Origin: an uncultured Bacteroidota bacterium
Lineage (GTDB): Bacteria > Bacteroidota > Bacteroidia > Bacteroidales > P3
Assembly (NCBI GenBank): GCA_902776365.1
Contig: CACYPU010000009.1
Location: forward strand, 1 to 64,000
Length of the DNA: 64,000 nucleotides
Direction: 5' to 3'
The notes under the pieces were generated by a model that searched no databases, was not told the origin of the DNA, and saw only the letters and a program-made list of their open reading frames with translations. Both the position numbers and the translations under genes were made by a program. This document shows positions 1 through 64,000 of the stretch, one piece after another. The stretch's first letter is position 1, and every line of letters begins with the position of its first letter.

Positions 1-49
1 GTTGGAAAATCGGACATTATTCGTATATTTGCAGTTGGAAAATCGGACA
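1..49 (+). promoter_or_regulatory. Promoter with two flanking 16-bp direct repeats
   Basis: TTG at 2-4, a 19-bp spacer and TATATTTG at 24-31 match the Bacteroidota promoter TTG-N19-TAnnTTTG. The element GTTGGAAAATCGGACA occurs twice, at 1-16 over the -33 box and at 34-49 over the expected transcription start, just before the ATG at 55. A repeated element in these two positions resembles an operator pair; the bound factor is unknown. Confidence 0.65.
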
Positions 50-54
50 ATATT

Positions 55-1404
55 ATGCTTAAAAGGAAGATTGATAGTTATTTAGATAATTTCTTTGCTC
101 GTTCAAAGAAGGCTTTATTGCTTACAGGTGCACGACAGACGGGAAAGTCTTTCTCAATTCGTCAGTTTGGGAAGACTCATTTCAGGCATTTTGTAGAGAT
201 AAATTTTATCAACCAACCGGAAGCTGCAGATGCATTAAAAGGAGCAAAAAACAGTCAGGATATCCTTGTCAGGTTGTCTCTGCTGACCGATACACCTTTG
301 GTGAAGGGACAGACCCTTGTCTTTTTCGACGAGGTGCAAGAATGCCCCGAGATAGTGACAGCCATAAAATTTCTTGTGGATGAAGGCAGCTACCGTTATG
401 TGATGAGTGGATCTCTGCTTGGTGTCGAGTTGAACGACCTGCGCTCCGAACCAGTAGGATATATGGATGTGAAAGAAATGTTCCCGCTTGACCTTGAAGA
501 GTTTTTTATGGCTATGGGGGTGTCGGAACAGGTTATGGACAGTTTGAAGTTATCTTTTGACAAAAGACAGCCGGTCGATGGTTTTGTTCATTCCAAGATG
601 ATGGAATTGTTCAGGCTTTATCTTATTGTGGGAGGTATGCCCGCTGCCGTACAGAAATATGTCGACACACACAACTTGCAGCAGGTGATGGCCGAGCAGC
701 AAGCCATTGTGAGACTCTACAAACGCGACATTGCAAAGTATGACAGGAACCACAAACTATACTTGGAGGAAATATTCGATTTGATACCGTCGGAGTTGAA
801 TGCCAAAAACAAGCGTTTCATTCTGAAGGATCTGAATGAGAATATGAAGTTCACACGATATGAGAACAGTTTTCTATGGCTAAAGAATGCAGGTGTCGCT
901 TTGCCAACTTACAATGTGGAAGAGCCAGTTGTCCCGTTGAAGCTGTCGCGCAGCAGGAATCTCTTCAAGCTGTTCCAAAATGACATTGGCTTGTTGGCAA
1001 GCCAATATGCAGAAGGCATCCAGTTGCGTATCATAAACGACGAAAAGAGCATCAATTTTGGAGCCATTTTCGAAAATGTGGTGGCACAAGAACTGCACGC
1101 CCGCGGATATGACCTGTATTATTTCAACAGTAAAAAGCAAGGAGAGCTTGACTTTGTTATTGAACGCAACGGATATGTTGTGCCTATTGAGGTAAAATCA
1201 GGCAAGGACTACCAGCGCCACAATGCATTGTCGAATGTGATGGAGAATACCGAGTACGCCATACCACAGGCATTTGTTTTTTGTCACGACAATGTAAGCG
1301 TCAGCAACAATGTGTGTTATCTCCCTATATATATGGTTGCTTTTCTTGTCAAGGAGATGATGGATGACATTTTGTATTCGGTTGATATGAGCGGGATTCA
1401 GTAA
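55..1404 (+). CDS. AAA-type ATP-binding protein with C-terminal DUF4143
   Basis: A 449-residue protein of the AAA_14/DUF4143 family, common in Bacteroidota and archaea; cellular role poorly known. The Walker A motif GARQTGKS is at 25-32 and Walker B LVFFDE at about 88-93. The C-terminal part (about 340-390) contains ELDFVI followed by VPIEVKSG, the D...ExK pattern of the restriction-endonuclease-like fold of DUF4143. The length is normal for the family. It is a single gene with its own promoter and a very short leader. Downstream lies a repeat tract, then an unrelated permease. Family assignment is firm; substrate and partners cannot be inferred. Confidence 0.88.
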   Translation: MLKRKIDSYLDNFFARSKKALLLTGARQTGKSFSIRQFGKTHFRHFVEINFINQPEAADALKGAKNSQDILVRLSLLTDTPLVKGQTLVFFDEVQECPEIVTAIKFLVDEGSYRYVMSGSLLGVELNDLRSEPVGYMDVKEMFPLDLEEFFMAMGVSEQVMDSLKLSFDKRQPVDGFVHSKMMELFRLYLIVGGMPAAVQKYVDTHNLQQVMAEQQAIVRLYKRDIAKYDRNHKLYLEEIFDLIPSELNAKNKRFILKDLNENMKFTRYENSFLWLKNAGVALPTYNVEEPVVPLKLSRSRNLFKLFQNDIGLLASQYAEGIQLRIINDEKSINFGAIFENVVAQELHARGYDLYYFNSKKQGELDFVIERNGYVVPIEVKSGKDYQRHNALSNVMENTEYAIPQAFVFCHDNVSVSNNVCYLPIYMVAFLVKEMMDDILYSVDMSGIQ

Positions 1405-1411
1405 GAATAAT

Positions 1412-1515
1412 AGAATGTGTTAATGTGGGAATGCGCTTTGAGAATGCGTGAATGTGAGAATGTGTTAATGCGTTAGTGTATTCGTGAATGTGTTAATTCG
1501 TGAATTCGTTAGTAA
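1412..1515. repeat. Imperfect near-tandem repeat tract, GAATGTGTTAATGCG family
   Basis: About 100 bp made of variations on gaatgtg, ttaatgcg and gtgaatgtg words of 8-9 bp, for example GTGAATGTGTTAATTCG. The same word set recurs near 4057, 4366 and 21716. No coding potential is seen. Confidence 0.7.
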
Positions 1516-1520
1516 GGGGA

Positions 1521-1551
1521 TTTGCTAATGGGCAGTTTCATTGTATGGTTG
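1521..1551 (+). promoter_or_regulatory. Probable promoter of the purine permease
   Basis: TTTG at 1521-1524, exactly 19 bp, then TATGGTTG at 1544-1551 (one mismatch to TAnnTTTG). The start codon lies about 50 bp downstream. That leader is too short for a purine riboswitch and none is visible. Confidence 0.55.
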
Positions 1552-1602
1552 CGCAATAAACGGAGGGTTATGCCGTTGTTGTAAACGACGAAATAAGCTA
1601 CT

Positions 1603-2973
1603 ATGAAATTCTTGAAATGGCTGGGGTTTGACCCCGAAAAGCATAGCGTCAGGACGGAGATTCTCGCCGGGCTGACTACCTTCCTCACGATGGCCTATAT
1701 CCTGGCCGTGAATCCCAATGTCTTCGATGCGCTGGGCGGCGAGATGTCGAAAGCCAACGGCGCCGTCTTCACCGCTACGGCCCTCGCCGCCATCATAGGC
1801 ACGCTGGCGATGGCCTTCATCGCCAAGAAGCCCTTCGCCCTTGCCCCCGGCATGGGGCTCAATACGTTCTTCGTCTATACCGTCTGCATAGCTATGGGCC
1901 ATAGCTGGCAGTTTGCGCTGACGGCGGTGTTCCTCGAAGGTGTTGTGTTTGTCATCCTCACGCTCACCAATGTGCGCAAGTGGATTGTCGACGCCCTCCC
2001 GCTGTCGCTGAAATATGCCGTGGGTGCCGGCATCGGCCTTATCATAGCCTTCCTTGGCTTCCAGAATGCCGGTATCGTAGGTCAAGGACCCACCTTGGTA
2101 ACCCTTGCCTTCAAGCTGCCCGACGGGTCATTCAGCGGTACCGCCCTGTTGGGCATCCTGGGGCTTGTCGCCACGGGGGCCTTGGTGATGAGAGGTGTCC
2201 GCGGCAGCATCCTCTGGGGCATCCTGGCCACCACGGCGCTGGGGCTCATCCCCATGTACAATGTGATGGGTACGGACGGCACCGTGAGCCGTGTGGCCCT
2301 CACCTCGCTGGACGGCATCGTCTCGGTGCCGCCGAGCATCGAAAACATTGCCTTCCAGTTCACCTGGAGCGAATTCACCGATGCCAGAGGCATTCTCGAC
2401 ATGATAGTGGTGCTCTTCACCTTCATCTTCCTCGACATCTTCGACACGATGGGCACCGTCATCGGGGTGAGCGAGAAGGCCGGTTACGTCGACAAAGAGG
2501 GCAATGTCGACGGCATCAACGAATGCTTCATGGCCGACTCGATAGGTACCATCTGCGGCGCCGCCCTCGGCACCAGCACCACGACCACCTATGTGGAGAG
2601 CGCCGCCGGCGTGGCCGACGGTGGCCGGACGGGTCTCACCGCCTTCTCTACCGCCATCTTCTTCGCCATAGCGCTCTTCTTCGCGCCGCTCTTCCTAGCC
2701 ATCCCGTCCGCCGCCACAGCCCCCGCGCTCATCGTGGTGGGCATGATGATGATGACGCCTGTGTTGAAGATCAACTGGAAAGACCCTGTCGAGGCGCTGC
2801 CGGCCTTCATCACTATGGTAGTGATGCCCTTCAGCTTCAGCATCAGCGACGGCATCCTCATCGGTATGATAAGCTATGTGCTCCTCAACGCCTTCTGTGG
2901 CAACTTCAAGAGCATCACCCCCACCATGTGGGTGCTGGCGATACTCTTTGTGTTTAGATATATCTTCATCTAA
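1603..2973 (+). CDS. NCS2-family purine (adenine/guanine/hypoxanthine) permease
   Basis: A 456-residue polytopic inner-membrane transporter of the AzgA/PbuG branch of the NCS2 nucleobase permeases. It starts MKFLKWLGFDPEKHSVRTE, typical of the branch, with the conserved N-terminal TEILAGLTTFLTMAYI and NPN. The substrate-site segment GTSTTTTYVESAAGVADGG and FLDIFDTMGT are clearly present. It should import a purine base by proton symport into the salvage pathway; the exact base cannot be read from sequence. Length is normal. It stands alone, with its own promoter upstream and a hairpin terminator downstream. Confidence 0.92.
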   Translation: MKFLKWLGFDPEKHSVRTEILAGLTTFLTMAYILAVNPNVFDALGGEMSKANGAVFTATALAAIIGTLAMAFIAKKPFALAPGMGLNTFFVYTVCIAMGHSWQFALTAVFLEGVVFVILTLTNVRKWIVDALPLSLKYAVGAGIGLIIAFLGFQNAGIVGQGPTLVTLAFKLPDGSFSGTALLGILGLVATGALVMRGVRGSILWGILATTALGLIPMYNVMGTDGTVSRVALTSLDGIVSVPPSIENIAFQFTWSEFTDARGILDMIVVLFTFIFLDIFDTMGTVIGVSEKAGYVDKEGNVDGINECFMADSIGTICGAALGTSTTTTYVESAAGVADGGRTGLTAFSTAIFFAIALFFAPLFLAIPSAATAPALIVVGMMMMTPVLKINWKDPVEALPAFITMVVMPFSFSISDGILIGMISYVLLNAFCGNFKSITPTMWVLAILFVFRYIFI

Positions 2974-3009
2974 GCAGGCCGTGCGAGAGATTGGCCATTG
3001 CCCATATAA

Positions 3010-3087
3010 CAACAACTATCGCTCGCAGGCATACCACAGCAGACCCTCCTCAAGGCCTACGAGGAAGCTGCCGCCGAGGAAGAATAG
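3010..3087 (+). other. Possible 3' relic of a lost gene
   Basis: An open frame with no start codon, preceded in frame by a TAA at 3007, reads QQLSLAGIPQQTLLKAYEEA and ends in acidic residues before TAG at 3085-3087. Its composition looks like a real protein C-terminus rather than spacer. I cannot name the parent family. Confidence 0.25.
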
Positions 3088-3110
3088 TAGTCAGAAATAC
3101 CCAAGAAAAT

Positions 3111-3136
3111 GCCTCACGTCATCGTGGGGCTTTTTT
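3111..3136 (+). terminator. Rho-independent terminator (likely bidirectional)
   Basis: Stem gcctcacg/cgtggggc (one G-T pair), loop tcat, then six T. It lies between the convergent permease and COG0523 genes, and the minus strand also has a T-rich tail. Confidence 0.75.
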
Positions 3137-3159
3137 GTACACAATATATCATATGTCTA

Positions 3160-4365
3160 TTACACCAGGCACTCGTCGAGGGTGCGCTCGATGAGTTCCC
3201 TGTCGAGGTGCTGGCCGATGAAGACGAGTTTCTGCATGCGGTCGCCATAGTATTCATCCCAATCGCGCCGCAGTTGTGCGTCGCGTTCCAGTGCCTCGCG
3301 CAACTCGGTGGGAGGCATGGTGGCGAACCAGCGTCCTGCATCGCGCAGACTCACCTGCTTGCCGGCCTGCTCGAAGAGGTAGCACTTGTCCTCCTCGCCG
3401 TCGAAGTAGCAGATGCCCTTGGTGCGGATGATGCCCTTGGGCCAGTTGCGCGCCACCCAGCTGTCGAAAGCATTCAGGTCGAAAGCCCGGCGGCGGTAGT
3501 AGACGTAGGTGCCGATGCCGTATTCTTCAGCTTCGCCCTCGTCGTCATGGTGATGGTGATGCTCGTGGTTGTGATCATGGTGGTGCTCCTCCTCGTGGTG
3601 GTGCACGTCGGCACCGCTCTCCACCTCTTGTATCCAGGTGGCCGAGGTAGCTGTGGCATCGAAGTCGAAGAGGTCGGTATGAAGGATGCGGTCGAAATCC
3701 ACGTCGCCATAGTTGCACTCGATAATCTCGGCCTTGGGCTGCAGGGTGCGAACAATCTGGCGCGTGCGACCTAACTCTTCGGGAGTCACCTCTGACGCCT
3801 TGTTGAGCAGCACGATGTTGCAGAACTCTATCTGCTGCACCACGAGGTTCTCGATATCCTCGTCGTCGATACCGGGACGGATGAGCAGAGCGCCGCCCTC
3901 GAACTCGTCGCGCATGCGCAGGGTGTCGACGATGGTGACGATGCAGTCGAGACGCGGCATCACATGGAAACCTTCGGCCATCGTGGGGATGGAGATGAGC
4001 GTCTGTGCGATGGGCTCCGGCTCGCAGATGCCGCTGGCTTCGATGACGATATAGTCGAATGCGTGAATGTGTGAATGTGTTAATGCGTCAGTGGTCTCGG
4101 CATTGGCGATGTCGCGTAGTTGGTTCACTAGGTCGCTCTTGAGGGTGCAGCAGATGCAGCCGTTCTGGAGGGCCACGAGGCTGTCGTCGTTCTGGTTGAC
4201 GATGCCGCCTTGCTGGATAAGGGTGGCGTCGATATTCACCTCGCCTATGTCGTTGACGATGACGGCGAAGCGGATGCCGCGGTTGTTGCTGAGGATGCGG
4301 TTGAGGAGGGTGGTCTTGCCACTACCGAGGTAGCCGGTGAGCAAGAGTACAGGAATCTCTGTCAT
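3160..4365 (-). CDS. COG0523/CobW-family G3E GTPase, putative zinc metallochaperone
   Basis: A 401-residue GTPase with Walker A GYLGSGKT at 11-18, the family metal motif GCICC at 69-73, and a histidine-rich stretch (HHHEEEHHHDHNHEHHHHHD) before the CobW C-terminal domain. Proteins of this type (ZigA/YciC/ZNG1 group) deliver or store metals, usually Zn, and hydrolyse GTP; the specific client is unknown here. Residues about 92-102 (DALTHSHIHAF), just before IVIEASG, are encoded by a GAATGTG-family repeat and look inserted. It is the last gene of the minus-strand run from mnmA, separated from DUF2807 by 73 bp. Confidence 0.88.
   Translation of the reverse strand: MTEIPVLLLTGYLGSGKTTLLNRILSNNRGIRFAVIVNDIGEVNIDATLIQQGGIVNQNDDSLVALQNGCICCTLKSDLVNQLRDIANAETTDALTHSHIHAFDYIVIEASGICEPEPIAQTLISIPTMAEGFHVMPRLDCIVTIVDTLRMRDEFEGGALLIRPGIDDEDIENLVVQQIEFCNIVLLNKASEVTPEELGRTRQIVRTLQPKAEIIECNYGDVDFDRILHTDLFDFDATATSATWIQEVESGADVHHHEEEHHHDHNHEHHHHHDDEGEAEEYGIGTYVYYRRRAFDLNAFDSWVARNWPKGIIRTKGICYFDGEEDKCYLFEQAGKQVSLRDAGRWFATMPPTELREALERDAQLRRDWDEYYGDRMQKLVFIGQHLDRELIERTLDECLV
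4057..4093. repeat. GAATGTG-family repeat inside the COG0523 gene
   Basis: gaatgcg, tgaatgtg, tgaatgtg and ttaatgcg in succession, 37 bp. It stays in frame and encodes the segment around LTHSHIH on the minus strand. It matches the words of the intergenic tracts at 1412 and 4366. Confidence 0.7.
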
Positions 4366-4400
4366 AATGCGTTAATATGTGAATGCGTTAATGTGTTAGT
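4366..4400. repeat. GAATGTG-family repeat upstream of the COG0523 start codon
   Basis: aatgcgttaatatgtgaatg and following words directly abut the ATG at 4363-4365, so any ribosome-binding region for this gene lies inside the repeat. A perfect palindrome GCTTGCGCAAGC follows at 4405-4416. Confidence 0.7.
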
Positions 4401-4438
4401 TTTTGCTTGCGCAAGCGTCCATAACCTATAACCCTTTA

Positions 4439-5218
4439 TTATTTCTGTTTGCGGATTACGGAAGACATGGCGCCGGCGGGGCAATTGACGATACGAGGAT
4501 GGCCAATGTAGACGAGGTGGCTGGCGTCGTCGACAGGCACCTGAATACGTTCGGTACACCACACTACGGCATTGCTGGCACCACCGAGACTGCCCTCGAT
4601 GCGGCGCACCTCCAGTTTCTCGGCGTCGAGGATGCTGGCCTCACGCAGCATAAGGGTCATCTTCACCAGACACTTGCCTCGCAGTTCAGCCTTAGAGGCG
4701 CCGCGGAGGTTGAGGCTGATATTGTCGGCATAGAAAGTGCCATAGAAATTCGAGGTCCCAGCCTGCTCTATGTCCACCTGCTTGGCGGTGATATCGCCGC
4801 GGAACGAGGCGCCATCATTGAGATAGACAGCTATCTGGTCGCCTTCCATCTTCCCTGCATTGAGCGAGACGCCATTGGTAAGCTCGATATCGTCGAGTCG
4901 GTCGTTGCGCGGCAGCACCACCGTGGGACGCTCCTTGAGTTTCACCTTGCCCTGAATGGCGAGACGAAGGGTGCCATTGTTCACCTCCACCACCAGCAGG
5001 TTGTGTACCGACTCGGGTACGGTAACGATGGCCGCTTTGGCGGTATCACTAAACATGATGTCGAATCCCGAAGTGGCCACCAGTTTGTGATAGGTGCCAT
5101 TGATGGGATAGGCACGGGTGTTGGACTTGGGACCCTTTTCCGCCGCTTCTGCCAAATTGAAAATTGAAAATTGAAAACTGAAAAATAATAGTACTAAAAG
5201 TGCTCTTTTCATACACAT
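4439..5218 (-). CDS. Exported DUF2807 (head GIN domain) protein
   Basis: A 259-residue protein with an N-terminal signal peptide ending near AEA (residues 1-26) and a DUF2807 beta-helix-like region (GFDIMFSDT, LRLAIQGKVKLKERPTVVL, DIELTNGVSLNAG, GASFRGDI, GASKAELRG). Such proteins are exported to the periplasm or surface; their function is unknown. The hydrophobic core of the signal peptide, FFSFQFSIFNL, is encoded by a TTTTCAA near-tandem repeat. It lies 13 bp after DUF4159 in the same operon. Confidence 0.82.
   Translation of the reverse strand: MCMKRALLVLLFFSFQFSIFNLAEAAEKGPKSNTRAYPINGTYHKLVATSGFDIMFSDTAKAAIVTVPESVHNLLVVEVNNGTLRLAIQGKVKLKERPTVVLPRNDRLDDIELTNGVSLNAGKMEGDQIAVYLNDGASFRGDITAKQVDIEQAGTSNFYGTFYADNISLNLRGASKAELRGKCLVKMTLMLREASILDAEKLEVRRIEGSLGGASNAVVWCTERIQVPVDDASHLVYIGHPRIVNCPAGAMSSVIRKQK
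5152..5187. repeat. AAAATTG near-tandem repeat encoding part of a signal peptide
   Basis: ccaaattgaaaattgaaaat and continuing gaaaactgaaaaat, period 7-8. It encodes the hydrophobic core of the DUF2807 signal peptide. The same words occur in the gap at 29014-29050. Confidence 0.7.
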
Positions 5219-5231
5219 ATAGTTTTAATTC

Positions 5232-5888
5232 TTAATTCATAAACACATATCGGACGATATTGGAGCCCATACGGAGGGCCTTCTGGCGCGTGGCTTGCGA
5301 GTCGTTGTGCACATCCTGGTCTTCCCAGCCGTCACCGAGGTCGCACTCCCAGGTGAAGAAACAGACGAGACGACCCTCCCAGATGAGTCCATAGCCCTTA
5401 GGCGGCTTGTTGTCGTGCTCGTGGATTTTTGGCAAGCCGTTGGGAAACTGGTATTTCTGATGGTAGATGGGGTGCGAGAAGGGCAGCTCGACCCACTCGA
5501 GTTCGGGAAAGACCTTCTTCATCTGCGGCATGACGAAGTCCTTCAGGCCGTAGTTGTCGTCGATGTGCAGGAATCCGCCGCCGATGAGGTAGGTGCGAAG
5601 GTTCTGCGCCTCACGGTCGCTGAAGACCACGTTTCCGTGACCCGTCATGTGGACGAAGGGATAGTTGAAGAGTTCGGCGCTGCCGACATCGACGGTGGCG
5701 GGCTGCGGGTTGAGGCCCATCTGCTGGTCCTGGTTGCAGAAAGCGATAAGATTTTTTAAGGACGTGGGATTGGCGTACCAGTCGCCACCACCGCCGTATT
5801 TCAGTAATGCAATCTGCGGCTGGGCCTGCAAGGTGCAAGGTGAAAGGTGAAAGGTGAATAATATCAGTATGAGTAGCGTTTTTTTCAT
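5232..5888 (-). CDS. Exported DUF4159-domain protein
   Basis: A 218-residue protein with signal peptide MKKTLLILILFTF...LQAQ and then a DUF4159 domain: ALLKYGGGGDWYANPTSL, a glutamine-amidotransferase-like FVHMTGHGNVVFSD, GGGFLHIDDNYG, and FFTWECDLGDGWED. DUF4159 proteins are common in Bacteroidota and their function is not established. The start overlaps the rsmE stop by 4 bp (ATGA), so it is probably translationally coupled. Part of the signal peptide (FTFHLSPCTL) is encoded by a GGTGAAA-family repeat. Confidence 0.85.
   Translation of the reverse strand: MKKTLLILILFTFHLSPCTLQAQPQIALLKYGGGGDWYANPTSLKNLIAFCNQDQQMGLNPQPATVDVGSAELFNYPFVHMTGHGNVVFSDREAQNLRTYLIGGGFLHIDDNYGLKDFVMPQMKKVFPELEWVELPFSHPIYHQKYQFPNGLPKIHEHDNKPPKGYGLIWEGRLVCFFTWECDLGDGWEDQDVHNDSQATRQKALRMGSNIVRYVFMN
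5828..5860. repeat. GGTGAAA-family repeat in the DUF4159 signal peptide
   Basis: caaggtgcaaggtgaaaggt then gaaaggtgaata, period 7. On the minus strand it encodes FTFHLSPCTLQ. The same repeat words encode FTFHLSP in RsmE, MurC and the RpoN-M23 junction. Confidence 0.72.
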
Positions 5889-6601
5889 CGGTCGTTGATT
5901 AGGTTAAAAGCGGTGACGGCATAGAGGGCAGCTGTCTCGGTACGGAGGCGGCTGGGGCCCAGGCTCACGGGCTGGAAACCACACTCGAGGGCGAGGGCAA
6001 TCTCCTCCTCGGAGAAGTCGCCTTCTGGGCCTATGAGCACCACAGTATCCTGACCAGGCTGCAGGGCAGTGGCGAGGGGTGTGCGCGGCTTGTCGGCTTC
6101 ACAGTGGGCGATGAATTTCTGAGTGGGTAGTGGATAGTGGGTAGTGGATAGTAGGTCGCGGAGGGAGACGGCTGGGTGAATTTCGGGGAGGACGGTATGG
6201 AGACTCTGCTTCATGGCGCTGATGGCCAACTTCTCCAATCGGTCGGTCTTGAGGAACGAGCGTTCGGAGTGGTCACAGTCGAGGAGGGTAATCTCCCCCA
6301 CGCCTATCTCCACAGCCTTCTCCACGAGCCACTCCATGCGCGAAGGATTCTTGGTGGGCGCCACTGCGAGGTGAAAGGTGAAAGGTGAGAGGTGAGAGAT
6401 GAGAGGTGAGATAGATTGAATACTGCATGCTTTGTCGCTGGCTTCCACAATCTGGCAGGTATAGAGGTTTCCTTTTCCGTCGGTGACATTCAGTTCGTCG
6501 CCCTCGCGGAGGCGCAGCACCCGCACGGCGTGGCGGCTCTCCTCGGCATCGAGGGTGCAGAAAGCATTGGGGGTTATATCTTTACAATAAAACAGTTGCA
6601 T
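5885..6601 (-). CDS. rsmE: 16S rRNA (uracil1498-N3)-methyltransferase RsmE
   Basis: A 238-residue SPOUT methyltransferase that modifies m3U1498 in the decoding region of 16S rRNA using SAM. Seen: N-terminal PUA-like part (ESRHAVRVLRL), AVAPTKNPSRMEWLVEKAVEIGV, the knot motif VVLIGPEGDFSEEEI and LGPSRLRTETAALYA. Two stretches look foreign: about 64-77 (containing SHLSPFTFHL) and about 150-160 (LLSTTHYPLPT), each encoded by a different short repeat but kept in frame with the fold motifs intact. It starts 2 bp after mnmA and overlaps DUF4159 by 4 bp. Confidence 0.93.
   Translation of the reverse strand: MQLFYCKDITPNAFCTLDAEESRHAVRVLRLREGDELNVTDGKGNLYTCQIVEASDKACSIQSISPLISHLSPFTFHLAVAPTKNPSRMEWLVEKAVEIGVGEITLLDCDHSERSFLKTDRLEKLAISAMKQSLHTVLPEIHPAVSLRDLLSTTHYPLPTQKFIAHCEADKPRTPLATALQPGQDTVVLIGPEGDFSEEEIALALECGFQPVSLGPSRLRTETAALYAVTAFNLINDR
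6122..6155. repeat. GTAGTGGATAGTGG-family repeat inside rsmE
   Basis: agtgggtagtggatagtggg then tagtggatagta, period 7/14, in frame. It encodes LLSTTHYPLPT on the minus strand. The same words are in rsmH at 28111-28140. Confidence 0.72.
6368..6411. repeat. GGTGAAA/GGTGAGA repeat inside rsmE
   Basis: Six or so units of ggtgaaa, ggtgaga and gatgaga, period 7, in frame. It encodes the minus-strand segment around SHLSPFTFHL. Confidence 0.75.
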
Positions 6602-6603
6602 GT

Positions 6604-7683
6604 CTAAACTATCATTCCGGAGGCCACGACGAGGTGGGCGTCTTTATCGTAAATAGTGGCATACTGACCAGCGGCGATGCCCTGAATGCGGTCGTCGCTG
6701 GTGATTTCGTACAAACCGTTTTCGGTGCGGCGCAGCACTCCCGGGTGAAACTCCGGCGTGTGGCGGATTTTGAATTTGATTTCTCTTTCGTGAAACTCCG
6801 GTTTTTCCGGATATCCCGGCCAGACGCCGCTGAGCAGACGGAAGCCCATCAGCGTCACCTTGTTCCCGTGGGCGGCGTCGGGATCATAGCCTTGGCTCAC
6901 ATACAGCACGTTCTCCTCGATGTCTTTCCTCACCACGAACCACGGGCCACCGCTGAGGAACAGCCCTTTGCGCTGTCCGATGGTGTGGAACCAGTAGCCC
7001 TTGTGGGTACCCAGCACCTTGCCGGTCTCGAGCTCCACAATCTTGCCCTCTTTCTCACCGAGGTAACGCTTGATGAAGTCGTTATAGTTTATCTTCCCCA
7101 GAAAACAGATGCCCTGCGAGTCCTTGCGGTCGGCACTGGGCAGATGGGCTTCGTGAGCAATAGTCCGCACCTCGCTCTTCATCATGCCCCCGATGGGGAA
7201 CATTAGTTTGCTTATCTGTCTGTATTCCAGTTGCGAGAGAAAATCCGTCTGGTCTTTTATCGGATCCACCGCCGTTGCCAGGAACACCATTCCTCCAACA
7301 TCGGCAGTACGGGCGTAGTGGCCGGTGGCGATGCGGTCGTAGTCCCTGCCGCGACGCTCCTCGAAGGCGCCGAACTTGATGAGTTTGTTGCACATCACAT
7401 CGGGATTGGGAGTCAGACCCTTACGCACACTCTCGATGGTATAGCTCACCACATTGTCCCAGTACTCCTTGTGGAGGTTCACCTCCTCGAAACGGCAGCC
7501 ATATTTCTTTGCTATCCACTGCGTTATCTCGATATCCTCCTCGGCCGGACAGTCGATATATCCCTCTTCATCTTCCATCCCGATACGGATATAGAAGATG
7601 TCGGGGGTGTAGCCCTGCTCCTTCAGCAGGTGCACCACCACCGAACTGTCGACGCCTCCCGATACCAATGCTGCGATATTCAT
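6604..7683 (-). CDS. mnmA: tRNA-specific 2-thiouridylase MnmA
   Basis: A 359-residue enzyme that thiolates U34 of tRNA Lys/Glu/Gln in an ATP-dependent reaction. Seen: PP-loop SGGVDSS at 9-15, the catalytic cysteine in [27 protein letters not shown], and the second catalytic cysteine in [10 protein letters not shown]-terminal beta-barrel segments ([22 protein letters not shown]) are present. Full length. First gene of a minus-strand run with rsmE 2 bp downstream, diverging from recJ. Confidence 0.95.
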
Positions 7684-7756
7684 TGAAATAGATAACGCGG
7701 AAGAACTTTTTTTATTATAGTTGATAATTTTTTTTCTTCATTTGAAAAAAAAGTTG

Positions 7757-7767
7757 TAATTTTACGG
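7757..7767 (+). promoter_or_regulatory. Possible -7 element of recJ
   Basis: TAATTTTA at 7757-7764 matches TAnnTTTG except the last base; no TTG lies at the right distance. The wider string TTGTAATTTTAC followed by a purine and GCC also occurs upstream of mraZ on the other strand (28855 to about 28840). Confidence 0.3.
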
Positions 7768-7777
7768 CCAGAAAAAC

Positions 7778-9616
7778 ATGAAAGAAAAACGTTGGATAAT
7801 TAGAGAAGACTATGATTTAGAGACTGTTGAGAAACTTGCGGCATCGTTGGGCGTTGACAAAAACATCGCTACTCTGCTCGTAGAGCGGGGCGTCACCACG
7901 TTTGAGGAGGCACGACGTTTTTTCCGACCGGGACTGGATCAGATTCACGACCCTTTCCTCATGAAGGGCATGAAAGAGGCCATCGCCCGCATCAACGAAG
8001 CCATTCGGCGACAAGAACGCATCATGGTCTATGGCGACTACGACGTCGACGGCACGTCGGCCGTAGCGCTGGTTTATTCCTACCTCCAGGAACTGAACCC
8101 AAACATTGATTTCTACATCCCTGACCGCGAACGCGAGGGCTACGGTATCTCGCAACAGGGTGTCGACTACGCCCGCGAGACGGATGTCAAGCTGGTCATC
8201 GCCCTCGACTGTGGCATCAAGGCCATGGAGATGGTCGACTATGCCAAGCAGTTCGGCATCGACTTCATCATCGGCGACCACCATCTGCCCGGCGACGAGG
8301 TGCCAAAAGCCGTAGCCGTCCTCGACCCCAAGCAGGTCGACTGCCCCTATCCCTACAAGGAACTTTCGGGCTGCGGCATCGGCTTCAAGATTGTCGAGGC
8401 CCACCTCGAGCAGCGCATGGGCGTGCGCCTCTGCGACCTCCCCGAGCAACTCGACCAGCACCGTCAGCAGCGGCAGGAAGAGCTGAAGCTCAGGCTCCTA
8501 AAATATCTTGATTTGGTAGCCGTCAGCATCGCCTCCGACATAGTGCCCATCATGGGCGAGAACCGCGTGCTGGCCTTCTTTGGCCTCCGCGTCCTCAACA
8601 CCAAGCCCCGCGCCGGCATCGAAGCCATCCTCAAATACGGCCACGTCGACCGTCGCAAGGCCGATAGTGGCGAGCAAGCCGACCAAGCCGAGAAGCCCAA
8701 GGCAGGCTATTTCGAGAAAGAACTCACCATCACCGACCTGGTGTTCCTCATCGGTCCCCGCATCAATGCCGCCGGCCGCATCCGCTCGGCCTTCGACTCC
8801 GTGCGCCTCATGCTCACCGACGACCCCAACATCGCACGCCGTCTGGCAGAAGATATCAACAGCTACAACATGGAGCGCAAAGAGCTCGACACCGCCGCCA
8901 CCGAAGAGGCCAAGCGCCGCATCGACCACGACCCCTTCTACCAGGGTCGCCAGTCGCTGGTGCTCTTCGACGAGCATTGGCACCGCGGCGTCGTGGGCAT
9001 CGTGGCCAGCCGTATCGTCGAGGCCTACTACAAGCCCACCATCGTCTTCACCCGCGGCAGCGACGACCTCATCACCGGCTCCGCCCGCTCCGTGGGCGAG
9101 TTCGACGTCCACGAGGCCCTCGAGAAATGCGCCGACCTCCTCGAGCACTTCGGCGGCCACAAGTGCGCCGCCGGCGTCTCCCTCCGCCAGGAGAACATGC
9201 GGGCCTTCGTCGACCGCTTCGAGCAGCTCGTGCGCGACGGCATGGGTGCCGAAGAGACCATCCCCGAAATCGAAATCGACGCCGAGATAGGCTTCTCGCA
9301 AATCACGCCCAAGTTCCTCCGCATCCTCAAGCAGTTCGCCCCCTTCGGACCCGACAACAACGTCCCCGTCTTCGTCACTCGCGAGCTCGTCGATACCGGC
9401 AATGCCCGCGTCGTGGGACTCAACCACCTCAAGTTCAACGCCATCCCCCTCACCGAGCGCTCGGCCCCCTACCCTGCCATCGCCTTCCAGATGGGCGAAT
9501 GCCTGCAGCGCATGCGCACCGACCGTTTCGACCTCTGCTACCAGCTCGAAGAGAACTACTGGCGCGGCCGCACCGAGATACAACTCAACGTCAAAGACCT
9601 GAAGTTCGTCGACTGA
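7778..9616 (+). CDS. recJ: Single-stranded-DNA-specific exonuclease RecJ
   Basis: A 612-residue 5'-3' ssDNA exonuclease of recombination and repair. DHH-family motifs are in order: VYGDYDVDGTSAVAL (motif I), the DCG of IALDCGIKA, GDHHLPGDEVP (motif III, DHH), SGCGIGFKI, IASDIVP, then DHHA1 motifs IGPRINAAGRI, GVVGIVASR and FGGHKCAAG. The C-terminal OB-like domain is present. Length is typical for Bacteroidota RecJ. It stands alone, divergent from mnmA. Confidence 0.94.
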   Translation: MKEKRWIIREDYDLETVEKLAASLGVDKNIATLLVERGVTTFEEARRFFRPGLDQIHDPFLMKGMKEAIARINEAIRRQERIMVYGDYDVDGTSAVALVYSYLQELNPNIDFYIPDREREGYGISQQGVDYARETDVKLVIALDCGIKAMEMVDYAKQFGIDFIIGDHHLPGDEVPKAVAVLDPKQVDCPYPYKELSGCGIGFKIVEAHLEQRMGVRLCDLPEQLDQHRQQRQEELKLRLLKYLDLVAVSIASDIVPIMGENRVLAFFGLRVLNTKPRAGIEAILKYGHVDRRKADSGEQADQAEKPKAGYFEKELTITDLVFLIGPRINAAGRIRSAFDSVRLMLTDDPNIARRLAEDINSYNMERKELDTAATEEAKRRIDHDPFYQGRQSLVLFDEHWHRGVVGIVASRIVEAYYKPTIVFTRGSDDLITGSARSVGEFDVHEALEKCADLLEHFGGHKCAAGVSLRQENMRAFVDRFEQLVRDGMGAEETIPEIEIDAEIGFSQITPKFLRILKQFAPFGPDNNVPVFVTRELVDTGNARVVGLNHLKFNAIPLTERSAPYPAIAFQMGECLQRMRTDRFDLCYQLEENYWRGRTEIQLNVKDLKFVD

Positions 9617-9666
9617 GAGATTATCAGTGTAACACACAATAAAACAACAACTAAAAGTTCAATCTT

Positions 9667-10422
9667 ATGAAGAAAATATTCTCATTCCTGATGGTCGCCC
9701 TTTTGGCGACGGCAATGGTCGCCTGCAGCGAGAAAGACAATACCAATTCCGGTGGTAACAACGGTGGCGGTAACAACGGCGGCGGCGCCCAGACCGACAC
9801 TACCATCATGAGCTACACCCTCATGCGTTCGCTTATCAACACCGACTGGGATGAAGCCTGCAACCGCATCATGGCCATGGGATTCACCGAAATCGACCCG
9901 GAAGAACTCGACGCTGAAGATGCCGAGAATGTGCGCGCCTTCATCAAGGGTAACATTATGGGCGACTACTATGCCTGCTACCTGCGCTGCGACTATCCCG
10001 AGATAGACAACCTCGTGGGAGGTGTCGTCATGCATGAAAACCACCTCAACACCTCCAACCAGGCCACTTGTATCGAGAATGATGTCTACTTCATCAACGA
10101 CGAGCTCCGCGTGCTGGCCGACTGGGAGCGCGACACATATTACTGTGGAGGCAACATCACGTGGGGCAACCTGCAAAGCAACGGCCAATGGGACGGTCCG
10201 CACGAGACACCCTATCCCCACGCCGGAAGCCTTGAAAACTTTATCGCCGATATGCGTGCCTTGCCCGAGCACAACACCATCACCGCCAACTGGGCCGACA
10301 CCTACTTTTACAACGGCAATCACTACACGGCTTCCTGCAGCGCCATCATTAACAACCAACCTTACACCTGCATGACAACTAACGTCATCACCTTGGTGAA
10401 TGAAGCCGAGATCGACAAGTAA
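9667..10422 (+). CDS. Putative lipoprotein, unknown function
   Basis: A 251-residue protein with a lipoprotein signal: MKKIFSFLMVALLATAMVAC, lipobox cysteine at 20, then a flexible Asn/Gly linker (NSGGNNGGGNNGGG) to about residue 41. The rest looks like a compact soluble domain rich in acidic and aromatic residues (NTDWDEACNRIMAMGFTEID, NWADTYFYNGNHYTASC). I do not recognise the domain. It lies 50 bp after recJ and 12 bp before ettA, so it may be co-transcribed with ettA. Confidence 0.75.
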   Translation: MKKIFSFLMVALLATAMVACSEKDNTNSGGNNGGGNNGGGAQTDTTIMSYTLMRSLINTDWDEACNRIMAMGFTEIDPEELDAEDAENVRAFIKGNIMGDYYACYLRCDYPEIDNLVGGVVMHENHLNTSNQATCIENDVYFINDELRVLADWERDTYYCGGNITWGNLQSNGQWDGPHETPYPHAGSLENFIADMRALPEHNTITANWADTYFYNGNHYTASCSAIINNQPYTCMTTNVITLVNEAEIDK

Positions 10423-10434
10423 GACAATCAGATT

Positions 10435-12105
10435 ATGGCCGACGACAAAAAGATTATCTTCTCGATGGTAGGCGTGGGCAAACTCATTCCGCCTAGCCGC
10501 CAGATTCTGAAGGACATTTACCTGAGTTTCTTCTATGGAGCCAAGATAGGCATCATAGGCCTCAACGGCAGCGGAAAATCATCGCTGATGAAGATCATCG
10601 CCGGCGTCGACAAGGACTATCAGGGCGAGGTGGTCTTCTCGCCCGGCTACAGCGTCGGCTATCTCGAGCAGGAGCCCAAGCTCGACGACACAAAAACTGT
10701 CAAGGAGGTGGTGCAGGAAGCCGTGCAAGAGACGGTGGATCTGCTGAAGGAGTACGACGAGGTGAACAACGCCTTCGCTGAGCCCGACGCCGACTTCGAC
10801 AAACTTATCGCCCGTCAGGGAGAACTCACCGAGCTTCTGGAGGCCCACGACGCCTGGAACCTCGACACCAAACTCGAGCGCGCCATGGACGCCCTCCGCT
10901 GTCCCGACGAGGACCAGTTGGTGAAGAACCTCTCCGGTGGCGAGCGCCGCCGCGTGGCACTCTGCCGACTGCTGCTGCAAGAACCTGACATATTGTTATT
11001 AGACGAGCCCACCAACCACCTCGACGCCGAGAGCATCGACTGGCTGGAGCAGCACCTGCAGCAGTACAAGGGCACCGTCATTGCCGTCACCCACGACCGC
11101 TACTTCCTCGACCATGTGGCCGGCTGGATTCTCGAACTCGACCGCGGCGAGGGCATCCCTTGGAAGGGCAACTACAGCAGCTGGCTGGAGCAGAAGACCG
11201 CCCGTCTGGCGATGGAGGAAAAGCAAGAGAGCAAACGTCGCAAGACCTTGCAGCGCGAGCTGGAGTGGGTGCGCATGGCCCCCAAGGCCCGTCACGCCAA
11301 AGGCAAAGCTCGTCTGGCCGCCTACGACCGCCTCCTCAACGAGGACGTGAAAGAGAAAGAGCAGAACCTCGAGATCTTCATCCCCAACGGCCCCCGTCTG
11401 GGAAACAAGGTACTGGAAGTCAATGGCGTCAGCAAGGCCTACGGCGACAAGCTGCTTTATGAAAACCTCACCTTCTCGCTGCCCCCTGCCGGCATTGTGG
11501 GCATCATAGGTCCCAACGGCTGCGGCAAGACCACTCTCTTCCGCCTTATCATGGGACTGGAGAAACCCGATAGCGGCACCTTCGAGGTGGGCGAGACTGT
11601 CAAGATTGGCTACATCGACCAGCAGCATGCCGAGATTGACCCCGAGAAGAGCGTCTACGAGATGATTTCCGGCGGCAACGAAAACCTACAGGTGGGCGGC
11701 CGACTCGTTAACTCGCGTGCGTATATATCTAGATTCAACTTCAGCGGTACCGACCAGAGCAAGAAGGTCGGTGTCCTCTCCGGAGGTGAAAGGAACCGCC
11801 TCCATCTGGCGCTGACCCTCAAGAGCGAGGCCAACGTGCTGCTCCTCGACGAGCCTACCAACGACATCGACGTCAACACCATGCGTGCCTTGGAGGAGGG
11901 TCTGGAGAACTTCGCCGGCTGCGCTGTAGTCATCAGCCACGACCGCTGGTTCCTCGACCGCATCTGCACCCATATCCTCGCCTTCGAGGGCGACTCGCAG
12001 GTATACTTCTTCGAGGGCGGATACACCGAGTACGAGGAGAACCGCAAGAAGCGCCTCGGCGACGACACCCCTCACCGCATTCATTACAAAAAACTGAAAG
12101 CTTAA
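10435..12105 (+). CDS. ettA: ABC-F protein EttA (energy-dependent translational throttle)
   Basis: A 556-residue ABC-F ATPase with two ABC domains and no membrane segments; it binds the ribosomal E site and couples translation to energy state. Walker A sites GLNGSGKSS (about 43-51) and GPNGCGKTT; signatures LSGGERRRVALCRLL and LSGGERNRLHLALTL; Walker B LLLDEPTNHLD and LLLDEPTNDID. The linker with the basic stretch KARHAKGKARLAAYDRLL is typical of EttA. Length matches the family (about 555). Confidence 0.94.
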   Translation: MADDKKIIFSMVGVGKLIPPSRQILKDIYLSFFYGAKIGIIGLNGSGKSSLMKIIAGVDKDYQGEVVFSPGYSVGYLEQEPKLDDTKTVKEVVQEAVQETVDLLKEYDEVNNAFAEPDADFDKLIARQGELTELLEAHDAWNLDTKLERAMDALRCPDEDQLVKNLSGGERRRVALCRLLLQEPDILLLDEPTNHLDAESIDWLEQHLQQYKGTVIAVTHDRYFLDHVAGWILELDRGEGIPWKGNYSSWLEQKTARLAMEEKQESKRRKTLQRELEWVRMAPKARHAKGKARLAAYDRLLNEDVKEKEQNLEIFIPNGPRLGNKVLEVNGVSKAYGDKLLYENLTFSLPPAGIVGIIGPNGCGKTTLFRLIMGLEKPDSGTFEVGETVKIGYIDQQHAEIDPEKSVYEMISGGNENLQVGGRLVNSRAYISRFNFSGTDQSKKVGVLSGGERNRLHLALTLKSEANVLLLDEPTNDIDVNTMRALEEGLENFAGCAVVISHDRWFLDRICTHILAFEGDSQVYFFEGGYTEYEENRKKRLGDDTPHRIHYKKLKA

Positions 12106-12110
12106 CTAGA

Positions 12111-12141
12111 AAGGCCGCTTCGGCGGCCTTATTTTTTTTTG
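12111..12141 (+). terminator. Rho-independent terminator of ettA
   Basis: Perfect 8-bp stem aaggccgc/gcggcctt with a TTCG tetraloop at 12119-12122, followed by A and nine T. Confidence 0.9.
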
Positions 12142-12161
12142 CCTATCCGATTTGCAAACGG

Positions 12162-13091
12162 TTATTTCTTGCGAGCTTTGCCGAGGACGACGAGGGTGAC
12201 AGCGGCGAGGACGAGGACGATGCCGACAAGTAGGCGTGATGAGAAGGGCTCGGCGAAGACGAAGACGCCGATGAGGACGGCGGTGGTAGGCTCGAGGGCG
12301 CCGAGGATGGCGGTGGGTGTAGAGCCCAGGTATTTGGCGGCGTAGACCATCATCACCAGCGCCATGATGGCGGGGACGACAGCAAGCCAGGAGACCCATA
12401 GCCAAGCCGTGGAAGTGGGCGGCAGCATGAGAGGCTGACCGCTGAGGAAAGCGTAGACGACGTTGCCGAGGGCGCAGTAGAAGAGGACGTAGAAGTTGAT
12501 TTTGAACGACGACATCTGCAACGGGCTTTTGTCGACGACAATGATGTAGAGCGCGTAAGTCAGCGCCGAGATAAGGACGAGGACAATGCCCAATTTACTA
12601 TAGGCCCATTTATCGGACTTGAAGGTAAGCACGTCTATAAAGTCCTGCAAAGTGAAGATGCCATTGAATGTAAGCAACATTACGCCGACGAGGGAAAGGA
12701 GTATGGAAGCAATAGTAATCCAGGTGATGCGTTCGCGGAAGAAGAGGGTCATGATAGCGGCCGTCATGACGGGATAGGTGAAGAGGATGGTGGAGGCGAT
12801 GCCGGAGGGCATGAGTTGGAAGGAGGTGTAGAGGGTGGTCGAGGAGAGGATGAAGAGGATGCCGAGGGCGGAGAGGGTGAGGAACTCGCGGCGGGTGACG
12901 CGGAGGCTCTCCTTGCGGAACATCATGACGATGGCGACGATGATCCACGCGAGGCCAAAACGGTAAAAGAGTACCGAGGGGACTTTCATCCCCTCGGCAT
13001 ATAGGAATTGGGCCAGCGGATTGGTGCCGTAGCACACGGCGGCGCCAATGGCGCAAACCAAGCCGATGATGGTTTTTGATTTCTTCATCAA
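12162..13091 (-). CDS. EamA/DMT-superfamily transporter
   Basis: A 309-residue membrane protein with about ten hydrophobic segments in two EamA repeats, starting near GLVCAIGAAVCYGTNPLAQ and GIVLVLISALTYALYIIVVD. DMT transporters export or exchange small metabolites; the substrate cannot be inferred. Its start overlaps the ftsZ stop by 4 bp (ATGA), so it appears translationally coupled to the division operon. That may reflect only operon packing. It ends 32 bp from the ettA terminator on the opposite strand. Confidence 0.87.
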   Translation of the reverse strand: MMKKSKTIIGLVCAIGAAVCYGTNPLAQFLYAEGMKVPSVLFYRFGLAWIIVAIVMMFRKESLRVTRREFLTLSALGILFILSSTTLYTSFQLMPSGIASTILFTYPVMTAAIMTLFFRERITWITIASILLSLVGVMLLTFNGIFTLQDFIDVLTFKSDKWAYSKLGIVLVLISALTYALYIIVVDKSPLQMSSFKINFYVLFYCALGNVVYAFLSGQPLMLPPTSTAWLWVSWLAVVPAIMALVMMVYAAKYLGSTPTAILGALEPTTAVLIGVFVFAEPFSSRLLVGIVLVLAAVTLVVLGKARKK

Positions 13092-14770
13092 TCGGGTTGG
13101 TCGCCGAAGTAGGCGTTCTTGGTGATGGTGCCGTCGGCGCGCATGGTATAAGTGGAAGACTCACGGGAGCTGGAGTGACGGCCCTGGAAGAGTTCCTCGT
13201 CGGCGGCGTCGAGGGCGGACATCTGCTGCACGAGGTCGCCACCGTTGGGGTTGTTGCGGAGCATGTCGTGAATCAGACGGATGCGGTCGGCACGGCTCTT
13301 GGTGAGGTTCTCGTCGTTCAGGCTCTCGAAGGCGCTGCGGAAGAGTTTTTCTTCGGCGGGTTTGACTGTTTCCGTCTTAGCCGGTGCGGGTTCGACCATC
13401 ACATCGACAGGTTCCTCCTTCAGGGCAGGCTCGGGTTTGGGCTCAGGAGTAGGATAGACGAACTTGGGTTTGAACTCGGGCTCGGGCTGGGGTTCAGGAT
13501 TGACCTTGCGGATACCCTCGACGAGGATGTCTTCCTGCTTTTCCTCGACAGGCAGCTGTTTTGCCTCGGGCTTGGCAGGAGCGTCATCTTCGAGAAGTAT
13601 GACATGACGGTCGCCGGCAGGGACCTCGTGAGACTCCAAAGTGATTTTCTCGAGGGGTTTAAACTCGTCGACCACAGCGGGTTTGACGACGAGGTCATCG
13701 GGGTTGACATAGTGAACTTTGGAAGTCTTCTCCTGATTGTCGTTGCGTTTCTGCTCGAAGCCTGTGGCGATGAGGGTGACCTTGAGTTCGTCGTCGAGGC
13801 TGTCGTCGACGCCGGCGCCCCAGATGACGTCGGCGGTGCCGTCGGTGCGGTCGAGCACGAAGTCGGTGATGTCGCCGATTTCGTCCATCTTGATTTTGTG
13901 GTCGGAGGAATAGGAGAAGTAGAGGAGGACGTTTTTGGCACCACGGATGTCGGAATCGTCGAGGAGGACAGAGGTCGAGGCGGCGGTGATGGCGTCGATG
14001 GCGCGGTTCTCACCCTTGCCGGAGCCGGCGCCCATGAGGGCGGTGCCGGAGTGTTCCATGACGGTGTTGACATCCTGGAAGTCGATGTTAACATTGCCAC
14101 TGCCGGTGATGATTTCGGCAATACCCTTGGCGGCCGTGAGAAGGACATCATCGGCGAGGCCGAAAGCTTCGGAGATGTCGAGGTCACCAAAAGCGCGGAG
14201 TTTGTCGTTGTTGATGACGATGATGGAGTCGACATGCTTGCGGAGTTCCTCGATACCAGCTTCGGCCTGGTCGCGGCGTTTCTTGCCTTCGAAGGAGAAG
14301 GGGCGGGTAACGATGGCGACGACGAGGATTTTCTTGTTCTCCTCGGTCTCGAGGTCGATGTTCTTGGCTATTTCGGCGATGACGGGAGCCGCGCCAGTGC
14401 CGGTGCCGCCGCCCATACCGGCGGTGATGAAGAGCATCTGGGTGTTGTGGGCGATGGCTTCCTTGATGTCTTCAGCCTTGTCGGTGGCAGCTTTGCTGGC
14501 GCGCTCAGGCTTATTGCCAGCGCCGAGGCCGAGGTCACCAAGCGGAATCTTGTTGGGGACAGGCGAGGCATTGAGGGCCTTCATGTCGGTGTTGCAGACG
14601 ATGAAGTCGACGCCTTTGATACCCTGACGGTACATGTGGTTGACGGCATTGCCACCACCGCCACCGACACCAATGACCTTGATGTAGGACGATTGGTTTT
14701 TCGGGGAGTCGAAAGCGAAAAACGGTGCCTGCTGGGCGGGCTGATTAACGAAATTGGTGTTATCCTCCAT
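13088..14770 (-). CDS. ftsZ: Cell division protein FtsZ
   Basis: A 560-residue tubulin-like GTPase forming the cytokinetic ring. Seen: VIGVGGGGGNAVNHM (33-47), CNTD, the GTP signature GGGTGTG at 120-126, the T7 loop region NVNIDFQDVNTVM and GTADVIWGAGVDDSL. After about residue 335 there is a long Pro/Glu/Lys-rich linker of about 180 residues, then a helical patch (RADRIRLIHDMLR) and the end SSTYTMRADGT...DQPD. I do not see a canonical (D/E)IPAFLR-like tail. The following EamA gene overlaps the stop. Confidence 0.95.
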   Translation of the reverse strand: MEDNTNFVNQPAQQAPFFAFDSPKNQSSYIKVIGVGGGGGNAVNHMYRQGIKGVDFIVCNTDMKALNASPVPNKIPLGDLGLGAGNKPERASKAATDKAEDIKEAIAHNTQMLFITAGMGGGTGTGAAPVIAEIAKNIDLETEENKKILVVAIVTRPFSFEGKKRRDQAEAGIEELRKHVDSIIVINNDKLRAFGDLDISEAFGLADDVLLTAAKGIAEIITGSGNVNIDFQDVNTVMEHSGTALMGAGSGKGENRAIDAITAASTSVLLDDSDIRGAKNVLLYFSYSSDHKIKMDEIGDITDFVLDRTDGTADVIWGAGVDDSLDDELKVTLIATGFEQKRNDNQEKTSKVHYVNPDDLVVKPAVVDEFKPLEKITLESHEVPAGDRHVILLEDDAPAKPEAKQLPVEEKQEDILVEGIRKVNPEPQPEPEFKPKFVYPTPEPKPEPALKEEPVDVMVEPAPAKTETVKPAEEKLFRSAFESLNDENLTKSRADRIRLIHDMLRNNPNGGDLVQQMSALDAADEELFQGRHSSSRESSTYTMRADGTITKNAYFGDQPD

Positions 14771-14939
14771 GTGCTTGTATTTTTCTATCTTCTTGAATAA
14801 GAATTTCTTAATTAATATTTGCCATACAAAATAGACTATGTAAAAATACTAATAATTCGCGAGACGACGGATGATTCTATAGGTTAGTTTTCAACAAGTT
14901 ATGCACAGCCTATTTGTAGGGGGCAAAAGTTTCTATGTG

Positions 14940-16370
14940 TTAGTCGTCGATGCCGTTTTCGCCAAAGACTTTACCGAAGAACTGGTTAAGACGACGATTG
15001 AAGACGCGTTTGTCGGATTTCTTCTTCTTGTCATCTTTCTTGGTATCGGTGTTTGTTTCCGGCTCTTCGGGCTGAGGTTTGAAATCGTCCATGCCCTCGA
15101 AGATGTCGACGTGGCCGTCGTTCTTGGCGGGTTTGGTCTCTTCGGCGGGCTTGAAGTCGTTCTCCTCCTCGACAAAGTCATCGTCCTCGAGACCTGCGTT
15201 CTCCTGCTCGGACTTCTCGATGCCGTAGAGGACAAGACCGATACCGGTGGCGTACATGGGATGGGCGAGCTCGTCGTAGGCGATGCTGGTGGGGTCGAGA
15301 TGCTCGTTGGGGATGCCGATGCGGGTATCGGTGGCCGTAATAAGTTCGCAGAGCTCCTTAATATTCTTGAGCTGTGCGCCGCCACCCGTGAGGGCGATGC
15401 CGGCGATGAGGTTCTTCTTGTATTTGGAGACCTGGACCTCGTAGTCGACCTGTTCGAGAATCATGCGAGTGCGGGCATTAATGATGCCAGCGAGAGTCTT
15501 GACATAAATTTCGCGCGGTGCCTGGCTACGGATGCCGGGGATGGCAATGACATCGTTCTCGGATACCGCCTGGACGAGGCATGAGCCGAACTTAACCTTG
15601 AGACTTTCAGCCTGGCGCTTGAGGATGTTGCAGCCTTCGCGGATGTCGTTGGTGATGGCGTTGCCCGCCAACGGGAGTGACGAGGTGTGGCGGATGATGC
15701 CATCGTAGAAGATGGCCACGTCAGTGGTGCCGCCACCGATATCGACCATGGCGACACCGGCGTCGCAGTCGGCATCGTCGAGGACAGCCTTGGCGGACGC
15801 CACGGGCTCGAGAACAACACCTTTGATGTGAAGACCGGCATCCTGAACAGCGTACTTGATGAACTGGAGGTTCTGGACGTTGGCGGTGACCATATGGAAG
15901 TTGGCCATGAGGTTCTTGCCAGCCACGCCGACGGGAGAGACGTCGCGGCTGAGGGGTTCACGGTCGACGATGTACTCCTGCGGGAAGACATGGATGATTT
16001 CCTCGCCGGGATCGAGCATGGTGTTGTACTGGTCGGTGATGAGGTGCTCGACATCCTCCCTCTCGATGAGACGGTGGTTGGCGGGAATCATAATGCTGCC
16101 CTGGGTGGGACGCGACTTGATGTGCTGTCCGGCGATGCCCACCCACACTTCGTCGATGTCGACGTCGGCCTGGTCGGCGGCTTCTTTGACAGCACGGCGA
16201 ATAGACTCGGCGGTGTCGGAGATGTTCTTCACCACACCGTGCTCCACGCCCTTGGAGTCGGTTTTACCGAAGCCCAAGATTTTCACTTTTCCCGACTCGA
16301 CCCGCATACCCACGAAGCAGGCGATTTTGGTGGTTCCGATGTCGAGTCCAACAATGATTTCGTTTTCCAT
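14940..16370 (-). CDS. ftsA: Cell division protein FtsA
   Basis: A 476-residue actin-fold ATPase that tethers FtsZ to the membrane. Seen: N-terminal IVGLDIGTTKIACFVG, the SHS2/1C domain, phosphate-2 motif MVDIGGGTTDVAIF and adenosine motif GIALTGGGAQLKNI. After residue about 400 there is an acidic and lysine-rich linker ending in an amphipathic tail RVFNRRLNQFFGKVF, the expected membrane-targeting sequence. A 169-bp gap separates it from ftsZ. Confidence 0.94.
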   Translation of the reverse strand: MENEIIVGLDIGTTKIACFVGMRVESGKVKILGFGKTDSKGVEHGVVKNISDTAESIRRAVKEAADQADVDIDEVWVGIAGQHIKSRPTQGSIMIPANHRLIEREDVEHLITDQYNTMLDPGEEIIHVFPQEYIVDREPLSRDVSPVGVAGKNLMANFHMVTANVQNLQFIKYAVQDAGLHIKGVVLEPVASAKAVLDDADCDAGVAMVDIGGGTTDVAIFYDGIIRHTSSLPLAGNAITNDIREGCNILKRQAESLKVKFGSCLVQAVSENDVIAIPGIRSQAPREIYVKTLAGIINARTRMILEQVDYEVQVSKYKKNLIAGIALTGGGAQLKNIKELCELITATDTRIGIPNEHLDPTSIAYDELAHPMYATGIGLVLYGIEKSEQENAGLEDDDFVEEENDFKPAEETKPAKNDGHVDIFEGMDDFKPQPEEPETNTDTKKDDKKKKSDKRVFNRRLNQFFGKVFGENGIDD

Positions 16371-16425
16371 AACTACGTATTATTTTGTTTGTTTATTTCT
16401 TGTTCTAGTTCTAGATGAGAGAGGT

Positions 16426-17175
16426 TTATTTTTTGGTGCAGACCACTTGGTCTTTGAATTTGAGGCTGATTTTGGAGTAGGCGTCCCAACCAGCACGTGG
16501 CATGCCGTTGCGGTAGAACGCCAGGAGGTCGGCGAATTTGTTCTCGAGATTGGTGGTGTCGCCAAGTTCGATAACCTGGTCGCCAACCTTGGGGACCATG
16601 AGGACCTCGCAGTTGCGCTGGACGTGGAGTTGGTCGACGAGAGACTGGTAGTCGGCGTGGGAGTCGAGGAAGAGAGCCACCTGCCAGAGGGCTTCGAGCT
16701 GCGCTTTTGTAGTGTCGGAGCTGAGACGTCCATGGAAGTCGCCTGTTGCGACAACGACATTGCAGTCGCCGAGGTCGGAGGTGGGAATGGTTTTCCCTTC
16801 GAGGTCGATGTAATATTCGTTGTCGCCGAAGAAGAGGCGAGCCACAGGATGGCGCTGGTCGGCCGTAACGACAATTTTGCCACTGACACTGACAGAGGTG
16901 GAGATATTGGTTATGAAGGGTACATGACGTGCCGCATTGGCTACCTGACGGCTGTCGACCTGACGCACCTGTTTCTGCAGGAGGTCGGGGATGCGGGCCA
17001 CAAGGGTGTCCGCGACAGTTTTCTGATCGACGAGCGTCGGAGTGTCGCCGTAGTTGAGCACCACTTCAATGCCACGAACCTGCATACGTGAACGCACCAC
17101 GTTGGCCACAAGGACGAGGATGGCCAGCAAGAGGATGCTGGAGAGGATGAGTGCGATTTTGGCAGGTCGTTTCAT
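16426..17175 (-). CDS. ftsQ: Cell division protein FtsQ
   Basis: A 249-residue bitopic division protein: short cytoplasmic N-terminus, one transmembrane segment (IALILSSILLLAILVLVANVV, split by the membrane at about 7-27), then a periplasmic POTRA-like and beta domain (RGIEVVLNYGDTPTLVDQKTV). Sequence conservation in this family is low; the assignment rests on topology and on position between murC and ftsA. It starts 15 bp after murC. Confidence 0.85.
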   Translation of the reverse strand: MKRPAKIALILSSILLLAILVLVANVVRSRMQVRGIEVVLNYGDTPTLVDQKTVADTLVARIPDLLQKQVRQVDSRQVANAARHVPFITNISTSVSVSGKIVVTADQRHPVARLFFGDNEYYIDLEGKTIPTSDLGDCNVVVATGDFHGRLSSDTTKAQLEALWQVALFLDSHADYQSLVDQLHVQRNCEVLMVPKVGDQVIELGDTTNLENKFADLLAFYRNGMPRAGWDAYSKISLKFKDQVVCTKK

Positions 17176-17190
17176 TTTAGTGTTCAGTGT

Positions 17191-18615
17191 TTAGTTTAAA
17201 AGTTGGTCGCGTAGGGTTGTTTCGAGGCGTGGTACGAGGCGGTCGATGTCGCCGGCACCGAGGGTGAGGACTACATCGGGGCAGAGGGCGGGGACCAGCT
17301 CAAGGGTCTGGTCGGGAGTGCAGAGGTACTTGGACATGGTATCCATCTTGCGGAGCACCATGGAGGAGGTAACGCCGAGGATAGGCTTCTCCCGGGCGGG
17401 GTAGATGGGAAGCATAATGATTTCGTCGAGCGTCTGGAGGACACGGGCGAAATCGTCGGCGAGGTCGCGGGTGCGAGTGTAGAGATGGGGCTGGAAGATG
17501 CCCACGACACGCTTGCCTGGATAGAGGAAACGGACGGCCTCGATGGTCCTTTCAATTTCCTGAGGATGGTGAGCGTAGTCGTCAATGTAGATGAGTCCTT
17601 TCTCACGGATGCGGTAGTCGAAGCGACGGCGCACACCGGCAAAGGTCTTGAGGCCATGACGCAACTGAAACTGATCGAGGCCACAGGTGAGAGCCACAGC
17701 GGAGGCAGCGACGGCATTCTCAACATTGACGAGGGGAGCACCATCGAGTTCGAGGTCATAGAGCACCCCATCGGGGGTACGGAGGTCGAAGAAGAGGTTG
17801 CCGTTGTAGTTGCGGACATTGATGGCATAGTAGTCGGCTTCGATGCCACGGGCGGTATAGGTGAGAGGTGAGAGGTGAAAGGTGAAAGGTGAAATAGAAT
17901 CGTGATTGTGGTCTTCGTGGTGGTGTTCGTGGCCGTATTCAACAAATTCTTCGCCGTCAAGAGTTCGGAAGATGCCATTTTTGAGGAAGAGATGTCCGTC
18001 GGGCTGGGTCTGATTGGCAAACTGGAGGTAGGCCTCGAGCATGTGCTCGTGGGTGCCATAGATGTCAAGGTGATCGGGGTCGGTAGCAGTGATGACGGAG
18101 ATGTAGGGATAGAGCTGGAGGAAAGAGCGGTCGTACTCGTCGGCCTCGACAACAACATATTCGCTCTTGTTGTCGACAAGAAGATTGCTATCGAAGTTCT
18201 TGCTGATACCTCCGAGGAAGGCGCTGCATCCACAGGGGGCTTTGCTCAGCAGATGGGCAATCATAGTGGAAGTGGTAGTCTTTCCATGGCTGCCGGCGAC
18301 GGCGATGCACTTCTTACCGCGTGTGAGTTCGCCGAGCATCTGGGAACGTTTCTCCATACGGACGCCTCGGGTCTGAAGGGCTTGAAACTCGCGGGTATCG
18401 GTAGGCACCGCGGGGGTGTAGACCACGAGGTCCACATCGGCGGGGATGAGGTCGGGGTTATCGTCATAGTGGACGGCGATGCCTTCGGCCTCAAGCTCGG
18501 CGGTGAGGGGGCTGGGTGTGCGATCATAGCCGCTGACGGTGTCGCCGCGACGATGGAAGTAGCGTGCCAGCGCGCTCATGCCAATGCCTCCTATGCCCAA
18601 GAAGTAGTAGTTCAT
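17191..18615 (-). CDS. murC: UDP-N-acetylmuramate--L-alanine ligase MurC
   Basis: A 474-residue cytoplasmic enzyme that adds L-Ala to UDP-MurNAc. Rossmann start GIGGIGMSALARYFHRRG, ATP loop AGSHGKTTT (107-115), EADEYDRSF, TDPDHLDIYG and the C-terminal domain with YIDDYAHHPQEI and FQPHLYTRT are all present. Residues about 229-254 form an extra loop: a His-rich part (HEHHHEDHNHD) and a repeat-encoded part (ISPFTFHLSPLTYT), placed before ARGIEADYYA. Core motifs are intact, so the enzyme should work. Confidence 0.95.
   Translation of the reverse strand: MNYYFLGIGGIGMSALARYFHRRGDTVSGYDRTPSPLTAELEAEGIAVHYDDNPDLIPADVDLVVYTPAVPTDTREFQALQTRGVRMEKRSQMLGELTRGKKCIAVAGSHGKTTTSTMIAHLLSKAPCGCSAFLGGISKNFDSNLLVDNKSEYVVVEADEYDRSFLQLYPYISVITATDPDHLDIYGTHEHMLEAYLQFANQTQPDGHLFLKNGIFRTLDGEEFVEYGHEHHHEDHNHDSISPFTFHLSPLTYTARGIEADYYAINVRNYNGNLFFDLRTPDGVLYDLELDGAPLVNVENAVAASAVALTCGLDQFQLRHGLKTFAGVRRRFDYRIREKGLIYIDDYAHHPQEIERTIEAVRFLYPGKRVVGIFQPHLYTRTRDLADDFARVLQTLDEIIMLPIYPAREKPILGVTSSMVLRKMDTMSKYLCTPDQTLELVPALCPDVVLTLGAGDIDRLVPRLETTLRDQLLN
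17859..17895. repeat. GGTGAGA/GGTGAAA repeat inside murC
   Basis: aggtgagaggtgagaggtga then aaggtgaaaggtgaaat, period 7, in frame. It encodes ISPFTFHLSPLT in MurC. Confidence 0.75.
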
Positions 18616-18650
18616 TGCTTGATTGTTTGATTGCTTGAGGGTTTGAGTGT
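18616..18650. repeat. TTGATTG/TTGAGGG repeat between murG and murC
   Basis: tgcttgattgtttgattgct then tgagggtttgagtg directly abuts the murC ATG. Related words (gcaagcaatcaagca) precede fmt at 47203-47220. Confidence 0.6.
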
Positions 18651-19828
18651 TATATATTTTTTAGGTTCTCGAGTTGCTGGAGTTCATCGGGGAGAGGTAC
18701 AGATTTTCGTTTTTCAGGTTTGCCATAGAGAAGTTCCGATATTTGGTCGACAATCTTGTCGGCAGCATGACGGACGGCCATCTTGGAGATGGCAGCACTC
18801 ATAGAGGTCTGGCGTGCAGGGGATTCGAAGAGTTCCTTGACGGTGGAGAGACCCTGACTGTTGCAATCGGCATCCTTGACCATGACGGCAGCACCACGGT
18901 CGACAAGAGCCAGCGCATTCTTGGTCTGGTGATCCTCGGCGACATTGGGTGAAGGAATGAGTACCACAGGCTTGCCGACAAGACAGAGTTCACTGATGGC
19001 GATAGCACCAGCGCGCGACACCACAATGTCGGCGGCGGCATAAGCCATGTCCATACGGGAGATGAACTGGTGCACTTTGACCCACTGACCCACTTGGGCT
19101 CGTTCGACAGCGGCCACAGCCTCGTCGTACATCCAACGGCCTGTCTGCCAGATGAGCTGGATACGGTTCTCACGGAAGAAATGGAGATGGTTGATGATCA
19201 TCTCATTAATGCTGCGGGCGCCAAGGCTCCCGCCCACAGAGAGCAGCACACGGCCCTCGGCCTCGAGACCAAAGTGGGCACGACCTTCAGCAGCAGTAGC
19301 AGACATCTGCTCGATGTCGGCACGCACGGGATTACCGGTGAAGACAATCTTCTCCATGGGGAAGAAGCGTTCCATGCCCTCGTAAGCCACACAAATCTTG
19401 CTGGCCTTGCGAGCCAACATCTTATTGGTGAGTCCGGCATAGGAGTTTTGCTCCTGAAGAAGTGTCTTGTATCCGCAGGCAGCGGCGGCCTTGAGGGTGG
19501 GCTCGCTGGCGAAGCCTCCGACACCAACTACGATGTCGGGGCGGAAATCGGAGAGGACGCTCTTCACCATGCGACGGCTCTTGAATATGCGGAAAGGCAG
19601 CTGCAGGTTCTTCACGATATTGGCGGGCGTGAGTTTGCGCTGCAGTCCAGCGATGGGCAGTCCGATAATCTTGTAGCCTGCCGCAGGCACTTTCTCCATC
19701 TCCATGCGTCCTTCGGCGCCGACAAACAAGATGTCGGCGTCGCTCCAACGGGCTTTGACGGCGTTGGCTATGGCCACTGCGGGGAAAATGTGACCGCCAC
19801 TGCCTCCTCCACTAATGATGATTTTCAT
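18650..19828 (-). CDS. murG: UDP-GlcNAc:lipid I GlcNAc transferase MurG
   Basis: A 392-residue GT28 glycosyltransferase that makes lipid II on the inner face of the membrane. Seen: ISGGGSGGHIFPAVAIANAV (5-24), GVGGFASEPTLKAAA, LLQEQNSYAGLTNKMLA, SVGGSLGARSINE and the UDP-GlcNAc site VSRAGAIAISELCLVGKPVVLIP with AEDHQTKNA. C-terminal extension of about 25 residues. Lies 34 bp before murC and 36 bp after ftsW. Confidence 0.95.
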   Translation of the reverse strand: MKIIISGGGSGGHIFPAVAIANAVKARWSDADILFVGAEGRMEMEKVPAAGYKIIGLPIAGLQRKLTPANIVKNLQLPFRIFKSRRMVKSVLSDFRPDIVVGVGGFASEPTLKAAAACGYKTLLQEQNSYAGLTNKMLARKASKICVAYEGMERFFPMEKIVFTGNPVRADIEQMSATAAEGRAHFGLEAEGRVLLSVGGSLGARSINEMIINHLHFFRENRIQLIWQTGRWMYDEAVAAVERAQVGQWVKVHQFISRMDMAYAAADIVVSRAGAIAISELCLVGKPVVLIPSPNVAEDHQTKNALALVDRGAAVMVKDADCNSQGLSTVKELFESPARQTSMSAAISKMAVRHAADKIVDQISELLYGKPEKRKSVPLPDELQQLENLKNI

Positions 19829-19837
19829 ATCTCGGTT

Positions 19838-19888
19838 TCTTTATTTCGTTACTTCGTTATTGCGTTATAACGATATTTCGTTATTATT
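19838..19888. repeat. CGTTATT/CGTTATAACG repeat spanning the ftsW stop codon
   Basis: tatttcgttacttcgttatt then gcgttataacgatatttcgttatt. It encodes the last residues of FtsW (NNNEISL), provides its stop codon and continues to the murG start region. Sister copy at 59075-59110. Confidence 0.68.
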
Positions 19889-21121
19889 TTTGTCGGTGTC
19901 GTCGGCGATGGTCATCTCGCCATTATCCACCGTATTGTCCTGAACTTCCTGAACGTCTGGTGTCTCCTGTTTCTTTTCTTTATTATAGACATCGGCAGCG
20001 ACAGACTGTATGATGCCGAGGCCAAGGCTGAGGAAGAGATAGGCCGTGCCGCCATAGCTGATGAACGGCAGGGTTTGTCCCGTCACGGGGAGCACTCCCA
20101 CGGCCACACCCATATTAGCCATAGCCTGCAGGTAAATCATCGTACCCAGACCCGCCGCGACGAGGGCTCCGAAACGTCCCTGAGCCCTCCAAGCCAGTCG
20201 CATACATCGGAAGAAGAAGAAACTGTAGAGCACCAACACCAGGATACCTCCCACAAGTCCCGTTTCCTCGATGATGATGGAATAGATGAAGTCGTTGTGC
20301 GACTGGGTCATGAGACGGGCATAGATGGTGTTGCCCGGACCTTTGCCGAAGACACCGCCACGGGCGATGGCCATGCGGGCCATGTTCTCCTGTGTGATGA
20401 CGGTGGGATCAGGGTCTTCGAAATAGGACTGGAGTCGATGGCCCCAGGTACTGGAGCGTCCCATTAATTGTTCCGTCTTTGCCTGCTCAGGTTTATCGTT
20501 TTCATTATTAAACCGATGGACGGCAATTCCTAATCCAGCGACAGCCGCAATCACCAAGACAAGCAAGATAGTCCACCAACGGCGACGGTCGACACCGCCG
20601 AAGAAGAGCATCAGATAGCAGGCGACGAACAGCAGGGCAGCCGTGGAGAAATTCTCTGGAAGCACGAAAGCAGCCACCAAGACGATGTATGCCAAAAGGG
20701 AGAAGAATGTGCTTTTCTCGGCCGCCTGGTCCTTCTTGAGCGTAAGCATACGGGCAATGAAGAGCACAAGGGCTATCTTGGCCACCTCGGAAGGCTGGAA
20801 CTGGTTGATGACGGGGATGCGGAGCCAACGGCCACCCATCATCAGTGTCACCGCCAGAAGGACAATGGAAGCCCAGAGGCCAAGAACTGCAAAGCGCGAG
20901 AAGAAGCGATAATTGATTCTACTACAGACGACGACGATGACCCATGAGACAAGGACAATGAGCAGATGTCGCAAGAAGAGTCCCGTGGGACCACCGGAAC
21001 TCCCGTGGGTGTAGGCCTCGAGACCGATGGAGCTGTAGACTCCTACAAGAGAGATGATGCTGAGCAGCATGAATACCACCCAGAGTGTCTTGTCTCCCTT
21101 GAATATCTTGGACATTTTCAT
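19865..21121 (-). CDS. ftsW: Lipid II polymerase / division protein FtsW
   Basis: A 418-residue SEDS-family integral membrane glycosyltransferase. About ten transmembrane segments; family motifs ARMLTLKKDQAAEK, GKGPGNTIYARLMTQSHNDFI (with the usual SHNDF), and NMGVAVGVLPVTGQTLPFISYGG near the C-terminus. The acidic tail after residue about 380 is poorly conserved, and its last residues are encoded by a CGTTATT repeat. Sits between the truncated murD-like gene and murG. Confidence 0.95.
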   Translation of the reverse strand: MKMSKIFKGDKTLWVVFMLLSIISLVGVYSSIGLEAYTHGSSGGPTGLFLRHLLIVLVSWVIVVVCSRINYRFFSRFAVLGLWASIVLLAVTLMMGGRWLRIPVINQFQPSEVAKIALVLFIARMLTLKKDQAAEKSTFFSLLAYIVLVAAFVLPENFSTAALLFVACYLMLFFGGVDRRRWWTILLVLVIAAVAGLGIAVHRFNNENDKPEQAKTEQLMGRSSTWGHRLQSYFEDPDPTVITQENMARMAIARGGVFGKGPGNTIYARLMTQSHNDFIYSIIIEETGLVGGILVLVLYSFFFFRCMRLAWRAQGRFGALVAAGLGTMIYLQAMANMGVAVGVLPVTGQTLPFISYGGTAYLFLSLGLGIIQSVAADVYNKEKKQETPDVQEVQDNTVDNGEMTIADDTDKNNNEISL

Positions 21122-21134
21122 GATTGAGGTTATA

Positions 21135-21178
21135 TGGGGTTGGTTAAAAGGGTTTGAGAGGGTTAAAGGGGTTAGAGT
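21135..21178. repeat. GGTTAAAAGGGTTTGAG repeat between ftsW and the murD remnant
   Basis: Words ggttaaaa, gggtttgaga, gggttaaagg and ggttagag, period about 9. The 3' end overlaps the stop region of the murD-like gene. Confidence 0.6.
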
Positions 21179-21711
21179 TCGTTTACTTGGTGGCGGAATT
21201 CTTCGCCTTCGTCAACAAGGTCGGTACCGTTGTCGCAGGCGGGAGAGTAGAGCACCTTCACGTCATCGGCCTCGTACCGGTAGGCTTTCTGCAGGGCTTC
21301 GGCCATAGAGGGACAAGCTTCGATGGAGGGGATGATGCCGGTGAAGGATTTGCGCATGAGAGGGCTGTCGCCTCCCACGATGAGCAGCATGCGCACCTTG
21401 CGGAGTGCTGGAGGAACCAAACGGCTGTAATCGGCCGAAGTTTTCGGTGCATCGGCAATCCATATCAGCCCGCCGGAAGTGCTTTCGAGAGAGTACCAAG
21501 TGGAGTTGATGGTGCGGGCGGCGGCATCGTTGATGTATTCACGTCCCCGTACACGAGCGACGAACTCGAGACGATAGCGAGTCTCCTCCAAACGGTTGAA
21601 GCATGCCCTCAGCGAGGCGTTGCGCATGGCTTTCAGTCGCTGGGTGTCGATACCGGCGAGTCCGATGTGAGTTCTTTCACGGCCTTCTTTGGCCAGAGTT
21701 TCAATAGTCAT
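21172..21711 (-). CDS. murD: MurD-like protein reduced to the C-terminal ligase domain
   Basis: A 179-residue protein in the dcw slot of murD (between mraY and ftsW). It aligns by eye with only the end of the MurD central domain and the C-terminal domain: RLEFVARVRGREYINDAAAR (48-67), NSTWYSLEST, GLIWIADAPKTSADYS, LLIVGG and VLYSPAC. UDP-MurNAc-Ala and ATP-binding domains (about 270 residues) are absent, and the 50 bp upstream hold only a repeat. MurD's NDSKATN is here NDAAART, and SPACASxDxFxNxE is SPACDNGTDLVDEG, so residues that contact substrate are lost. The frame is open with a normal ATG. It cannot act as a D-Glu ligase alone; it is either a decayed gene or a repurposed domain. Confidence 0.8.
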   Translation of the reverse strand: MTIETLAKEGRERTHIGLAGIDTQRLKAMRNASLRACFNRLEETRYRLEFVARVRGREYINDAAARTINSTWYSLESTSGGLIWIADAPKTSADYSRLVPPALRKVRMLLIVGGDSPLMRKSFTGIIPSIEACPSMAEALQKAYRYEADDVKVLYSPACDNGTDLVDEGEEFRHQVNEL

Positions 21712-21715
21712 GTTT

Positions 21716-21751
21716 ATGAATGTGTGAATGTGTTATTGTGTGAATGTGCTA
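21716..21751. repeat. GAATGTG-family repeat between the murD remnant and mraY
   Basis: atgaatgtgtgaatgtgtta then ttgtgtgaatgtgctag. It occupies nearly the whole gap, exactly where the missing 5' part of murD would begin. Confidence 0.7.
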
Positions 21752-21759
21752 GTTTTTTT

Positions 21760-22941
21760 TTATCGTAATTTAAGGGTTGAAAGGGTGAAGATAGCGAGCA
21801 GGATAGCAATGATGATAAAACGGACAACCACTTTTTCTTCAGCCTGACCCTTCTTTTGGTAATGGTGGTGCAGTGGCGTCATGAGGAAGGGACGCTTCTC
21901 CACGGGAACCACTTGGCTGGGCGGAAGATGATGTTTGCGGCGGTAGTATTTGCAGTATGAGGTCTGGATGATGACCGACAGGTTTTCGATGACGTAGATG
22001 CCGCAGAGGACAGGCAGAAGGAGTTCCTTCTTGATAAGCACTGCGAAGACGGCGATGATACCTCCGATGGAGAGCGATCCCGTGTCGCCCATGAAAATCT
22101 CTGCCGGATGACCATTGAACCACAAGAAGCCTATCGTGGCTCCCACAAAAGCGGTGCTGAAGATGGCCAATTCGCCAATATTAGGGAGGTACATGATGTT
22201 GAAGTAGGTGGCCATGATAGCATTGCCGCTGACCCAAGCCAACAGCGCCAAAGCACCACCATTGACGGCAGCCACACCTGTGGCGATACCGTCAATGCCG
22301 TCGGTGAGATTGGATGCATTGCTGACAGCGGTGACAATCAGTATGATGAAAAGAACATAGACCACCCAAACCAAATCCTGCGCCCAGTCGCCCATCCAAG
22401 TAACCAGCCAAGCATAGTCGAATTCATTGTTCTTCACGAAAGGAATAGTGGTGGTGGTCCCTCCGCTGAGGGCAGGATGGTAGACGATGAGCAATCCCAC
22501 TACAAGTGCCAAAATCACCTGTCCCAACACTTTGTATTTTCCAGGCAAGCCAGCCTTGCCTCGGGTTTTCTTCAAATAGTCGTCGAGGAATCCCAGCATA
22601 CCCAGCCACAGCGTGGTACCTATCATAATCAGCACATAGATATTGTCGAGTTTGGCAAAGAGGAGTGTGGGTATCAGGATGGCAGTGATGATGAGCAGAC
22701 CGCCCATGGTGGGAGTGTTGGCCTTGCGAGAGGCACCTTCCAAGCCCAATTCGGTACGAACCTCGTCCATCATGCCCAACTTGTTCTTCATCCAACGGAT
22801 GAACCGCTTGCCGAAAAGAAGCATAATAAGCAACGAGGTCACCATACCCGCAGCGGCACGAAACGTGATGCCGATGAAAGCACCCGCTCCGGGAACATGA
22901 ACCCCCATATCGTTCAACCAGTCTAATAAATGATATATCAT
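21760..22941 (-). CDS. mraY: Phospho-MurNAc-pentapeptide transferase MraY
   Basis: A 393-residue integral membrane enzyme that forms lipid I from UDP-MurNAc-pentapeptide and undecaprenyl phosphate. Ten or so membrane segments; catalytic motifs TPTMGG, LGFLDDYLKKTRGK, NLTDGIDGIATG and FMGDTGSLSIGG, and the HHLPP...PLHHHYQKKG loop are present. Length is slightly over the usual 360, typical of Bacteroidota. Lies 12 bp after murE. Confidence 0.95.
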   Translation of the reverse strand: MIYHLLDWLNDMGVHVPGAGAFIGITFRAAAGMVTSLLIMLLFGKRFIRWMKNKLGMMDEVRTELGLEGASRKANTPTMGGLLIITAILIPTLLFAKLDNIYVLIMIGTTLWLGMLGFLDDYLKKTRGKAGLPGKYKVLGQVILALVVGLLIVYHPALSGGTTTTIPFVKNNEFDYAWLVTWMGDWAQDLVWVVYVLFIILIVTAVSNASNLTDGIDGIATGVAAVNGGALALLAWVSGNAIMATYFNIMYLPNIGELAIFSTAFVGATIGFLWFNGHPAEIFMGDTGSLSIGGIIAVFAVLIKKELLLPVLCGIYVIENLSVIIQTSYCKYYRRKHHLPPSQVVPVEKRPFLMTPLHHHYQKKGQAEEKVVVRFIIIAILLAIFTLSTLKLR

Positions 22942-22953
22942 CGTTTTTAAGGT

Positions 22954-24408
22954 CTAAAAGTCTTTTAATTCTCTCTCTGCTTCTTCGACATCATCAAAAT
23001 GGCTTCGCACACCGTTCACCTCCTGATAGGTCTCGTGTCCTTTGCCAGCGATGAGGATAATGTCGCCTTCCCTAGCCATCATGCAGGCTGTGCGGATGGC
23101 CTGACGGCGGTCTGTGATGCGCACTGTGTGGCTGAGCTGTTCGGCCGAGAGGCCTGCCTCCATATCGTCGAGGATGCTCTCGGGCTGCTCGGTACGCGGA
23201 TTGTCGGAGGTGAGCACCAGCTTATCGCTACCTTTGGCACCAATCTGTGCCATCTCGGGACGCTTGGTCTTGTCGCGGTCACCACCGCAGCCTACCACGG
23301 TGATGAGTTGCTGGGTAGGACGGCGGATGGCGTCAATGGTCTCGATGACATTCTGTAGTGCATCAGGAGTATGAGCATAGTCGATAATGGCCGTGATACC
23401 GCGACCGCTGACATACTGGAAACGCCCCGGAGCGGGTTCCAATGTGGAAAGCAGGCGCAACGTCTCCTCCTCTCCTGCCCCACTGAGGACAGCAGCGCCA
23501 TAGATGGCAAGGAGGTTATATGCATTGAACCGGCCAACCAGACGGCACCATACTTCCTGCCCATTAATGCTCAAATGCATACCCTCGAAACCCTCCTCAA
23601 GGATACGACAATGGAAGTCGCCTTTTTGCTGCAGGCCGTAGGTGTAAACCTTGGCGCGGGTATTCTGCACCATCACACGGCCGTTTTTGTCATCAATATT
23701 GGTCAGTGCCCATGCCGTTTTAGGCAGGGCGTCGAAGAATCCCTTCTTGGCGGCGATATAATTGGCCATAGTCTTGTGGAAGTCGAGGTGGTCGTGGGTG
23801 ATGTTGCTGAAAATGCCACCGGCGAACTCGACACCTGCAATACGTTTCTGCACCACAGCATGTGAGCTGACCTCCATGAAGCAGTAGTCGCAGCCAGCAT
23901 CCACCATCTTGCGCAATAGTTGGTTCAACTCCAGCGCATCGGGTGTGGTGTGGCCTGTGGGCAGTTCCTCTTCATCAATTTTATTGACGATAGTCGATAC
24001 CAAACCCACATGGTGACCCAATAGGCGGAACATGCGATGCAGAAGAGTCACCGTAGTAGTCTTGCCATTAGTGCCGGTGATGCCTATCAACTTGAGTTGG
24101 CGCGAAGGGTGTCTGTAGAAGTTGGCCACCATAAGGCCCAATGCCTCACTGCTGTCCTTCACCTCCACAAACGCCACCTTCTTATTTCCCTCTTTCCTCT
24201 TTCCACTTTCCTCACACACCACCGCCACAGCGCCCTGCTCCACAGCCTTGCCGATGAAGTCATGCCCGTCGACCTTCGTACCCCGCTGGGCCACAAAGAG
24301 AGTCCCTTCGGTCACCTTACGCGAATCGAACTGGATATCTTTCACCTCCAACTCGATATCGCCGGCGACCTTGCAGTCAATACCTTTTATTATATCTTTT
24401 AATTTCAT
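22954..24408 (-). CDS. murE: UDP-MurNAc-tripeptide synthetase MurE
   Basis: A 484-residue Mur ligase adding the third stem residue. Seen: FDSRKVTEGTLFVAQRG, ATP loop GITGTNGKTTT, HTTPDALELN, SSHAV, FSNITHDHLDFH, YAHTPDAL and the DNPR box TSDNPRTEQPE, which in characterised enzymes marks meso-diaminopimelate specificity. A short extra segment at about 67-77 (SGKRKEGNKK) is encoded by a purine-rich repeat-like stretch. Full length and presumably active. Confidence 0.95.
   Translation of the reverse strand: MKLKDIIKGIDCKVAGDIELEVKDIQFDSRKVTEGTLFVAQRGTKVDGHDFIGKAVEQGAVAVVCEESGKRKEGNKKVAFVEVKDSSEALGLMVANFYRHPSRQLKLIGITGTNGKTTTVTLLHRMFRLLGHHVGLVSTIVNKIDEEELPTGHTTPDALELNQLLRKMVDAGCDYCFMEVSSHAVVQKRIAGVEFAGGIFSNITHDHLDFHKTMANYIAAKKGFFDALPKTAWALTNIDDKNGRVMVQNTRAKVYTYGLQQKGDFHCRILEEGFEGMHLSINGQEVWCRLVGRFNAYNLLAIYGAAVLSGAGEEETLRLLSTLEPAPGRFQYVSGRGITAIIDYAHTPDALQNVIETIDAIRRPTQQLITVVGCGGDRDKTKRPEMAQIGAKGSDKLVLTSDNPRTEQPESILDDMEAGLSAEQLSHTVRITDRRQAIRTACMMAREGDIILIAGKGHETYQEVNGVRSHFDDVEEAERELKDF
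24182..24216. repeat. CTCTTTCCT-type repeat inside murE
   Basis: ttatttccctctttcctctt then tccactttcctc, period 7-8. It encodes the basic insert near SGKRKEGNKK in MurE. Confidence 0.5.
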
Positions 24409-24429
24409 TATTCTATTTATTACGACCCT

Positions 24430-26685
24430 TTATCTCAAATTCAAAACCACCGTAGCTCCTTTCTTCACGGCAGTTCCCGCATTAGGGCTCTGCGAAGCCA
24501 CCTTGCCATAACCTGTTACCCTCACTTTCAGACCCACAGAATGCAGCACTTCGATGGCATCCTTGGCACTCATACCGCGACAGTTGGGCACCCGTCCCGG
24601 TGTCGGTTTCTCTGTCTGCACCTTCACATTTGCACGACCAATCAAGTGGCAAGCTCGTGCGATGTCCTTTAGATTACCGCGCAGCACAACAGACTCTTGC
24701 TGCAATTTCGTACTGTCAATCTGTGTCGTTGCAAACAAATCCTCGCTCAAACGCTCATCGATAGCCATCACGCAGTCAGAAATCATCTTGAAGACCTTTG
24801 CCGCCTGTGTGCCGAAAGTGCGGGTGCTCATATTTTCGAGCATCACATAGCATGTATAGCGTGGATTGTTGGCAGGGAAGAAACCCGCAAAGGATGCGTT
24901 GTTCACACCACTACCCATTCCATGTGCACTGGCCGTACCCGTTTTACCCGCAATATGGTAGTTGTTGTCTTTGATGACTCCGTGGGCTGTTCCATAGTTC
25001 ACCACTCCCTCGAGCATCTCGGTCATCACTTTGGCACTCTCGGGACTGAACGCATGTTCCCGCATCACTACCGGAGCGATTTCATGACGGCGACCCTTCT
25101 GGTCGATGATGGCCCGACAGAACAGAGGCTTCACCATGCGGCCACCGCCAGCAATGGTGTTGTAGAACGTGATAATCTGCATGGGTGTGACAGCTGTGGA
25201 ATAGCCATAGGTGATTCGCAGGAAGTCGTCGGTCGAATTGTTGACATCATTCATCAGGTAATTCGGCTCCGGAGCCTTCACATCGAGATTCAACTTCTCG
25301 TAGGGGAACACCTGTTTCATCAGTGCCACCAGGTCGCTGCGACGATTACGGTAGTATTTCCATCCCAACTCGGCCATACCCACATTCGAGGATTTTTCAA
25401 TCACCTTACGGACACTCAACGAATCGCCATTCGGATGACTATCCTCAATCACCTTCTTCGAACCAGGAAAGACCCTTTTCACCACAGGGACTTTCATCGA
25501 GGTATCTATCTGTATCTTCGGATCGTTCAACATGGCAGTCATCACCACTGCCTTCATCGTGGAGCCAGGCTCGTAACGGCTTGACACCGCCGAGTTCCAG
25601 TCGCGCATCTCCTTGTATGCCACATTGCCGTCTTTATCCGTTTCGCGGGCCAGGTTGGCACAAGCCACCACATAACCCGTCTCCACTTCCATCACAATGG
25701 CGCATCCTGCCTTGCCGCCGAAAGTCTCAAGCGAATGGCGCAACGCATCCTCGGCCACATCCTGTATGCGGGTATCGATGGTGGCCACAATACTCTGTCC
25801 GTCGATGCGTTTCTGCAACACCACTGTCTGCACGCTGTCGCCATCGGTGCGACGCTCTGCCGTAGTCCCTTCCTCTGGAATATCGGCCAGCCAGACACCC
25901 TTTGTCAAGCGGCGACGGCTGTAGATGCCATTCCTTCCTTTCAAGATGGAATCGTAGGCACCCTCCAGTCCTTTGAAATCGCCGGTACCCTCACCATCCT
26001 CCAATCCCACAATGTTCGACGCCATCTCGTTATAGATGTGCGAACGTTCCTCGTACCTCACACTATGTCCGTCCACCTCGCGCACCACACAGTTCTTCCA
26101 TCCGGGAAGACGGACAATGGACAGCCATACCGAATACGGAATCTTTCTTTCCTCTATCCTGAAACACTGGCTTGGGCTCTCTTTCGCCCGCTCGTTTCTC
26201 ACTCGCTCGATATAGTATTCCTTGCTGTGAGAGCCTCCGGCCTCGACCAATATCTGTGCCATAGTGTCGAGCGAAGCCTCCAGCAGGCTGTCTGTGATGG
26301 CTCCCGCGAACTTCGTCTTTCCACGGGCGTCTTTCTCATATTTCTTTCCTAAATCGAGATATAGCTTACACTTCACTACCGTCGTCGAGAGTACCTTGCC
26401 GTCGCTCGACAGAATATTGCCCCTGCGAGCAGTATCTATACATGTCAACTGTTTCTCACGTGGTGCGGCCCATTCACTCCAGTTTCTGAATACCACAATC
26501 GTGTCAAACTTGACAATTTTTCTTCCTCTCACCTGTTCCGTTCTCTTCGTCACTATCTTGCCGGCGACTTCTTCCGTCTGGGTCTTCACGATGCCGACAA
26601 TGATAGCACCACCCATCACCAATGTCAGTAACAAGTAGATTGCCAGCATTCCGCCAGTCATCCGTGTATTTTTCTCTTTCTTCAT
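24430..26685 (-). CDS. ftsI: Septal transpeptidase FtsI/PBP with C-terminal PASTA domain
   Basis: A 751-residue class B penicillin-binding protein: short cytoplasmic N-terminus, one TM (about 12-32), dimerisation domain starting RRGNILSSDGKVLS, and a transpeptidase domain with catalytic SxxK (GSTMK), SxN (KSSNVG) and KTG (GKTGTAS). A PASTA domain closes the protein (GRVPNCRGMSAKDAIEVLHS, VASQSPNAGTAVKKG). This is the normal Bacteroidota architecture. It follows ftsL by 14 bp. Confidence 0.94.
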   Translation of the reverse strand: MKKEKNTRMTGGMLAIYLLLTLVMGGAIIVGIVKTQTEEVAGKIVTKRTEQVRGRKIVKFDTIVVFRNWSEWAAPREKQLTCIDTARRGNILSSDGKVLSTTVVKCKLYLDLGKKYEKDARGKTKFAGAITDSLLEASLDTMAQILVEAGGSHSKEYYIERVRNERAKESPSQCFRIEERKIPYSVWLSIVRLPGWKNCVVREVDGHSVRYEERSHIYNEMASNIVGLEDGEGTGDFKGLEGAYDSILKGRNGIYSRRRLTKGVWLADIPEEGTTAERRTDGDSVQTVVLQKRIDGQSIVATIDTRIQDVAEDALRHSLETFGGKAGCAIVMEVETGYVVACANLARETDKDGNVAYKEMRDWNSAVSSRYEPGSTMKAVVMTAMLNDPKIQIDTSMKVPVVKRVFPGSKKVIEDSHPNGDSLSVRKVIEKSSNVGMAELGWKYYRNRRSDLVALMKQVFPYEKLNLDVKAPEPNYLMNDVNNSTDDFLRITYGYSTAVTPMQIITFYNTIAGGGRMVKPLFCRAIIDQKGRRHEIAPVVMREHAFSPESAKVMTEMLEGVVNYGTAHGVIKDNNYHIAGKTGTASAHGMGSGVNNASFAGFFPANNPRYTCYVMLENMSTRTFGTQAAKVFKMISDCVMAIDERLSEDLFATTQIDSTKLQQESVVLRGNLKDIARACHLIGRANVKVQTEKPTPGRVPNCRGMSAKDAIEVLHSVGLKVRVTGYGKVASQSPNAGTAVKKGATVVLNLR

Positions 26686-26699
26686 TTACTTCTTTGTTC

Positions 26700-27374
26700 T
26701 CATATCACATTCGGGGGCGTCGGCATGATACCCAGACCTTTTTCTTTTTCCAAATCGTCTCTAATCTGCGAGATACGCACACTGTTCTGGTTCTTCTTCT
26801 GCAACTCTATCTGCTGTTCGCGCAACTCGTTCACCTTCTCCATCACCCGCATCTTCTCGCGGCTCAGCGACTCGACTTGATAGCGGTTGGCCACCAACAA
26901 GAGAAGGAAGACCAAGCAGAGCAGTATCAGCGGTATCTGTTTCAGCACAAACTTGTCGGACAGGATATCACCCCCCAGCACCTTCGCCACACCTTTCGCC
27001 ACACGACCTCCTCTGCCATTCACCTCCGGCGTGTCGTCCTCTTCTTCAACCTCGTCGACTACAATGTTTTCCACATCGTCGGCATTGGCCGGTTGCTCGT
27101 TCTTAATCTCTAATTCCTCGTTCTCAATTCTTAACTCATCCTCTTCTACTTTTATCTCTTCCTCATGTCTGCGACGGCGGTTGCCTGTGGCCTTTACCTC
27201 CCTATTCCGAATCTCGTTGCTGATCTCTTCCTCTTTCCTCACTTCCTCATGACTCCGACGGCGGTTGCCGGTCTTTCTCCTCGGCTCCGACCTCATAGCA
27301 CCCACCAGCGCCTCACGTGCCACATCGCCGTCAAGACCCTCTTCCACCGTCTTTTCCCTAAACCTATTTCCCAT
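26700..27374 (-). CDS. ftsL: FtsL-like division protein with long repeat-derived N-terminal tail
   Basis: A 224-residue bitopic protein. Residues about 146-163 form the single TM (LILLCLVFLLLLVANR), followed by a periplasmic coiled coil (SLSREKMRVMEKVNELREQQ) and a short tail ending TPPNVI; this part resembles Bacteroidota FtsL (usually about 120 residues). The N-terminal 140 residues are extra: charged, with an internal duplication (TGNRRRSHEE at 35-44, TGNRRRRHEE at 63-72) and a repeat-encoded run (LRIENEELEIKNEQ, 81-94). Identity rests on topology and position between rsmH and ftsI. Confidence 0.85.
   Translation of the reverse strand: MGNRFREKTVEEGLDGDVAREALVGAMRSEPRRKTGNRRRSHEEVRKEEEISNEIRNREVKATGNRRRRHEEEIKVEEDELRIENEELEIKNEQPANADDVENIVVDEVEEEDDTPEVNGRGGRVAKGVAKVLGGDILSDKFVLKQIPLILLCLVFLLLLVANRYQVESLSREKMRVMEKVNELREQQIELQKKNQNSVRISQIRDDLEKEKGLGIMPTPPNVI
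27097..27144. repeat. TTCTTAATTCTCAATTC-type repeat inside ftsL
   Basis: ctcgttcttaatctctaatt then cctcgttctcaattcttaac, in frame; encodes LRIENEELEIKNEQ in the cytoplasmic tail. Related words occur at 32482, 41968 and 44941. Confidence 0.68.
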
Positions 27375-27397
27375 ATAATATAATGTATATATCTTTT

Positions 27398-28372
27398 TTA
27401 ATTCTTAACCCTCTCCCCCACTCTCAACTTTGCACTGCGCGCACGACTGTTGCGCATCAACTCCTCCTCGCTCGCCTGCACGGCCCCATGACTGACCATA
27501 CGCATCGGAGACAACACATTGCCATAGAAATCCTTCTCCACTTCACCCTCGAAGTTACCGCTGCGCATGAAATTCTTCACCAACCGATCCTCCAGCGAAT
27601 GGTAGCTGATTACCACCAATCGTCCGCCAGGCGCCAGCACCTCACAGGCTTGCTGCAACATCTCCTTCAGCGCCTCCAATTCACCGTTCACTTCGATGCG
27701 CAATGCCTGGAACAGCATCGCAAGGTATTTGTTCTCCATGCCTCGCGGCAGATGCTTCTGCACCGCCTCCTTCAGCTCTCCCGTCGTCCGGATTCCAGAT
27801 TCCGAGCTCCGGGCTTTCACTATTGCCTTTGCCATCTGTCTGGCATTGGGCAACTCACCATAGAGCTTCAACAACCGCGCCAAATCCTCCTCGCCGAGCG
27901 TGTTCACCAAGTCGGCAGCCGTCGTCTCGCTCCGGCGGTCCATCCTCAAATCCAGCTCTCCGTCGAAACGTGTCGAGAAACCACGCTCCGCCACATCAAA
28001 CTGATGGCTGGAGACTCCCAAGTCAGCCAAAACGCCATCTACCTGACGTACGCCGTGCAAACGCAGGAAACTCTTCAAATACCTGAAATTCTCGTTGATG
28101 AACGTAAAATTAGTGGGTAGTGAGTAGTGTGTAGTGGATAGCATTTGCGTCCGTGTGCTACCCACTATCCACTCCCCACTACACACTCTCGCAGCCGCAT
28201 CCCCGTCTTGGTCAAAAGCCAACAGTCGACCAGCCTCGCCCAGCCGTTCCAGAATGGCACGCGAATGGCCACCACCACCAAACGTCACGTCAACATACGT
28301 GCCGTCGGGTCGCAGCGCGAGGCCTTTCATAGCCTCCTCCAGCATGACCGGTATATGGTACTCACTGCTCAT
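27398..28372 (-). CDS. rsmH: 16S rRNA (cytosine1402-N4)-methyltransferase RsmH
   Basis: A 324-residue SAM-dependent methyltransferase (MraW). I chose the ATG giving MSSEYHIPVMLEEAMKGL, the conserved N-terminus, rather than an upstream in-frame codon; it overlaps mraZ by 11 bp. Motifs: DVTFGGGGHSRAIL, LLAFDQDGDA, GVLADLGVSSHQFD, RGFSTRFDGELDLRMDR and VVISYHSLEDRLVK. Residues about 64-87 (from GEWIVGS to LSTTHYSLPT) are an extra loop encoded by two inverted GTAGTGG repeats. A second small repeat-like insert (SSESGIR) lies further on. Confidence 0.94.
   Translation of the reverse strand: MSSEYHIPVMLEEAMKGLALRPDGTYVDVTFGGGGHSRAILERLGEAGRLLAFDQDGDAAARVCSGEWIVGSTRTQMLSTTHYSLPTNFTFINENFRYLKSFLRLHGVRQVDGVLADLGVSSHQFDVAERGFSTRFDGELDLRMDRRSETTAADLVNTLGEEDLARLLKLYGELPNARQMAKAIVKARSSESGIRTTGELKEAVQKHLPRGMENKYLAMLFQALRIEVNGELEALKEMLQQACEVLAPGGRLVVISYHSLEDRLVKNFMRSGNFEGEVEKDFYGNVLSPMRMVSHGAVQASEEELMRNSRARSAKLRVGERVKN
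27788..27814. repeat. GGATTCCAGATTCCGAG repeat-like stretch inside rsmH
   Basis: ccggattccagattccgagc then tccgggc, in frame, encoding SSESGIR. It resembles GGAATCCGGAATTGAGAATCC in rpoN at 44946 (reverse orientation). Confidence 0.45.
28111..28188. repeat. Inverted pair of GTAGTGG repeats inside rsmH
   Basis: tagtgggtagtgagtagtgt... at 28111-28140 and the reverse-complement type ctacccactatccactcccc... at 28157-28188 face each other around a 16-bp centre. Both are in frame and together encode the extra RsmH loop. The same words are in rsmE at 6122-6155. Confidence 0.72.
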
Positions 28373-28823
28373 TCTTGACAGGCATTGCGCCCAGCAGAGC
28401 CTCCGCCTTTTCGGCGAAGTCACGGCTGGCCTGGTTCATCTTCTCGTAGGTCTCACGGCCCCACAGCTCGATGAACTTGCCCGTCGATTGAAGAACAATC
28501 TCTTTCGCCTTCGCAATCATGTGTTTCTGCTCTGCCGGCACCAGCAACCTGTCGTTCGAGTCAAGCTCGATAACATTGCCTTCCGTCAACTTGCGCAGAA
28601 CCTCTCGATCCTCACGGCGATAAGGATTCAGCAGCTCTTGCAATTTCTCCACTTCCTCCCTGAAACTGGCATAAGTCCATAGCTCCAAACACTCGGCATA
28701 GACACTCTCGCGGATGACAAAACGACCATCCTCGGTTTCCAATTGGCGCTTTAGCGCAATTGGGAACTTGAAGCGGCCGTTCGAGTCCACCTTACAGTAT
28801 TCTTTTCCAAGTATTAAGGCCAT
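28362..28823 (-). CDS. mraZ: Transcriptional regulator MraZ
   Basis: A 153-residue protein with two SpoVT-AbrB-like domains; MraZ binds DNA upstream of its own gene and controls the dcw operon in other bacteria. Seen: SNGRFKFPIALKRQL with the first DxxGR-like turn, LWTYASFREEVEKL, and SNDRLLVPAEQKHMI for the second repeat. First gene of the minus-strand dcw run; rsmH overlaps its 3' end by 11 bp. Confidence 0.93.
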   Translation of the reverse strand: MALILGKEYCKVDSNGRFKFPIALKRQLETEDGRFVIRESVYAECLELWTYASFREEVEKLQELLNPYRREDREVLRKLTEGNVIELDSNDRLLVPAEQKHMIAKAKEIVLQSTGKFIELWGRETYEKMNQASRDFAEKAEALLGAMPVKNEQ

Positions 28824-28864
28824 TTTTACCTATTTTTTTCAGGCTGTAAAATTACAAAGAAAAT

Positions 28865-28889
28865 TCCAATTTCTGCCTAAAAATCCCAA
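28865..28889 (-). promoter_or_regulatory. Possible degenerate MraZ-box repeats
   Basis: On the minus strand TGGGA, AGGCA and TGGAA are spaced exactly 10 bp apart upstream of mraZ. MraZ boxes in other bacteria are TGGGN repeats of 10-bp period, so this may be a weak autoregulatory site. Two of three copies are imperfect. Confidence 0.3.
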
Positions 28890-29013
28890 AATTTGTTTAT
28901 TTTTAACTTTTTTTGTTGTTCATAACCATAAACGAACAAATCAAAATTTTGTTTCACTTTTTTCAAAAAAAAAATTCGCCATATACCAAAACCCTTTCAC
29001 CATCCTCATTTTC

Positions 29014-29050
29014 CCAGTTTTCAATTTTCAATTTCCAATTTTCATTTTCC
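29014..29050. repeat. TTTTCAA near-tandem repeat (intergenic copy)
   Basis: cccagttttcaattttcaat then ttccaattttcattttcc, period 7-8. Same words as in the DUF2807 signal peptide at 5152. Confidence 0.65.
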
Positions 29051-29226
29051 CCTCTCTTCCCTGTTGAAAACTTTTTTTACATTGTTGCCAACAGAGTGTT
29101 TGTTTCAAAGTCGCACTTGAAAAAAATGTTAAAAGTGTGACCCAAAATCGGCACATCGCCGTCTTTATATATAGACGGAGTATTGTCTAACTATTAACTT
29201 TTATCTATTAATTATTAATTTTTTTT

Positions 29227-29234
29227 TAAATTTG
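29227..29234 (+). promoter_or_regulatory. -7 box TAAATTTG of the T9SS type B gene
   Basis: Full match to TAnnTTTG; no good -33 TTG. It shows that translation must start downstream of about 29240, favouring the ATG at 29271. Confidence 0.5.
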
Positions 29235-29270
29235 TACACAAAACAGGAATCCAGAAATAGACACAACAGC

Positions 29271-32200
29271 ATGTCATACAGCAGATTATATAAACCCTTA
29301 TTGATATTGGGCCTTTTATTCCCGTGTTTTTCCCCTCTTTCGGCTCAGGGAAACCGTATTATGCTGCTCAACGAGGAGTGGGACACCTACATCCAGACCT
29401 ATAGCCGCTATGTCAACGGCTGGAACTTCTGCAAGAGCGGCATCAACGACCAATCCATTGTCCAACGCGCCAACCTCCACGCCTACCTTAGCACCGGCAC
29501 CGCTGAGGGCAGCGGCACCACCGTCGCCACCCCTTGGCTGAGCCAGGTGGCCGACACCTTCTCATTCTACATCTATGGTTCCAACCTCCGTGGACACACC
29601 GCCCAGGTGGAGTTCGGATTCATCCCCGACACTGCCACCATCACCGACCCCTCCGACATCTGCGCCCTCTTCATTCCCTACGACACTGTCACCCTCTCTG
29701 TCTCCAACCAGTGGCAGCGCACCACACGCGACATGCACCCCTACTACGCCATTCACGGCACCACCCACCGCTTCGCCATCCGCCTGATAAACAGCTACCA
29801 CCAAGAACTCTATCTGGATGAAATCCGTGCCTGGATACCCGCCGACGAACTCTCCTCCTGTCTCGACGAAACCACCTTGGGAAAAAACTTCTGGGTGGCC
29901 TTCACCCCTAACGCCATCCGCCTTGACAACGGCCAAAGCAACACCGGCGCCGTACTCTCCCTCATCGCCACGGGCAGCCAATCCGCCTCCATCACCGTTA
30001 CCAACAGCGAGACAGGATGGAGCCAGACATTCACCCACTCTGGAGGTGACAAAACCTACATGCAGCTCCCATCCCACTGGGACAACACCTCTGCCGCTCC
30101 CACCAGCATGTGCTACCACGCCGTCTCCACACAACCCATCTCGCTCTTCGCCAGCAACTTCTTCAAAGACAGCTGGGATGTGTGCAACGTGATGCCCGAA
30201 AGGGCTTTGGGTACAAACTACATCATTCAGGACCTCTCCTTGCCCAACAACCCATTCTCCCCCTGCCTCGCCATCGCTGCCAGCCAGGATAACACTACTA
30301 TCTCCTGTGTCCTTCCCACCCAGGTGTTCGGCTCCTCACTCAACGTCGGCGACACCCTCACCGTCACCCTCCAACAAGGGCAGTCACTCATGCTCCGCTC
30401 CTCCTCCGCCACCACCTTCTGTGGCATGCCCATTACCGCCGACAAGCCCATAGCTGTCTTCCAAGGCCACAGCTGCGCCCTCGTCGGTGCCACCGGAGGC
30501 CGCGACCTCCTTCTCGAACAAGCCCGACCCATCGAAACATGGGGCACCCAGTTTGTAGCCACCTCCACCCTCACCCGCACCGAAGGCGATGTCGTCCTGG
30601 TCACCTCGTCGGCCGACAACTGCACGGTGGAAATCAATGGTTCTGTAGTGGCAACGCTCTCCGCCCGACAAACCTACTCCTACACCATGCCCTCCTCCTC
30701 CCAAGCGGCATTCATCACCACCTCCCAACCCGCCTACGCCTGTCTCTACCCTTGGAGCTATAACAATGGGCGCACACTTGGCGACCCTTCCTCCATCTCG
30801 CTCAACCCCGTCGACCGATGGATATGCGAAGCTTGGTTCCCCATCCACAACTGCAACACCAACCCTTACGACGAACAATACATCGCTGCCAACCACCACT
30901 ACCTTAACATCGCCGTCCCCTCCTCCGCCACCGACAGCATGTTCCTCGACGGGACTCCTATTACCGGTTTTACCCCGATAGGAAGTACGGGCTATAGCTT
31001 CGCTCGTCAAAGCATCTCCGTCGGCGCCCACCACCTTCGCAACCCCCAGGGCAACTTCTTCGCCTCGGCCTACGGACTCGGCAAATGGGTCTGCTATGGC
31101 TTCGAAATAGGCGCCGTCATCGACACCATCCCCATCCCACCTCCACCCGAACCTCAGCTCCACCACGACACAATAACCTATTCCGACAGCGTCTGCATGG
31201 GCCAGTCTTATCTGTCACCGATGGAAATCGTTTGTGGCGGCACGACCTACTATCCTCCCTCAGGACTCATCAATGTGCCTTCCTCAGAAACCGCAGAGGC
31301 CGGCATCCTGGAGCGTTGGTCCAACTGGGTGGTGGACGACACCCTCGTGCATCACATCCACCTGATGCTCACCGTCCTGCCCACCTACGACACCACCCTG
31401 CTCCTCTACCTCATCCCGGGCGACACCGTCTTCTTCCTTGGCGACACCCTCACCGAGGCCTGCAACCGCACCTATACGCTCCAAACCCTCTACGGATGCG
31501 ACTCGCTGGTGGACCTCTTCCTCAACTACGCCGACGTCACCCTCTCCTCCAGCAGTCAAGGCGGCTGCCCGGGTCTTCCCGTCACCCTCACCGCCGAAGG
31601 CACACGACTCTTCTATTGGAGTTCCGTCCCCTACGACCCCGAACTCGATAGCCAGCAAGGGCAAAACCCCATTATTGTGCATCCCGCTGTCACCACCGTC
31701 TACCAACTCCTTGACGCCTCAGGCCACACCATCACCTCGGTCACCGTCAGCGTCGAGCCCCCTCCCACGCTCTGCATCGAGACCAACCGCGACTTCATCG
31801 ACTTCGACCATCCCGTCATCACCCTCCACGACTGCTCTCCCGACCGCTACAGCTCCACCTGGATTTTCTCCGACGGATACACCCTCAACGGCGAGCGCGC
31901 CCGCAGACAGTTCTCCCATCCTCTCCCCGACACCATCACTGTCACCCTCCACTCCTGCAACCAATTCGACTGCTGCACCGACACCACCATCGGATTCCAT
32001 ACCGAGATACGTTCCGTATGGTTCCCCAACATCTTCACCCCGGGCGAAGCCATCAACAACCGTTTCGGCCCCGCCACCAGTTGCCAAGTAGCCGAATTCG
32101 AGATATTCATATACAACCGCTGGGGACTCCTCGTCTGGCACACCACCGACCTCTCCACGCCTTGGGACGGCACCCACGAAGGTACACCCTGCCCCCAGGG

Positions 32201-32282
32201 AGCCTACGCCTACCGCTGGTATCTCAAAGACCTCCACGGCGACCGCTGGAGCGGCACAGGAACAGTGACCTTAATCCGATAG
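29271..32282 (+). CDS. Large exported protein with T9SS type B (gliding motility-associated) C-terminal domain
   Basis: A 1003-residue protein. Start chosen at MSYSRLYKPLLILG, giving a clean signal peptide ending SAQ; a TTG upstream would overlap the promoter. The region around GKNFWVAFTPNA and HSGGDKTYMQLP resembles the IgGFc-binding N-terminal domain family. Later parts hold Cys-containing repeats (YDTTLLLYLIPGD, YGCDSLVDLFL) and a PKD-like segment (STWIFSDGYTLNGE). The end is a type B sorting domain: FPNIFTPGEAINNRFGP, FIYNRWGLLVWHT and WDGTHEGTPCPQGAYAYRW. Expected to be exported by T9SS to the surface. Ligand unknown. Confidence 0.88.
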   Translation: MSYSRLYKPLLILGLLFPCFSPLSAQGNRIMLLNEEWDTYIQTYSRYVNGWNFCKSGINDQSIVQRANLHAYLSTGTAEGSGTTVATPWLSQVADTFSFYIYGSNLRGHTAQVEFGFIPDTATITDPSDICALFIPYDTVTLSVSNQWQRTTRDMHPYYAIHGTTHRFAIRLINSYHQELYLDEIRAWIPADELSSCLDETTLGKNFWVAFTPNAIRLDNGQSNTGAVLSLIATGSQSASITVTNSETGWSQTFTHSGGDKTYMQLPSHWDNTSAAPTSMCYHAVSTQPISLFASNFFKDSWDVCNVMPERALGTNYIIQDLSLPNNPFSPCLAIAASQDNTTISCVLPTQVFGSSLNVGDTLTVTLQQGQSLMLRSSSATTFCGMPITADKPIAVFQGHSCALVGATGGRDLLLEQARPIETWGTQFVATSTLTRTEGDVVLVTSSADNCTVEINGSVVATLSARQTYSYTMPSSSQAAFITTSQPAYACLYPWSYNNGRTLGDPSSISLNPVDRWICEAWFPIHNCNTNPYDEQYIAANHHYLNIAVPSSATDSMFLDGTPITGFTPIGSTGYSFARQSISVGAHHLRNPQGNFFASAYGLGKWVCYGFEIGAVIDTIPIPPPPEPQLHHDTITYSDSVCMGQSYLSPMEIVCGGTTYYPPSGLINVPSSETAEAGILERWSNWVVDDTLVHHIHLMLTVLPTYDTTLLLYLIPGDTVFFLGDTLTEACNRTYTLQTLYGCDSLVDLFLNYADVTLSSSSQGGCPGLPVTLTAEGTRLFYWSSVPYDPELDSQQGQNPIIVHPAVTTVYQLLDASGHTITSVTVSVEPPPTLCIETNRDFIDFDHPVITLHDCSPDRYSSTWIFSDGYTLNGERARRQFSHPLPDTITVTLHSCNQFDCCTDTTIGFHTEIRSVWFPNIFTPGEAINNRFGPATSCQVAEFEIFIYNRWGLLVWHTTDLSTPWDGTHEGTPCPQGAYAYRWYLKDLHGDRWSGTGTVTLIR

Positions 32283-32550
32283 CCCACCACCGCACAGTTC
32301 ACCGGGATTACGGCGGCTCGCGCTTCTTCTTGTTGACATTGATAGGCGTACTGTATGGGAATGCTTCGCTGTAGGCGCGGTCGAGGGCCTTCAGATTCAC
32401 CTTCCTCATGCCGATGCCCAGCCTTACCGCCACCAGCGACGGCAACCACATGTCAGAAATTATCCCATAGGAACGAATCCCCAACTCTTAACTCTAAACT
32501 CTTAACTCTAAACTCTTAACTCTAAACTCTTAACTCTAAACCGCCCCTCC
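32283..32550. other. Gap with a small minus-strand ORF and a repeat
   Basis: A 47-codon minus-strand ORF at 32308-32451 begins MWLPSLVAVRLGIGMRKVNL and ends NVNKKKREPP. It could be a small protein or the tail of a lost gene; I see no family. The repeat tract at 32482-32541 follows. No other features. Confidence 0.35.
32482..32541. repeat. AACTCTTAACTCTA tandem repeat
   Basis: About eight alternating units of aactctt and aactcta, period 7 (14 as a pair), nearly perfect. It abuts the 3' end of the small lipoprotein gene at 32551. Confidence 0.85.
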
Positions 32551-32682
32551 TCAGAACAGGACGCCTACATCCTCCCTTTCCTCCAAACCGTTGGAAGTAT
32601 CGGAAGACCCTCCCTCCTCGGCCTTCGAGCAGGCGACGAGGAGCAGAACTACAAACGGTAGGTATTTGATTAAACGTTTCAT
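32551..32682 (-). CDS. Very small lipoprotein (43 aa), last gene of the methyltransferase/HNH operon
   Basis: A 43-residue protein starting MKRLIKYLPFVVLLLVACSK: basic start, hydrophobic core and lipobox LVAC with the cysteine at 18, then an acidic tail (SNGLEEREDVGVLF). Its ATG overlaps the stop of the 73-residue lipoprotein by 4 bp (ATGA), strong evidence of translational coupling and that it is real. No family recognised. It may be a short lipid-anchored lysis or anchor peptide, or a by-product of gene erosion. Confidence 0.6.
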   Translation of the reverse strand: MKRLIKYLPFVVLLLVACSKAEEGGSSDTSNGLEEREDVGVLF

Positions 32683-32900
32683 GGTGTATGTTTTAGTTCC
32701 TCTATAAGCTCCTCGTTTTCCTCTTCCAGCTTTTCGACGTAGAGCTTGAGGTCCATAAGCTCGAACTGCAGCGAGTCGCCGAGGGCCTCGAGTTGTTGTT
32801 TTTCCGACAGCAGAGCATCATACTCCGCCCGCGAAACAGTCGTGTTGTCGCAGGCAAAGAAGAGCAGCGCAAGGGCTAATATGAGGTATCCGTGTTTCAT
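32679..32900 (-). CDS. Small coiled-coil lipoprotein (73 aa)
   Basis: Signal MKHGYLILALALLFFAC with the lipobox cysteine at about 17, followed almost entirely by a predicted coiled coil (SRAEYDALLSEKQQLEALGD, LKLYVEKLEEENEELIEELK). It begins immediately after the stop codon of the DUF262/HNH gene and overlaps the next mini-lipoprotein by 4 bp, so all three look co-translated. Size and form resemble Lpp-like envelope proteins. Function unknown. Confidence 0.7.
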   Translation of the reverse strand: MKHGYLILALALLFFACDNTTVSRAEYDALLSEKQQLEALGDSLQFELMDLKLYVEKLEEENEELIEELKHTP

Positions 32901-34025
32901 TTATTTGCTTGATTTACGCCTATTGCACTCACGACAGAGCATTTGGCAGTTCTCTTCTACCGTACGCCCGCCTTTGCTCCACGGGATGATGTGGTCGCCT
33001 TCCATAAACTCATAATCCAACTCTCTTTTGCAGCTTGGACAGATATGTCCCTGCTTCTCCCATACCGCCAGTTTGATGTCCTCGGGGAATGCGCGGAGGT
33101 CCAGATAATGTTCATCTCCGGTAAGAACATACGGGATAATGCCAGTTTGTTTCTGTATTTCGCTGTCGCGCATCAGCTCTGAGATTCGTTTCCCTAATGC
33201 GACGGTATCAAGTGTTTCCGAGCCATATTTGTCGTACAACCACGCCCAATCCAATCCCTTCATGATTTTTTTAAACTTTTTCATATCGAAGTTCGTAATA
33301 GCCCAGTTAAGTACCGTTTGAAAATAAGTCCACAGGTTATTGGCGTTAGGGTCGTGTTGATGTTCTGCCATATATCCCACCGCCGTTTGCATATGTCCCT
33401 TGCGCGTCTCGTGTTCGGCCATCCATTCTAACGCTTTTTTCAAGAAGTCCTGCCGGATGGGCGTTCCGTTCACCAAATCTTTGCCCAAACGTGCCGCACC
33501 ACAATTGGTTTTGGAGAAATGCTTCTTTGCGTCGCTGACGAAAGGACCTGCATAGACAGCATTGTTTATCTCCTGTTCATTGAGCGGCTTTCCGGCTATG
33601 TTGATGGTCTTGAACCACGCCAACTTCTCGCTGGCTTCACCCTCGCACACATAGATGGTGAGCTTATAGTCGAGTATTTTCTTTTTGATATCATCTGGTT
33701 GGTTGAAGAAATTCTTGAAGAAATAGGCAAACTTACCGTCCACATATTCGCAAAGCGACAATGTGCGCTGCTGACCGTCCATCACCTCGTAGGGGCATTC
33801 GGCATCGTCCGACCGCTTCACCCAATACATCACATTCAGCGGATAGCCGTTCAAGACAGTACCGATTACAGCCTGCTGCTCCTTCTCATCGTAGATAAAC
33901 TCACGCTGATAAGGAGGACGGATATCGAGCAATCCGCCATATCCGCGGACGCCCATTTCGTCGTTGTTCACATAACCCTTGGTGATTTCGCCAACGGTTA
34001 TCTCTAATGGTTTTATTGTCATCAT
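32901..34025 (-). CDS. DUF262 (GmrS-like) protein with C-terminal HNH endonuclease
   Basis: A 374-residue protein. The N-terminal DUF262 part has IRPPYQREFIYDEKEQQAVI and the nucleotide-site motif VMDGQQRTLSL (DGQQR at 83-87); the C-terminal HNH domain has CPSC, EGDHIIPWSKGG and CRECN (about 329-370). DUF262 proteins include the GmrS/BrxU type of modification-dependent nucleases. Its ATG overlaps the methyltransferase stop by 4 bp, suggesting a restriction-modification or related defence pair. Visibly AT-richer than the housekeeping genes, consistent with transfer. Confidence 0.85.
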   Translation of the reverse strand: MMTIKPLEITVGEITKGYVNNDEMGVRGYGGLLDIRPPYQREFIYDEKEQQAVIGTVLNGYPLNVMYWVKRSDDAECPYEVMDGQQRTLSLCEYVDGKFAYFFKNFFNQPDDIKKKILDYKLTIYVCEGEASEKLAWFKTINIAGKPLNEQEINNAVYAGPFVSDAKKHFSKTNCGAARLGKDLVNGTPIRQDFLKKALEWMAEHETRKGHMQTAVGYMAEHQHDPNANNLWTYFQTVLNWAITNFDMKKFKKIMKGLDWAWLYDKYGSETLDTVALGKRISELMRDSEIQKQTGIIPYVLTGDEHYLDLRAFPEDIKLAVWEKQGHICPSCKRELDYEFMEGDHIIPWSKGGRTVEENCQMLCRECNRRKSSK

Positions 34026-35098
34026 CTAGTTTGGGGGTGTTTGTTACGAATTAAAATCCTGCTATACTGTCGTTTGCCTTTAACGACTCCACAACCACCA
34101 CGATCTTCTGGGTGGATGGTATAACCTACTTTTTTAAGTACTTCTGTTGGCGCGGAAGCCCTTGTGTTTCCACTTGCTTGCCATATTATTTCAAACTGGT
34201 TCGGATTATATTTGTCCAGGAATGTTATGGGCACACCCATCAATCCAGCATAATTGCAAGGAATATCTTGTGTTTTGTTTACGTTGATGGCATTATAGTT
34301 ATCGTATTGGGGATACTCTTCTGGTGAATATTTACAGACCAAATCTATTTCCTCATTTCTTTTAGGTATATCAAGGTTTGTAAACCAATGAACACCGGAC
34401 ACTCTAATCATTCCCTCTTTATGATCTGTAGCTGTTGCGATATCTTCATATGGTGATACGAAATGTGCTGCTCCTCCTTTAAAGCCATAACCTAGCCAGA
34501 TTCTATTCTCTATTACATGCGGGAATATCTCCTTATAAATTATGGCGCCTTGATTTCCTACAATAAGAAATTTTTTACCGTATTCGATTAATTGTCCAAC
34601 ATATTCCCTAAACAACGAGAATGGCGGATTTGTAACTACAATATCAGCCTGTTTCAGCAGTTCAATACATTCTGGGTCACGGAAATCGCCAGTCTTAAGC
34701 TCGGAAAGGATGTTTTTGTCGTTCTGCAAGAGAATTCTCACGTCACCTAAATCCACAGCCCCGTCACCGTTCAAATCCTTCACCTCGGTAATCTCCACCT
34801 TGTAGGCGGGTTTGCGAGGCTGCCGGTCTTCGTCGCCAAAATCAAGCTGCAACTCATTTCCCTGCACCGGAGAACCATTATAGCAGGTGCATATCAACTT
34901 CTTTAATCCAAGTTGATTGAAACGAAGAGCGAAATACTTGAAGAAATTGCTTTCGTAGGGATCATCGCAGTTGCAGAGAACCACTTTATCGCGAAAATGT
35001 GGCCAGTAGTGCTGCAATTCCCTTTCTATATCTGTGAGTTGAGTGTAAAACTCATCTTTTTTTGCCGTCTTTGCGGCATTGAGATTCTTGTTTGCCAT
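34022..35098 (-). CDS. EcoRI-family adenine-specific DNA methyltransferase
   Basis: A 358-residue N6-adenine methyltransferase of the EcoRI_methylase type. Catalytic motif TNPPF at 156-160 followed by SLFREYV; SAM-binding region around KVVLCNCDDPYESNFFKYF; FLIVGNQGAI; WLGYGFKGG. Residues 108-119 (DLNGDGAVDLGD) form an EF-hand/dockerin-like calcium loop, which I believe is a family feature rather than a dockerin. First gene of the operon with the DUF262/HNH gene; preceded by a long structured leader. Target sequence cannot be predicted. Confidence 0.87.
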   Translation of the reverse strand: MANKNLNAAKTAKKDEFYTQLTDIERELQHYWPHFRDKVVLCNCDDPYESNFFKYFALRFNQLGLKKLICTCYNGSPVQGNELQLDFGDEDRQPRKPAYKVEITEVKDLNGDGAVDLGDVRILLQNDKNILSELKTGDFRDPECIELLKQADIVVTNPPFSLFREYVGQLIEYGKKFLIVGNQGAIIYKEIFPHVIENRIWLGYGFKGGAAHFVSPYEDIATATDHKEGMIRVSGVHWFTNLDIPKRNEEIDLVCKYSPEEYPQYDNYNAINVNKTQDIPCNYAGLMGVPITFLDKYNPNQFEIIWQASGNTRASAPTEVLKKVGYTIHPEDRGGCGVVKGKRQYSRILIRNKHPQTR

Positions 35099-35127
35099 AT
35101 TGATAGCGGTTGTGCATTGCTATCAAT
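35099..35127 (-). promoter_or_regulatory. Perfect 9-bp hairpin/operator abutting the methyltransferase start codon
   Basis: ATTGATAGC (35099-35107) and GCTATCAAT (35119-35127), loop 11 nt. The inner base is directly next to the ATG, so the stem covers the whole ribosome-binding region in RNA, or it is a dyad operator in DNA. Either could limit translation or transcription of the pair. Confidence 0.55.
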
Positions 35128-35375
35128 TGGCGAACACGGTAAAAAAAGTGGAGTTCCCTACCGTGTACCAGGTGTGTGGCTACCCCTGCTCCAATAAGAA
35201 ACTCACACATAACGTGCGAGCATCCTATTATTAATGGAGCAGGGCATACTCATGTACACCATACTTATTATTTCGTAGCGTTAATCTTCAGTTGCCACAC
35301 TTCGGTACACGCGAAATAATAGTAATGCTTTGTTATTATTCTATCGCTCATCCACTCGCGATGAGCATTATTTTC
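35099..35375 (-). ncRNA. Candidate structured leader RNA of the methyltransferase/HNH operon
   Basis: Between the promoter at 35382-35412 and the methyltransferase ATG lie about 275 nt with five consecutive perfect inverted repeats: 35346-35352/35360-35366 (7 bp), 35266-35275/35312-35321 (10 bp), 35184-35192/35236-35244 (9 bp, extendable to 14 with one mismatch), 35134-35141/35159-35166 (8 bp), 35099-35107/35119-35127 (9 bp). A 27-codon ORF (MSDRIITKHYYYFACTEVWQ...) lies inside. No known Rfam class recognised. Structure is seen only as base-pairing potential. Confidence 0.5.
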
Positions 35376-35381
35376 GAAGTG

Positions 35382-35412
35382 CAAAAATACGAACTTTTTT
35401 TGATATGGCAAA
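35382..35412 (-). promoter_or_regulatory. Strong promoter of the methyltransferase/HNH operon
   Basis: On the minus strand TTTG (35412-35409), exactly 19 bp, then TATTTTTG (35389-35382): a full match to TTTG-N19-TAnnTTTG. It lies directly after the terminator of the VirE/DUF3987 gene, so the downstream operon is independently transcribed. Confidence 0.75.
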
Positions 35413-35453
35413 AGAAAAAAAAGCGGAGCCCCCGTTGGGGAGCCCCACTCTTT
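35413..35453 (-). terminator. Rho-independent terminator of the VirE/DUF3987 operon
   Basis: In minus-strand RNA the arms 35438-35453 and 35418-35433 pair over 16 positions (several G-U) around a CAAC loop, with the 3' arm running into a T tract. Confidence 0.7.
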
Positions 35454-35465
35454 GTGGAAACAAAG

Positions 35466-35490
35466 GAATTCACCTGTTCACCTGTTCACT
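35466..35490. repeat. GAATTCACCTGTTCAC repeat, left copy
   Basis: GAATTCACCTGTTCAC at 35466-35481 followed by CTGTTCACTT; it contains the stop codon of the DUF3987 gene. The same 16 bp occur at 40857-40872 in the same orientation, 5.4 kb away. Confidence 0.75.
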
Positions 35491-37753
35491 TCTTTCGGAA
35501 GCGGACGGCTTGCAACTTTCCATTGGTTGCCGGTGCCGTCTCGAGGATATCGATACTACCAAGCCTGCGCCACTGCTGGATGACCTTTTTTACGGGTGAG
35601 GCACTATTGTTGGCACAAAGAACATTGCGCAACTCCTCTCGGCTAAACTCCTCCCCCAAGCTCTGATAGACAGCTTCCCATCGGTTGATGTTGCTGGTGG
35701 TCGAATCGGTGGGATAGCGCAACAGATGCTGCGTCAGCATGTAGTTGGCCACCCAGGTGGCAAAACGTATTGTGTTCTTCTTCACCGTGCGGGTAGGTCT
35801 CTCTCCGTAGAGGAACCACGCCAGCATGCCAGCACGGAAGCCTACAACAGCAGCACGCTTGTAGTAGGTGTCGCGTATGCGGTCCTGTGTCTGGTTGACC
35901 AATTGGCGCTGCCCGTCGAGCCAGTGCTGTATGGCCTCGTTGAGGAATCGCAGCTCCATGCGATGCTCCTTCTGCACGTTGTCGTCAGCAAAACTCACGC
36001 CATCGAGGCGTCCAATCTGGCTTTCCACCTCCTTGCGGTCTTTGTCGCTCAGCTCTCCCCACACAGGCATGGGTTTGCCCAGTTGGTCGGGAATGGTGAC
36101 GAAGCACACTCGGCTCACCAATCCATCCTCCACATCGGGATAGAAGCGGCACATGGCTTTGGGGGTACCGCTGAAGAGGGTGTTGTAGTAGACGTTGACC
36201 ACACCGCTGAAAGAGGTATCGCTGGCATAGTCCTGTCCGTAGCGGCCATTGTCGAAAGCCACACGCAGCAGGTCGCTGTAGTTGGAAAATCCTCTCTTGA
36301 ACGCCTTGGTGACGGTGTCAATCTCCTCCGATACCGAGAAGAGATGCAGCCCCTGGGCGTTATCCATACGCATGAGCATCTTGGTGATGCTGGCGGTGGG
36401 CGGAATGCAGCGGACAACACCTTTCGGACGCGGGCCGAGCATCTCCTGTCTCTGTTCGGGAGTGTATTTCGACCCCATGGTCTTCGCTTTCTCGCTGTAT
36501 TCGCGTTCCTCGAGATAGGCCTCATCGTCGCGAGCCAGGATAGGTGCCAGTTCCATCTGCACCAGCCGCATCATGAAACTCTTGCCGCTGGCCTGCGGGG
36601 CTTCGAGGCTCACCTGGAATGAAGGGGAATGGATGTTCCCGTCAAGATAGCGTGCCCTGAGACGCGAGGCAAGGGTGCCGAGAATGGGCAACTGACACAA
36701 TATGGCGGCCGGCTTGAAGTCGGCAGGGGCCGTTTTGACCACCTGCTGGATGAGAGGCGGCAAGGGTGGCAACGTCGAGTTGAGTTGCGAGAGGGTCGAG
36801 TCAAGTGTCAGCTCCTCGTCGGCTTCCTCGTCGGAAGCAGAATCTTCTGGAGAGAGCATCTCGAGCACCTGCTTGAGTTTCATCGGAAGCCCCACGGAGC
36901 GCGAGGCATTACAGGCAGAATGGATGAAGGCTCTCACCTGTTTGTCATCAAGACCACAATGGGGAATGGCGGCGAAGAGCGCCTCTTCGTTGAAGTCGGT
37001 GATGTAGCGCATCTCGAAAGCAAGCGCATGGAGGCGTGTGTTGCGGAAACCTTTCTCGGGGATGCCTCCGTTCAGCATCAGCCATTTGTTGGCAATTTCC
37101 GACAAGGGGATGCCGTTGTAGTGGGTCTGAATGTCGGCAGAAACGGTGGTTTCTGTACTCTCGGTCTCTTTCTCCTCTCCCTTCCTCTCTCTTACCTCTT
37201 CCTTCATCTCATACACCACCTCCGGCTCCATCGAGAAGAGTTTGCCGTCGTAGTAGTAGACATAGCTGTCGGGCACCATATAGCTGGCACGGGCGGGGTC
37301 TTTGCAGGCCGCATCATGCTCCACGCCTATCTCTCGGGCCATCCATTGCTGGCACTCGTCGAGGGTCGTGAACTCCGGTCGGCATTTGAACACCAGCCTC
37401 AGCCCGTGACCACTGGGGGTTTTGTGAGCCAGCATGATGCCCAACTCCTCGTGGCGACCGACAATGCTGCACCACAGCTTGTAGGGGTCGTCCACATGGT
37501 CGACGTCCAGCATACAGAGGCCGCTGAGCTGCGCCTCGCTGTTGAGCCTACGGCCTTCGAAGTAGGCCTGCCACGTGACCACCGGCAGCCCTTTCTTCAA
37601 GTCACCTATGGCATCATGGTCGTCGGGCGACAGCTGGCTGATGCTGTCGCAGATCATCTTCACACGCTGGCTGGCGCTGTATTTCATCCATTGGTCGAGG
37701 GTGCACCGGATACCCTTCTGCGATTTCACGCTGTCATACAAACTAAACTTCAT
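35486..37753 (-). CDS. VirE_N (BT4734-like) / DUF3987 protein
   Basis: A 755-residue protein. N-terminal BT4734-like/VirE_N domain (about 50-200): GLCMLDVDHVDDPYKLW, LAHKTPSGHGLRLVFKC, ARASYMVPD. Middle helical domain to about 300. C-terminal DUF3987 P-loop-like region: VSLEAPQASGKSFMMRLV, then MLMRMDNAQGLHLFSVSEEI. This architecture suggests a primase-helicase-like DNA replication protein related to mobile elements; function is inferred only. Its start overlaps the upstream 111-residue gene by 11 bp. The stop codon lies in a TTCACCTG repeat. Confidence 0.85.
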   Translation of the reverse strand: MKFSLYDSVKSQKGIRCTLDQWMKYSASQRVKMICDSISQLSPDDHDAIGDLKKGLPVVTWQAYFEGRRLNSEAQLSGLCMLDVDHVDDPYKLWCSIVGRHEELGIMLAHKTPSGHGLRLVFKCRPEFTTLDECQQWMAREIGVEHDAACKDPARASYMVPDSYVYYYDGKLFSMEPEVVYEMKEEVRERKGEEKETESTETTVSADIQTHYNGIPLSEIANKWLMLNGGIPEKGFRNTRLHALAFEMRYITDFNEEALFAAIPHCGLDDKQVRAFIHSACNASRSVGLPMKLKQVLEMLSPEDSASDEEADEELTLDSTLSQLNSTLPPLPPLIQQVVKTAPADFKPAAILCQLPILGTLASRLRARYLDGNIHSPSFQVSLEAPQASGKSFMMRLVQMELAPILARDDEAYLEEREYSEKAKTMGSKYTPEQRQEMLGPRPKGVVRCIPPTASITKMLMRMDNAQGLHLFSVSEEIDTVTKAFKRGFSNYSDLLRVAFDNGRYGQDYASDTSFSGVVNVYYNTLFSGTPKAMCRFYPDVEDGLVSRVCFVTIPDQLGKPMPVWGELSDKDRKEVESQIGRLDGVSFADDNVQKEHRMELRFLNEAIQHWLDGQRQLVNQTQDRIRDTYYKRAAVVGFRAGMLAWFLYGERPTRTVKKNTIRFATWVANYMLTQHLLRYPTDSTTSNINRWEAVYQSLGEEFSREELRNVLCANNSASPVKKVIQQWRRLGSIDILETAPATNGKLQAVRFRKK

Positions 37754-38078
37754 CGTTATCCTCCTTTCTATTGATTAATTCGTTTTCGATTATTCTCGCC
37801 ATCTCTTCTAACAACATCTTCTTCAGGTCGCCCTCGTTGGGCGAGAATCGGAAGGTGAGCGTGTAACCTCCCTGAGGGGTCTGCACCAGGCGGGAGTGAG
37901 CTGTGCGCATCACCTCCTGGCTTCGTGGCCCGCGAGGGGTGTTCTGCATAAAGAGCAGATGGCTCTCCTCCTCGTTGAGGATCACTTTGCCATGAAGAAC
38001 CTGCAGGTTGCGGTCTTGCTGGCTCTGCATCCCGACCGTCATATTGGGGATGCTTTTGTACGAAAAAATGTTTTTCAT
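37743..38078 (-). CDS. Conserved-looking hypothetical protein of the VirE operon
   Basis: A 111-residue soluble protein; I chose the ATG giving MKNIFSYKSIPNMTVGMQSQ because it lies 1 bp after the upstream stop. Middle: GKVILNEEESHLLFMQNTPR, then TPQGGYTLTFRFSPNEGDLK. Acidic C-terminus. No family recognised. It overlaps the DUF3987 start by 11 bp, so it is almost certainly part of that operon. Confidence 0.65.
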   Translation of the reverse strand: MKNIFSYKSIPNMTVGMQSQQDRNLQVLHGKVILNEEESHLLFMQNTPRGPRSQEVMRTAHSRLVQTPQGGYTLTFRFSPNEGDLKKMLLEEMARIIENELINRKEDNDEV

Positions 38079-38079
38079 T

Positions 38080-38322
38080 TTATTGATTTTTAGTGTTTGT
38101 AACATTGTTTTGTCCGTTCTGTCGGTACTTCCTTGTCAGGCGGAAGATGACTGCCCTGTGGTCGTTTCGCTCGTCGGGCTGGCAGCGGACAGAGTCGCAG
38201 AGCCCGTACTCTCGCAGGTCGCACAATATGCAGCGTTTCATCTGGCTGTGGTTGTCGGCCACGCAGCGGAAACTCTTCTTGGCGTACTGAGAGTACTCGC
38301 CGATAGTCATTTCTGTTTTCAT
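38080..38322 (-). CDS. Small Cys-rich hypothetical protein (putative metal-binding)
   Basis: An 80-residue protein with cysteines at 20, 31, 34, 42 and 47; the spacing CxxC-x7-C-x4-C in KRCILCDLREYGLCDSVRC suggests a small zinc site. Basic C-terminus (RLTRKYRQNGQ). Its stop is 1 bp before the start of the next gene. No family recognised. Operonic with the HTH gene 63 bp upstream and DUF3987 downstream. Confidence 0.6.
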   Translation of the reverse strand: MKTEMTIGEYSQYAKKSFRCVADNHSQMKRCILCDLREYGLCDSVRCQPDERNDHRAVIFRLTRKYRQNGQNNVTNTKNQ

Positions 38323-38385
38323 AAAAAAACTCCATCTTTAAAAATTAATAAATTCAGTTATAGTTATTTCGGCCAAAATAAACTC

Positions 38386-38763
38386 TTATTTACAGATCAA
38401 CTCCCACTTCCTGCAGTAGGGTGGGTAGTATTTCACCCGTTCGTGGTGGCGTTTCAGCATCTTGCTGACAGCTACCTGCGAAACTCCAAGTATCGCGGCA
38501 ACATCCACCTGCCTCACCGTCGGCAACCCAATCAGATATGCTGCCATCATACTTCGGGCATCTGAAATCTGAGGTCTATGGCTGCTCGAGCGCACCTCTT
38601 CCATGGTCACCTCCAGTTTCGCCAGCAAGCGGCTGATTGTCTCTTGCAAATCTTCTCTTTCTTCGTCGACAGTCACGATGCTCGGCATATCGGGCTGCAG
38701 TTCCTTCAGCATCGCATCAATTTTCTTTTTGTTTTCCATTGCGTTTTTTCCTGTAAAAATCAT
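38386..38763 (-). CDS. Putative DNA-binding HTH protein (DnaA C-terminal-like)
   Basis: A 125-residue protein: N-terminal acidic coiled-coil-like part (DEEREDLQETISRLLAKLE) and C-terminal helix-turn-helix (SDARSMMAAYLIGLPTVRQV then DVAAILGVSQVAVSKMLKRH) resembling DnaA domain IV or a small Trp-repressor-like fold. Probably the regulator or origin-binding partner of the VirE/DUF3987 operon. An alternative ATG eight codons inside would give MENKKKIDAML. A -7 box lies about 35 bp upstream. Confidence 0.65.
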   Translation of the reverse strand: MIFTGKNAMENKKKIDAMLKELQPDMPSIVTVDEEREDLQETISRLLAKLEVTMEEVRSSSHRPQISDARSMMAAYLIGLPTVRQVDVAAILGVSQVAVSKMLKRHHERVKYYPPYCRKWELICK

Positions 38764-38796
38764 ATCTTAATTGTTTTTTTCTCGTCGTTTCGGTTG

Positions 38797-38804
38797 CAAA
38801 AGTA
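38797..38804 (-). promoter_or_regulatory. -7 box TACTTTTG of the HTH/VirE operon
   Basis: Minus-strand TACTTTTG, a full match to TAnnTTTG; I see no TTG at 19-21 bp. Confidence 0.5.
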
Positions 38805-38920
38805 CTACGGCCGGCATACTTCTCCATTTTATCTATTGAATTACCTCTTTCCTTACGTCAAATTTGAATGGTTTTCTCCTCGAAAACAGCCGCAATTTGC
38901 AACCTTTTTCTCAATACACA

Positions 38921-39082
38921 ATGGACTTCATTGGACTTGAGTCCACTGTATAACTAATTTGATAATGAAAAGGATGAAAAAAATAGGATATCCTTGAATT
39001 TCAAGAATATCCTATTTGTGGTAGAAGGAGATGTTGTGTTAAATCAAGTCCATTGTAGTGGACTTTCATTGGACTTAAGTCC
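38921..39082. repeat. Cluster of TGGACTT / AAGTCCA elements
   Basis: Arms TGGACT/AGTCCA around TG at 38932-38945; a perfect 12-bp palindrome GGACTTAAGTCC at 39071-39082 (reaching the stop codon of the next gene); an inverted pair AAGTCCA (39046-39052)/TGGACTT (39059-39065); and a single TGGACTT at 38922-38928. They flank a terminator hairpin. Confidence 0.7.
38982..39016 (-). terminator. Rho-independent terminator with 17-bp stem
   Basis: AATAGGATATCCTTGAA (38982-38998) and TTCAAGAATATCCTATT (39000-39016) pair with one G-U; on the minus strand a T7 run follows. It terminates the unknown gene ending at 39082. Confidence 0.8.
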
Positions 39083-39759
39083 TATGTTCGCATTTTTTTT
39101 CGTATTATTTTTGCAATTTCGCCGGTATTTTCATCACAAATATCCTTGTTTTTTGATATATTAGTGTTTTTCAGATTATTAATATCTTTTCCGTCCTTCA
39201 AACAAAATATTTTTTCTGCCGTATCGTAGTCTTTATCAAGGTATTGCTCCACAAACGATCTGCAAGCGTATTTTATTTTCCACATCAGTTTTCGATGAAT
39301 CGGATTTCCCTGCCCCTTAATGGCATATAGCCACTCCTCGGTTGTGATGCTCTCATCTATTAGGCCTATCTTTTTCACTCCGTAATTTTTCCACTCCACT
39401 TTCTTTAGTCCCTCCATAATTGAGATAACTTTACTGTCATCGTCAGTTTTGTTGAAGTGGTCAGTTCTCTTTTTGCCCCCATTCCCTTTTCTCTCCGCAG
39501 GTTTATCGTTTTCCGCATCTATCTTTTTTATGGCTGACAGATCTCTATATAACTCTCGTACCTCCCTATCCAGTATAGACCACAATATATGGAAGAGTTC
39601 CACTTCCCACAGGTGCTCTTTATCCAACTCACTATGGTCCACGAACGGGTTTTTACGCCAATCCAAATAGAATCGGGTTTCGCCATCAGACCAAAACAAA
39701 TCGTCCACGCATCTGATAATCTTTATATTATAGGCATCCTTAGGCAACTGGTAGTCCAC
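39082..39759 (-). CDS. Unknown protein, 3' part of a gene split by a -1 frameshift
   Basis: A 225-residue frame without a convincing own start: its first candidate is a GTG, and ATGs come only far inside. It overlaps the previous frame by 37 bp. Reading the upstream gene with a -1 slip on A7 joins the frames as NIKK then ISEVDYQLPKDAYNIKIIRC, which reads naturally. The content is charged and helical (WEVELFHILWSILDREVREL, HRKLMWKIKYACRSFVEQYL). No family recognised. AT-rich, probably acquired. Confidence 0.6.
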   Translation of the reverse strand: MDYQLPKDAYNIKIIRCVDDLFWSDGETRFYLDWRKNPFVDHSELDKEHLWEVELFHILWSILDREVRELYRDLSAIKKIDAENDKPAERKGNGGKKRTDHFNKTDDDSKVISIMEGLKKVEWKNYGVKKIGLIDESITTEEWLYAIKGQGNPIHRKLMWKIKYACRSFVEQYLDKDYDTAEKIFCLKDGKDINNLKNTNISKNKDICDENTGEIAKIIRKKMRT

Positions 39760-40580
39760 CTCTGAGATTTTTTTATATTATAATAGTCCAAATATCCCTC
39801 GTTCTCCTCGAGCATCTGTTTCAATACATCGTTGTATCCCCAGTATGTCGTCGGTTTCCTCATGGATAATTCTTCTGCTGCCACCTGTTCCCGAATGTTG
39901 CCTAATCGTTTTAAATATTCACTCAAACACTCACCCAATTGCTCCGGTGGCACTTTCATGTTGGGGCTGGGTATCCATTTAGGCACGTCTGCACGTAATT
40001 CTTCTTCTGTCACGTTCATATTCTCTTTTTTTTGTTCTGTTATGCGAGTCTTTAGTGCTGGAGGTTCTTTCCCATTGATAATATGTATTTGCTTTCGAAG
40101 ATATTCCAAGTCGCAGTATATTGCATCAAGCAGTGCATAGATGAGCGTCGGTGCAGCATAGGTTCCGTTATTATACCACGACCAACCTACTATCACTTCA
40201 ATCGTGTGGCCGTTTCCGCTATCCACACTCATCCCTCCGATAGCATCTTTAGCTTTTACTAAAAAACATTCCAACACAATTCCTGGCTGCCAATCATTAT
40301 GGTGTCGTTTTAACAGTCGCCAACGTTCTATAATCTCTATTATACCTTTGTTTCCCTCAGCGATATTTATTTCCACATCGTCTGCATAGGCTCCATTTTC
40401 GCCATCTATATATTCGTACAACCTGCATAATTGACCATATCTTTTTTCATCGTCAATTTCCTTTTTTACAATATTCTCAGCCAAATGAAGATAATCTAAA
40501 ACCTTTTCATCAAGTTTATCTATAGGCGTTTTTCTTCTTGCCTCTTCATCGAGGACTGATATATCAAGAAATGGACTCAT
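39723..40580 (-). CDS. Unknown protein, 5' part of a gene split by a -1 frameshift
   Basis: A 285-residue protein; start at the ATG giving MSPFLDISVLDEEARRKTPI because the -7 box at 40599-40606 rules out the more upstream ATG. It contains GNGHTIEVIVGWSWYNNGTY and LIYALLDAIYCDLEYLRKQI, otherwise helical and charged. It ends shortly after ATA AAA AAA TCT, with the last residues SQRWTTSCLRMPII looking out-of-frame. With the 3' frame it would make a protein of about 510 residues. No family recognised. Confidence 0.6.
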   Translation of the reverse strand: MSPFLDISVLDEEARRKTPIDKLDEKVLDYLHLAENIVKKEIDDEKRYGQLCRLYEYIDGENGAYADDVEINIAEGNKGIIEIIERWRLLKRHHNDWQPGIVLECFLVKAKDAIGGMSVDSGNGHTIEVIVGWSWYNNGTYAAPTLIYALLDAIYCDLEYLRKQIHIINGKEPPALKTRITEQKKENMNVTEEELRADVPKWIPSPNMKVPPEQLGECLSEYLKRLGNIREQVAAEELSMRKPTTYWGYNDVLKQMLEENEGYLDYYNIKKSQRWTTSCLRMPII

Positions 40581-40598
40581 ATCGGACAAGTTTTGCTG

Positions 40599-40606
40599 CA
40601 AAAGTA
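40599..40606 (-). promoter_or_regulatory. -7 box TACTTTTG of the frameshifted gene
   Basis: Full match to TAnnTTTG on the minus strand, about 20 bp upstream of the chosen ATG. Confidence 0.5.
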
Positions 40607-40729
40607 CCATTTTTCTCGCTTACAGGGAGGCAATAGTTATAAACAATTTCCCTCATCGAAGCAGTTCTCTCTTTACAATAAAGCGTTTGCTCTGTTGAAA
40701 GCCTCCGGACACGTCCCCCCGAACAAAAC

Positions 40730-40752
40730 AGGTGAACAGGTGAACAAGTGAA
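40730..40752. repeat. AGGTGAACAGGTGAACAAGTGAA repeat (inverted copy)
   Basis: Three units of about 8 bp (aggtgaac, aggtgaac, aagtgaa), reverse complement of the TTCACCTG type found at 35466 and 40857. Confidence 0.65.
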
Positions 40753-40856
40753 ATCCTATGTCTCTGGGGGGGGCGTGCCCTTAATATTAATTAAAGAATA
40801 AGTGCATAATTTTCTTTATTATAAAAAAACAAACTTCTCAATCTCCGTATGCAACA

Positions 40857-40882
40857 GAATTCACCTGTTCACTCGTTCACCT
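40857..40882. repeat. GAATTCACCTGTTCAC repeat, right copy
   Basis: GAATTCACCTGTTCAC at 40857-40872 then TCGTTCACCTG. Direct repeat of 35466-35481, bracketing the VirE operon and the frameshifted gene. Confidence 0.75.
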
Positions 40883-41046
40883 GACCACCCCTTTCCATGC
40901 AAATTCCACCTCCACCCCTCCCTTATTCGTGTACTTTAAGACATTCGTGGTAGCAAAACAAAAAAAATCACATCATGAAGACACACTGTCTCAGCACCAA
41001 GAAAGTTATATAACTAACTCAATTTTAGTATATTATAAATATTTCG

Positions 41047-41054
41047 TATCTTTG
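41047..41054 (+). promoter_or_regulatory. -7 box TATCTTTG of the DUF6266 gene
   Basis: Canonical TATCTTTGC of Bacteroidota; the -33 is weak (TTTTA). The leader is about 140 nt. Confidence 0.6.
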
Positions 41055-41150
41055 CATCAGATTTCGAAATCGAAGAGCTCTTTAACATCTCCTGAATGGC
41101 TAGTTGGGTACTAGTTGACCACTACTTGAAGGGGGAAAACAAACCAAAAA

Positions 41151-41190
41151 ACTTTAAACATTAAACGTTAAACTTTAAACTTTAAAAATC
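41151..41190. repeat. TTTAAAC/TTAAACG repeat
   Basis: actttaaacattaaacgtta then aactttaaactttaaaa, period 7-8, just before the DUF6266 ATG. Similar words precede the rpoN fusion at 44310-44365. Confidence 0.7.
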
Positions 41191-41198
41191 GCAAAATC

Positions 41199-41852
41199 AT
41201 GGGAAAAGTACAGCAAGGAATCCTTGACGGATTCATCGGAAAAGTCGGCACCGTCGTCGGCGCCTTCTGGAAAGGCAAGCCCGTCATGCGCGCCTACAAA
41301 CGTCAAATCCACGACCTCAACTCCGAGGCCCAGCAACTCGTCCGCACCCGCTTCGGTGCTATCAACGCCCTCTCTGGCCAGTTCATCACCGCCATCCGAC
41401 TCGGCTTTAATGAAGTGGCTCAACGCGAACGCGCCACCGAAGGCAACATCTTCGTCCACCTCAACTGGAACCGTGTCCACTCCGACACCCCCGGTTCCGC
41501 CACCATCGACTACGAGGACCTCGTCGTCGCCCAGGGCAACCTCCCCGAAGTCCAGTTCGGCACCGCCACCTTCACCAACCCCCTCGAGGTCGACGTGGCC
41601 ATCAACGACGATGCCACCATCATCGGCTCCGACCCCGCCGACGAAGCCTACGTCTTCGTCTACAGCCCCCAGGCCAAAGCCGGCATCCTCTCGCAGCCCG
41701 TCCTCCGCGTCGAGGAAAGCGCCGAAATCCGCGTCCCCGCCTACTGGAACGGCCACCGCGTCCACCTCTACGGCTTCGCCATCGGCGGCGGCACCGACAA
41801 CCAAGGCCTCATCTCCAACTCCCGCTACCTCGGCTCCGGAACTATCTCTTAA
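41199..41852 (+). CDS. DUF6266 family protein
   Basis: A 217-residue protein with the DUF6266 hallmark N-terminus MGKVQQGILDGFIGKVGTVV followed by GAFWKGKPVMRAY. No signal peptide. It has a mostly beta C-terminal half (EVDVAINDDATIIGSDPADE, YVFVYSPQAKAG). The family is restricted to Bacteroidota and its function is unknown. Coding is strongly GC-rich, unlike the flanking AT-rich gaps. Single gene with its own TATCTTTG promoter. Confidence 0.82.
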   Translation: MGKVQQGILDGFIGKVGTVVGAFWKGKPVMRAYKRQIHDLNSEAQQLVRTRFGAINALSGQFITAIRLGFNEVAQRERATEGNIFVHLNWNRVHSDTPGSATIDYEDLVVAQGNLPEVQFGTATFTNPLEVDVAINDDATIIGSDPADEAYVFVYSPQAKAGILSQPVLRVEESAEIRVPAYWNGHRVHLYGFAIGGGTDNQGLISNSRYLGSGTIS

Positions 41853-41854
41853 TT

Positions 41855-41944
41855 GAGGAGTGCAAGGAGTGCAAAGGAGTGCAAGGGAGTGCAAAGGAGT
41901 ACAAAGGAGTGCAAAGGAGTGCAAGGAGTGCAAGGAGTGCAGGG
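41855..41944. repeat. GGAGTGCAA tandem repeat
   Basis: About nine imperfect units (ggagtgcaa, ggagtgcaaa, ggagtacaaa), period 9-10, directly after the DUF6266 stop codon. Confidence 0.85.
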
Positions 41945-41967
41945 ACATTAGCTTCCGGCGCTCCTTT

Positions 41968-41993
41968 TCTTAGTTCTTAACTCTTAGTTCTCC
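41968..41993. repeat. TTCTTAGTTCTTAACTC repeat
   Basis: ttcttagttcttaactctta then gttctcc; related to the tracts at 27097 and 32482. Confidence 0.55.
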
Positions 41994-42080
41994 CTTCTCA
42001 CCTTCCCCCGTTTCTTTTGCTGTCAAAAGAATTTTTGAAGAGAAAACATGCATTTTGCTTCGCGGTTTCAATTTTTTTCG

Positions 42081-42088
42081 TATCTTTG
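42081..42088 (+). promoter_or_regulatory. -7 box TATCTTTG of the S46 peptidase
   Basis: Full consensus; a TTTTG lies 23 bp upstream, slightly too far for an ideal -33. Confidence 0.6.
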
Positions 42089-42135
42089 CAGTCTTGATAT
42101 AATTAAAATAATAATAATTAAAAACATTTAAAACA

Positions 42136-44310
42136 ATGAAAATTCGCACCTTAGTTATCGCCCTTGCTATGTCGCTCATGGTGCCCAGCGCTGTGCGCGC
42201 CGACGAAGGCATGTGGCTTCTCTCGCTGATAGGCAAGAACTATCAGGACATGCAGCGTCAGGGATTCAAACTCACCCCTGAGGACATCTACAGCGTCAAC
42301 CAGTCCTGCCTCAAGGATGCCATCGTCGGCCTCGGTAATGCCGGCAGCCCCTTCTGGCACTTCTGCACGGGCGAGATTATCTCCTCCAAGGGTCTCGTCA
42401 GCACCAACCACCACTGCGGCTACGGCAAGCTCCAGGAGCACTCCACCGTCGAGCACGACTACCTCCGCGACGGTTTCTGGGCCTACTCCATGGATCAGGA
42501 ACTGCCCAACCCCGGCCTCACGGCCTCCATCCTCGTCCGCATGGAGGATGTCACCGACCGTGTGAAAGCCGTCATCAATGACGATATGAGCGAAGGCGAC
42601 CGCGCCACCGCCGTGGAGAAGATCTCTGCCAAGATTGCCGAAGAGGCTGTCAAGGGTACCGAATACGATGCCAAGGTCATCCCCATGTTCAACGACAACC
42701 AGTATTTCCTCTTCGTCCACATCATCTACAAGGATGTCCGCCTCGTCGGCGCTCCCCCTTCGTCGATGGGTAAATTCGGTGGCGACACCGACAACTGGTC
42801 CTGGCCCCGTCACACCTGCGATTTCTCCATGTTCCGCATCTATACCGCTCCCGACGGTAGCCCCGCCGACTACAGCAAGGACAACGTCCCCCTGAAACCC
42901 AAGCACCACCTCCCCGTCAGCGCCGGTGAAATCAACGATGGCGACTTCGCAATGGTCATGGGCTTCCCCGGCACCACCGACCACTTCCTGACCTCCTATG
43001 GCCTCGAGGAGACGATGAACATCACCAACAAGCTGCGCTATGAAATCCGCACCGTGAAGATCAACATCCTCCGCGAAGAGATGGCTGCCAGCCAGGCCAC
43101 CCGCATCAAATATGCCTCCAAGTATGCCTCCTGCTCGAACTACTGGAAATACAGCTACGAGCAGAACAAGGCCCTCAAGAACCTCAACACCATGGGCGTG
43201 AAGAAGCAGGTGGAGAAAGAATACATGGACTGGGCCCGCAAGCAGACGAACCCCAAGTATGCACGCGCCCTCGACCTCATCCAGAAAGGCTATGCTGCCC
43301 GTGCCGTCGCTGAAGAAGCCAACCAGTACCTCGTGGAAGGCCTCCTCACCGGTCCCGAACTGCTGCTGCAGGCGGTGCGCATCTACAACACCCTCGAAGC
43401 CGCAGAGAATCCCGAGTATGCCAACTACCGCGAGACCATCATCGAGAACATGAAGACCAAAGCCGCCGACTTCTACAAAGACTACAACGAGGAGACCGAG
43501 ATGCGCGTGATGGCCGGCCTCTTTGCCCACGTCTACAAGCACATGAACGAGCAATACATGCCCGAATTCCTCATCAAGGCTGGCAAGAAGAAAGACGGCG
43601 ACTTCACCAAATATGTCAAGGATATGTTCGAAGAGTCCATCTTCGCCAACGAAGAGAGATTCATGAAATTCATGGAGAAGCCCTCGCTGAAGAAACTGGC
43701 CAAAGATCCCATCTACAAGGCTGGCAAGGAGACCTTCGAGAAATATCAGGAGGTGAACAGCATCGTCCCGCAGGAAGACCAGGAGAACCTTGAGCGCGGC
43801 ATCCGCGACTTCACCGACGGTATCCTGCAGATCAACAACGGCAAGAAACTGATGTCGCCCGACGCCAACTCGACCATCCGTCTCACCTACGGCAACGTGA
43901 TGAGCTACGACCCCCGCGACGGTGTCTCCTACCACTACTACACCACCATGAAGGGCGTCATCGAGAAGGAAGACCCCGACAACGCCGAATTCAACGTCCC
44001 CACCCGTCTGAAAGAGCTCTATGCCAAGAAAGAGTTCGGCAACTATGCCAACCGTCGCGGTGAACTGCCCACCTGCTTCATCACCAACAATGATATCACT
44101 GGTGGCAACTCTGGTTCGCCCGTCATCAACGCCAACGGCGTACTCATCGGCTTGGCCTTCGACGGCAACAGTGAGGCTATGAGCGGTGACATCGACTTCG
44201 AAGAGAACCTCCAGCGTTGCATCTGCCTCGATAGCCGCTACATGCTGTGGGTCATTGACATCTACGCCGGTGCCAAGAACCTCATCGCCGAAATGGACAT
44301 TGTTAGATAA
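42136..44310 (+). CDS. S46-family dipeptidyl-peptidase (DPP7-like)
   Basis: A 724-residue secreted serine exopeptidase that removes dipeptides from peptide N-termini in the periplasm. Signal peptide ends near VRA (residue 22). Chymotrypsin-like catalytic sites: TNHHCGYG (His 92/93) and TGGNSGSPVIN (Ser 659). Eighteen residues after the serine lies Gly 677 (AFDGNSEA); in characterised S46 enzymes Gly here goes with DPP7-type broad hydrophobic specificity and Arg with DPP11-type acidic specificity, so I infer DPP7-like. Normal length. A single gene; a repeat follows before rpoN. Confidence 0.92.
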   Translation: MKIRTLVIALAMSLMVPSAVRADEGMWLLSLIGKNYQDMQRQGFKLTPEDIYSVNQSCLKDAIVGLGNAGSPFWHFCTGEIISSKGLVSTNHHCGYGKLQEHSTVEHDYLRDGFWAYSMDQELPNPGLTASILVRMEDVTDRVKAVINDDMSEGDRATAVEKISAKIAEEAVKGTEYDAKVIPMFNDNQYFLFVHIIYKDVRLVGAPPSSMGKFGGDTDNWSWPRHTCDFSMFRIYTAPDGSPADYSKDNVPLKPKHHLPVSAGEINDGDFAMVMGFPGTTDHFLTSYGLEETMNITNKLRYEIRTVKINILREEMAASQATRIKYASKYASCSNYWKYSYEQNKALKNLNTMGVKKQVEKEYMDWARKQTNPKYARALDLIQKGYAARAVAEEANQYLVEGLLTGPELLLQAVRIYNTLEAAENPEYANYRETIIENMKTKAADFYKDYNEETEMRVMAGLFAHVYKHMNEQYMPEFLIKAGKKKDGDFTKYVKDMFEESIFANEERFMKFMEKPSLKKLAKDPIYKAGKETFEKYQEVNSIVPQEDQENLERGIRDFTDGILQINNGKKLMSPDANSTIRLTYGNVMSYDPRDGVSYHYYTTMKGVIEKEDPDNAEFNVPTRLKELYAKKEFGNYANRRGELPTCFITNNDITGGNSGSPVINANGVLIGLAFDGNSEAMSGDIDFEENLQRCICLDSRYMLWVIDIYAGAKNLIAEMDIVR

Positions 44311-44365
44311 CGGTTAACGGTTAAAGGTTAACGGTTAACGATTAATATTAAACGTTAAACGTTAC
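44310..44365. repeat. GGTTAACGGTTAAAGG / TTAAACG repeat before the rpoN fusion
   Basis: cggttaacggttaaaggtta, acggttaacgattaatatta, aacgttaaacgttac: period 7-8. It starts in the S46 stop codon region and ends 4 bp before the GTG start of rpoN. Confidence 0.75.
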
Positions 44366-44368
44366 AAA

Positions 44369-46699
44369 GTGAAACAAATTCAGCGACAGCAACTGCAGCA
44401 GAAACTCTCACCGCAACAGATTCAACTGATGCGGCTGCTGCAGTTGCCGGTCACTGAATTGGAGCAAGCCATCAAAGAAGAAATTGAGAAAAACCCTCTT
44501 CTCGATTCCACCGCTCCCGAGAACGAGCAAAGCATCGACACCTTAAACTCCGCGGAAAACAACAGCTCCGACTGGGACAGCGACGACGAGGATTTCGGGT
44601 ACGACTACCACGAACATCTGGACAGCGACCCCAACGCCACACGCCGCGAATTCATCATTTCTGATACTCCATCCTTCTCCGACCGCCTCAACGACCAGCT
44701 CATCTCCCGCCACCTCACCGACCGGCAACGTCTCATCGCCAACGAACTCATCGGTACCCTCGACGATGCCGGCTATCTTAGCCGCGACCTTGACCTCGTC
44801 ACCAACGACCTCGCCTTCCGTCAAGGCATCGACGCCACGCCCGAGGAAGTCCTCGAAGTGCTCCACATCATCCAGAGCCTCGAACCCGCCGGCATCGGTG
44901 CCCGCAACCTGCAGGAATGCCTCCTGTTGCAGCTGGAGAGGAACTCGGAATCCGGAATTGAGAATCCGGAATTAACGATTGCAAAAGCGATTGTCAAAGA
45001 CCATTTCGACGACTTCGCCAATCACCGCTACGAACGCATCTGCGCAGCCCTCGGCATCAGCCAGAAGCAACTCGACGGAGCCATTTCACTCATCCGCCAC
45101 CTCAACCCCAAGCCTGGCAGCTCCGAGGCCGAAAGCCAGCTCACCACGGCGGTCTTCACCCCCGACATCATCCTCCAGCAACACGACGGGGAACTCCTCT
45201 TCTACCTCAACGACGGCAACCTTCCACGCCTCTCTCTCAACACCTACTATACCGACATGCTTGCCGAGATGGAGAAGCAAAAGAAAGACCGTCCCTCCCC
45301 TGGCGACCGTGAGACGATGCAATTCCTGCGCACCAAACAAGCCGACGCACAAGGGTTCATTGACCTGCTCCAGCAGCGCCACGACACCATTGTCCGCGTG
45401 ATGCGCTACATCGTCAAACACCAGCGCCAGTTCCTCCTCACCGGTGACCCCGACCTCATGCAACCTCTGCGCCAACGGGAAGTGGCCGACGCCACAGGGC
45501 TCGACATATCCACCATCTCGCGCATGGCCAACAGCAAATATCTGCAAACCGATTTCGGGACCATCCCTCTCAAAGACTGCTTCTCGAAAGGCTTCTCAAA
45601 CGAAGATGGCGAAGAGGTGTCTGTCGAGACCATCAAACAGCGTCTCTCCGACGCCATCAACAATGAAGACAAACACTCGCCGCTCTCCGACGACGCACTC
45701 ACCAAACTCCTCAACAGCCAAGGATTCCCGCTGGCTCGCCGCACAGTGGCGAAATACCGCGAACAACTGGGATTCCCCATTGCCCGTCTCCGCCGCATTC
45801 TGGTGCTTCTATTACTCTTGCTCTCACCTCTCACCTTTCATCTCTCACCTCTTTCTGCACAATCCTCCTACTACGACTCGCTCATCGCCATCCGTCTCGA
45901 AGCTGCGCAGAGACAAAATCAGCAGCAGGCAAGAAATGCCCAGAGGAATGCCGCTCCAGCGAACAAAAAGCAGCAGAGAGCCCAAAGACGTCCTGTCGAC
46001 ACCTCCGAAGTACAAACCCCGAACACCGAGCTCACCGCTCCCATGGTGCCCTTATGGTACACCTCCTTCCCACACAACCGCGTCAATCCCATGGGGCGCA
46101 CACGCATCGACATGATGCCCGACGAAATCATCCTCAAACTCGTCAACGACAGCAGCGATTTCTGCTTCCCCATCAAACACCCTAAAACCTCCAACTATGG
46201 ATGGCGCTGGGAACGCGGCCACCAAGGCGTCGATATCGGACTCACCGTAGGTGAACCTATCCATTGTGCCTTCAGCGGCATCGTCCGCGTGGCCACAACT
46301 ATGGGTGGCTATGGCAACTGCATCGTCGTCCGCCACCCCAACGGCCTGGAAACCCTCTATGGCCACCTCTCCAAAATCAATGTCAAAGCCAACCAACAAG
46401 TCGAGGCCGGCGAAGTGATTGGTCTCGGCGGCAACACCGGCAACTCCACCGGTCCCCACCTCCACTTCGAATGCCGTTTCCTCTATCAGGCCTTCGATCC
46501 CGAATGGATTCTCGACTTCTCGAACTACAGTCTCCGCACCCGTCGGCTACATCTCGACAAAAGCTATTTCGGAATCCATCAGCCACGTAAAGGGCAAAAC
46601 CTCGAATACAAAGCCGACAACAGCATTATCAAAGAACAAAAAAACAAGAGAAAGCGGAACACCGCCACCGCTCCTGTTTTCGATATAAATGACTTTTAG
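44369..46699 (+). CDS. rpoN: RNA polymerase sigma-54 factor (RpoN) fused in frame to an M23 metallopeptidase
   Basis: One 776-codon frame from a GTG. Residues 1-476 are a complete sigma-54: Gln-rich region I ([15 protein letters not shown]), core-binding and HTH domains, and the RpoN box [10 protein letters not shown] at 456-465. Then, with no stop, come LVLLLLL and [13 protein letters not shown] (477-498), which look exactly like a signal peptide core and cleavage site, partly encoded by a CTCACCTTTCA repeat. A linker and a LytM/M23 domain follow: HQGVD (His 618, Asp 622) and HLHFE (His 697, His 699). M23 enzymes cut peptidoglycan peptides. Either a true fusion or overlapping in-frame translation of two products from an internal start. 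Confidence 0.88.
44941..44976. repeat. GGAATCCGGAATTGAGAATCC repeat-like stretch inside rpoN
   Basis: gaactcggaatccggaattg then agaatccggaattaac, in frame, encoding [12 protein letters not shown] between two helices of the sigma-54 core-binding domain. Similar words are in rsmH at 27788. Confidence 0.6.
45821..45855. repeat. CTCACCT/TTCACCT-type repeat at the RpoN-M23 junction
   Basis: ctctcacctctcacctttca then tctctcacctctttct, period 7, in frame. It encodes [12 protein letters not shown]. Same family as the repeats in rsmE, murC and the DUF4159 signal peptide. Confidence 0.75.
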
Positions 46700-46713
46700 A
46701 CCTTATTGACCTC

Positions 46714-47199
46714 ATGAAAAAAACCAATCTCTCCTCCTATGACCACGCCTCAGTCCCCGATGGCAGCGCATACCGCATTGGCATCATTGCGGCAGAATGG
46801 AATGCCGAAGTCACCGACGTCCTCCTCCAAGGGGCCATCGACACACTCCTCGAACACGGCGTCAAAGAGGAAAACCTCATAGTGCGGCGTGTCCCCGGCA
46901 CCTTTGAACTCTCGTCGGCTGCCGACATCATGCTCGATTCCCAATATCCCGATGCCGTCATCTGCATCGGCTGCGTCATCCAGGGCGAGACCCGTCACTT
47001 TGAGTTTATCTGCCAGGCCGTCTCTCAGGGCATCACGAATGTGGCCATCAAACATGAATGCCCCGTCATCTTCAGCGTCCTCACCACCGACACTATGGAG
47101 CAAGCCCTCGACCGCGCCGGTGGCAAGCATGGTAACAAAGGTGTCGAAGGCGCCGTCACGGCCCTCAAGATGCTCGCCTTCAAGGAATCCGTCGCCTAA
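46714..47199 (+). CDS. ribH: 6,7-dimethyl-8-ribityllumazine synthase
   Basis: A 161-residue enzyme of riboflavin synthesis joining the pyrimidine amine and dihydroxybutanone phosphate. Seen: [20 protein letters not shown] (23-42), [38 protein letters not shown] (with the His-Phe-Glu), [20 protein letters not shown] and [19 protein letters not shown]. Full length. It lies 14 bp after the rpoN fusion and 21 bp before fmt. Confidence 0.95.
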
Positions 47200-47202
47200 A
47201 AA

Positions 47203-47220
47203 TACGCAAGCAATCAAGCA
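47203..47220. repeat. GCAAGCAATCAAGCA short repeat before fmt
   Basis: Reverse complement of the TTGATTGCTTGA words before murC; it fills most of the ribH-fmt gap and abuts the fmt ATG. Confidence 0.4.
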
Positions 47221-48159
47221 ATGAGAATCGTCTATTTTGGAACCCCCGACTTCGCCGTCGAAAGTCTCGATGCCATTGTACAGTCTCCCCGTCACGAGGT
47301 GGTTGCTGTCGTCACCGTTCCCGACCGGCAAGCCGGACGCGGACAAAAGATTGTCTTCAGCCCCGTCAAACAATACGCCCTCGATCATAACATCCCCCTG
47401 CTGCAACCCGAAAAACTCCGTGACCCCCAATTTCTCGAAGAACTCTCCGCATTCAATGCCGACATGTTTGTCGTCGTCGCCTTCCGCATGCTGCCCGAAG
47501 CCGTGTGGAACATGCCCCCCCACGGCACCTTCAACCTCCACGCTTCCCTGCTTCCCCTCTATCGTGGCGCCGCTCCCATCAACCATGCCATCATCAACGG
47601 AGATACCGAGACCGGCGTGACCACCTTCCTGCTCAACCACCAAATCGATGAAGGACAGATACTCCTACAAGAATCCACCTCTATCTTCCCCGACGACAAC
47701 GCCGGCACTCTCCACGACCGCCTCGCTGCCATGGGGCGCGAGCTCGTCGTCCGCACCCTCGACGGCATAGAATCCGGCACCATCACCCCCAAGCCACAAC
47801 AAGGAACACCCACCGCGGCTCCGAAAATCTTCAAAGACGACTGTCGCATCGACACCTCCCTCACCTGCCGCCAGGCTGCCGACCTCGTTCGCGGCCTCTC
47901 CCCCTACCCGGCAGCACTGCTCACCCTCATCAACCCCCAGGGCGAAGAAATCCTCTTCAAGGTCTTCGATGCTATCGCTGTTTCGGACCCTTCAGCCACC
48001 CCAGGAACCCTCATTTGTGACCAAAAAAAGGTGCTAAAAATCGGCGTAACCGACGGATTTTTACAGATTTTGAGCCTGCAAATGAGCGGAAAACGAAAAA
48101 ATAATACAGAAGATTTTTTGCGAGGAAATAAATTAACAGGCTGGAAATTAGTAAGATAG
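47221..48159 (+). CDS. fmt: Methionyl-tRNA formyltransferase
   Basis: A 312-residue enzyme that formylates initiator Met-tRNA from 10-formyl-THF. Seen: IVYFGTPDFAV, VTVPDRQAGRGQK, VVVAFRMLPEAVW, and the folate/catalytic motif HGTFNLHASLLPLYRGAAPI with NxHxSxLPxxRG. The C-terminal OB domain (ADLVRGLSPYPAA) becomes AT-rich and basic near the end. Full length. Third gene after rpoN. Confidence 0.95.
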   Translation: MRIVYFGTPDFAVESLDAIVQSPRHEVVAVVTVPDRQAGRGQKIVFSPVKQYALDHNIPLLQPEKLRDPQFLEELSAFNADMFVVVAFRMLPEAVWNMPPHGTFNLHASLLPLYRGAAPINHAIINGDTETGVTTFLLNHQIDEGQILLQESTSIFPDDNAGTLHDRLAAMGRELVVRTLDGIESGTITPKPQQGTPTAAPKIFKDDCRIDTSLTCRQAADLVRGLSPYPAALLTLINPQGEEILFKVFDAIAVSDPSATPGTLICDQKKVLKIGVTDGFLQILSLQMSGKRKNNTEDFLRGNKLTGWKLVR

Positions 48160-48200
48160 AAAATTTTAGTAAATTTTTTGAAAAAAAATGTGAAAAAAAA

Positions 48201-48233
48201 TTTGCTTTATTTCAAAAAATATTCTTACATTTG
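48201..48233 (+). promoter_or_regulatory. Promoter of the HU gene
   Basis: TTTG at 48201-48204, 21-bp spacer, TACATTTG at 48226-48233: full match to the Bacteroidota consensus in AT-rich DNA. Confidence 0.75.
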
Positions 48234-48280
48234 CACCGAAAAACAAAAACATTAATTATTAACCTTTAAACAATATCAAA

Positions 48281-48544
48281 ATGAACAAAACTGAACTTGT
48301 TAACGCCATGGCCGCAAAGGCCGGTATGACCAAAGTCGCTGCCAAAAAGGCTATGACTGCTTGCTTCGACACCATCCAGGAGCAGCTGAAAAAAGGCGAG
48401 AAAGTGACCCTTATCGGTTTCGGTACCTTCAGCGTCGTGAAGCGCAAAGCTCGCACCGCTAAGAACCCCCGCACCGGCAAAGCCGTCAAAGTGCCCGCCA
48501 AGAAAGTCGCCAAATTCAAAGCTGGCAGCAAGCTCCTCAAATAA
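48281..48544 (+). CDS. HU-family histone-like DNA-binding protein
   Basis: An 87-residue nucleoid protein: N-terminal helices MNKTELVNAMAAKAGMTKVA, the beta-arm entry GFGTFSVVKRKARTAKNPRT with the Asn-Pro that intercalates in DNA, and the C-terminal VPAKKVAKFKAGSKLL. Typical length and start. Own promoter and terminator, as expected for a highly expressed gene. Confidence 0.95.
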   Translation: MNKTELVNAMAAKAGMTKVAAKKAMTACFDTIQEQLKKGEKVTLIGFGTFSVVKRKARTAKNPRTGKAVKVPAKKVAKFKAGSKLLK

Positions 48545-48567
48545 GAAGCGTTGCGTCATTAGAAAAG

Positions 48568-48595
48568 GACGAGCCCTAGGGTTCGTCTTTTTTTT
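48568..48595 (+). terminator. Rho-independent terminator of the HU gene
   Basis: Stem gacgagccc/gggttcgtc around TA (one G-T), then a run of eight or more T. Confidence 0.85.
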
Positions 48596-48660
48596 GCATC
48601 AAGCAAACCGCTTTAACAGAATTTAACAGAATTATGTTATAAAATGTGAAAAAAGATTAG

Positions 48661-48668
48661 TATCTTTG
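48661..48668 (+). promoter_or_regulatory. -7 box TATCTTTG of gpsA
   Basis: Full consensus TATCTTTGC, 59 bp before the gpsA ATG; no clear -33. Confidence 0.6.
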
Positions 48669-48726
48669 CATTTAAATTACACAGGTATACACTCTGTGTA
48701 ACTATTGATAATTAATTCTATAGATA

Positions 48727-49719
48727 ATGATAGGAGTGATTGGAAGTGGCACATGGGCCACTGCAATTGTCAAAATACTACAGGAAGAAGAGGGGCGGAA
48801 GGTTAACTGGTGGGTCAGAAACGAAGCTGTCCGTGAAGGATTGTTGCGCGATGGACGCAACCCCAAATACCTACCCTCGGTCCAACTCGACGCCACCCGA
48901 CTGAACCTCAGCGACAACCTGGCACAGATTGTTGCCGAAAGCAAATATCTCTTCCTCGTCATCCCCTCGGCCTATGTCGCCAGTACCCTCGAACAACTCC
49001 CCAAAATCGCTTACAAGGGCAAGAAATTCATCTCGGCCATCAAAGGTGTCATCCCCGACAAGCGCGTCTCTGTCTCCGTCTACTTGGAGAACATGCTGAA
49101 AGTCAAGCGCAACGATATCTGCGTCATCAGCGGTCCCACTCATGCCGAAGAGGCCAGCCGCTGCATGCCTACCTTCCTCACTATGGCCTCCTGCAGCCCC
49201 ACCTTGGCCATCGAGGTGGAGCAGATGATGCGCTGCAGCTACCTCCACACCACCCACACCACCGACATCTGGTTCCTCGAACGTGTCGGCCTACTGAAAA
49301 ACATCTATGCCATCTGCGCCGGCATTTGCCAAGGACTGGGTTATGGCGACAATCTCAACGCCGTCATGGTCAGTGCCGCCGTCCGCGAGCTCAACAGGCT
49401 CACGCGAAGCCTCAGCCCCTCGGCTGCCAACTTCTTTGAGAACTGCTACTTAGGTGACCTCATGGTTACCTGCTGGTCACATCATAGCCGCAACCGTCGC
49501 CTCGGCGAAGCCATCGCCCAAGGCAAACGGCTGGAAGACATCTTCACCGAGATGGGCATGGTGGCTGAAGGCTACTACTCCGCTAAGAACTTCCATGAAC
49601 TGGGTTTGATGACCGGTAAATTAGACGAGATGCCCATCGCCGAAGCCGTCTACCGCATCCTCTACGAAGAAGCCGACCCCAAAGAGGAAATAAACAATCT
49701 GATTGACAACGCCTTCTAA
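48727..49719 (+). CDS. gpsA: NAD(P)-dependent glycerol-3-phosphate dehydrogenase
   Basis: A 330-residue enzyme reducing dihydroxyacetone phosphate to sn-glycerol 3-phosphate for phospholipid synthesis. Seen: GVIGSGTWATAIVKIL (GxGxxA), LFLVIPSAYVASTL, AIKGVIPD, SGPTHAEE (normally SGPSFAxE, slightly divergent), LKNIYAICAGICQGLGYG with the catalytic Lys, and GDLMVTCWSHHSRNRRLG. Its TAA overlaps the ATG of the acyltransferase by one base, linking both to phospholipid synthesis. Confidence 0.93.
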   Translation: MIGVIGSGTWATAIVKILQEEEGRKVNWWVRNEAVREGLLRDGRNPKYLPSVQLDATRLNLSDNLAQIVAESKYLFLVIPSAYVASTLEQLPKIAYKGKKFISAIKGVIPDKRVSVSVYLENMLKVKRNDICVISGPTHAEEASRCMPTFLTMASCSPTLAIEVEQMMRCSYLHTTHTTDIWFLERVGLLKNIYAICAGICQGLGYGDNLNAVMVSAAVRELNRLTRSLSPSAANFFENCYLGDLMVTCWSHHSRNRRLGEAIAQGKRLEDIFTEMGMVAEGYYSAKNFHELGLMTGKLDEMPIAEAVYRILYEEADPKEEINNLIDNAF

Positions 49720-50822
49720 TGACAAACAACACTTTCGACGACATACGCCCCTACTACGACAACGAGATTCCCGCAGCTATTGAACGAATCTCACAATGGG
49801 AACTCATACCGCAAATCCTGCGTTTCATTTATCCTCAGGAAAAGCCGGAGGACAGCATGGCCCGGCTCCGCAACGTTAAGACCGTCAAAGAGCTGCAGAC
49901 CACATTCATGTACGACGCCATCTGCCGTATCGTCAAAACCACCACCGACGGCTTCGAATGCTCAGGCTACGACTACATCAAACGCGGCCAGCCCTACCTC
50001 TTCATCTCCAACCACCGCGACATCACCCTCGACGCCTTCCTCCTCCAGATGGTCTTCATCTCGCGCCAGCGTGAGACCTCACATATCGTCTTCGGCAACA
50101 ACTTGATAGAGACGCCGCTCATGCGCGACCTCTACCTCAGCAACAAGCTCGTCCAGATGGAACGTGGCGGCAACCCCATGGCCTTCTACCGCAGCCTGCA
50201 ACACCTCTCGCAATACATCCACCACCTCATTGTCGACCAGAATCAATCTGTCTGGATTGCCCAGAAGAACGGACGCAGCAAGGACGGCATCGACTCCACG
50301 GCGCCCGCCATCATCAAGATGCTCACCCTCGGCGCCGACACCCCGGCAGCACAGACCCTCGCCGACCTCCATATCGTTCCCCTCTCTATCTCCTACGAAT
50401 GGGACCCCTGCGACCTGATGAAAGCCCACGAACTCTACCAGAAAGCCTACGGCGAATACCACAAGGTCGAAGGCGAGGATACCAACAGCGTCGCCACTGG
50501 CATCGTGGGATCCAAGGGTCACGTCCACCTATCCATCGGCAAACCGCTAACCATCAGCGAGCTGACACCCGCAGAAGGCGAAGACCTCGCCGACCATGTC
50601 GCTGCCGTACTCGACCGCCGCATCCAACGTCTCTACCACCTGATGCCCACCAACTACCTGGCCTACGACATGCTCAACAACATCAACCAGCACCGCCAGC
50701 ACTACACCGTCGACGTGAAGAACAAGTTCTTGCAGCGCATGAACCAACTCCCCGACGGCGAACCTCAGCGCATCTTCCTTGAGATGTACGCCAACCCCGT
50801 CATCTCCTCTCGCATGAGATAA
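49719..50822 (+). CDS. PlsC-like glycerolipid acyltransferase
   Basis: A 367-residue acyltransferase of the LPLAT/PlsC superfamily. The catalytic NHx4D block is NHRDITLD; a second block FGNNLIETPLMRDLYLSNKL and QMERGGNPMAFYRSL provides the acceptor-site arginine and glycines; WIAQKNGRSKDGID resembles the phosphate-binding block III. It is longer than PlsC and closer to Bacteroidota-type glycerol-3-phosphate acyltransferases. TAATG-coupled to gpsA, so it most likely uses the glycerol 3-phosphate that gpsA makes. It converges with the RecD-like gene. Confidence 0.83.
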   Translation: MTNNTFDDIRPYYDNEIPAAIERISQWELIPQILRFIYPQEKPEDSMARLRNVKTVKELQTTFMYDAICRIVKTTTDGFECSGYDYIKRGQPYLFISNHRDITLDAFLLQMVFISRQRETSHIVFGNNLIETPLMRDLYLSNKLVQMERGGNPMAFYRSLQHLSQYIHHLIVDQNQSVWIAQKNGRSKDGIDSTAPAIIKMLTLGADTPAAQTLADLHIVPLSISYEWDPCDLMKAHELYQKAYGEYHKVEGEDTNSVATGIVGSKGHVHLSIGKPLTISELTPAEGEDLADHVAAVLDRRIQRLYHLMPTNYLAYDMLNNINQHRQHYTVDVKNKFLQRMNQLPDGEPQRIFLEMYANPVISSRMR

Positions 50823-50825
50823 TCC

Positions 50826-52259
50826 CTATTCAAAGAAACGATTCTCAAACCCAAGCAGATACACCCTGTCGGTAGCTCGGGTGAAGGCTGTATACAGCCA
50901 TCGCAGATAGTCGCGGTCCAACGACATGTCGGGTGGCAGGAAACCCTGGTCCACAATCACCGTGCGCCACTGGCCACCCTGCGTCTTGTGGCAGGTCAGA
51001 GCATAGGCAAACTTTACCTGCAACGCGTTGTAGTAAGGGTTCTGACGCATCTCGCGCAGCCGGTCGGCCTTGTGCGGCAAATCGGCATAGTCTTCCATGA
51101 CAGCATTGTAGAACTGCTCCGACTCCTCGGCGGTGAGCGATGGCGACTCCGAATGCAGTGTGCTGAGCATCAGCTTGCAGTCTCGCGGCTCCTCGTCGGG
51201 GTAGTCGACAAATCGCAGTGTGGCGTCAGCGAAGCGGAAACCATAGAGTTCCTGCGTGTTGCGCACACTGAGCACCTCCACAATGTCGCCGTTGGCGATA
51301 AACCCTATCGAACTATCCTCATCAAGCCAGAAGTAATTGTTCTTCACCACCATCAGGTAGTCGCCGGCGTTCACCTCCTCCTCGCGGAAGAGCACACTGT
51401 TGCGAACCCCCTGGTTGAAGAGGTTGGCACGCTTGTTGGAGCGGCAGATGATGGCCACCTGCTCCAACGCGAAATCGCCATACTCGCGATATAGCGTCTC
51501 CATCAAATCCTCCCCGGCAAGCCTGATGACGTCGGTGTCGTTGGGGCTGAACAGTGGCAGCGTGGCTTCCTCGCCATCTTCCAGGACCGCTATCTGGTTC
51601 CGCAGCGAAGTGGCGTTGGCAAGAATCCCGGACAGCTGCTGCTGTCGCACCACCTCTGTGAGTTCCGACGTTATCACGTTCAGTCCGAAAGCCGCGGAGA
51701 GATAGCGTTCGTCGAGGGCCGGGCTCTCGCTCTGTCCCACGGGCGGCAGCTGGGCAGTGTCGCCTATCAGCATCAGGCGGCAGTGGTTGCCGTCATAGAC
51801 ATAGTCTATCAAATCCTCCAGCAGGCTGTGCCGCGACGAGGTGGCCTCCAGCCCTATCATCGACGCCTCGTCGACAATAAATAATGTATAGGCATGCTTG
51901 TTGATGGCCCTGACCGTGCGCACCACACCCCCGGCATCGGTCACCGTCATGTAAATCTTCTTGTGTATCGTATATGCCGGACGACCGGAATAGTTGGATA
52001 TCACCTTGGCGGCGCGTCCTGTGGGTGCCAGCAGCAGCGTGTCCACACGCAACTGCGGAAGTGTCTGGATAAGCGCCGACACCAGCGAGGTCTTTCCCGT
52101 ACCAGCGTAGCCTTTCAGCAGAAACACCGAACGCGGGTCCCTGTCATACACGAACCGTGCCATGCATGCACAAGCATCCCGCTGTCCACTGGTGGGGTCA
52201 TGTGGAAAGCGGGATAAGATAAGTTTCTGAACTGTCGGACCGTAGCCTGACGTTGTCAC
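50826..52259 (-). CDS. RecD-like/UvrD-fold ATP-dependent DNA helicase
   Basis: A 477-residue SF1 helicase. Walker A LKGYAGTGKTS (44-54), TLLLAPTGRAAKVI (motif Ia), FIVDEASMIG (Walker B), LMLIGDTAQLPPVGQS (motif III), and the C-terminal UvrD_C_2 region ALTCHKTQGGQW with VYTAFTRATDRVYLL-type end (LYTAFTRATDRVYLLG). This is the short form widespread in Bacteroidota, lacking the N-terminal RecD2 domains. It should act in DNA repair or recombination. Lies 6 bp after secG in the same run. Confidence 0.9.
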   Translation of the reverse strand: MTTSGYGPTVQKLILSRFPHDPTSGQRDACACMARFVYDRDPRSVFLLKGYAGTGKTSLVSALIQTLPQLRVDTLLLAPTGRAAKVISNYSGRPAYTIHKKIYMTVTDAGGVVRTVRAINKHAYTLFIVDEASMIGLEATSSRHSLLEDLIDYVYDGNHCRLMLIGDTAQLPPVGQSESPALDERYLSAAFGLNVITSELTEVVRQQQLSGILANATSLRNQIAVLEDGEEATLPLFSPNDTDVIRLAGEDLMETLYREYGDFALEQVAIICRSNKRANLFNQGVRNSVLFREEEVNAGDYLMVVKNNYFWLDEDSSIGFIANGDIVEVLSVRNTQELYGFRFADATLRFVDYPDEEPRDCKLMLSTLHSESPSLTAEESEQFYNAVMEDYADLPHKADRLREMRQNPYYNALQVKFAYALTCHKTQGGQWRTVIVDQGFLPPDMSLDRDYLRWLYTAFTRATDRVYLLGFENRFFE

Positions 52260-52265
52260 ACCTCG

Positions 52266-52589
52266 TTATTCGTTTTGTGCGGTGGGAGTGGCGGTATTGC
52301 CGTCCTGCTGGGCGTTGTTGGCGTTCTGCTGCTGGTTGACGACCGTCGTCTTCGGCTTGCTGCCGGTGGAGTTATGCCATACGATAGGAGCCATCAGGCA
52401 GAGCACCACGAGGATGCCCACGAGCCACCAGGTGGCTTTCTCAAGGAAGTCGGCAGTCTGGCGGACACCCATCACCTGGGTGGGGGCGGAGAAATTGGCA
52501 GCAAGGCCGCCGCCCTTAGAATTCTGAACCAACACAATCAGTCCCAAAAGGACGCAAACGATGATAACAAGAACTAAAATAATATACAT
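52266..52589 (-). CDS. secG: Protein translocase subunit SecG
   Basis: A 107-residue small membrane protein with two TM segments (about 2-20 and 56-74) separated by VLVQNSKGGGLAANFSAPTQ, the SecG signature. The Gln/Asn-rich tail (NQQQNANNAQQDGN) is typical of Bacteroidota. It assists SecYE during protein export. Sits between a TPR-like gene and the RecD-like helicase. Confidence 0.93.
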   Translation of the reverse strand: MYIILVLVIIVCVLLGLIVLVQNSKGGGLAANFSAPTQVMGVRQTADFLEKATWWLVGILVVLCLMAPIVWHNSTGSKPKTTVVNQQQNANNAQQDGNTATPTAQNE

Positions 52590-52601
52590 CTTTTTTGTTT
52601 T

Positions 52602-53237
52602 TTATTTGCTATTTTTTAACCTTTTCAATTCCTCAATTCGGGGTGCAAAAATACTACTTTTTTCGGGATTGTGAGCCAATAAATTCTCATAAATTGCCAA
52701 AGCCTTGTCGTAGCGGCCCTGGTTTTTCAATATAACCGCCAGTGTCTCAGTGCCTAACGACACGTCGGCCACCAGACTTTTTTTGTCGTTAAATTCACTT
52801 TTCTTGCTTTCGCCACCCTTCAAATCCTCCTCTTCCGAGGCCTCCGAAGGCAGAAAATTCGACAAAATGACACTCTTCGGAGCGGTCTTGAACGACACCT
52901 CCTGGAAGGTGTTGATTTCGTTCAGCACATCGAAGGTCGGATCCACCTCCGGTGCGGCTACCTCCGGCACTGTCGCTGCTGCTGCCACCTCCTCTTCGGT
53001 GACGGCTGTCGCCCCGGCAATCAAGCGGTCGAGGACGGCAGGATTGCACACCGACAACGCCACGGCGCGACGCTCCTCGGGCGTGTCATAGCCATACACA
53101 TGGTCGGCCAGCAACGCCACCGTGCCCACCACCGACGAGTAGGGGTACTTCGACATCATGGCCTTCAACCACCCCCTGTCCTGCGACGTGAAACCCGTCG
53201 GATTCGACACCTTTTCGGCAAACTGTTTTTTGTCCAT
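52602..53237 (-). CDS. Conserved hypothetical protein with C-terminal TPR-like motif
   Basis: A 211-residue cytoplasmic protein. N-terminal: TGFTSQDRGWLKAMMSKYPY and SVVGTVALLADHVYGYDTPE; the middle is acidic and low-complexity; the C-terminal segment ETLAVILKNQGRYDKALAIY followed by ENLLAHNPEKSS is one TPR motif. Genes of this form precede secG in Bacteroidota. Function unknown. It has its own strong promoter, which likely drives secG and the helicase too. Confidence 0.75.
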   Translation of the reverse strand: MDKKQFAEKVSNPTGFTSQDRGWLKAMMSKYPYSSVVGTVALLADHVYGYDTPEERRAVALSVCNPAVLDRLIAGATAVTEEEVAAAATVPEVAAPEVDPTFDVLNEINTFQEVSFKTAPKSVILSNFLPSEASEEEDLKGGESKKSEFNDKKSLVADVSLGTETLAVILKNQGRYDKALAIYENLLAHNPEKSSIFAPRIEELKRLKNSK

Positions 53238-53269
53238 TTAACAAATTTTTACACTCAAAATTGGAATTG

Positions 53270-53300
53270 CAAATGTACAAAAAAATTTTCTAACAGCAAA
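53270..53300 (-). promoter_or_regulatory. Promoter of the TPR-like gene/secG run
   Basis: Minus-strand TTTG (53300-53297), 19 bp, TACATTTG (53277-53270): full consensus. The leader is about 25 nt. Confidence 0.75.
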
Positions 53301-53403
53301 AAAAGAATTTATTTTATCCTGCTACATAATTATTTTTCAGTCATTTACACGTAAAAAAGTTTTTTGGGGAATAAATTTTTATCAACAATTCAAAAATAAT
53401 TCG

Positions 53404-53411
53404 TACTTTTG
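53404..53411 (+). promoter_or_regulatory. -7 box TACTTTTG of rpmH
   Basis: Full match to TAnnTTTG, 44 bp before the rpmH ATG; no clear -33. Confidence 0.55.
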
Positions 53412-53455
53412 CACCTCAATTTTGACGAAAAAAAACAAAAAAATATAGTTGAAAA

Positions 53456-53602
53456 ATGAAAAGAACATTCCAACCTTCACTGAGGAAAAGAGCAAACAAG
53501 CACGGCTTCCGCAAGAGAATGTCTACCGCCAACGGTAGAAAAGTGCTGGCCGCCCGTCGCAGAAAAGGCAGAAAAAGACTGACCGTCTCCGACGAGAGAT
53601 AG
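53456..53602 (+). CDS. rpmH: 50S ribosomal protein L34
   Basis: A 48-residue, highly basic protein: [20 protein letters not shown], then [20 protein letters not shown] and the end RLTVSDER. The KRTFQPS start, GFRxRM and GRKVLxxRRxKGRxxL are the L34 signature. It is shorter than usual ORF cut-offs. It precedes rlmD by 16 bp with its own -7 box. Confidence 0.96.
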
Positions 53603-53618
53603 CAAGTGCTACCCTAGC

Positions 53619-55046
53619 ATGGCGAAAAAGAAAGAGTTACCCCTGCTCGAGCAGGTGACCATCGCCGATGCGGGCGCAGAAGGAAAGGCCGTTGCTAAAG
53701 TCAACGGCCTTGTTGTGTTTGTACCCTTCGTCGTCCCGGGAGATGTGGTGGACATCCAACTGTTCAAGAAGAAAAAGAGCTACGCCGAAGGACGCGCCGT
53801 CCGCTTCCACCACTATTCCGAGGCCCGTGTCGAGCCCCGCTGCCCCCACTTCGGCGTCTGTGGCGGATGCAAATGGCAAATCCTCAACTATGCCGCGCAG
53901 CTCGAAGCCAAGCAACGCCAGGTGCGCGACAACCTCGAACGCCTCGGCAACGTCGACTGCTCCGGCATGCGCCCCATCTGCGGCTCCGACAACATCTACT
54001 ACTACCGCAACAAGCTGGAATTCACCTTCTCCACCAAAGCCTGGCGCACCGCCGAAGAGCTCGCTTCCGGCACCCCCCAGTCCGCCCAAGGCGCCCTCGG
54101 GTTCCATATCCCACAGCTCTTCGACAAGGTCCTGCCCATCCAACACTGCGCCCTCCAAGCCGACCCCAGCAACGACATACGCCTCGCCGTGAGCCATTAT
54201 GCCGAAGAGAACCATCTGGAATACTACGACATACGCAACCACACGGGCTTCCTCCGCAACCTCGTCATCCGCAACACCTCTCTCGGCCACTGGATGGTCA
54301 TCGTCATCGTGGCACAGGACGACACCTCGCGCCTTTTCCCCCTGCTCGACATGCTCCACAGCCGCTTCCCACAAATCACCTCGCTCCAGTACATCGTCAA
54401 CACCAAATTCAACGACTCCTATGGCGACCTCGACGTCGTCACCTACCGTGGCACCGACCACATCGAAGAAGAGATGACCAGCTACAATGGCGGTCGTCCC
54501 CTTCACTATATCATCAACCCCAAGTCATTCTACCAGACCAACTCCGCCCAAGCGCAGCGCCTCTACAGCTTCGTAGCCGAACTCGCTGAACTTCAGCCCA
54601 CCGACACCCTCTACGACCTCTACACCGGCACCGGCACCATAGCCCTCTTCCTCGCCGACAAATGCCGCCAGGTGGTAGGCATCGAATATGTCGAGGAGGC
54701 CATCGCCGACGCCAAAGCCAACGCCCGCCTCAACGGCTTCGACAACACCCGCTTCTACGCCGGCGACATGGCGCAGGTGCTCACCCCCGACTTCATCGCC
54801 GCCAACGGCCGACCCGACGTAGTGGTCACCGACCCCCCACGCGCCGGCATGCATGAGAAAGTGGTCACCCAGCTTCTCGCCACGGCGCCACGCAAAATCG
54901 TCTACGTCAGCTGCAACCCCGCCACCCAGGCCCGCGACCTGCAGCTCCTCAGCGAACGCTATGAGGTCCGACGCATCCAGCCCGTCGACATGTTCCCCCA
55001 CACCCAGCACGTCGAAAACATCGCCGAGCTGACGCTGAAGAACTGA
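53619..55046 (+). CDS. rlmD: 23S rRNA (uracil1939-C5)-methyltransferase RlmD
   Basis: A 475-residue SAM-dependent RNA methyltransferase of the RumA/TrmA family. N-terminal TRAM domain (DAGAEGKAVAKVNGLVVFVP), the Fe-S cysteine cluster CPHFGVCGGCKWQ, the SAM site YDLYTGTGTIALFLAD, TDPPRAGMHEKV and the catalytic cysteine loop YVSCNPATQARDL. Full length. Probably co-transcribed with rpmH, since only 16 bp separate them. The exact uridine (1939 or 747) is by homology. Confidence 0.9.
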   Translation: MAKKKELPLLEQVTIADAGAEGKAVAKVNGLVVFVPFVVPGDVVDIQLFKKKKSYAEGRAVRFHHYSEARVEPRCPHFGVCGGCKWQILNYAAQLEAKQRQVRDNLERLGNVDCSGMRPICGSDNIYYYRNKLEFTFSTKAWRTAEELASGTPQSAQGALGFHIPQLFDKVLPIQHCALQADPSNDIRLAVSHYAEENHLEYYDIRNHTGFLRNLVIRNTSLGHWMVIVIVAQDDTSRLFPLLDMLHSRFPQITSLQYIVNTKFNDSYGDLDVVTYRGTDHIEEEMTSYNGGRPLHYIINPKSFYQTNSAQAQRLYSFVAELAELQPTDTLYDLYTGTGTIALFLADKCRQVVGIEYVEEAIADAKANARLNGFDNTRFYAGDMAQVLTPDFIAANGRPDVVVTDPPRAGMHEKVVTQLLATAPRKIVYVSCNPATQARDLQLLSERYEVRRIQPVDMFPHTQHVENIAELTLKN

Positions 55047-55096
55047 AAAAAAATACTAAATTTTCTTAAGGTAACACCTATTTTCAAAAAAATTGT

Positions 55097-55104
55097 TATC
55101 TTTG
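55097..55104 (+). promoter_or_regulatory. -7 box TATCTTTG of the T9SS protein gene
   Basis: Full consensus. The leader of about 100 nt contains a small hairpin GCTGTT/AACAGC near 55135-55151. Confidence 0.6.
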
Positions 55105-55214
55105 CATGTTGTTCCTCATGGGAAAGGAAACGCTGCTGTTAGCGCAACAGCCTAGATAATAGAGGAATATATAATTATAGTTATAGAATAATAATAATAA
55201 AAATACAAACCGAC

Positions 55215-57125
55215 ATGATGAAAAAAGTATTTTTGAGTCTACTTTTGGCCATCGTTTGCATGCCCGCAGCTTTCAGCCAGACCAAGGCTGGCGATTTGGT
55301 AATCACCGACACTGCCGTCTGCGGAAGTTACACCTGGCCTATCAACAACGTCACGTACAACAATGACACCACCGTCGTTGTATCTACCGACACTGCCACC
55401 TATGTGCTCCACCTCACTGCAGCAACCATCACCGCCGACACCGCTGTCGCCCGCGTCCTCAACGGCGACTGCTTCGTCTCCTGGAACGACAAGCGCTGGG
55501 TCGCCAACGGCACCTACCTCGACACCATCCATGTGGCCGGTACCTGCGACACCATCGTCAAACTCAACATCAACCTCACCATCCCCCACCCCGACACCAC
55601 CCATACTGCTGTCACCGCCGCTTGCTTCTACAACTGGGAAGGTGAGCAAATCTCTGAGGCCGGCACCTACACCCACAACTACCTCGCCCTCGACGGCTGC
55701 GACAGCGTTGTCGCCCTCACCGTCAACTTCACCGGCGTCCTCCACCTCGACTCCACCGTCGTAGCCTGCGACTACTTTGTCTTGGACAACGACACCATCA
55801 CCGCCGACACCACCTTCGTCTCCGAGAATACCACCTCCAGCTGCCACATCTTCACCACCTTCCACATCTCCATCGCCCACAGCGCTACCGACACCACCCT
55901 GGTGGACACCATCGGTGGCTGCAGTATCGTCTGGGGTGGCCAGACCTACGGCTACACCACCGTCGGCCAGACCGTCTATGCCAACATCCAGACCGCCGAC
56001 GGCTGCGACAGCATCGTGGGTATCCACATCGTCGCCTTCGACAGCGTCGAGAACGAGACCATCGTCTCCGACAATGTGAGCTGCGAATCCTATTCCCTCC
56101 GCTACTCCGGCCTCCGTCCCAACGGCTCCTACGAGAACCGCACCGCCGTCTTCACCGAGGATGGCACCTACACCTCCGCCCCCAACGGCGACACCCTCAT
56201 GTACTACAACCGCAACACCAAATGCCTCTCCTACAGAACCCTCGTCCTCAACCTCATCGAGGTCGAACAGAGAACCCGCGACTATGTCGTCGACACCGTG
56301 GTGTGCGACAAATACACCTTCACCTTCAACGACAATGAAGGTAACCGCATGTACTTCTACGAGACCGTCGACACCGTCCTCGTAAGCCCCGGCGCCCACG
56401 AGACCGCCAACTCCTGCTACGACTCCGTCGCCCACTTCATCGTCGTGGTCAACCACAAACACTATAACGACGTCACCGCCACCGCCTGCGAAAGCTACAC
56501 CTGGGATGCCAACGGCCAGACCTACACCGCCTCCACCGTCGACTCCATCCGCTTCTCCGTCCGCACCGTCGGCGAAAACTGCGACTCCATCGGCCGCCTC
56601 AACCTCACCATCAACAATAACCCCGATGTCCACATCGAGGGCAACTGGCACGTCAACCCCGGCGAGACCGCCCACCTCACGGCCGTCTACAACACCGCCG
56701 ACCATCCCACCTTCCAGTGGTACAAGAACGAAGTGGCCATCCCCGCCAGCCAGGGTGGTAAGTCCGACGCCATCGACGTCACCGAGAACACCAACACCGA
56801 CATCCGCCTCGAGACCACCAGCGACAAGGGCTGCGTCACCAACAACTGGATTACCGTCACCTTCCATGTGGGCATCGACGATGTCGAGAACCTTCAGGTC
56901 AACATCTACCCCAACCCCGCCAGCCGCTTCATTAACATTGTGAGCGACGACGCCATCAACACCGTGGTCATCTACAACGCCATCGGCCAGCAGGTCATCA
57001 CCCGCACCGTCGACGACAACGCCACCATGCTCGACCTTGGCAACCTCACCACCGGTGCCTACACCATGGTCATCCTCTCCGCCAACGGCGACCGTGCCAC
57101 GCGCAAATTCATTGTCAATAAATAA
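55215..57125 (+). CDS. Exported repeat protein with T9SS type A sorting domain
   Basis: A 636-residue protein with signal peptide (MMKKVFLSLLLAIVCM to AFSQ), then at least six degenerate beta repeats of about 70-90 residues carrying a D-T-x-V-C-x-S-Y-x-W pattern and GCDSIV (for example VCGSYTWPINNVTYN, ACESYTWDANGQTYT, ADGCDSIVGIHI). An Ig-like segment (HPTFQWYKNEVAIPA) and the type A sorting signal (VNIYPNPASRFINIV, GAYTMVILS, RKFIVNK) follow. Expected at the cell surface as an adhesin or structural protein. The TAA overlaps the apbE ATG. Confidence 0.88.
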   Translation: MMKKVFLSLLLAIVCMPAAFSQTKAGDLVITDTAVCGSYTWPINNVTYNNDTTVVVSTDTATYVLHLTAATITADTAVARVLNGDCFVSWNDKRWVANGTYLDTIHVAGTCDTIVKLNINLTIPHPDTTHTAVTAACFYNWEGEQISEAGTYTHNYLALDGCDSVVALTVNFTGVLHLDSTVVACDYFVLDNDTITADTTFVSENTTSSCHIFTTFHISIAHSATDTTLVDTIGGCSIVWGGQTYGYTTVGQTVYANIQTADGCDSIVGIHIVAFDSVENETIVSDNVSCESYSLRYSGLRPNGSYENRTAVFTEDGTYTSAPNGDTLMYYNRNTKCLSYRTLVLNLIEVEQRTRDYVVDTVVCDKYTFTFNDNEGNRMYFYETVDTVLVSPGAHETANSCYDSVAHFIVVVNHKHYNDVTATACESYTWDANGQTYTASTVDSIRFSVRTVGENCDSIGRLNLTINNNPDVHIEGNWHVNPGETAHLTAVYNTADHPTFQWYKNEVAIPASQGGKSDAIDVTENTNTDIRLETTSDKGCVTNNWITVTFHVGIDDVENLQVNIYPNPASRFINIVSDDAINTVVIYNAIGQQVITRTVDDNATMLDLGNLTTGAYTMVILSANGDRATRKFIVNK

Positions 57126-58195
57126 TGAATATATATTATAAAAACAGAAGCGTCTGGCACCCCCGTGCCGGACGCTTTTTGATAACACTTCTCGCCCTGG
57201 TCCTCTGCGCCGCCTGCAACCTGCAGCCCGACCACCGCGACACAACCCACAGCCCTGACGACCCCGTGCACCTCAGCGGCCAGGCCCAGGGCACCTACTA
57301 CTCCGTCATCTACTACGACTCCCTCCAGCGCGACCTGCAGCCGCAAATCGACTCCCTCCTCGACGCCTTCGACCTCTCGGCCTCCCTCTGGGTCGACAGC
57401 TCCCTGCTGCGACGCATCAACGCCAACCTCACCGACACCCTCGACGACATCCTCCTCACCCTGCTCACCAACTCCCTCCTCATCGAGGACTACACCGGCG
57501 GCGCCTTCAACTGCCGTGTGGGCCGCATCGTCCAGGCTTGGGGCTTCAGCTTCAAGCAGCGCAGCGAGCCCGACGGCGCCGAGCTGGCAGCCATGCTGCA
57601 AGCCGCCCACGCCCCCGTGGCGGTCGACGGCCGTCGCCTGACGCGCCAGAACCCCGCCACCGAACTCGACTTCAACGCCATCGCACAAGGCTACGCCTCC
57701 GACCTCGTGGGCCTCTTCCTTGAAAGTCGCGGCATCCACAACTACCTCGTCGACATCGGCGGCGAAGTCGTCGCCCGCGGCGCCAAAGCCGACGGCAGCC
57801 CCTGGCGCGTGGGCATCGAGCGCCCTGCCGAGAACCGCTACAGCGAACCCGTGGTGCAGACCACCATCGCCGTCGGCGACCAGTCCGTCGTCACCTCCGG
57901 CAGCTACCGCAAATACTACGAACGCAACGGCACCAAATACTCCCACACCATCGACCCTGCCACCGGCCGCCCCGTCACCCACTCGCTCCTCAGCGCCACC
58001 GTCGTCGAGCACCCCTGCTGGCTCGCCGACGCCATGGCCACGGCCTACATGGTCATGGGCCTCGAGCGGGGCAAAGCCTTCATCGCCGCCCACCCCGACG
58101 GCCCCGGCACCCACGCCGTCCTCTTCCTCTACGACTCCTGCGGCACCCTGGCCTCCTACGCCACCCCCGCCTTTGAACAACTGATAATAAAATAA
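57125..58195 (+). CDS. apbE: FAD:protein FMN transferase ApbE (lipoprotein)
   Basis: A 356-residue periplasmic flavin transferase that attaches FMN to Thr/Ser of target proteins. The signal has Arg/Lys then LITLLALVLCAAC (lipobox cysteine about 31). Motifs: GTYYSVIYYD, TGGAFNCRVGRIVQAWGFSF, DFNAIAQGYASDLV, LVDIGGEVVARG, SYRKYYERNGTKYSHTIDPA and the metal-binding C-terminal DAMATAYMVMG. The ATG overlaps the upstream stop. A GC-rich terminator hairpin lies over codons 8-19; a TTG after it would give a shorter start. Confidence 0.9.
   Translation: MNIYYKNRSVWHPRAGRFLITLLALVLCAACNLQPDHRDTTHSPDDPVHLSGQAQGTYYSVIYYDSLQRDLQPQIDSLLDAFDLSASLWVDSSLLRRINANLTDTLDDILLTLLTNSLLIEDYTGGAFNCRVGRIVQAWGFSFKQRSEPDGAELAAMLQAAHAPVAVDGRRLTRQNPATELDFNAIAQGYASDLVGLFLESRGIHNYLVDIGGEVVARGAKADGSPWRVGIERPAENRYSEPVVQTTIAVGDQSVVTSGSYRKYYERNGTKYSHTIDPATGRPVTHSLLSATVVEHPCWLADAMATAYMVMGLERGKAFIAAHPDGPGTHAVLFLYDSCGTLASYATPAFEQLIIK
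57148..57180 (+). terminator. Rho-independent terminator inside the 5' end of apbE
   Basis: Stem AAGCGTCTGGCAC (57148-57160) and GTGCCGGACGCTT (57165-57177), one G-U, loop CCCC, then T's to 57180. It begins 23 bp after the T9SS gene stop, yet lies within the apbE reading frame (codons for SVWHPRAGRF). Confidence 0.8.
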
Positions 58196-58203
58196 AACAC
58201 GAT

Positions 58204-59067
58204 ATGAAATCAATGACCGGCTACGCCAAGGTGCAGTCCACCCTCGGCGACAAGAAACTGAACATCGAAATCAAGACCCTCAACAGCAAGCAGCTCGACC
58301 TCATCGTCAAAGTCCCTGCCGCCTACCGCGCCAAGGAACTCGACATCCGGGCCATGCTGGGCCAGCTCGAGCGCGGCAAGGTGGAATGCATTATCAGCGA
58401 GGAAGCCACTGCCGCCAGCGCCACTGCTTTCAACGCCGACCTGCTGTCCGAGCGCTTCACCGCCCTGTGGAAGCTCGCCACAAAAATCGGCGCCTCCACC
58501 GACACCCTCTACAGCCACCTGGTCTCCATGCCCGACATCTGGAACAGCTCCGCCGACGGCGAGGTGACCGACGACGAATGGAACACCGTCGCCGCCGACC
58601 TCCAGCGCGCCATCGACCTCTGCGACCAGTTCCGCGCCCACGAGGGCGGCGTGCTGGAACGCGACTTCCACAAGCACGTCAACCTCATCGAAGAAAAGCT
58701 GCGCCTCATCCCTGCCCTCGAGGGCGAACGCATCGACACCGCCAAGGAACGCATCCGCCGCTACATGGCCGAAGCCGCCGTCAAGGAGGTCGACGAGAAC
58801 CGCTTCGAGCAGGAACTCATCTACTACCTCGAGAAACTCGACATCACCGAGGAGAAAGTGCGCCTGCAGAAACACATCGACTACTTCCGCCAGACGATGG
58901 CCGACGAGCCCTCCTGCGGCAAGAAGCTGGCCTTTGTGGCCCAGGAGATGGGACGCGAAATCAACACCACCGGCTCCAAAGCCAACCACGCCGAGATACA
59001 GAAAATCGTCGTCGAGATGAAAGACGAACTAGAGAAAATCAAAGAACAACTCGGCAACGTATTATAA
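58204..59067 (+). CDS. yicC: YicC-family endoribonuclease
   Basis: A 287-residue protein of the YicC/YloC family, recently shown elsewhere to be endoribonucleases. N-terminal MKSMTGYAKVQSTLGDKKLN and EIKTLNSKQLDLIVKVP, and the C-terminal DUF1732: QELIYYLEKLDITEEKVRLQ, HIDYFRQTM, GKKLAFVAQEMGREINTTGS and KANHAEIQKIVVEMKDELEK. Full length (E. coli YicC is 287). It follows apbE by 8 bp; a repeat and strong terminator follow. Confidence 0.93.
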   Translation: MKSMTGYAKVQSTLGDKKLNIEIKTLNSKQLDLIVKVPAAYRAKELDIRAMLGQLERGKVECIISEEATAASATAFNADLLSERFTALWKLATKIGASTDTLYSHLVSMPDIWNSSADGEVTDDEWNTVAADLQRAIDLCDQFRAHEGGVLERDFHKHVNLIEEKLRLIPALEGERIDTAKERIRRYMAEAAVKEVDENRFEQELIYYLEKLDITEEKVRLQKHIDYFRQTMADEPSCGKKLAFVAQEMGREINTTGSKANHAEIQKIVVEMKDELEKIKEQLGNVL

Positions 59068-59110
59068 TGTAATATCGTTATAACGTTATAACGTTATAAC
59101 GATATAACGA
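59068..59110. repeat. CGTTATAACG near-tandem repeat
   Basis: aatatcgttataacgttata then acgttataacgatataacga, period 9-10, each unit a palindrome. Follows yicC directly. Sister of the tract at the ftsW 3' end. Confidence 0.75.
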
Positions 59111-59114
59111 CAAA

Positions 59115-59148
59115 AAAAATCAGGCTCCCGATTGGGAGCCTGATTTTT
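59115..59148. terminator. Bidirectional rho-independent terminator
   Basis: Perfect stem AAAAATCAGGCTCCC/GGGAGCCTGATTTTT with loop GATT, between convergent yicC and the minus-strand T9SS gene. Confidence 0.92.
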
Positions 59149-59167
59149 ATCGCTCTGTCATCAAATC

Positions 59168-61933
59168 TTATTTGATGATGAGTTTCTCAATCTTGCTGAA
59201 GGTGTTGTTGGTGACACGCACGAAGTAAGCGCCGGCGGGGAAGTTGCTGACGTTGACCATGTGCTCGCTTTCAGCGTTGAAGTTGGCATTGTAAACCACG
59301 CGGCCGCTCATGTCGAGGATGCTGCAGTTGACCATGCCCTCAACACCATCGAGGTTCACCTTCACGCTGGAGGTGGCGGGGTTGGGGGAGACACCCAGCT
59401 TCACAGCACCGGCAACGGGATCGATACCAGAGAAGGGAGCCCAGTGGCTGAACACGGTGAAGACATACTCCTGGTCGGCCTGGAAGTCGTTCTTGTACAT
59501 GTAGTAGGCGTTACGCTGGAGAAGCAACTCCTGAGGAGTGGGGTTCTCGGGATCCTCGTAGACGGAAGCGTCGTCGATCTGAAGGATACCTTCACCGGTC
59601 TCGGCATCGTAGACGGGGAGTTCGACACCATTGAGGAGCACGCGGTCGATGATGGAGTGGTCTCCCATGGGCTCGAAGACGATGAGCTGCTGGGAACCAA
59701 CAGTCACCTCGATTTCTTCCTCGCAGAGGTCGCCAGCACGGCAGGTCACGCTGACACCATGGTCAACATTGTCACCCTGGCCAGTAACATTGTCACTGCA
59801 GTCAGCGCTCATGACAGCGGTCTGGACGGGACGGGCGGGTCCGACGATGGGGCGAATCATAGGATAGTTGTCGATATTCCAGGCAGTGATGCTCTTGTTT
59901 TGGACGGGGTCGTAAACGTAAACCTCCAGATAGGTTCCGGGATAGTAGTTGTAGCGATAGTCATTGACACCGGCAGCAGCGTTGGCATACTGGGCGATGG
60001 TGTCGTTGACGCCGGTACCATAGCGGAAGGGAACGTTGACGGCAGCACCGGTGTCGTTGATGAACTTGAAGGTGTTCTGGGTGGCGGCCAGGGCGAACTG
60101 GGCGTCGTCAGCCAGACGATAGCCGAAACGATAGGAAGTGTTGGGCTCGAGAGCGGGCTGGTCGGCAAAGGTGATGTTGATAGCCTTGTAGCCCTGGTTG
60201 GGCAGGATGTAACCACCCTCGGTGTAGAGCTGGTCGTTGATGTCATTGGCGGAAACCTCGAAGAGCTGGCCATCGATACCGCAGGGGAGGTTCTCGAAAT
60301 AGAGGTTACCGGTCTCGGCATCGTAGTAGTCAACGTAGGTGATGGGGGAGATAACGGTGGAGACCATGTCGCTGGCGTTACGGTCGGTAGCGGTAATCAG
60401 CTCGAGGCCACGGAAGACCCAGCCTTCGGGGATATCGTTACCCGTGATGAAACGCACGTGGGCGGCATAACCGGCATCGTTGACGTGACCACCGTACTGG
60501 GGATTGCTACCTTGGTCGGTAACAAGGCCACCATCGGTGAAAGCCACCTGGAAGGAGGAACCAGCGGGAATGACGCCATTGTCGTGACCCCAGCGATAGC
60601 CGCCCTCACGGGTGGAACCAGCACCGAAGGTCATGTTCTCGGTAACATAGTAGAGAACAGTGTCGTAGGTGCGCGAGAGGTTGCCACCGGCGACATTGAT
60701 GGTGTAGAAGTTTTTACCAGTAGTGGTGGCGGGGAGACCACGACCCTGCTGACCGGCGTTGAGGTGATCCTGGCCGTAGCTGGTGTTGGTGCCGTCATAA
60801 GGCCAGCTCTGGTGACCAGAGGTAACATCTTGGTCTTCGACAAAGAAACCGCGCTCGTTGATGAGCACAGGATAGCTGGTGAAAATGTCACCCTGGGGAA
60901 CGGTGATAGCGGGGCCCTGGAACGCCTGGGCGAGGTCGTCGCGATCGTCACCGGCATAGACGGTGGCGCGGGTGTTGGTGATGTCGGTGATGCTGAGGTT
61001 CTGAGCATTCACACCCCAAGTCATGGGGATTTCCATGCCCTGAGGAAGCATGCCATAGAAACCGTCGATGTCAGTGCGGCTGTTGAGAGCCCAGTACTGG
61101 TCGAGGGTGAGAGCCATCACGGCCACATTGTCGATAGCCCACCAATAACCGTAAGCTGTACGAACATTGTCCAGGAAAGCATAAGCACGGATACGGAGTT
61201 CGACATTGCTCTCGGTGTTGAGGTCGTGGGGCATGACATAGCGAGCCTTGGTGGCACCCCAGCTGTTGACCTCGCAGTCAATGCCGGTGACGTTGATTTC
61301 GCGGGTAAACCACTGACCGTTCTTCTTATAGTCGATGAAGCAATGGTCATAGTATTTAATGTAGCTCTGGGTGATCGACACCTCAATCATCTTGGCGTCG
61401 GCGCTACGAGCAACGGGAGGCAGCGTGAAATAGGTGTTGAAGACACCCGAGGAGGCCTCGTTGTAGGAGAGGCACATGAAACCGTCGTCGGCGGGGTCGA
61501 GAGGGCTGTTCTCGGGATCCATGTCACCAGCGATGTAGCTGGCAGCGCTGCCGCTCCACATGGCGGCGAGGTTCGTCTGAGCGGTGGCGACTCTGCTCTG
61601 GAAATCGCTAATGCTGGAGTAGCGGATCCATTTGTTGGCGTCGCCGGCAACAGTGTGGCTGTTGTTGCCACCCACGAGCGTGTCGTTGATGTGATCGCTG
61701 GAGGCTACAACGCCAATGGTGTAGTCGGAGGCATTGTTAAAATGGGCGACATAGAGGGTGTCGTGTCCATTGGCCTTGCCGAAGATGGAAGCTTTGTAGT
61801 CCACCGGAGCCATCTTGGCCTCGGGGGCTTTCTGCCTGTTCGCATTCACCATGTCGTGGCTAATGCGATTGGTTTGTGCAAAGGCGACGGAGGCGCACAA
61901 TGCAAAACCCATAACCATTAATACTTTTTTCAT
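59168..61933 (-). CDS. Large exported protein with T9SS type A sorting domain
   Basis: A 921-residue protein with signal peptide MKKVLMVMGFALCASVAFAQ (cleaved after about 20). The N-terminal half contains jelly-roll-like segments (SVAFAQTNRISHD, VDYKASIFGKANGHDTLYVA, FIDYKKNGQWFTREINVTG); the middle is beta-rich with YYDAETGNLYFENLP and SFQVAFTDGG. The C-terminus is a type A domain: GVSPNPATSSVKVNLDG, CSILDMSGRVVYN, GAYFVRVTNN and KIEKLIIK. I do not recognise a catalytic domain. Strong promoter at 62044; likely surface-anchored. Confidence 0.87.
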   Translation of the reverse strand: MKKVLMVMGFALCASVAFAQTNRISHDMVNANRQKAPEAKMAPVDYKASIFGKANGHDTLYVAHFNNASDYTIGVVASSDHINDTLVGGNNSHTVAGDANKWIRYSSISDFQSRVATAQTNLAAMWSGSAASYIAGDMDPENSPLDPADDGFMCLSYNEASSGVFNTYFTLPPVARSADAKMIEVSITQSYIKYYDHCFIDYKKNGQWFTREINVTGIDCEVNSWGATKARYVMPHDLNTESNVELRIRAYAFLDNVRTAYGYWWAIDNVAVMALTLDQYWALNSRTDIDGFYGMLPQGMEIPMTWGVNAQNLSITDITNTRATVYAGDDRDDLAQAFQGPAITVPQGDIFTSYPVLINERGFFVEDQDVTSGHQSWPYDGTNTSYGQDHLNAGQQGRGLPATTTGKNFYTINVAGGNLSRTYDTVLYYVTENMTFGAGSTREGGYRWGHDNGVIPAGSSFQVAFTDGGLVTDQGSNPQYGGHVNDAGYAAHVRFITGNDIPEGWVFRGLELITATDRNASDMVSTVISPITYVDYYDAETGNLYFENLPCGIDGQLFEVSANDINDQLYTEGGYILPNQGYKAINITFADQPALEPNTSYRFGYRLADDAQFALAATQNTFKFINDTGAAVNVPFRYGTGVNDTIAQYANAAAGVNDYRYNYYPGTYLEVYVYDPVQNKSITAWNIDNYPMIRPIVGPARPVQTAVMSADCSDNVTGQGDNVDHGVSVTCRAGDLCEEEIEVTVGSQQLIVFEPMGDHSIIDRVLLNGVELPVYDAETGEGILQIDDASVYEDPENPTPQELLLQRNAYYMYKNDFQADQEYVFTVFSHWAPFSGIDPVAGAVKLGVSPNPATSSVKVNLDGVEGMVNCSILDMSGRVVYNANFNAESEHMVNVSNFPAGAYFVRVTNNTFSKIEKLIIK

Positions 61934-62043
61934 TTTGTTTGTTGTTTGATGTTAATATTATGTTTTCTAAAATAAATTCAATTATTTCATTGTCAAAAAC
62001 ATGCACCACAAAGGGGCATTATTCACCATTACCTTTTACGATG

Positions 62044-62073
62044 CAAATATAAGCATTTTTTTTTACACAGCAA
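62044..62073 (-). promoter_or_regulatory. Promoter of the minus-strand T9SS gene
   Basis: Minus-strand TTG (62073-62071), 19 bp, TATATTTG (62051-62044): full consensus. The leader is about 105 nt. Confidence 0.75.
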
Positions 62074-62142
62074 CATTTTTTTGTTTTTTTATGATTTCCC
62101 CAGCCACATTTCCTCCCCTCCAACCCCTTTTCAACTTAATCA

Positions 62143-62233
62143 TTTGTCCGATAGTTGTACGTTATTTGTACGATACTTGTCCGATGATTTATCGGACAAG
62201 TATCGTACAAATAACGTACAACGAACGTACAAC
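62143..62233. repeat. 32-bp perfect inverted repeat made of 11-bp units
   Basis: Arms 62154-62185 and 62191-62222 match perfectly over 32 bp around GATTT. Each arm is itself built of 11-bp direct units (TTGTCCGATAG, TTGTACGTTAT, TTGTACGATAC, TTGTCCGATGA), with further units outside the arms (CGAACGTACAA). There is no T tract, so it is not an ordinary terminator. Confidence 0.9.
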
Positions 62234-62336
62234 GGATTCATCTGACGACAACTATGGGAGGAGGGACAAAAAAAGGTTGAGGGCACAATAAAAGGTGCCG
62301 TCCGGCGTTGTAGAAAGATATCAGGAACCAACAAAC

Positions 62337-63986
62337 ATGGAACAGGGAGTGACGAAAAGAATCCTATTCATTATAATAATAGCCTGCCTGGCGGGCTGCG
62401 GGAGCCGCAAGGCCGCCGCGCCGGAAGGCACGGGGCGCTACGAGCGTCCGCCGCTGCGCGAGGTGAACGAGGAGCAGCTGAAAGCCGACGGGATGCTCAT
62501 CGACGCCTTGGCGCTGCAGGAGAGCGGGCGGCAGAACGAGGCTATGGAGGCCTACGTCCGCATCACGCAGGCCTACCCCACATGCGCGGCGGCGTGGTAC
62601 GAGATGGGGCGCCACCTGATGGCGCGGCGCTGGAGCGACAGCGCGGAGCACTGCCTCGCACGCGCCGTGAAGCTGCAGCCCGAGAATGTGTGGTACCTCA
62701 AGGCCTTGGCGCAGAACGAGGAGGTGAGCGGCAACAGCAAGGCGCTGACGGAGACCTGGGAGCGCATCGTGAAGGTGCAACCCACCGTACTGGAGAACTA
62801 CTACAACCTGTCGAACGCCTACATCACGGCGAACAACCTGCCGAAGGCTGTGGAGGTGCTCGACCGCGTGGAGAAGATGATAGGCGTGAGTGAGGATGTG
62901 TCGCTGCAAAAGCAGAAGCTGTGGAACGCCGCCGGCAAGCCCGACAAGGCGCTGCGCGAGGTGGAGAAGCTGGCCGACGCCTATCCCGGCGAGACGCGCT
63001 ACTGCGCCCTCCTGGCCGAGAGCTACATGAAGCAGAAGCGCTACGACAAAGCCAAAATCTACTACGACCGCATCGTCAGCCAGCACCCCGAGAACGCCGA
63101 GGCGCACGTCATGCTGGCTGAATACTACCGTGCCCGGCGGCAGCCCCGCGAGATGGGGCAGGAGCTGGAGAAAGCTTTCGCCAGCCCCGAGATGAGCAGC
63201 TCGGTGAAGCTCAAGCTGCTGGGGTCGTTCTACACCGAAGAGGAATTCTACGGCTCGCAGCGCGAGACGGCCTTTCACCTGATGGACCTGGCTATGGAGG
63301 GCTGCGAGGACAGCGCCGAGTTCGCCGCCTTCTACGGCCACGTGCTAATGCAGCAGGAGAAGTATGCCGAAGCGGCGCACCAGTTCGCTCTGGCGTTGCG
63401 GAACGACAGCAGCGACTACGACCTGTGGGAAGCCGAGATTATCTGCCTCACGGAGGTGCCCGGCGCCGACGAGCGGCTGGCGGACTATGCCGTCAGAGCT
63501 TCGCGTCTGTTCCCCACCCACACGCTGCCGCACTACGTGCTGGCCCTGACGGCCTACCGGCAGCAGCGCTACGACGATGCCCTGAAGCACCTGGACAACG
63601 CCATGAAGTGGGGCTTCACCAAAGGCTACCTGGAGCAGCAATGCTACGCCCTGGAGGGCGAATGCCTTTACCGCGCAGGCTACTACGAGCGCTGCTGGGC
63701 CTCGATGGAGAAGCGGCTGGCGAAGTTCCCCGACGATATGGAGGCGCTGAACAACTACGCCTACTACCTCGCCGAGCAGGGACAGAACCTCGAGAAGGCC
63801 GAGCAGATGAGCCGTCGCACCATTCAGGAGGAGCCCAACAACGCCAACAGTTTGGACACCTACGCTTGGATTCTGCACATGATGGGGCGCGACCGCGAAG
63901 CGCTGCCCTACATGGAGAAGGCCGTGAAACTCAACCCCGGGAGCGAGACGCTGCAGAAGCATCTCAAGGAGATTAAGGGGGAGTGA
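62337..63986 (+). CDS. TPR-repeat lipoprotein
   Basis: A 549-residue protein; I chose the ATG giving MEQGVTKRILFIIIIACLAG because it yields a proper lipoprotein signal (lipobox LAGC, cysteine about 21). The rest is a chain of about 12 tetratricopeptide repeats, for example ALQESGRQNEAMEAYVRITQ, CAAAWYEMGRHLMARRWSDS, ENVWYLKALAQNEEVSGNSK, EALNNYAYYLAEQGQNLEKA and TYAWILHMMGRDREALPYME. Likely a scaffold anchored in the envelope; partners unknown. Very GC-rich. The window ends 14 bp after its stop. Confidence 0.88.
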   Translation: MEQGVTKRILFIIIIACLAGCGSRKAAAPEGTGRYERPPLREVNEEQLKADGMLIDALALQESGRQNEAMEAYVRITQAYPTCAAAWYEMGRHLMARRWSDSAEHCLARAVKLQPENVWYLKALAQNEEVSGNSKALTETWERIVKVQPTVLENYYNLSNAYITANNLPKAVEVLDRVEKMIGVSEDVSLQKQKLWNAAGKPDKALREVEKLADAYPGETRYCALLAESYMKQKRYDKAKIYYDRIVSQHPENAEAHVMLAEYYRARRQPREMGQELEKAFASPEMSSSVKLKLLGSFYTEEEFYGSQRETAFHLMDLAMEGCEDSAEFAAFYGHVLMQQEKYAEAAHQFALALRNDSSDYDLWEAEIICLTEVPGADERLADYAVRASRLFPTHTLPHYVLALTAYRQQRYDDALKHLDNAMKWGFTKGYLEQQCYALEGECLYRAGYYERCWASMEKRLAKFPDDMEALNNYAYYLAEQGQNLEKAEQMSRRTIQEEPNNANSLDTYAWILHMMGRDREALPYMEKAVKLNPGSETLQKHLKEIKGE

Positions 63987-64000
63987 AAACAGAATATGAT

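Follow-up and report, generated by a model that had tools for sequence, protein, structure and literature searches.

The gene for sigma-54 (rpoN) and a gene for a secreted peptidase of the M23 family form a single uninterrupted reading frame in the window, that is, the whole stretch of 64,000 nucleotides of DNA analysed here, and in most of the inspected relatives of this bacterium that belong to the same genus. From the sequence of the region that joins the two halves, we consider it somewhat more probable than an even chance that the product is a polyprotein that enters the inner membrane and is cleaved behind A497, so that the peptidase is secreted and sigma-54 keeps a tail embedded in the membrane, from which it may be freed at a later stage.

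The fused reading frame and its domains

The features of the locus, all on the plus strand, are as follows.

42136..44310: upstream neighbour, an open reading frame of 724 aa whose product, by our own judgement, resembles an S46 dipeptidyl-peptidase
44369..46699: fused rpoN-M23 reading frame, coding for 776 aa and closed by a stop; 84 of the 115 congeneric genomes inspected share this architecture
44369..45796: sigma-54 (RpoN) module, aa 1-476, with activator-interacting, core-binding and DNA-binding domains (Pfam PF00309, PF04963, PF04552)
45734..45763: RpoN box, aa 456-465, with the motif ARRTVAKYR
45785..45796: RLRR, aa 473-476, end of sigma-54; R473, L474 and R475 invariant in 22 of 22 aligned proteins
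45797..45859: hydrophobic core and c-region of the putative internal signal peptide, aa 477-497, from hydrophobicity and spacing
45803..45805: GTG codon 479, candidate internal start; 8 of 85 fused genomes have GTG at this position (+3)
45821..45852: CTCACCT/CTCTCAC heptamer repeat coding part of the putative signal peptide
45860..45862: Q498, proposed new N-terminus after a signal peptidase I cut at A497^Q498; Q invariant in 22 of 22 aligned proteins, A^Q in 82 of 85 by rule
46217..46501: peptidase M23 domain, aa 617-711 (Pfam PF01551), with H618, D622, H666 and H699 present
46714..47199: downstream neighbour, an open reading frame of 161 aa whose product we take to resemble the lumazine synthase RibH

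The fused frame starts with GTG, ends with TAG and contains no internal stop, and the calculated mass of its product is 88.2 kDa. Four Pfam domains exceed their curated cut-offs: Sigma54_AID (2-46), Sigma54_CBD (96-294), Sigma54_DBD (318-476) and Peptidase_M23 (617-711). The sigma-54 domains were detected in all 22 of the aligned fused members (E 0.001); where a sigma-54 would be expected to reach its C-terminus shortly after the RpoN box, the frame instead continues into the M23 half without a stop. In that half, the HxxxD (H618/D622) and HxH (H697/H699) motifs and H666 are invariant in the 22 aligned fused proteins, and we assume H618, D622, H666 and H699 to be the catalytic residues. By its domain and residues, the M23 half is a member of the peptidase M23 family, for which peptidoglycan hydrolysis is predicted. 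The preliminary description of this DNA had already reported rpoN in frame with an M23 gene and no stop between them, a sigma-54 complete through a box at residues 456-465, and intact HxxxD and HxH motifs, all of which our analysis bears out; its estimate of a product of about 87 kDa was close to the calculated mass, and its deduction that translation of rpoN carries on into the peptidase is supported by the stop-free frame.

LysM domains, which usually bind the cell wall, occur in 5 of the 22 aligned fused members and are absent from the window protein, while some fused relatives (L019, L020, L022-L026) reach beyond the M23 domain at the C-terminus. AlphaFold2, run on three sequences, gave a mean pLDDT of 40 and an unusable model. 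The genome from which the window derives (18 contigs, 89.65% complete) has a single rpoN.

Occurrence of the fusion among related genomes

A total of 120 congeneric genomes, including that of the window, were searched; rpoN was present in 116, and the sequence was inspected in 115 of these, the one left uninspected (G069) having a listed open frame of 801 aa. The one-frame fusion was found in 84 of the 115 and the other 31 are unfused, two of them being incomplete at rpoN (G123, where it lies near the contig start, and G111, where it is in two frames). Another 63 rpoN-bearing genomes belong to other genera of the family; their listed open frames are of 192-638 aa except for one, G196, whose frame of 836 aa spans both the sigma-54 and M23 halves. 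Among the 31 of these 63 genomes that were read at the sequence level, G196 is fused and 30 are unfused. The 85 fused genomes referred to below are the 84 congeners and G196.

A survey at the order level, comprising 393 genomes, of which 373 had a match at 1e-60, showed that among the matches listed only the window genome crosses both halves stop-free; G157 crosses them with one TAA, and its sigma-54 frame alone is of 450 aa. A scan of contigs gave at least 80 loci; among those listed, two (L040 and L041) match over nearly the full length, and they add no independent species since their match coordinates equal those of G002 and G008. No title on a sigma-54/peptidase fusion was found in a literature search that took in few subscription journals.

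The preliminary description had left room for this assembly alone being fused, and only draft assemblies, as the relatives' genomes appear to be from their contig counts, are available to judge by. The same frame nevertheless occurs in 85 genomes with differing junction sequences, and an error of assembly or sequencing, which we regard as exceedingly improbable, was rejected given that 84 of the 115 inspected congeners are fused. The fusion is thus confirmed as real and not the error of a single assembly.

The junction as a putative internal signal peptide

In all 85 fused proteins, a hydrophobic run directly follows the basic end of sigma-54, and the best mean Kyte-Doolittle value over 10 residues ranges from 2.2 to 3.7. 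To locate the cleavage site, we took the first AQ lying 13 or more residues beyond the basic end, or GQ or SQ where there was no AQ; by this rule the site is AQ in 82 proteins, GQ in 2 and SQ in 1, and the distance from the basic end to the Q is 14-29 residues, with a median of 17. A simpler rule that takes the first Q gives AQ in 75 of 85, and the alignment of 22 proteins, which was made without any choice of site, has Q498 in every member and A497 in at least 90%. The uncharged run at the junction has a median of 14 residues.

According to the excerpt of PMC5837995, most signal peptidase I substrates of Bacteroidetes expose Gln after cleavage. By its sequence, the junction fits such a Q-rule substrate of the Bacteroidota, with a basic n-region, a hydrophobic core and a small residue followed by Gln, and RLRR would thus serve a further role as the n-region of an internal signal peptide; the case is built on hydrophobicity, length and A^Q. 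Like the substrates in that excerpt (PMC5837995), the fused protein would be cleaved before Gln; unlike them, it carries its signal peptide internally, with about 470 residues of cytosolic protein ahead of it. That position holds for the sole product that is certain from the sequence, and an internal start could make the signal peptide N-terminal. The window genome has signal peptidase I genes in two frames and one frame for an M50 (RseP-like) protease.

The signal-peptide core that the preliminary description had placed at the junction is therefore upheld by the hydrophobic run and the A^Q across the 85 fused proteins. One of its two alternatives, that sigma-54 stays tethered to an attached hydrolase, fares less well: with a median distance of 17 residues from the basic end to the Q, and with A^Q in 82 of 85, the junction resembles a signal peptide that is cut off more than it does a permanent anchor, and processing into two proteins appears more likely.

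Selection on the two halves

The dN/dS values, pooled over 13 close pairs, are 0.096 for sigma-54, 0.40 for the signal-peptide stretch (234 codon pairs, with one species pair above 1), 0.19 for the linker and 0.057 for M23. Both halves are under strong purifying selection. The synonymous rate is 0.65 at the signal peptide against 0.60 in rpoN, so that in these 13 pairs the signal peptide shows no drop in synonymous rate of the kind that a hidden signal would leave.

Evolutionary history

In 27 of the 31 unfused congeners, the M23 frame begins no more than 100 nt from the rpoN end or overlaps it, being in the same frame as rpoN in 10 and in a different frame in 17; in six of the 27, an ATG or GTG overlaps the rpoN stop by 4 nt. 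These adjoining or overlapping genes likely represent the precursor arrangement. Two unfused congeners, G060 and G092, keep an open reading frame between rpoN and M23, and two others, G013 and G061, have no M23 within 1.5 kb downstream of rpoN, where the next gene presumably corresponds to ribH. As a separate observation, several M23 genes that stand apart beside rpoN in unfused congeners (L167, L185, L227, L236 and L239) have no ATG before the hydrophobic core, and their open frames offer just TTG or no usual start.

In the other genera, 18 of the 30 unfused genomes have an M23 frame that begins 578-989 nt past rpoN and one (G183) has it at the rpoN stop; in the remaining 11, no M23 was found in the stretch of sequence read. 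A hydrophobic open reading frame of about 200-215 aa lies between rpoN and M23 in five of five such genomes examined closely.

The rpoN tree (145 rows, FastTree) places the 84 fused congeners in one clade with a support of 97; 84 of its 88 members are fused, and the unfused G094, G123, G013 and G061 lie within it. G196 sits among the unfused members of its own genus, and the tree implies 5 changes in total. The tree of M23 (127 rows, from the genomes in which an M23 was found) partly disagrees: 82 fused genomes form one clade with a support of 85, G011 and G062 group with an unfused genome, G094 and G123 fall outside the fused clade, and 3 changes are implied. As judged from these trees, the fusion arose at least once in the genus, where it may have arisen a second time, plus once, apparently independently, in G196, with apparent reversals in G094 and G123 and apparent losses of M23 in G013 and G061. 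Since 31 of the 115 congeners are unfused, 4 of them inside the fused clade of the rpoN tree, the fusion is not indispensable.

A proposed membrane stage for sigma-54

The uninterrupted frame, the complete domains on both sides, the selection on both and the conserved A^Q after the hydrophobic run are present in the sequences themselves, and it is from them that we infer the tethering, cleavage and regulation of sigma-54. In the mechanism that we favour, an ancestral rpoN and an adjoining gene for a secreted M23 peptidoglycan peptidase would have become one gene, whose product would be a polyprotein made of a complete sigma-54, an internal signal peptide with RLRR as n-region, and the peptidase. 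On leaving the ribosome, the hydrophobic run would go to the Sec translocon while sigma-54 remains in the cytoplasm; signal peptidase I would then cut after A497, and the exported peptidase would be an enzyme of about 32 kDa in the periplasm, with Gln as its first residue. The sigma-54 of about 56 kDa would stay in the inner membrane by a short tail and might either work there or be set free by an RseP-like intramembrane protease.

If the sole copy of sigma-54 is obligately translated into a secreted enzyme, a membrane stage would be added to the life of sigma-54: through the fusion, a gene regulator would end up at the membrane, and what becomes of it there could be tested directly. A further step, which we put forward tentatively and hold to be rather unlikely, is that sigma-54 is here membrane-born, being delivered to the inner membrane one to one with a wall hydrolase, and that its release, first by signal peptidase I and next by an intramembrane protease, hinges on Sec export or the state of the envelope, which would tie sigma-54 output to envelope synthesis. 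The junction suggests, too, that the extreme end of a DNA-binding domain can supply the material for an internal signal peptide, and the fused, overlapping and separated versions within one genus amount to a natural experiment.

Alternative explanations

According to the main rival reading, most of the M23 peptidase could instead be made, with an N-terminal signal peptide, from a second in-frame start within the end of rpoN, the fused product being a tolerated by-product that is cut or degraded; we judge this unlikely, if deserving of serious attention. The preliminary description had proposed the GTG at codon 479 for this role, and the codon is indeed GTG, yet its counterpart (+3) is GTG in just 8 of 85 fused genomes. 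Another candidate is a GTG five codons before the RLRR end, present in 47 of 85, which would give M-ARLRR followed by the hydrophobic run; it accounts for 47 of the 66 valines at that position in fused genomes (background 0.51), and for 9 of 24 in the unfused congeners (background 0.41). GTG and TTG codons from -12 to +5 number 130 against a synonymous expectation of 98.1 (sd 7.5), genomes lacking any start in that interval are fewer than expected (3 against 9.5), and the excess reaches a z of 7.9 in intervals moved somewhat upstream, all these statistics being drawn from related genomes that are not independent. On the other side, no position is universal among the 85 fused genomes, by which a universally conserved internal start was rejected, and the window genome itself has ATT, not GTG, at -5. 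There is no ATG, GTG or TTG from -12 to +5 in 3 of the 85 and none from the RpoN box to the cleavage site in G020, and ATG is absent between the box and the cleavage site in 25 of 82. The GTG for the valine of RRTV is over-used in unfused congeners too (19 of 29, background 0.41), and intervals of rpoN about 100 codons upstream are also in excess (z up to 4.8). Because a start in the same frame would equally leave rpoN stop-free, the open frame alone is compatible with it; rpoN would then still be read through, with no stop between, and a fused nascent chain is expected with or without an internal start.

The two halves might, rather than being separated, stay together as one stable protein held by an uncleaved signal anchor, with sigma-54 inside and the wall hydrolase outside as a direct sensor from wall to transcription. 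Catalytic residues intact on both sides of one polypeptide, and LysM in 5 of 22 aligned members, agree with such a protein, which we nonetheless find improbable: a median of 17 residues from the basic end to the Q, with an uncharged run of 14, is short for an anchor, and the A^Q signature is conserved amid surroundings that vary. Cleavage is shared with our preferred polyprotein by another proposal, which differs from it just on function and which we regard as quite improbable, namely that a stop was lost by neutral accident between adjoining genes and did no harm, processing restoring two proteins with no regulatory role. The frequency of the unfused precursor arrangement in the genus (27 of 31 with M23 within 100 nt), the apparent reversals in G094 and G123 and the M23 losses in G013 and G061 would be in keeping with an accident; that 84 of the 88 genomes in the rpoN-tree clade have retained the fusion, and that it apparently arose again in G196, argues against one.

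A programmed frameshift that would end sigma-54 at the junction was rejected as well, the +1 frame having a nearby stop in 49 of the 85 fused genomes against 50.2 expected from amino acids and codon use. In the +2 frame, the same 85 genomes have a nearby stop in 3 against 4.9 expected, and slippery heptamers in register occur at 3 of the 85 junctions, an upstream control giving 2 of 85.

Comparison with known systems

The closest precedents in their working are the extracytoplasmic function (ECF) sigma factors IutY and ECF52 and pro-sigma-K, to which the hepatitis C virus core-E1 may be added as an analogy. In Bradyrhizobium, the single gene fbcH gives cytochrome b and cytochrome c1 by cleavage at an internal signal sequence; both products belong to one respiratory complex, unlike sigma-54 and an M23 peptidase.

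In the excerpts of PMC8999054 and PMC5826349, IutY of Pseudomonas putida and ECF52 members such as SCO4117 of Streptomyces carry C-terminal membrane and outer domains, and Prc and RseP set IutY free (PMC8999054). They share with the fusion a sigma domain, a membrane-type segment and an extracytoplasmic domain in one frame; as presented in those excerpts, however, they join an ECF sigma factor to anti-sigma or carbohydrate-binding parts, whereas here a sigma-54 is joined to a peptidase through a junction of the signal-peptidase type. Pro-sigma-K of Bacillus subtilis is held at the membrane until the S2P protease SpoIVFB frees it (excerpts of PMC10202637 and PMC11486902). If the membrane stage that we propose from sequence holds, the two cases would have in common a sigma factor kept at the membrane; pro-sigma-K differs in having an N-terminal pro-sequence and no secreted partner and in being specific to sporulation. 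In hepatitis C virus core-E1, as outlined in the excerpt of PMC5402940, the C-terminus of a cytosolic protein is the signal peptide of the next one, signal peptidase cuts, and signal-peptide peptidase releases the first protein. The likeness is one of mechanism only, the system in that excerpt being viral and of the eukaryotic ER, and no sequence relation is claimed.

Sigma-54 function in the genus

Sigma-54 is usually seen as a soluble factor controlled through its activators; it is unrelated in sequence to the ECF sigma factors and needs an AAA+ activator. Such an activator was found in 109 of 119 congeneric genomes and in 61 of the 62 good ones, and that of the window genome, of the AAA+ type, has the GAFTGA motif. 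In nine congeneric genomes, the pattern TGGCAC-N5-TTGCW, used to scan for -24/-12 promoters of sigma-54, occurs about twice as often as a reversed-pattern control (52 against 23), a modest excess in which no clear wall regulon was seen; the window genome has 9 sites, 5 of them within open frames of at least 281 codons. One -24/-12-like site, TGGCACGGAATTTGCT, lies 30 nt before an open reading frame (L327, G000:C1, near 340635) and marks a candidate sigma-54 target, which we take to be similar to thioredoxin.

In a subclade formed by G061, G103, G066 and G064 (L221, L219, L223 and L225), Asn or Ser replaces the usual Lys before the YR of the RpoN box, which is unusual in a motif for DNA recognition; three of these relatives (G064, G066 and G103) are fused.

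Heptamer repeats

Heptamers of the CTCACCT type are in excess in the window, with 13 matches at up to one mismatch against 0.31 expected. By the same count, the heptamer of the junction is also found in the junction of G002 and in no other fused genome. The preliminary description had noted that this repeat recurs inside other genes, and we located CTCACCT/TTCACCT repeats in three reading frames of the minus strand (5232-5888, 5885-6601 and 17191-18615), where they code SPFTFHLSP-like peptides. By eye, the frame at 5885-6601 would seem to resemble RsmE and that at 17191-18615 MurC.

5839-5858, minus strand: CTCACCT/TTCACCT repeat inside a reading frame
6370-6410, minus strand: CTCACCT/TTCACCT repeat inside a reading frame
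17860-17893, minus strand: CTCACCT/TTCACCT repeat inside a reading frame

Many other short arrays of 7-8 nt units, differing in sequence, are spread across the window (for example at 1413-1513), and an array of the heptamer TAACGGT at 44308-44375 lies directly 5' of the rpoN start, between rpoN and the upstream gene.
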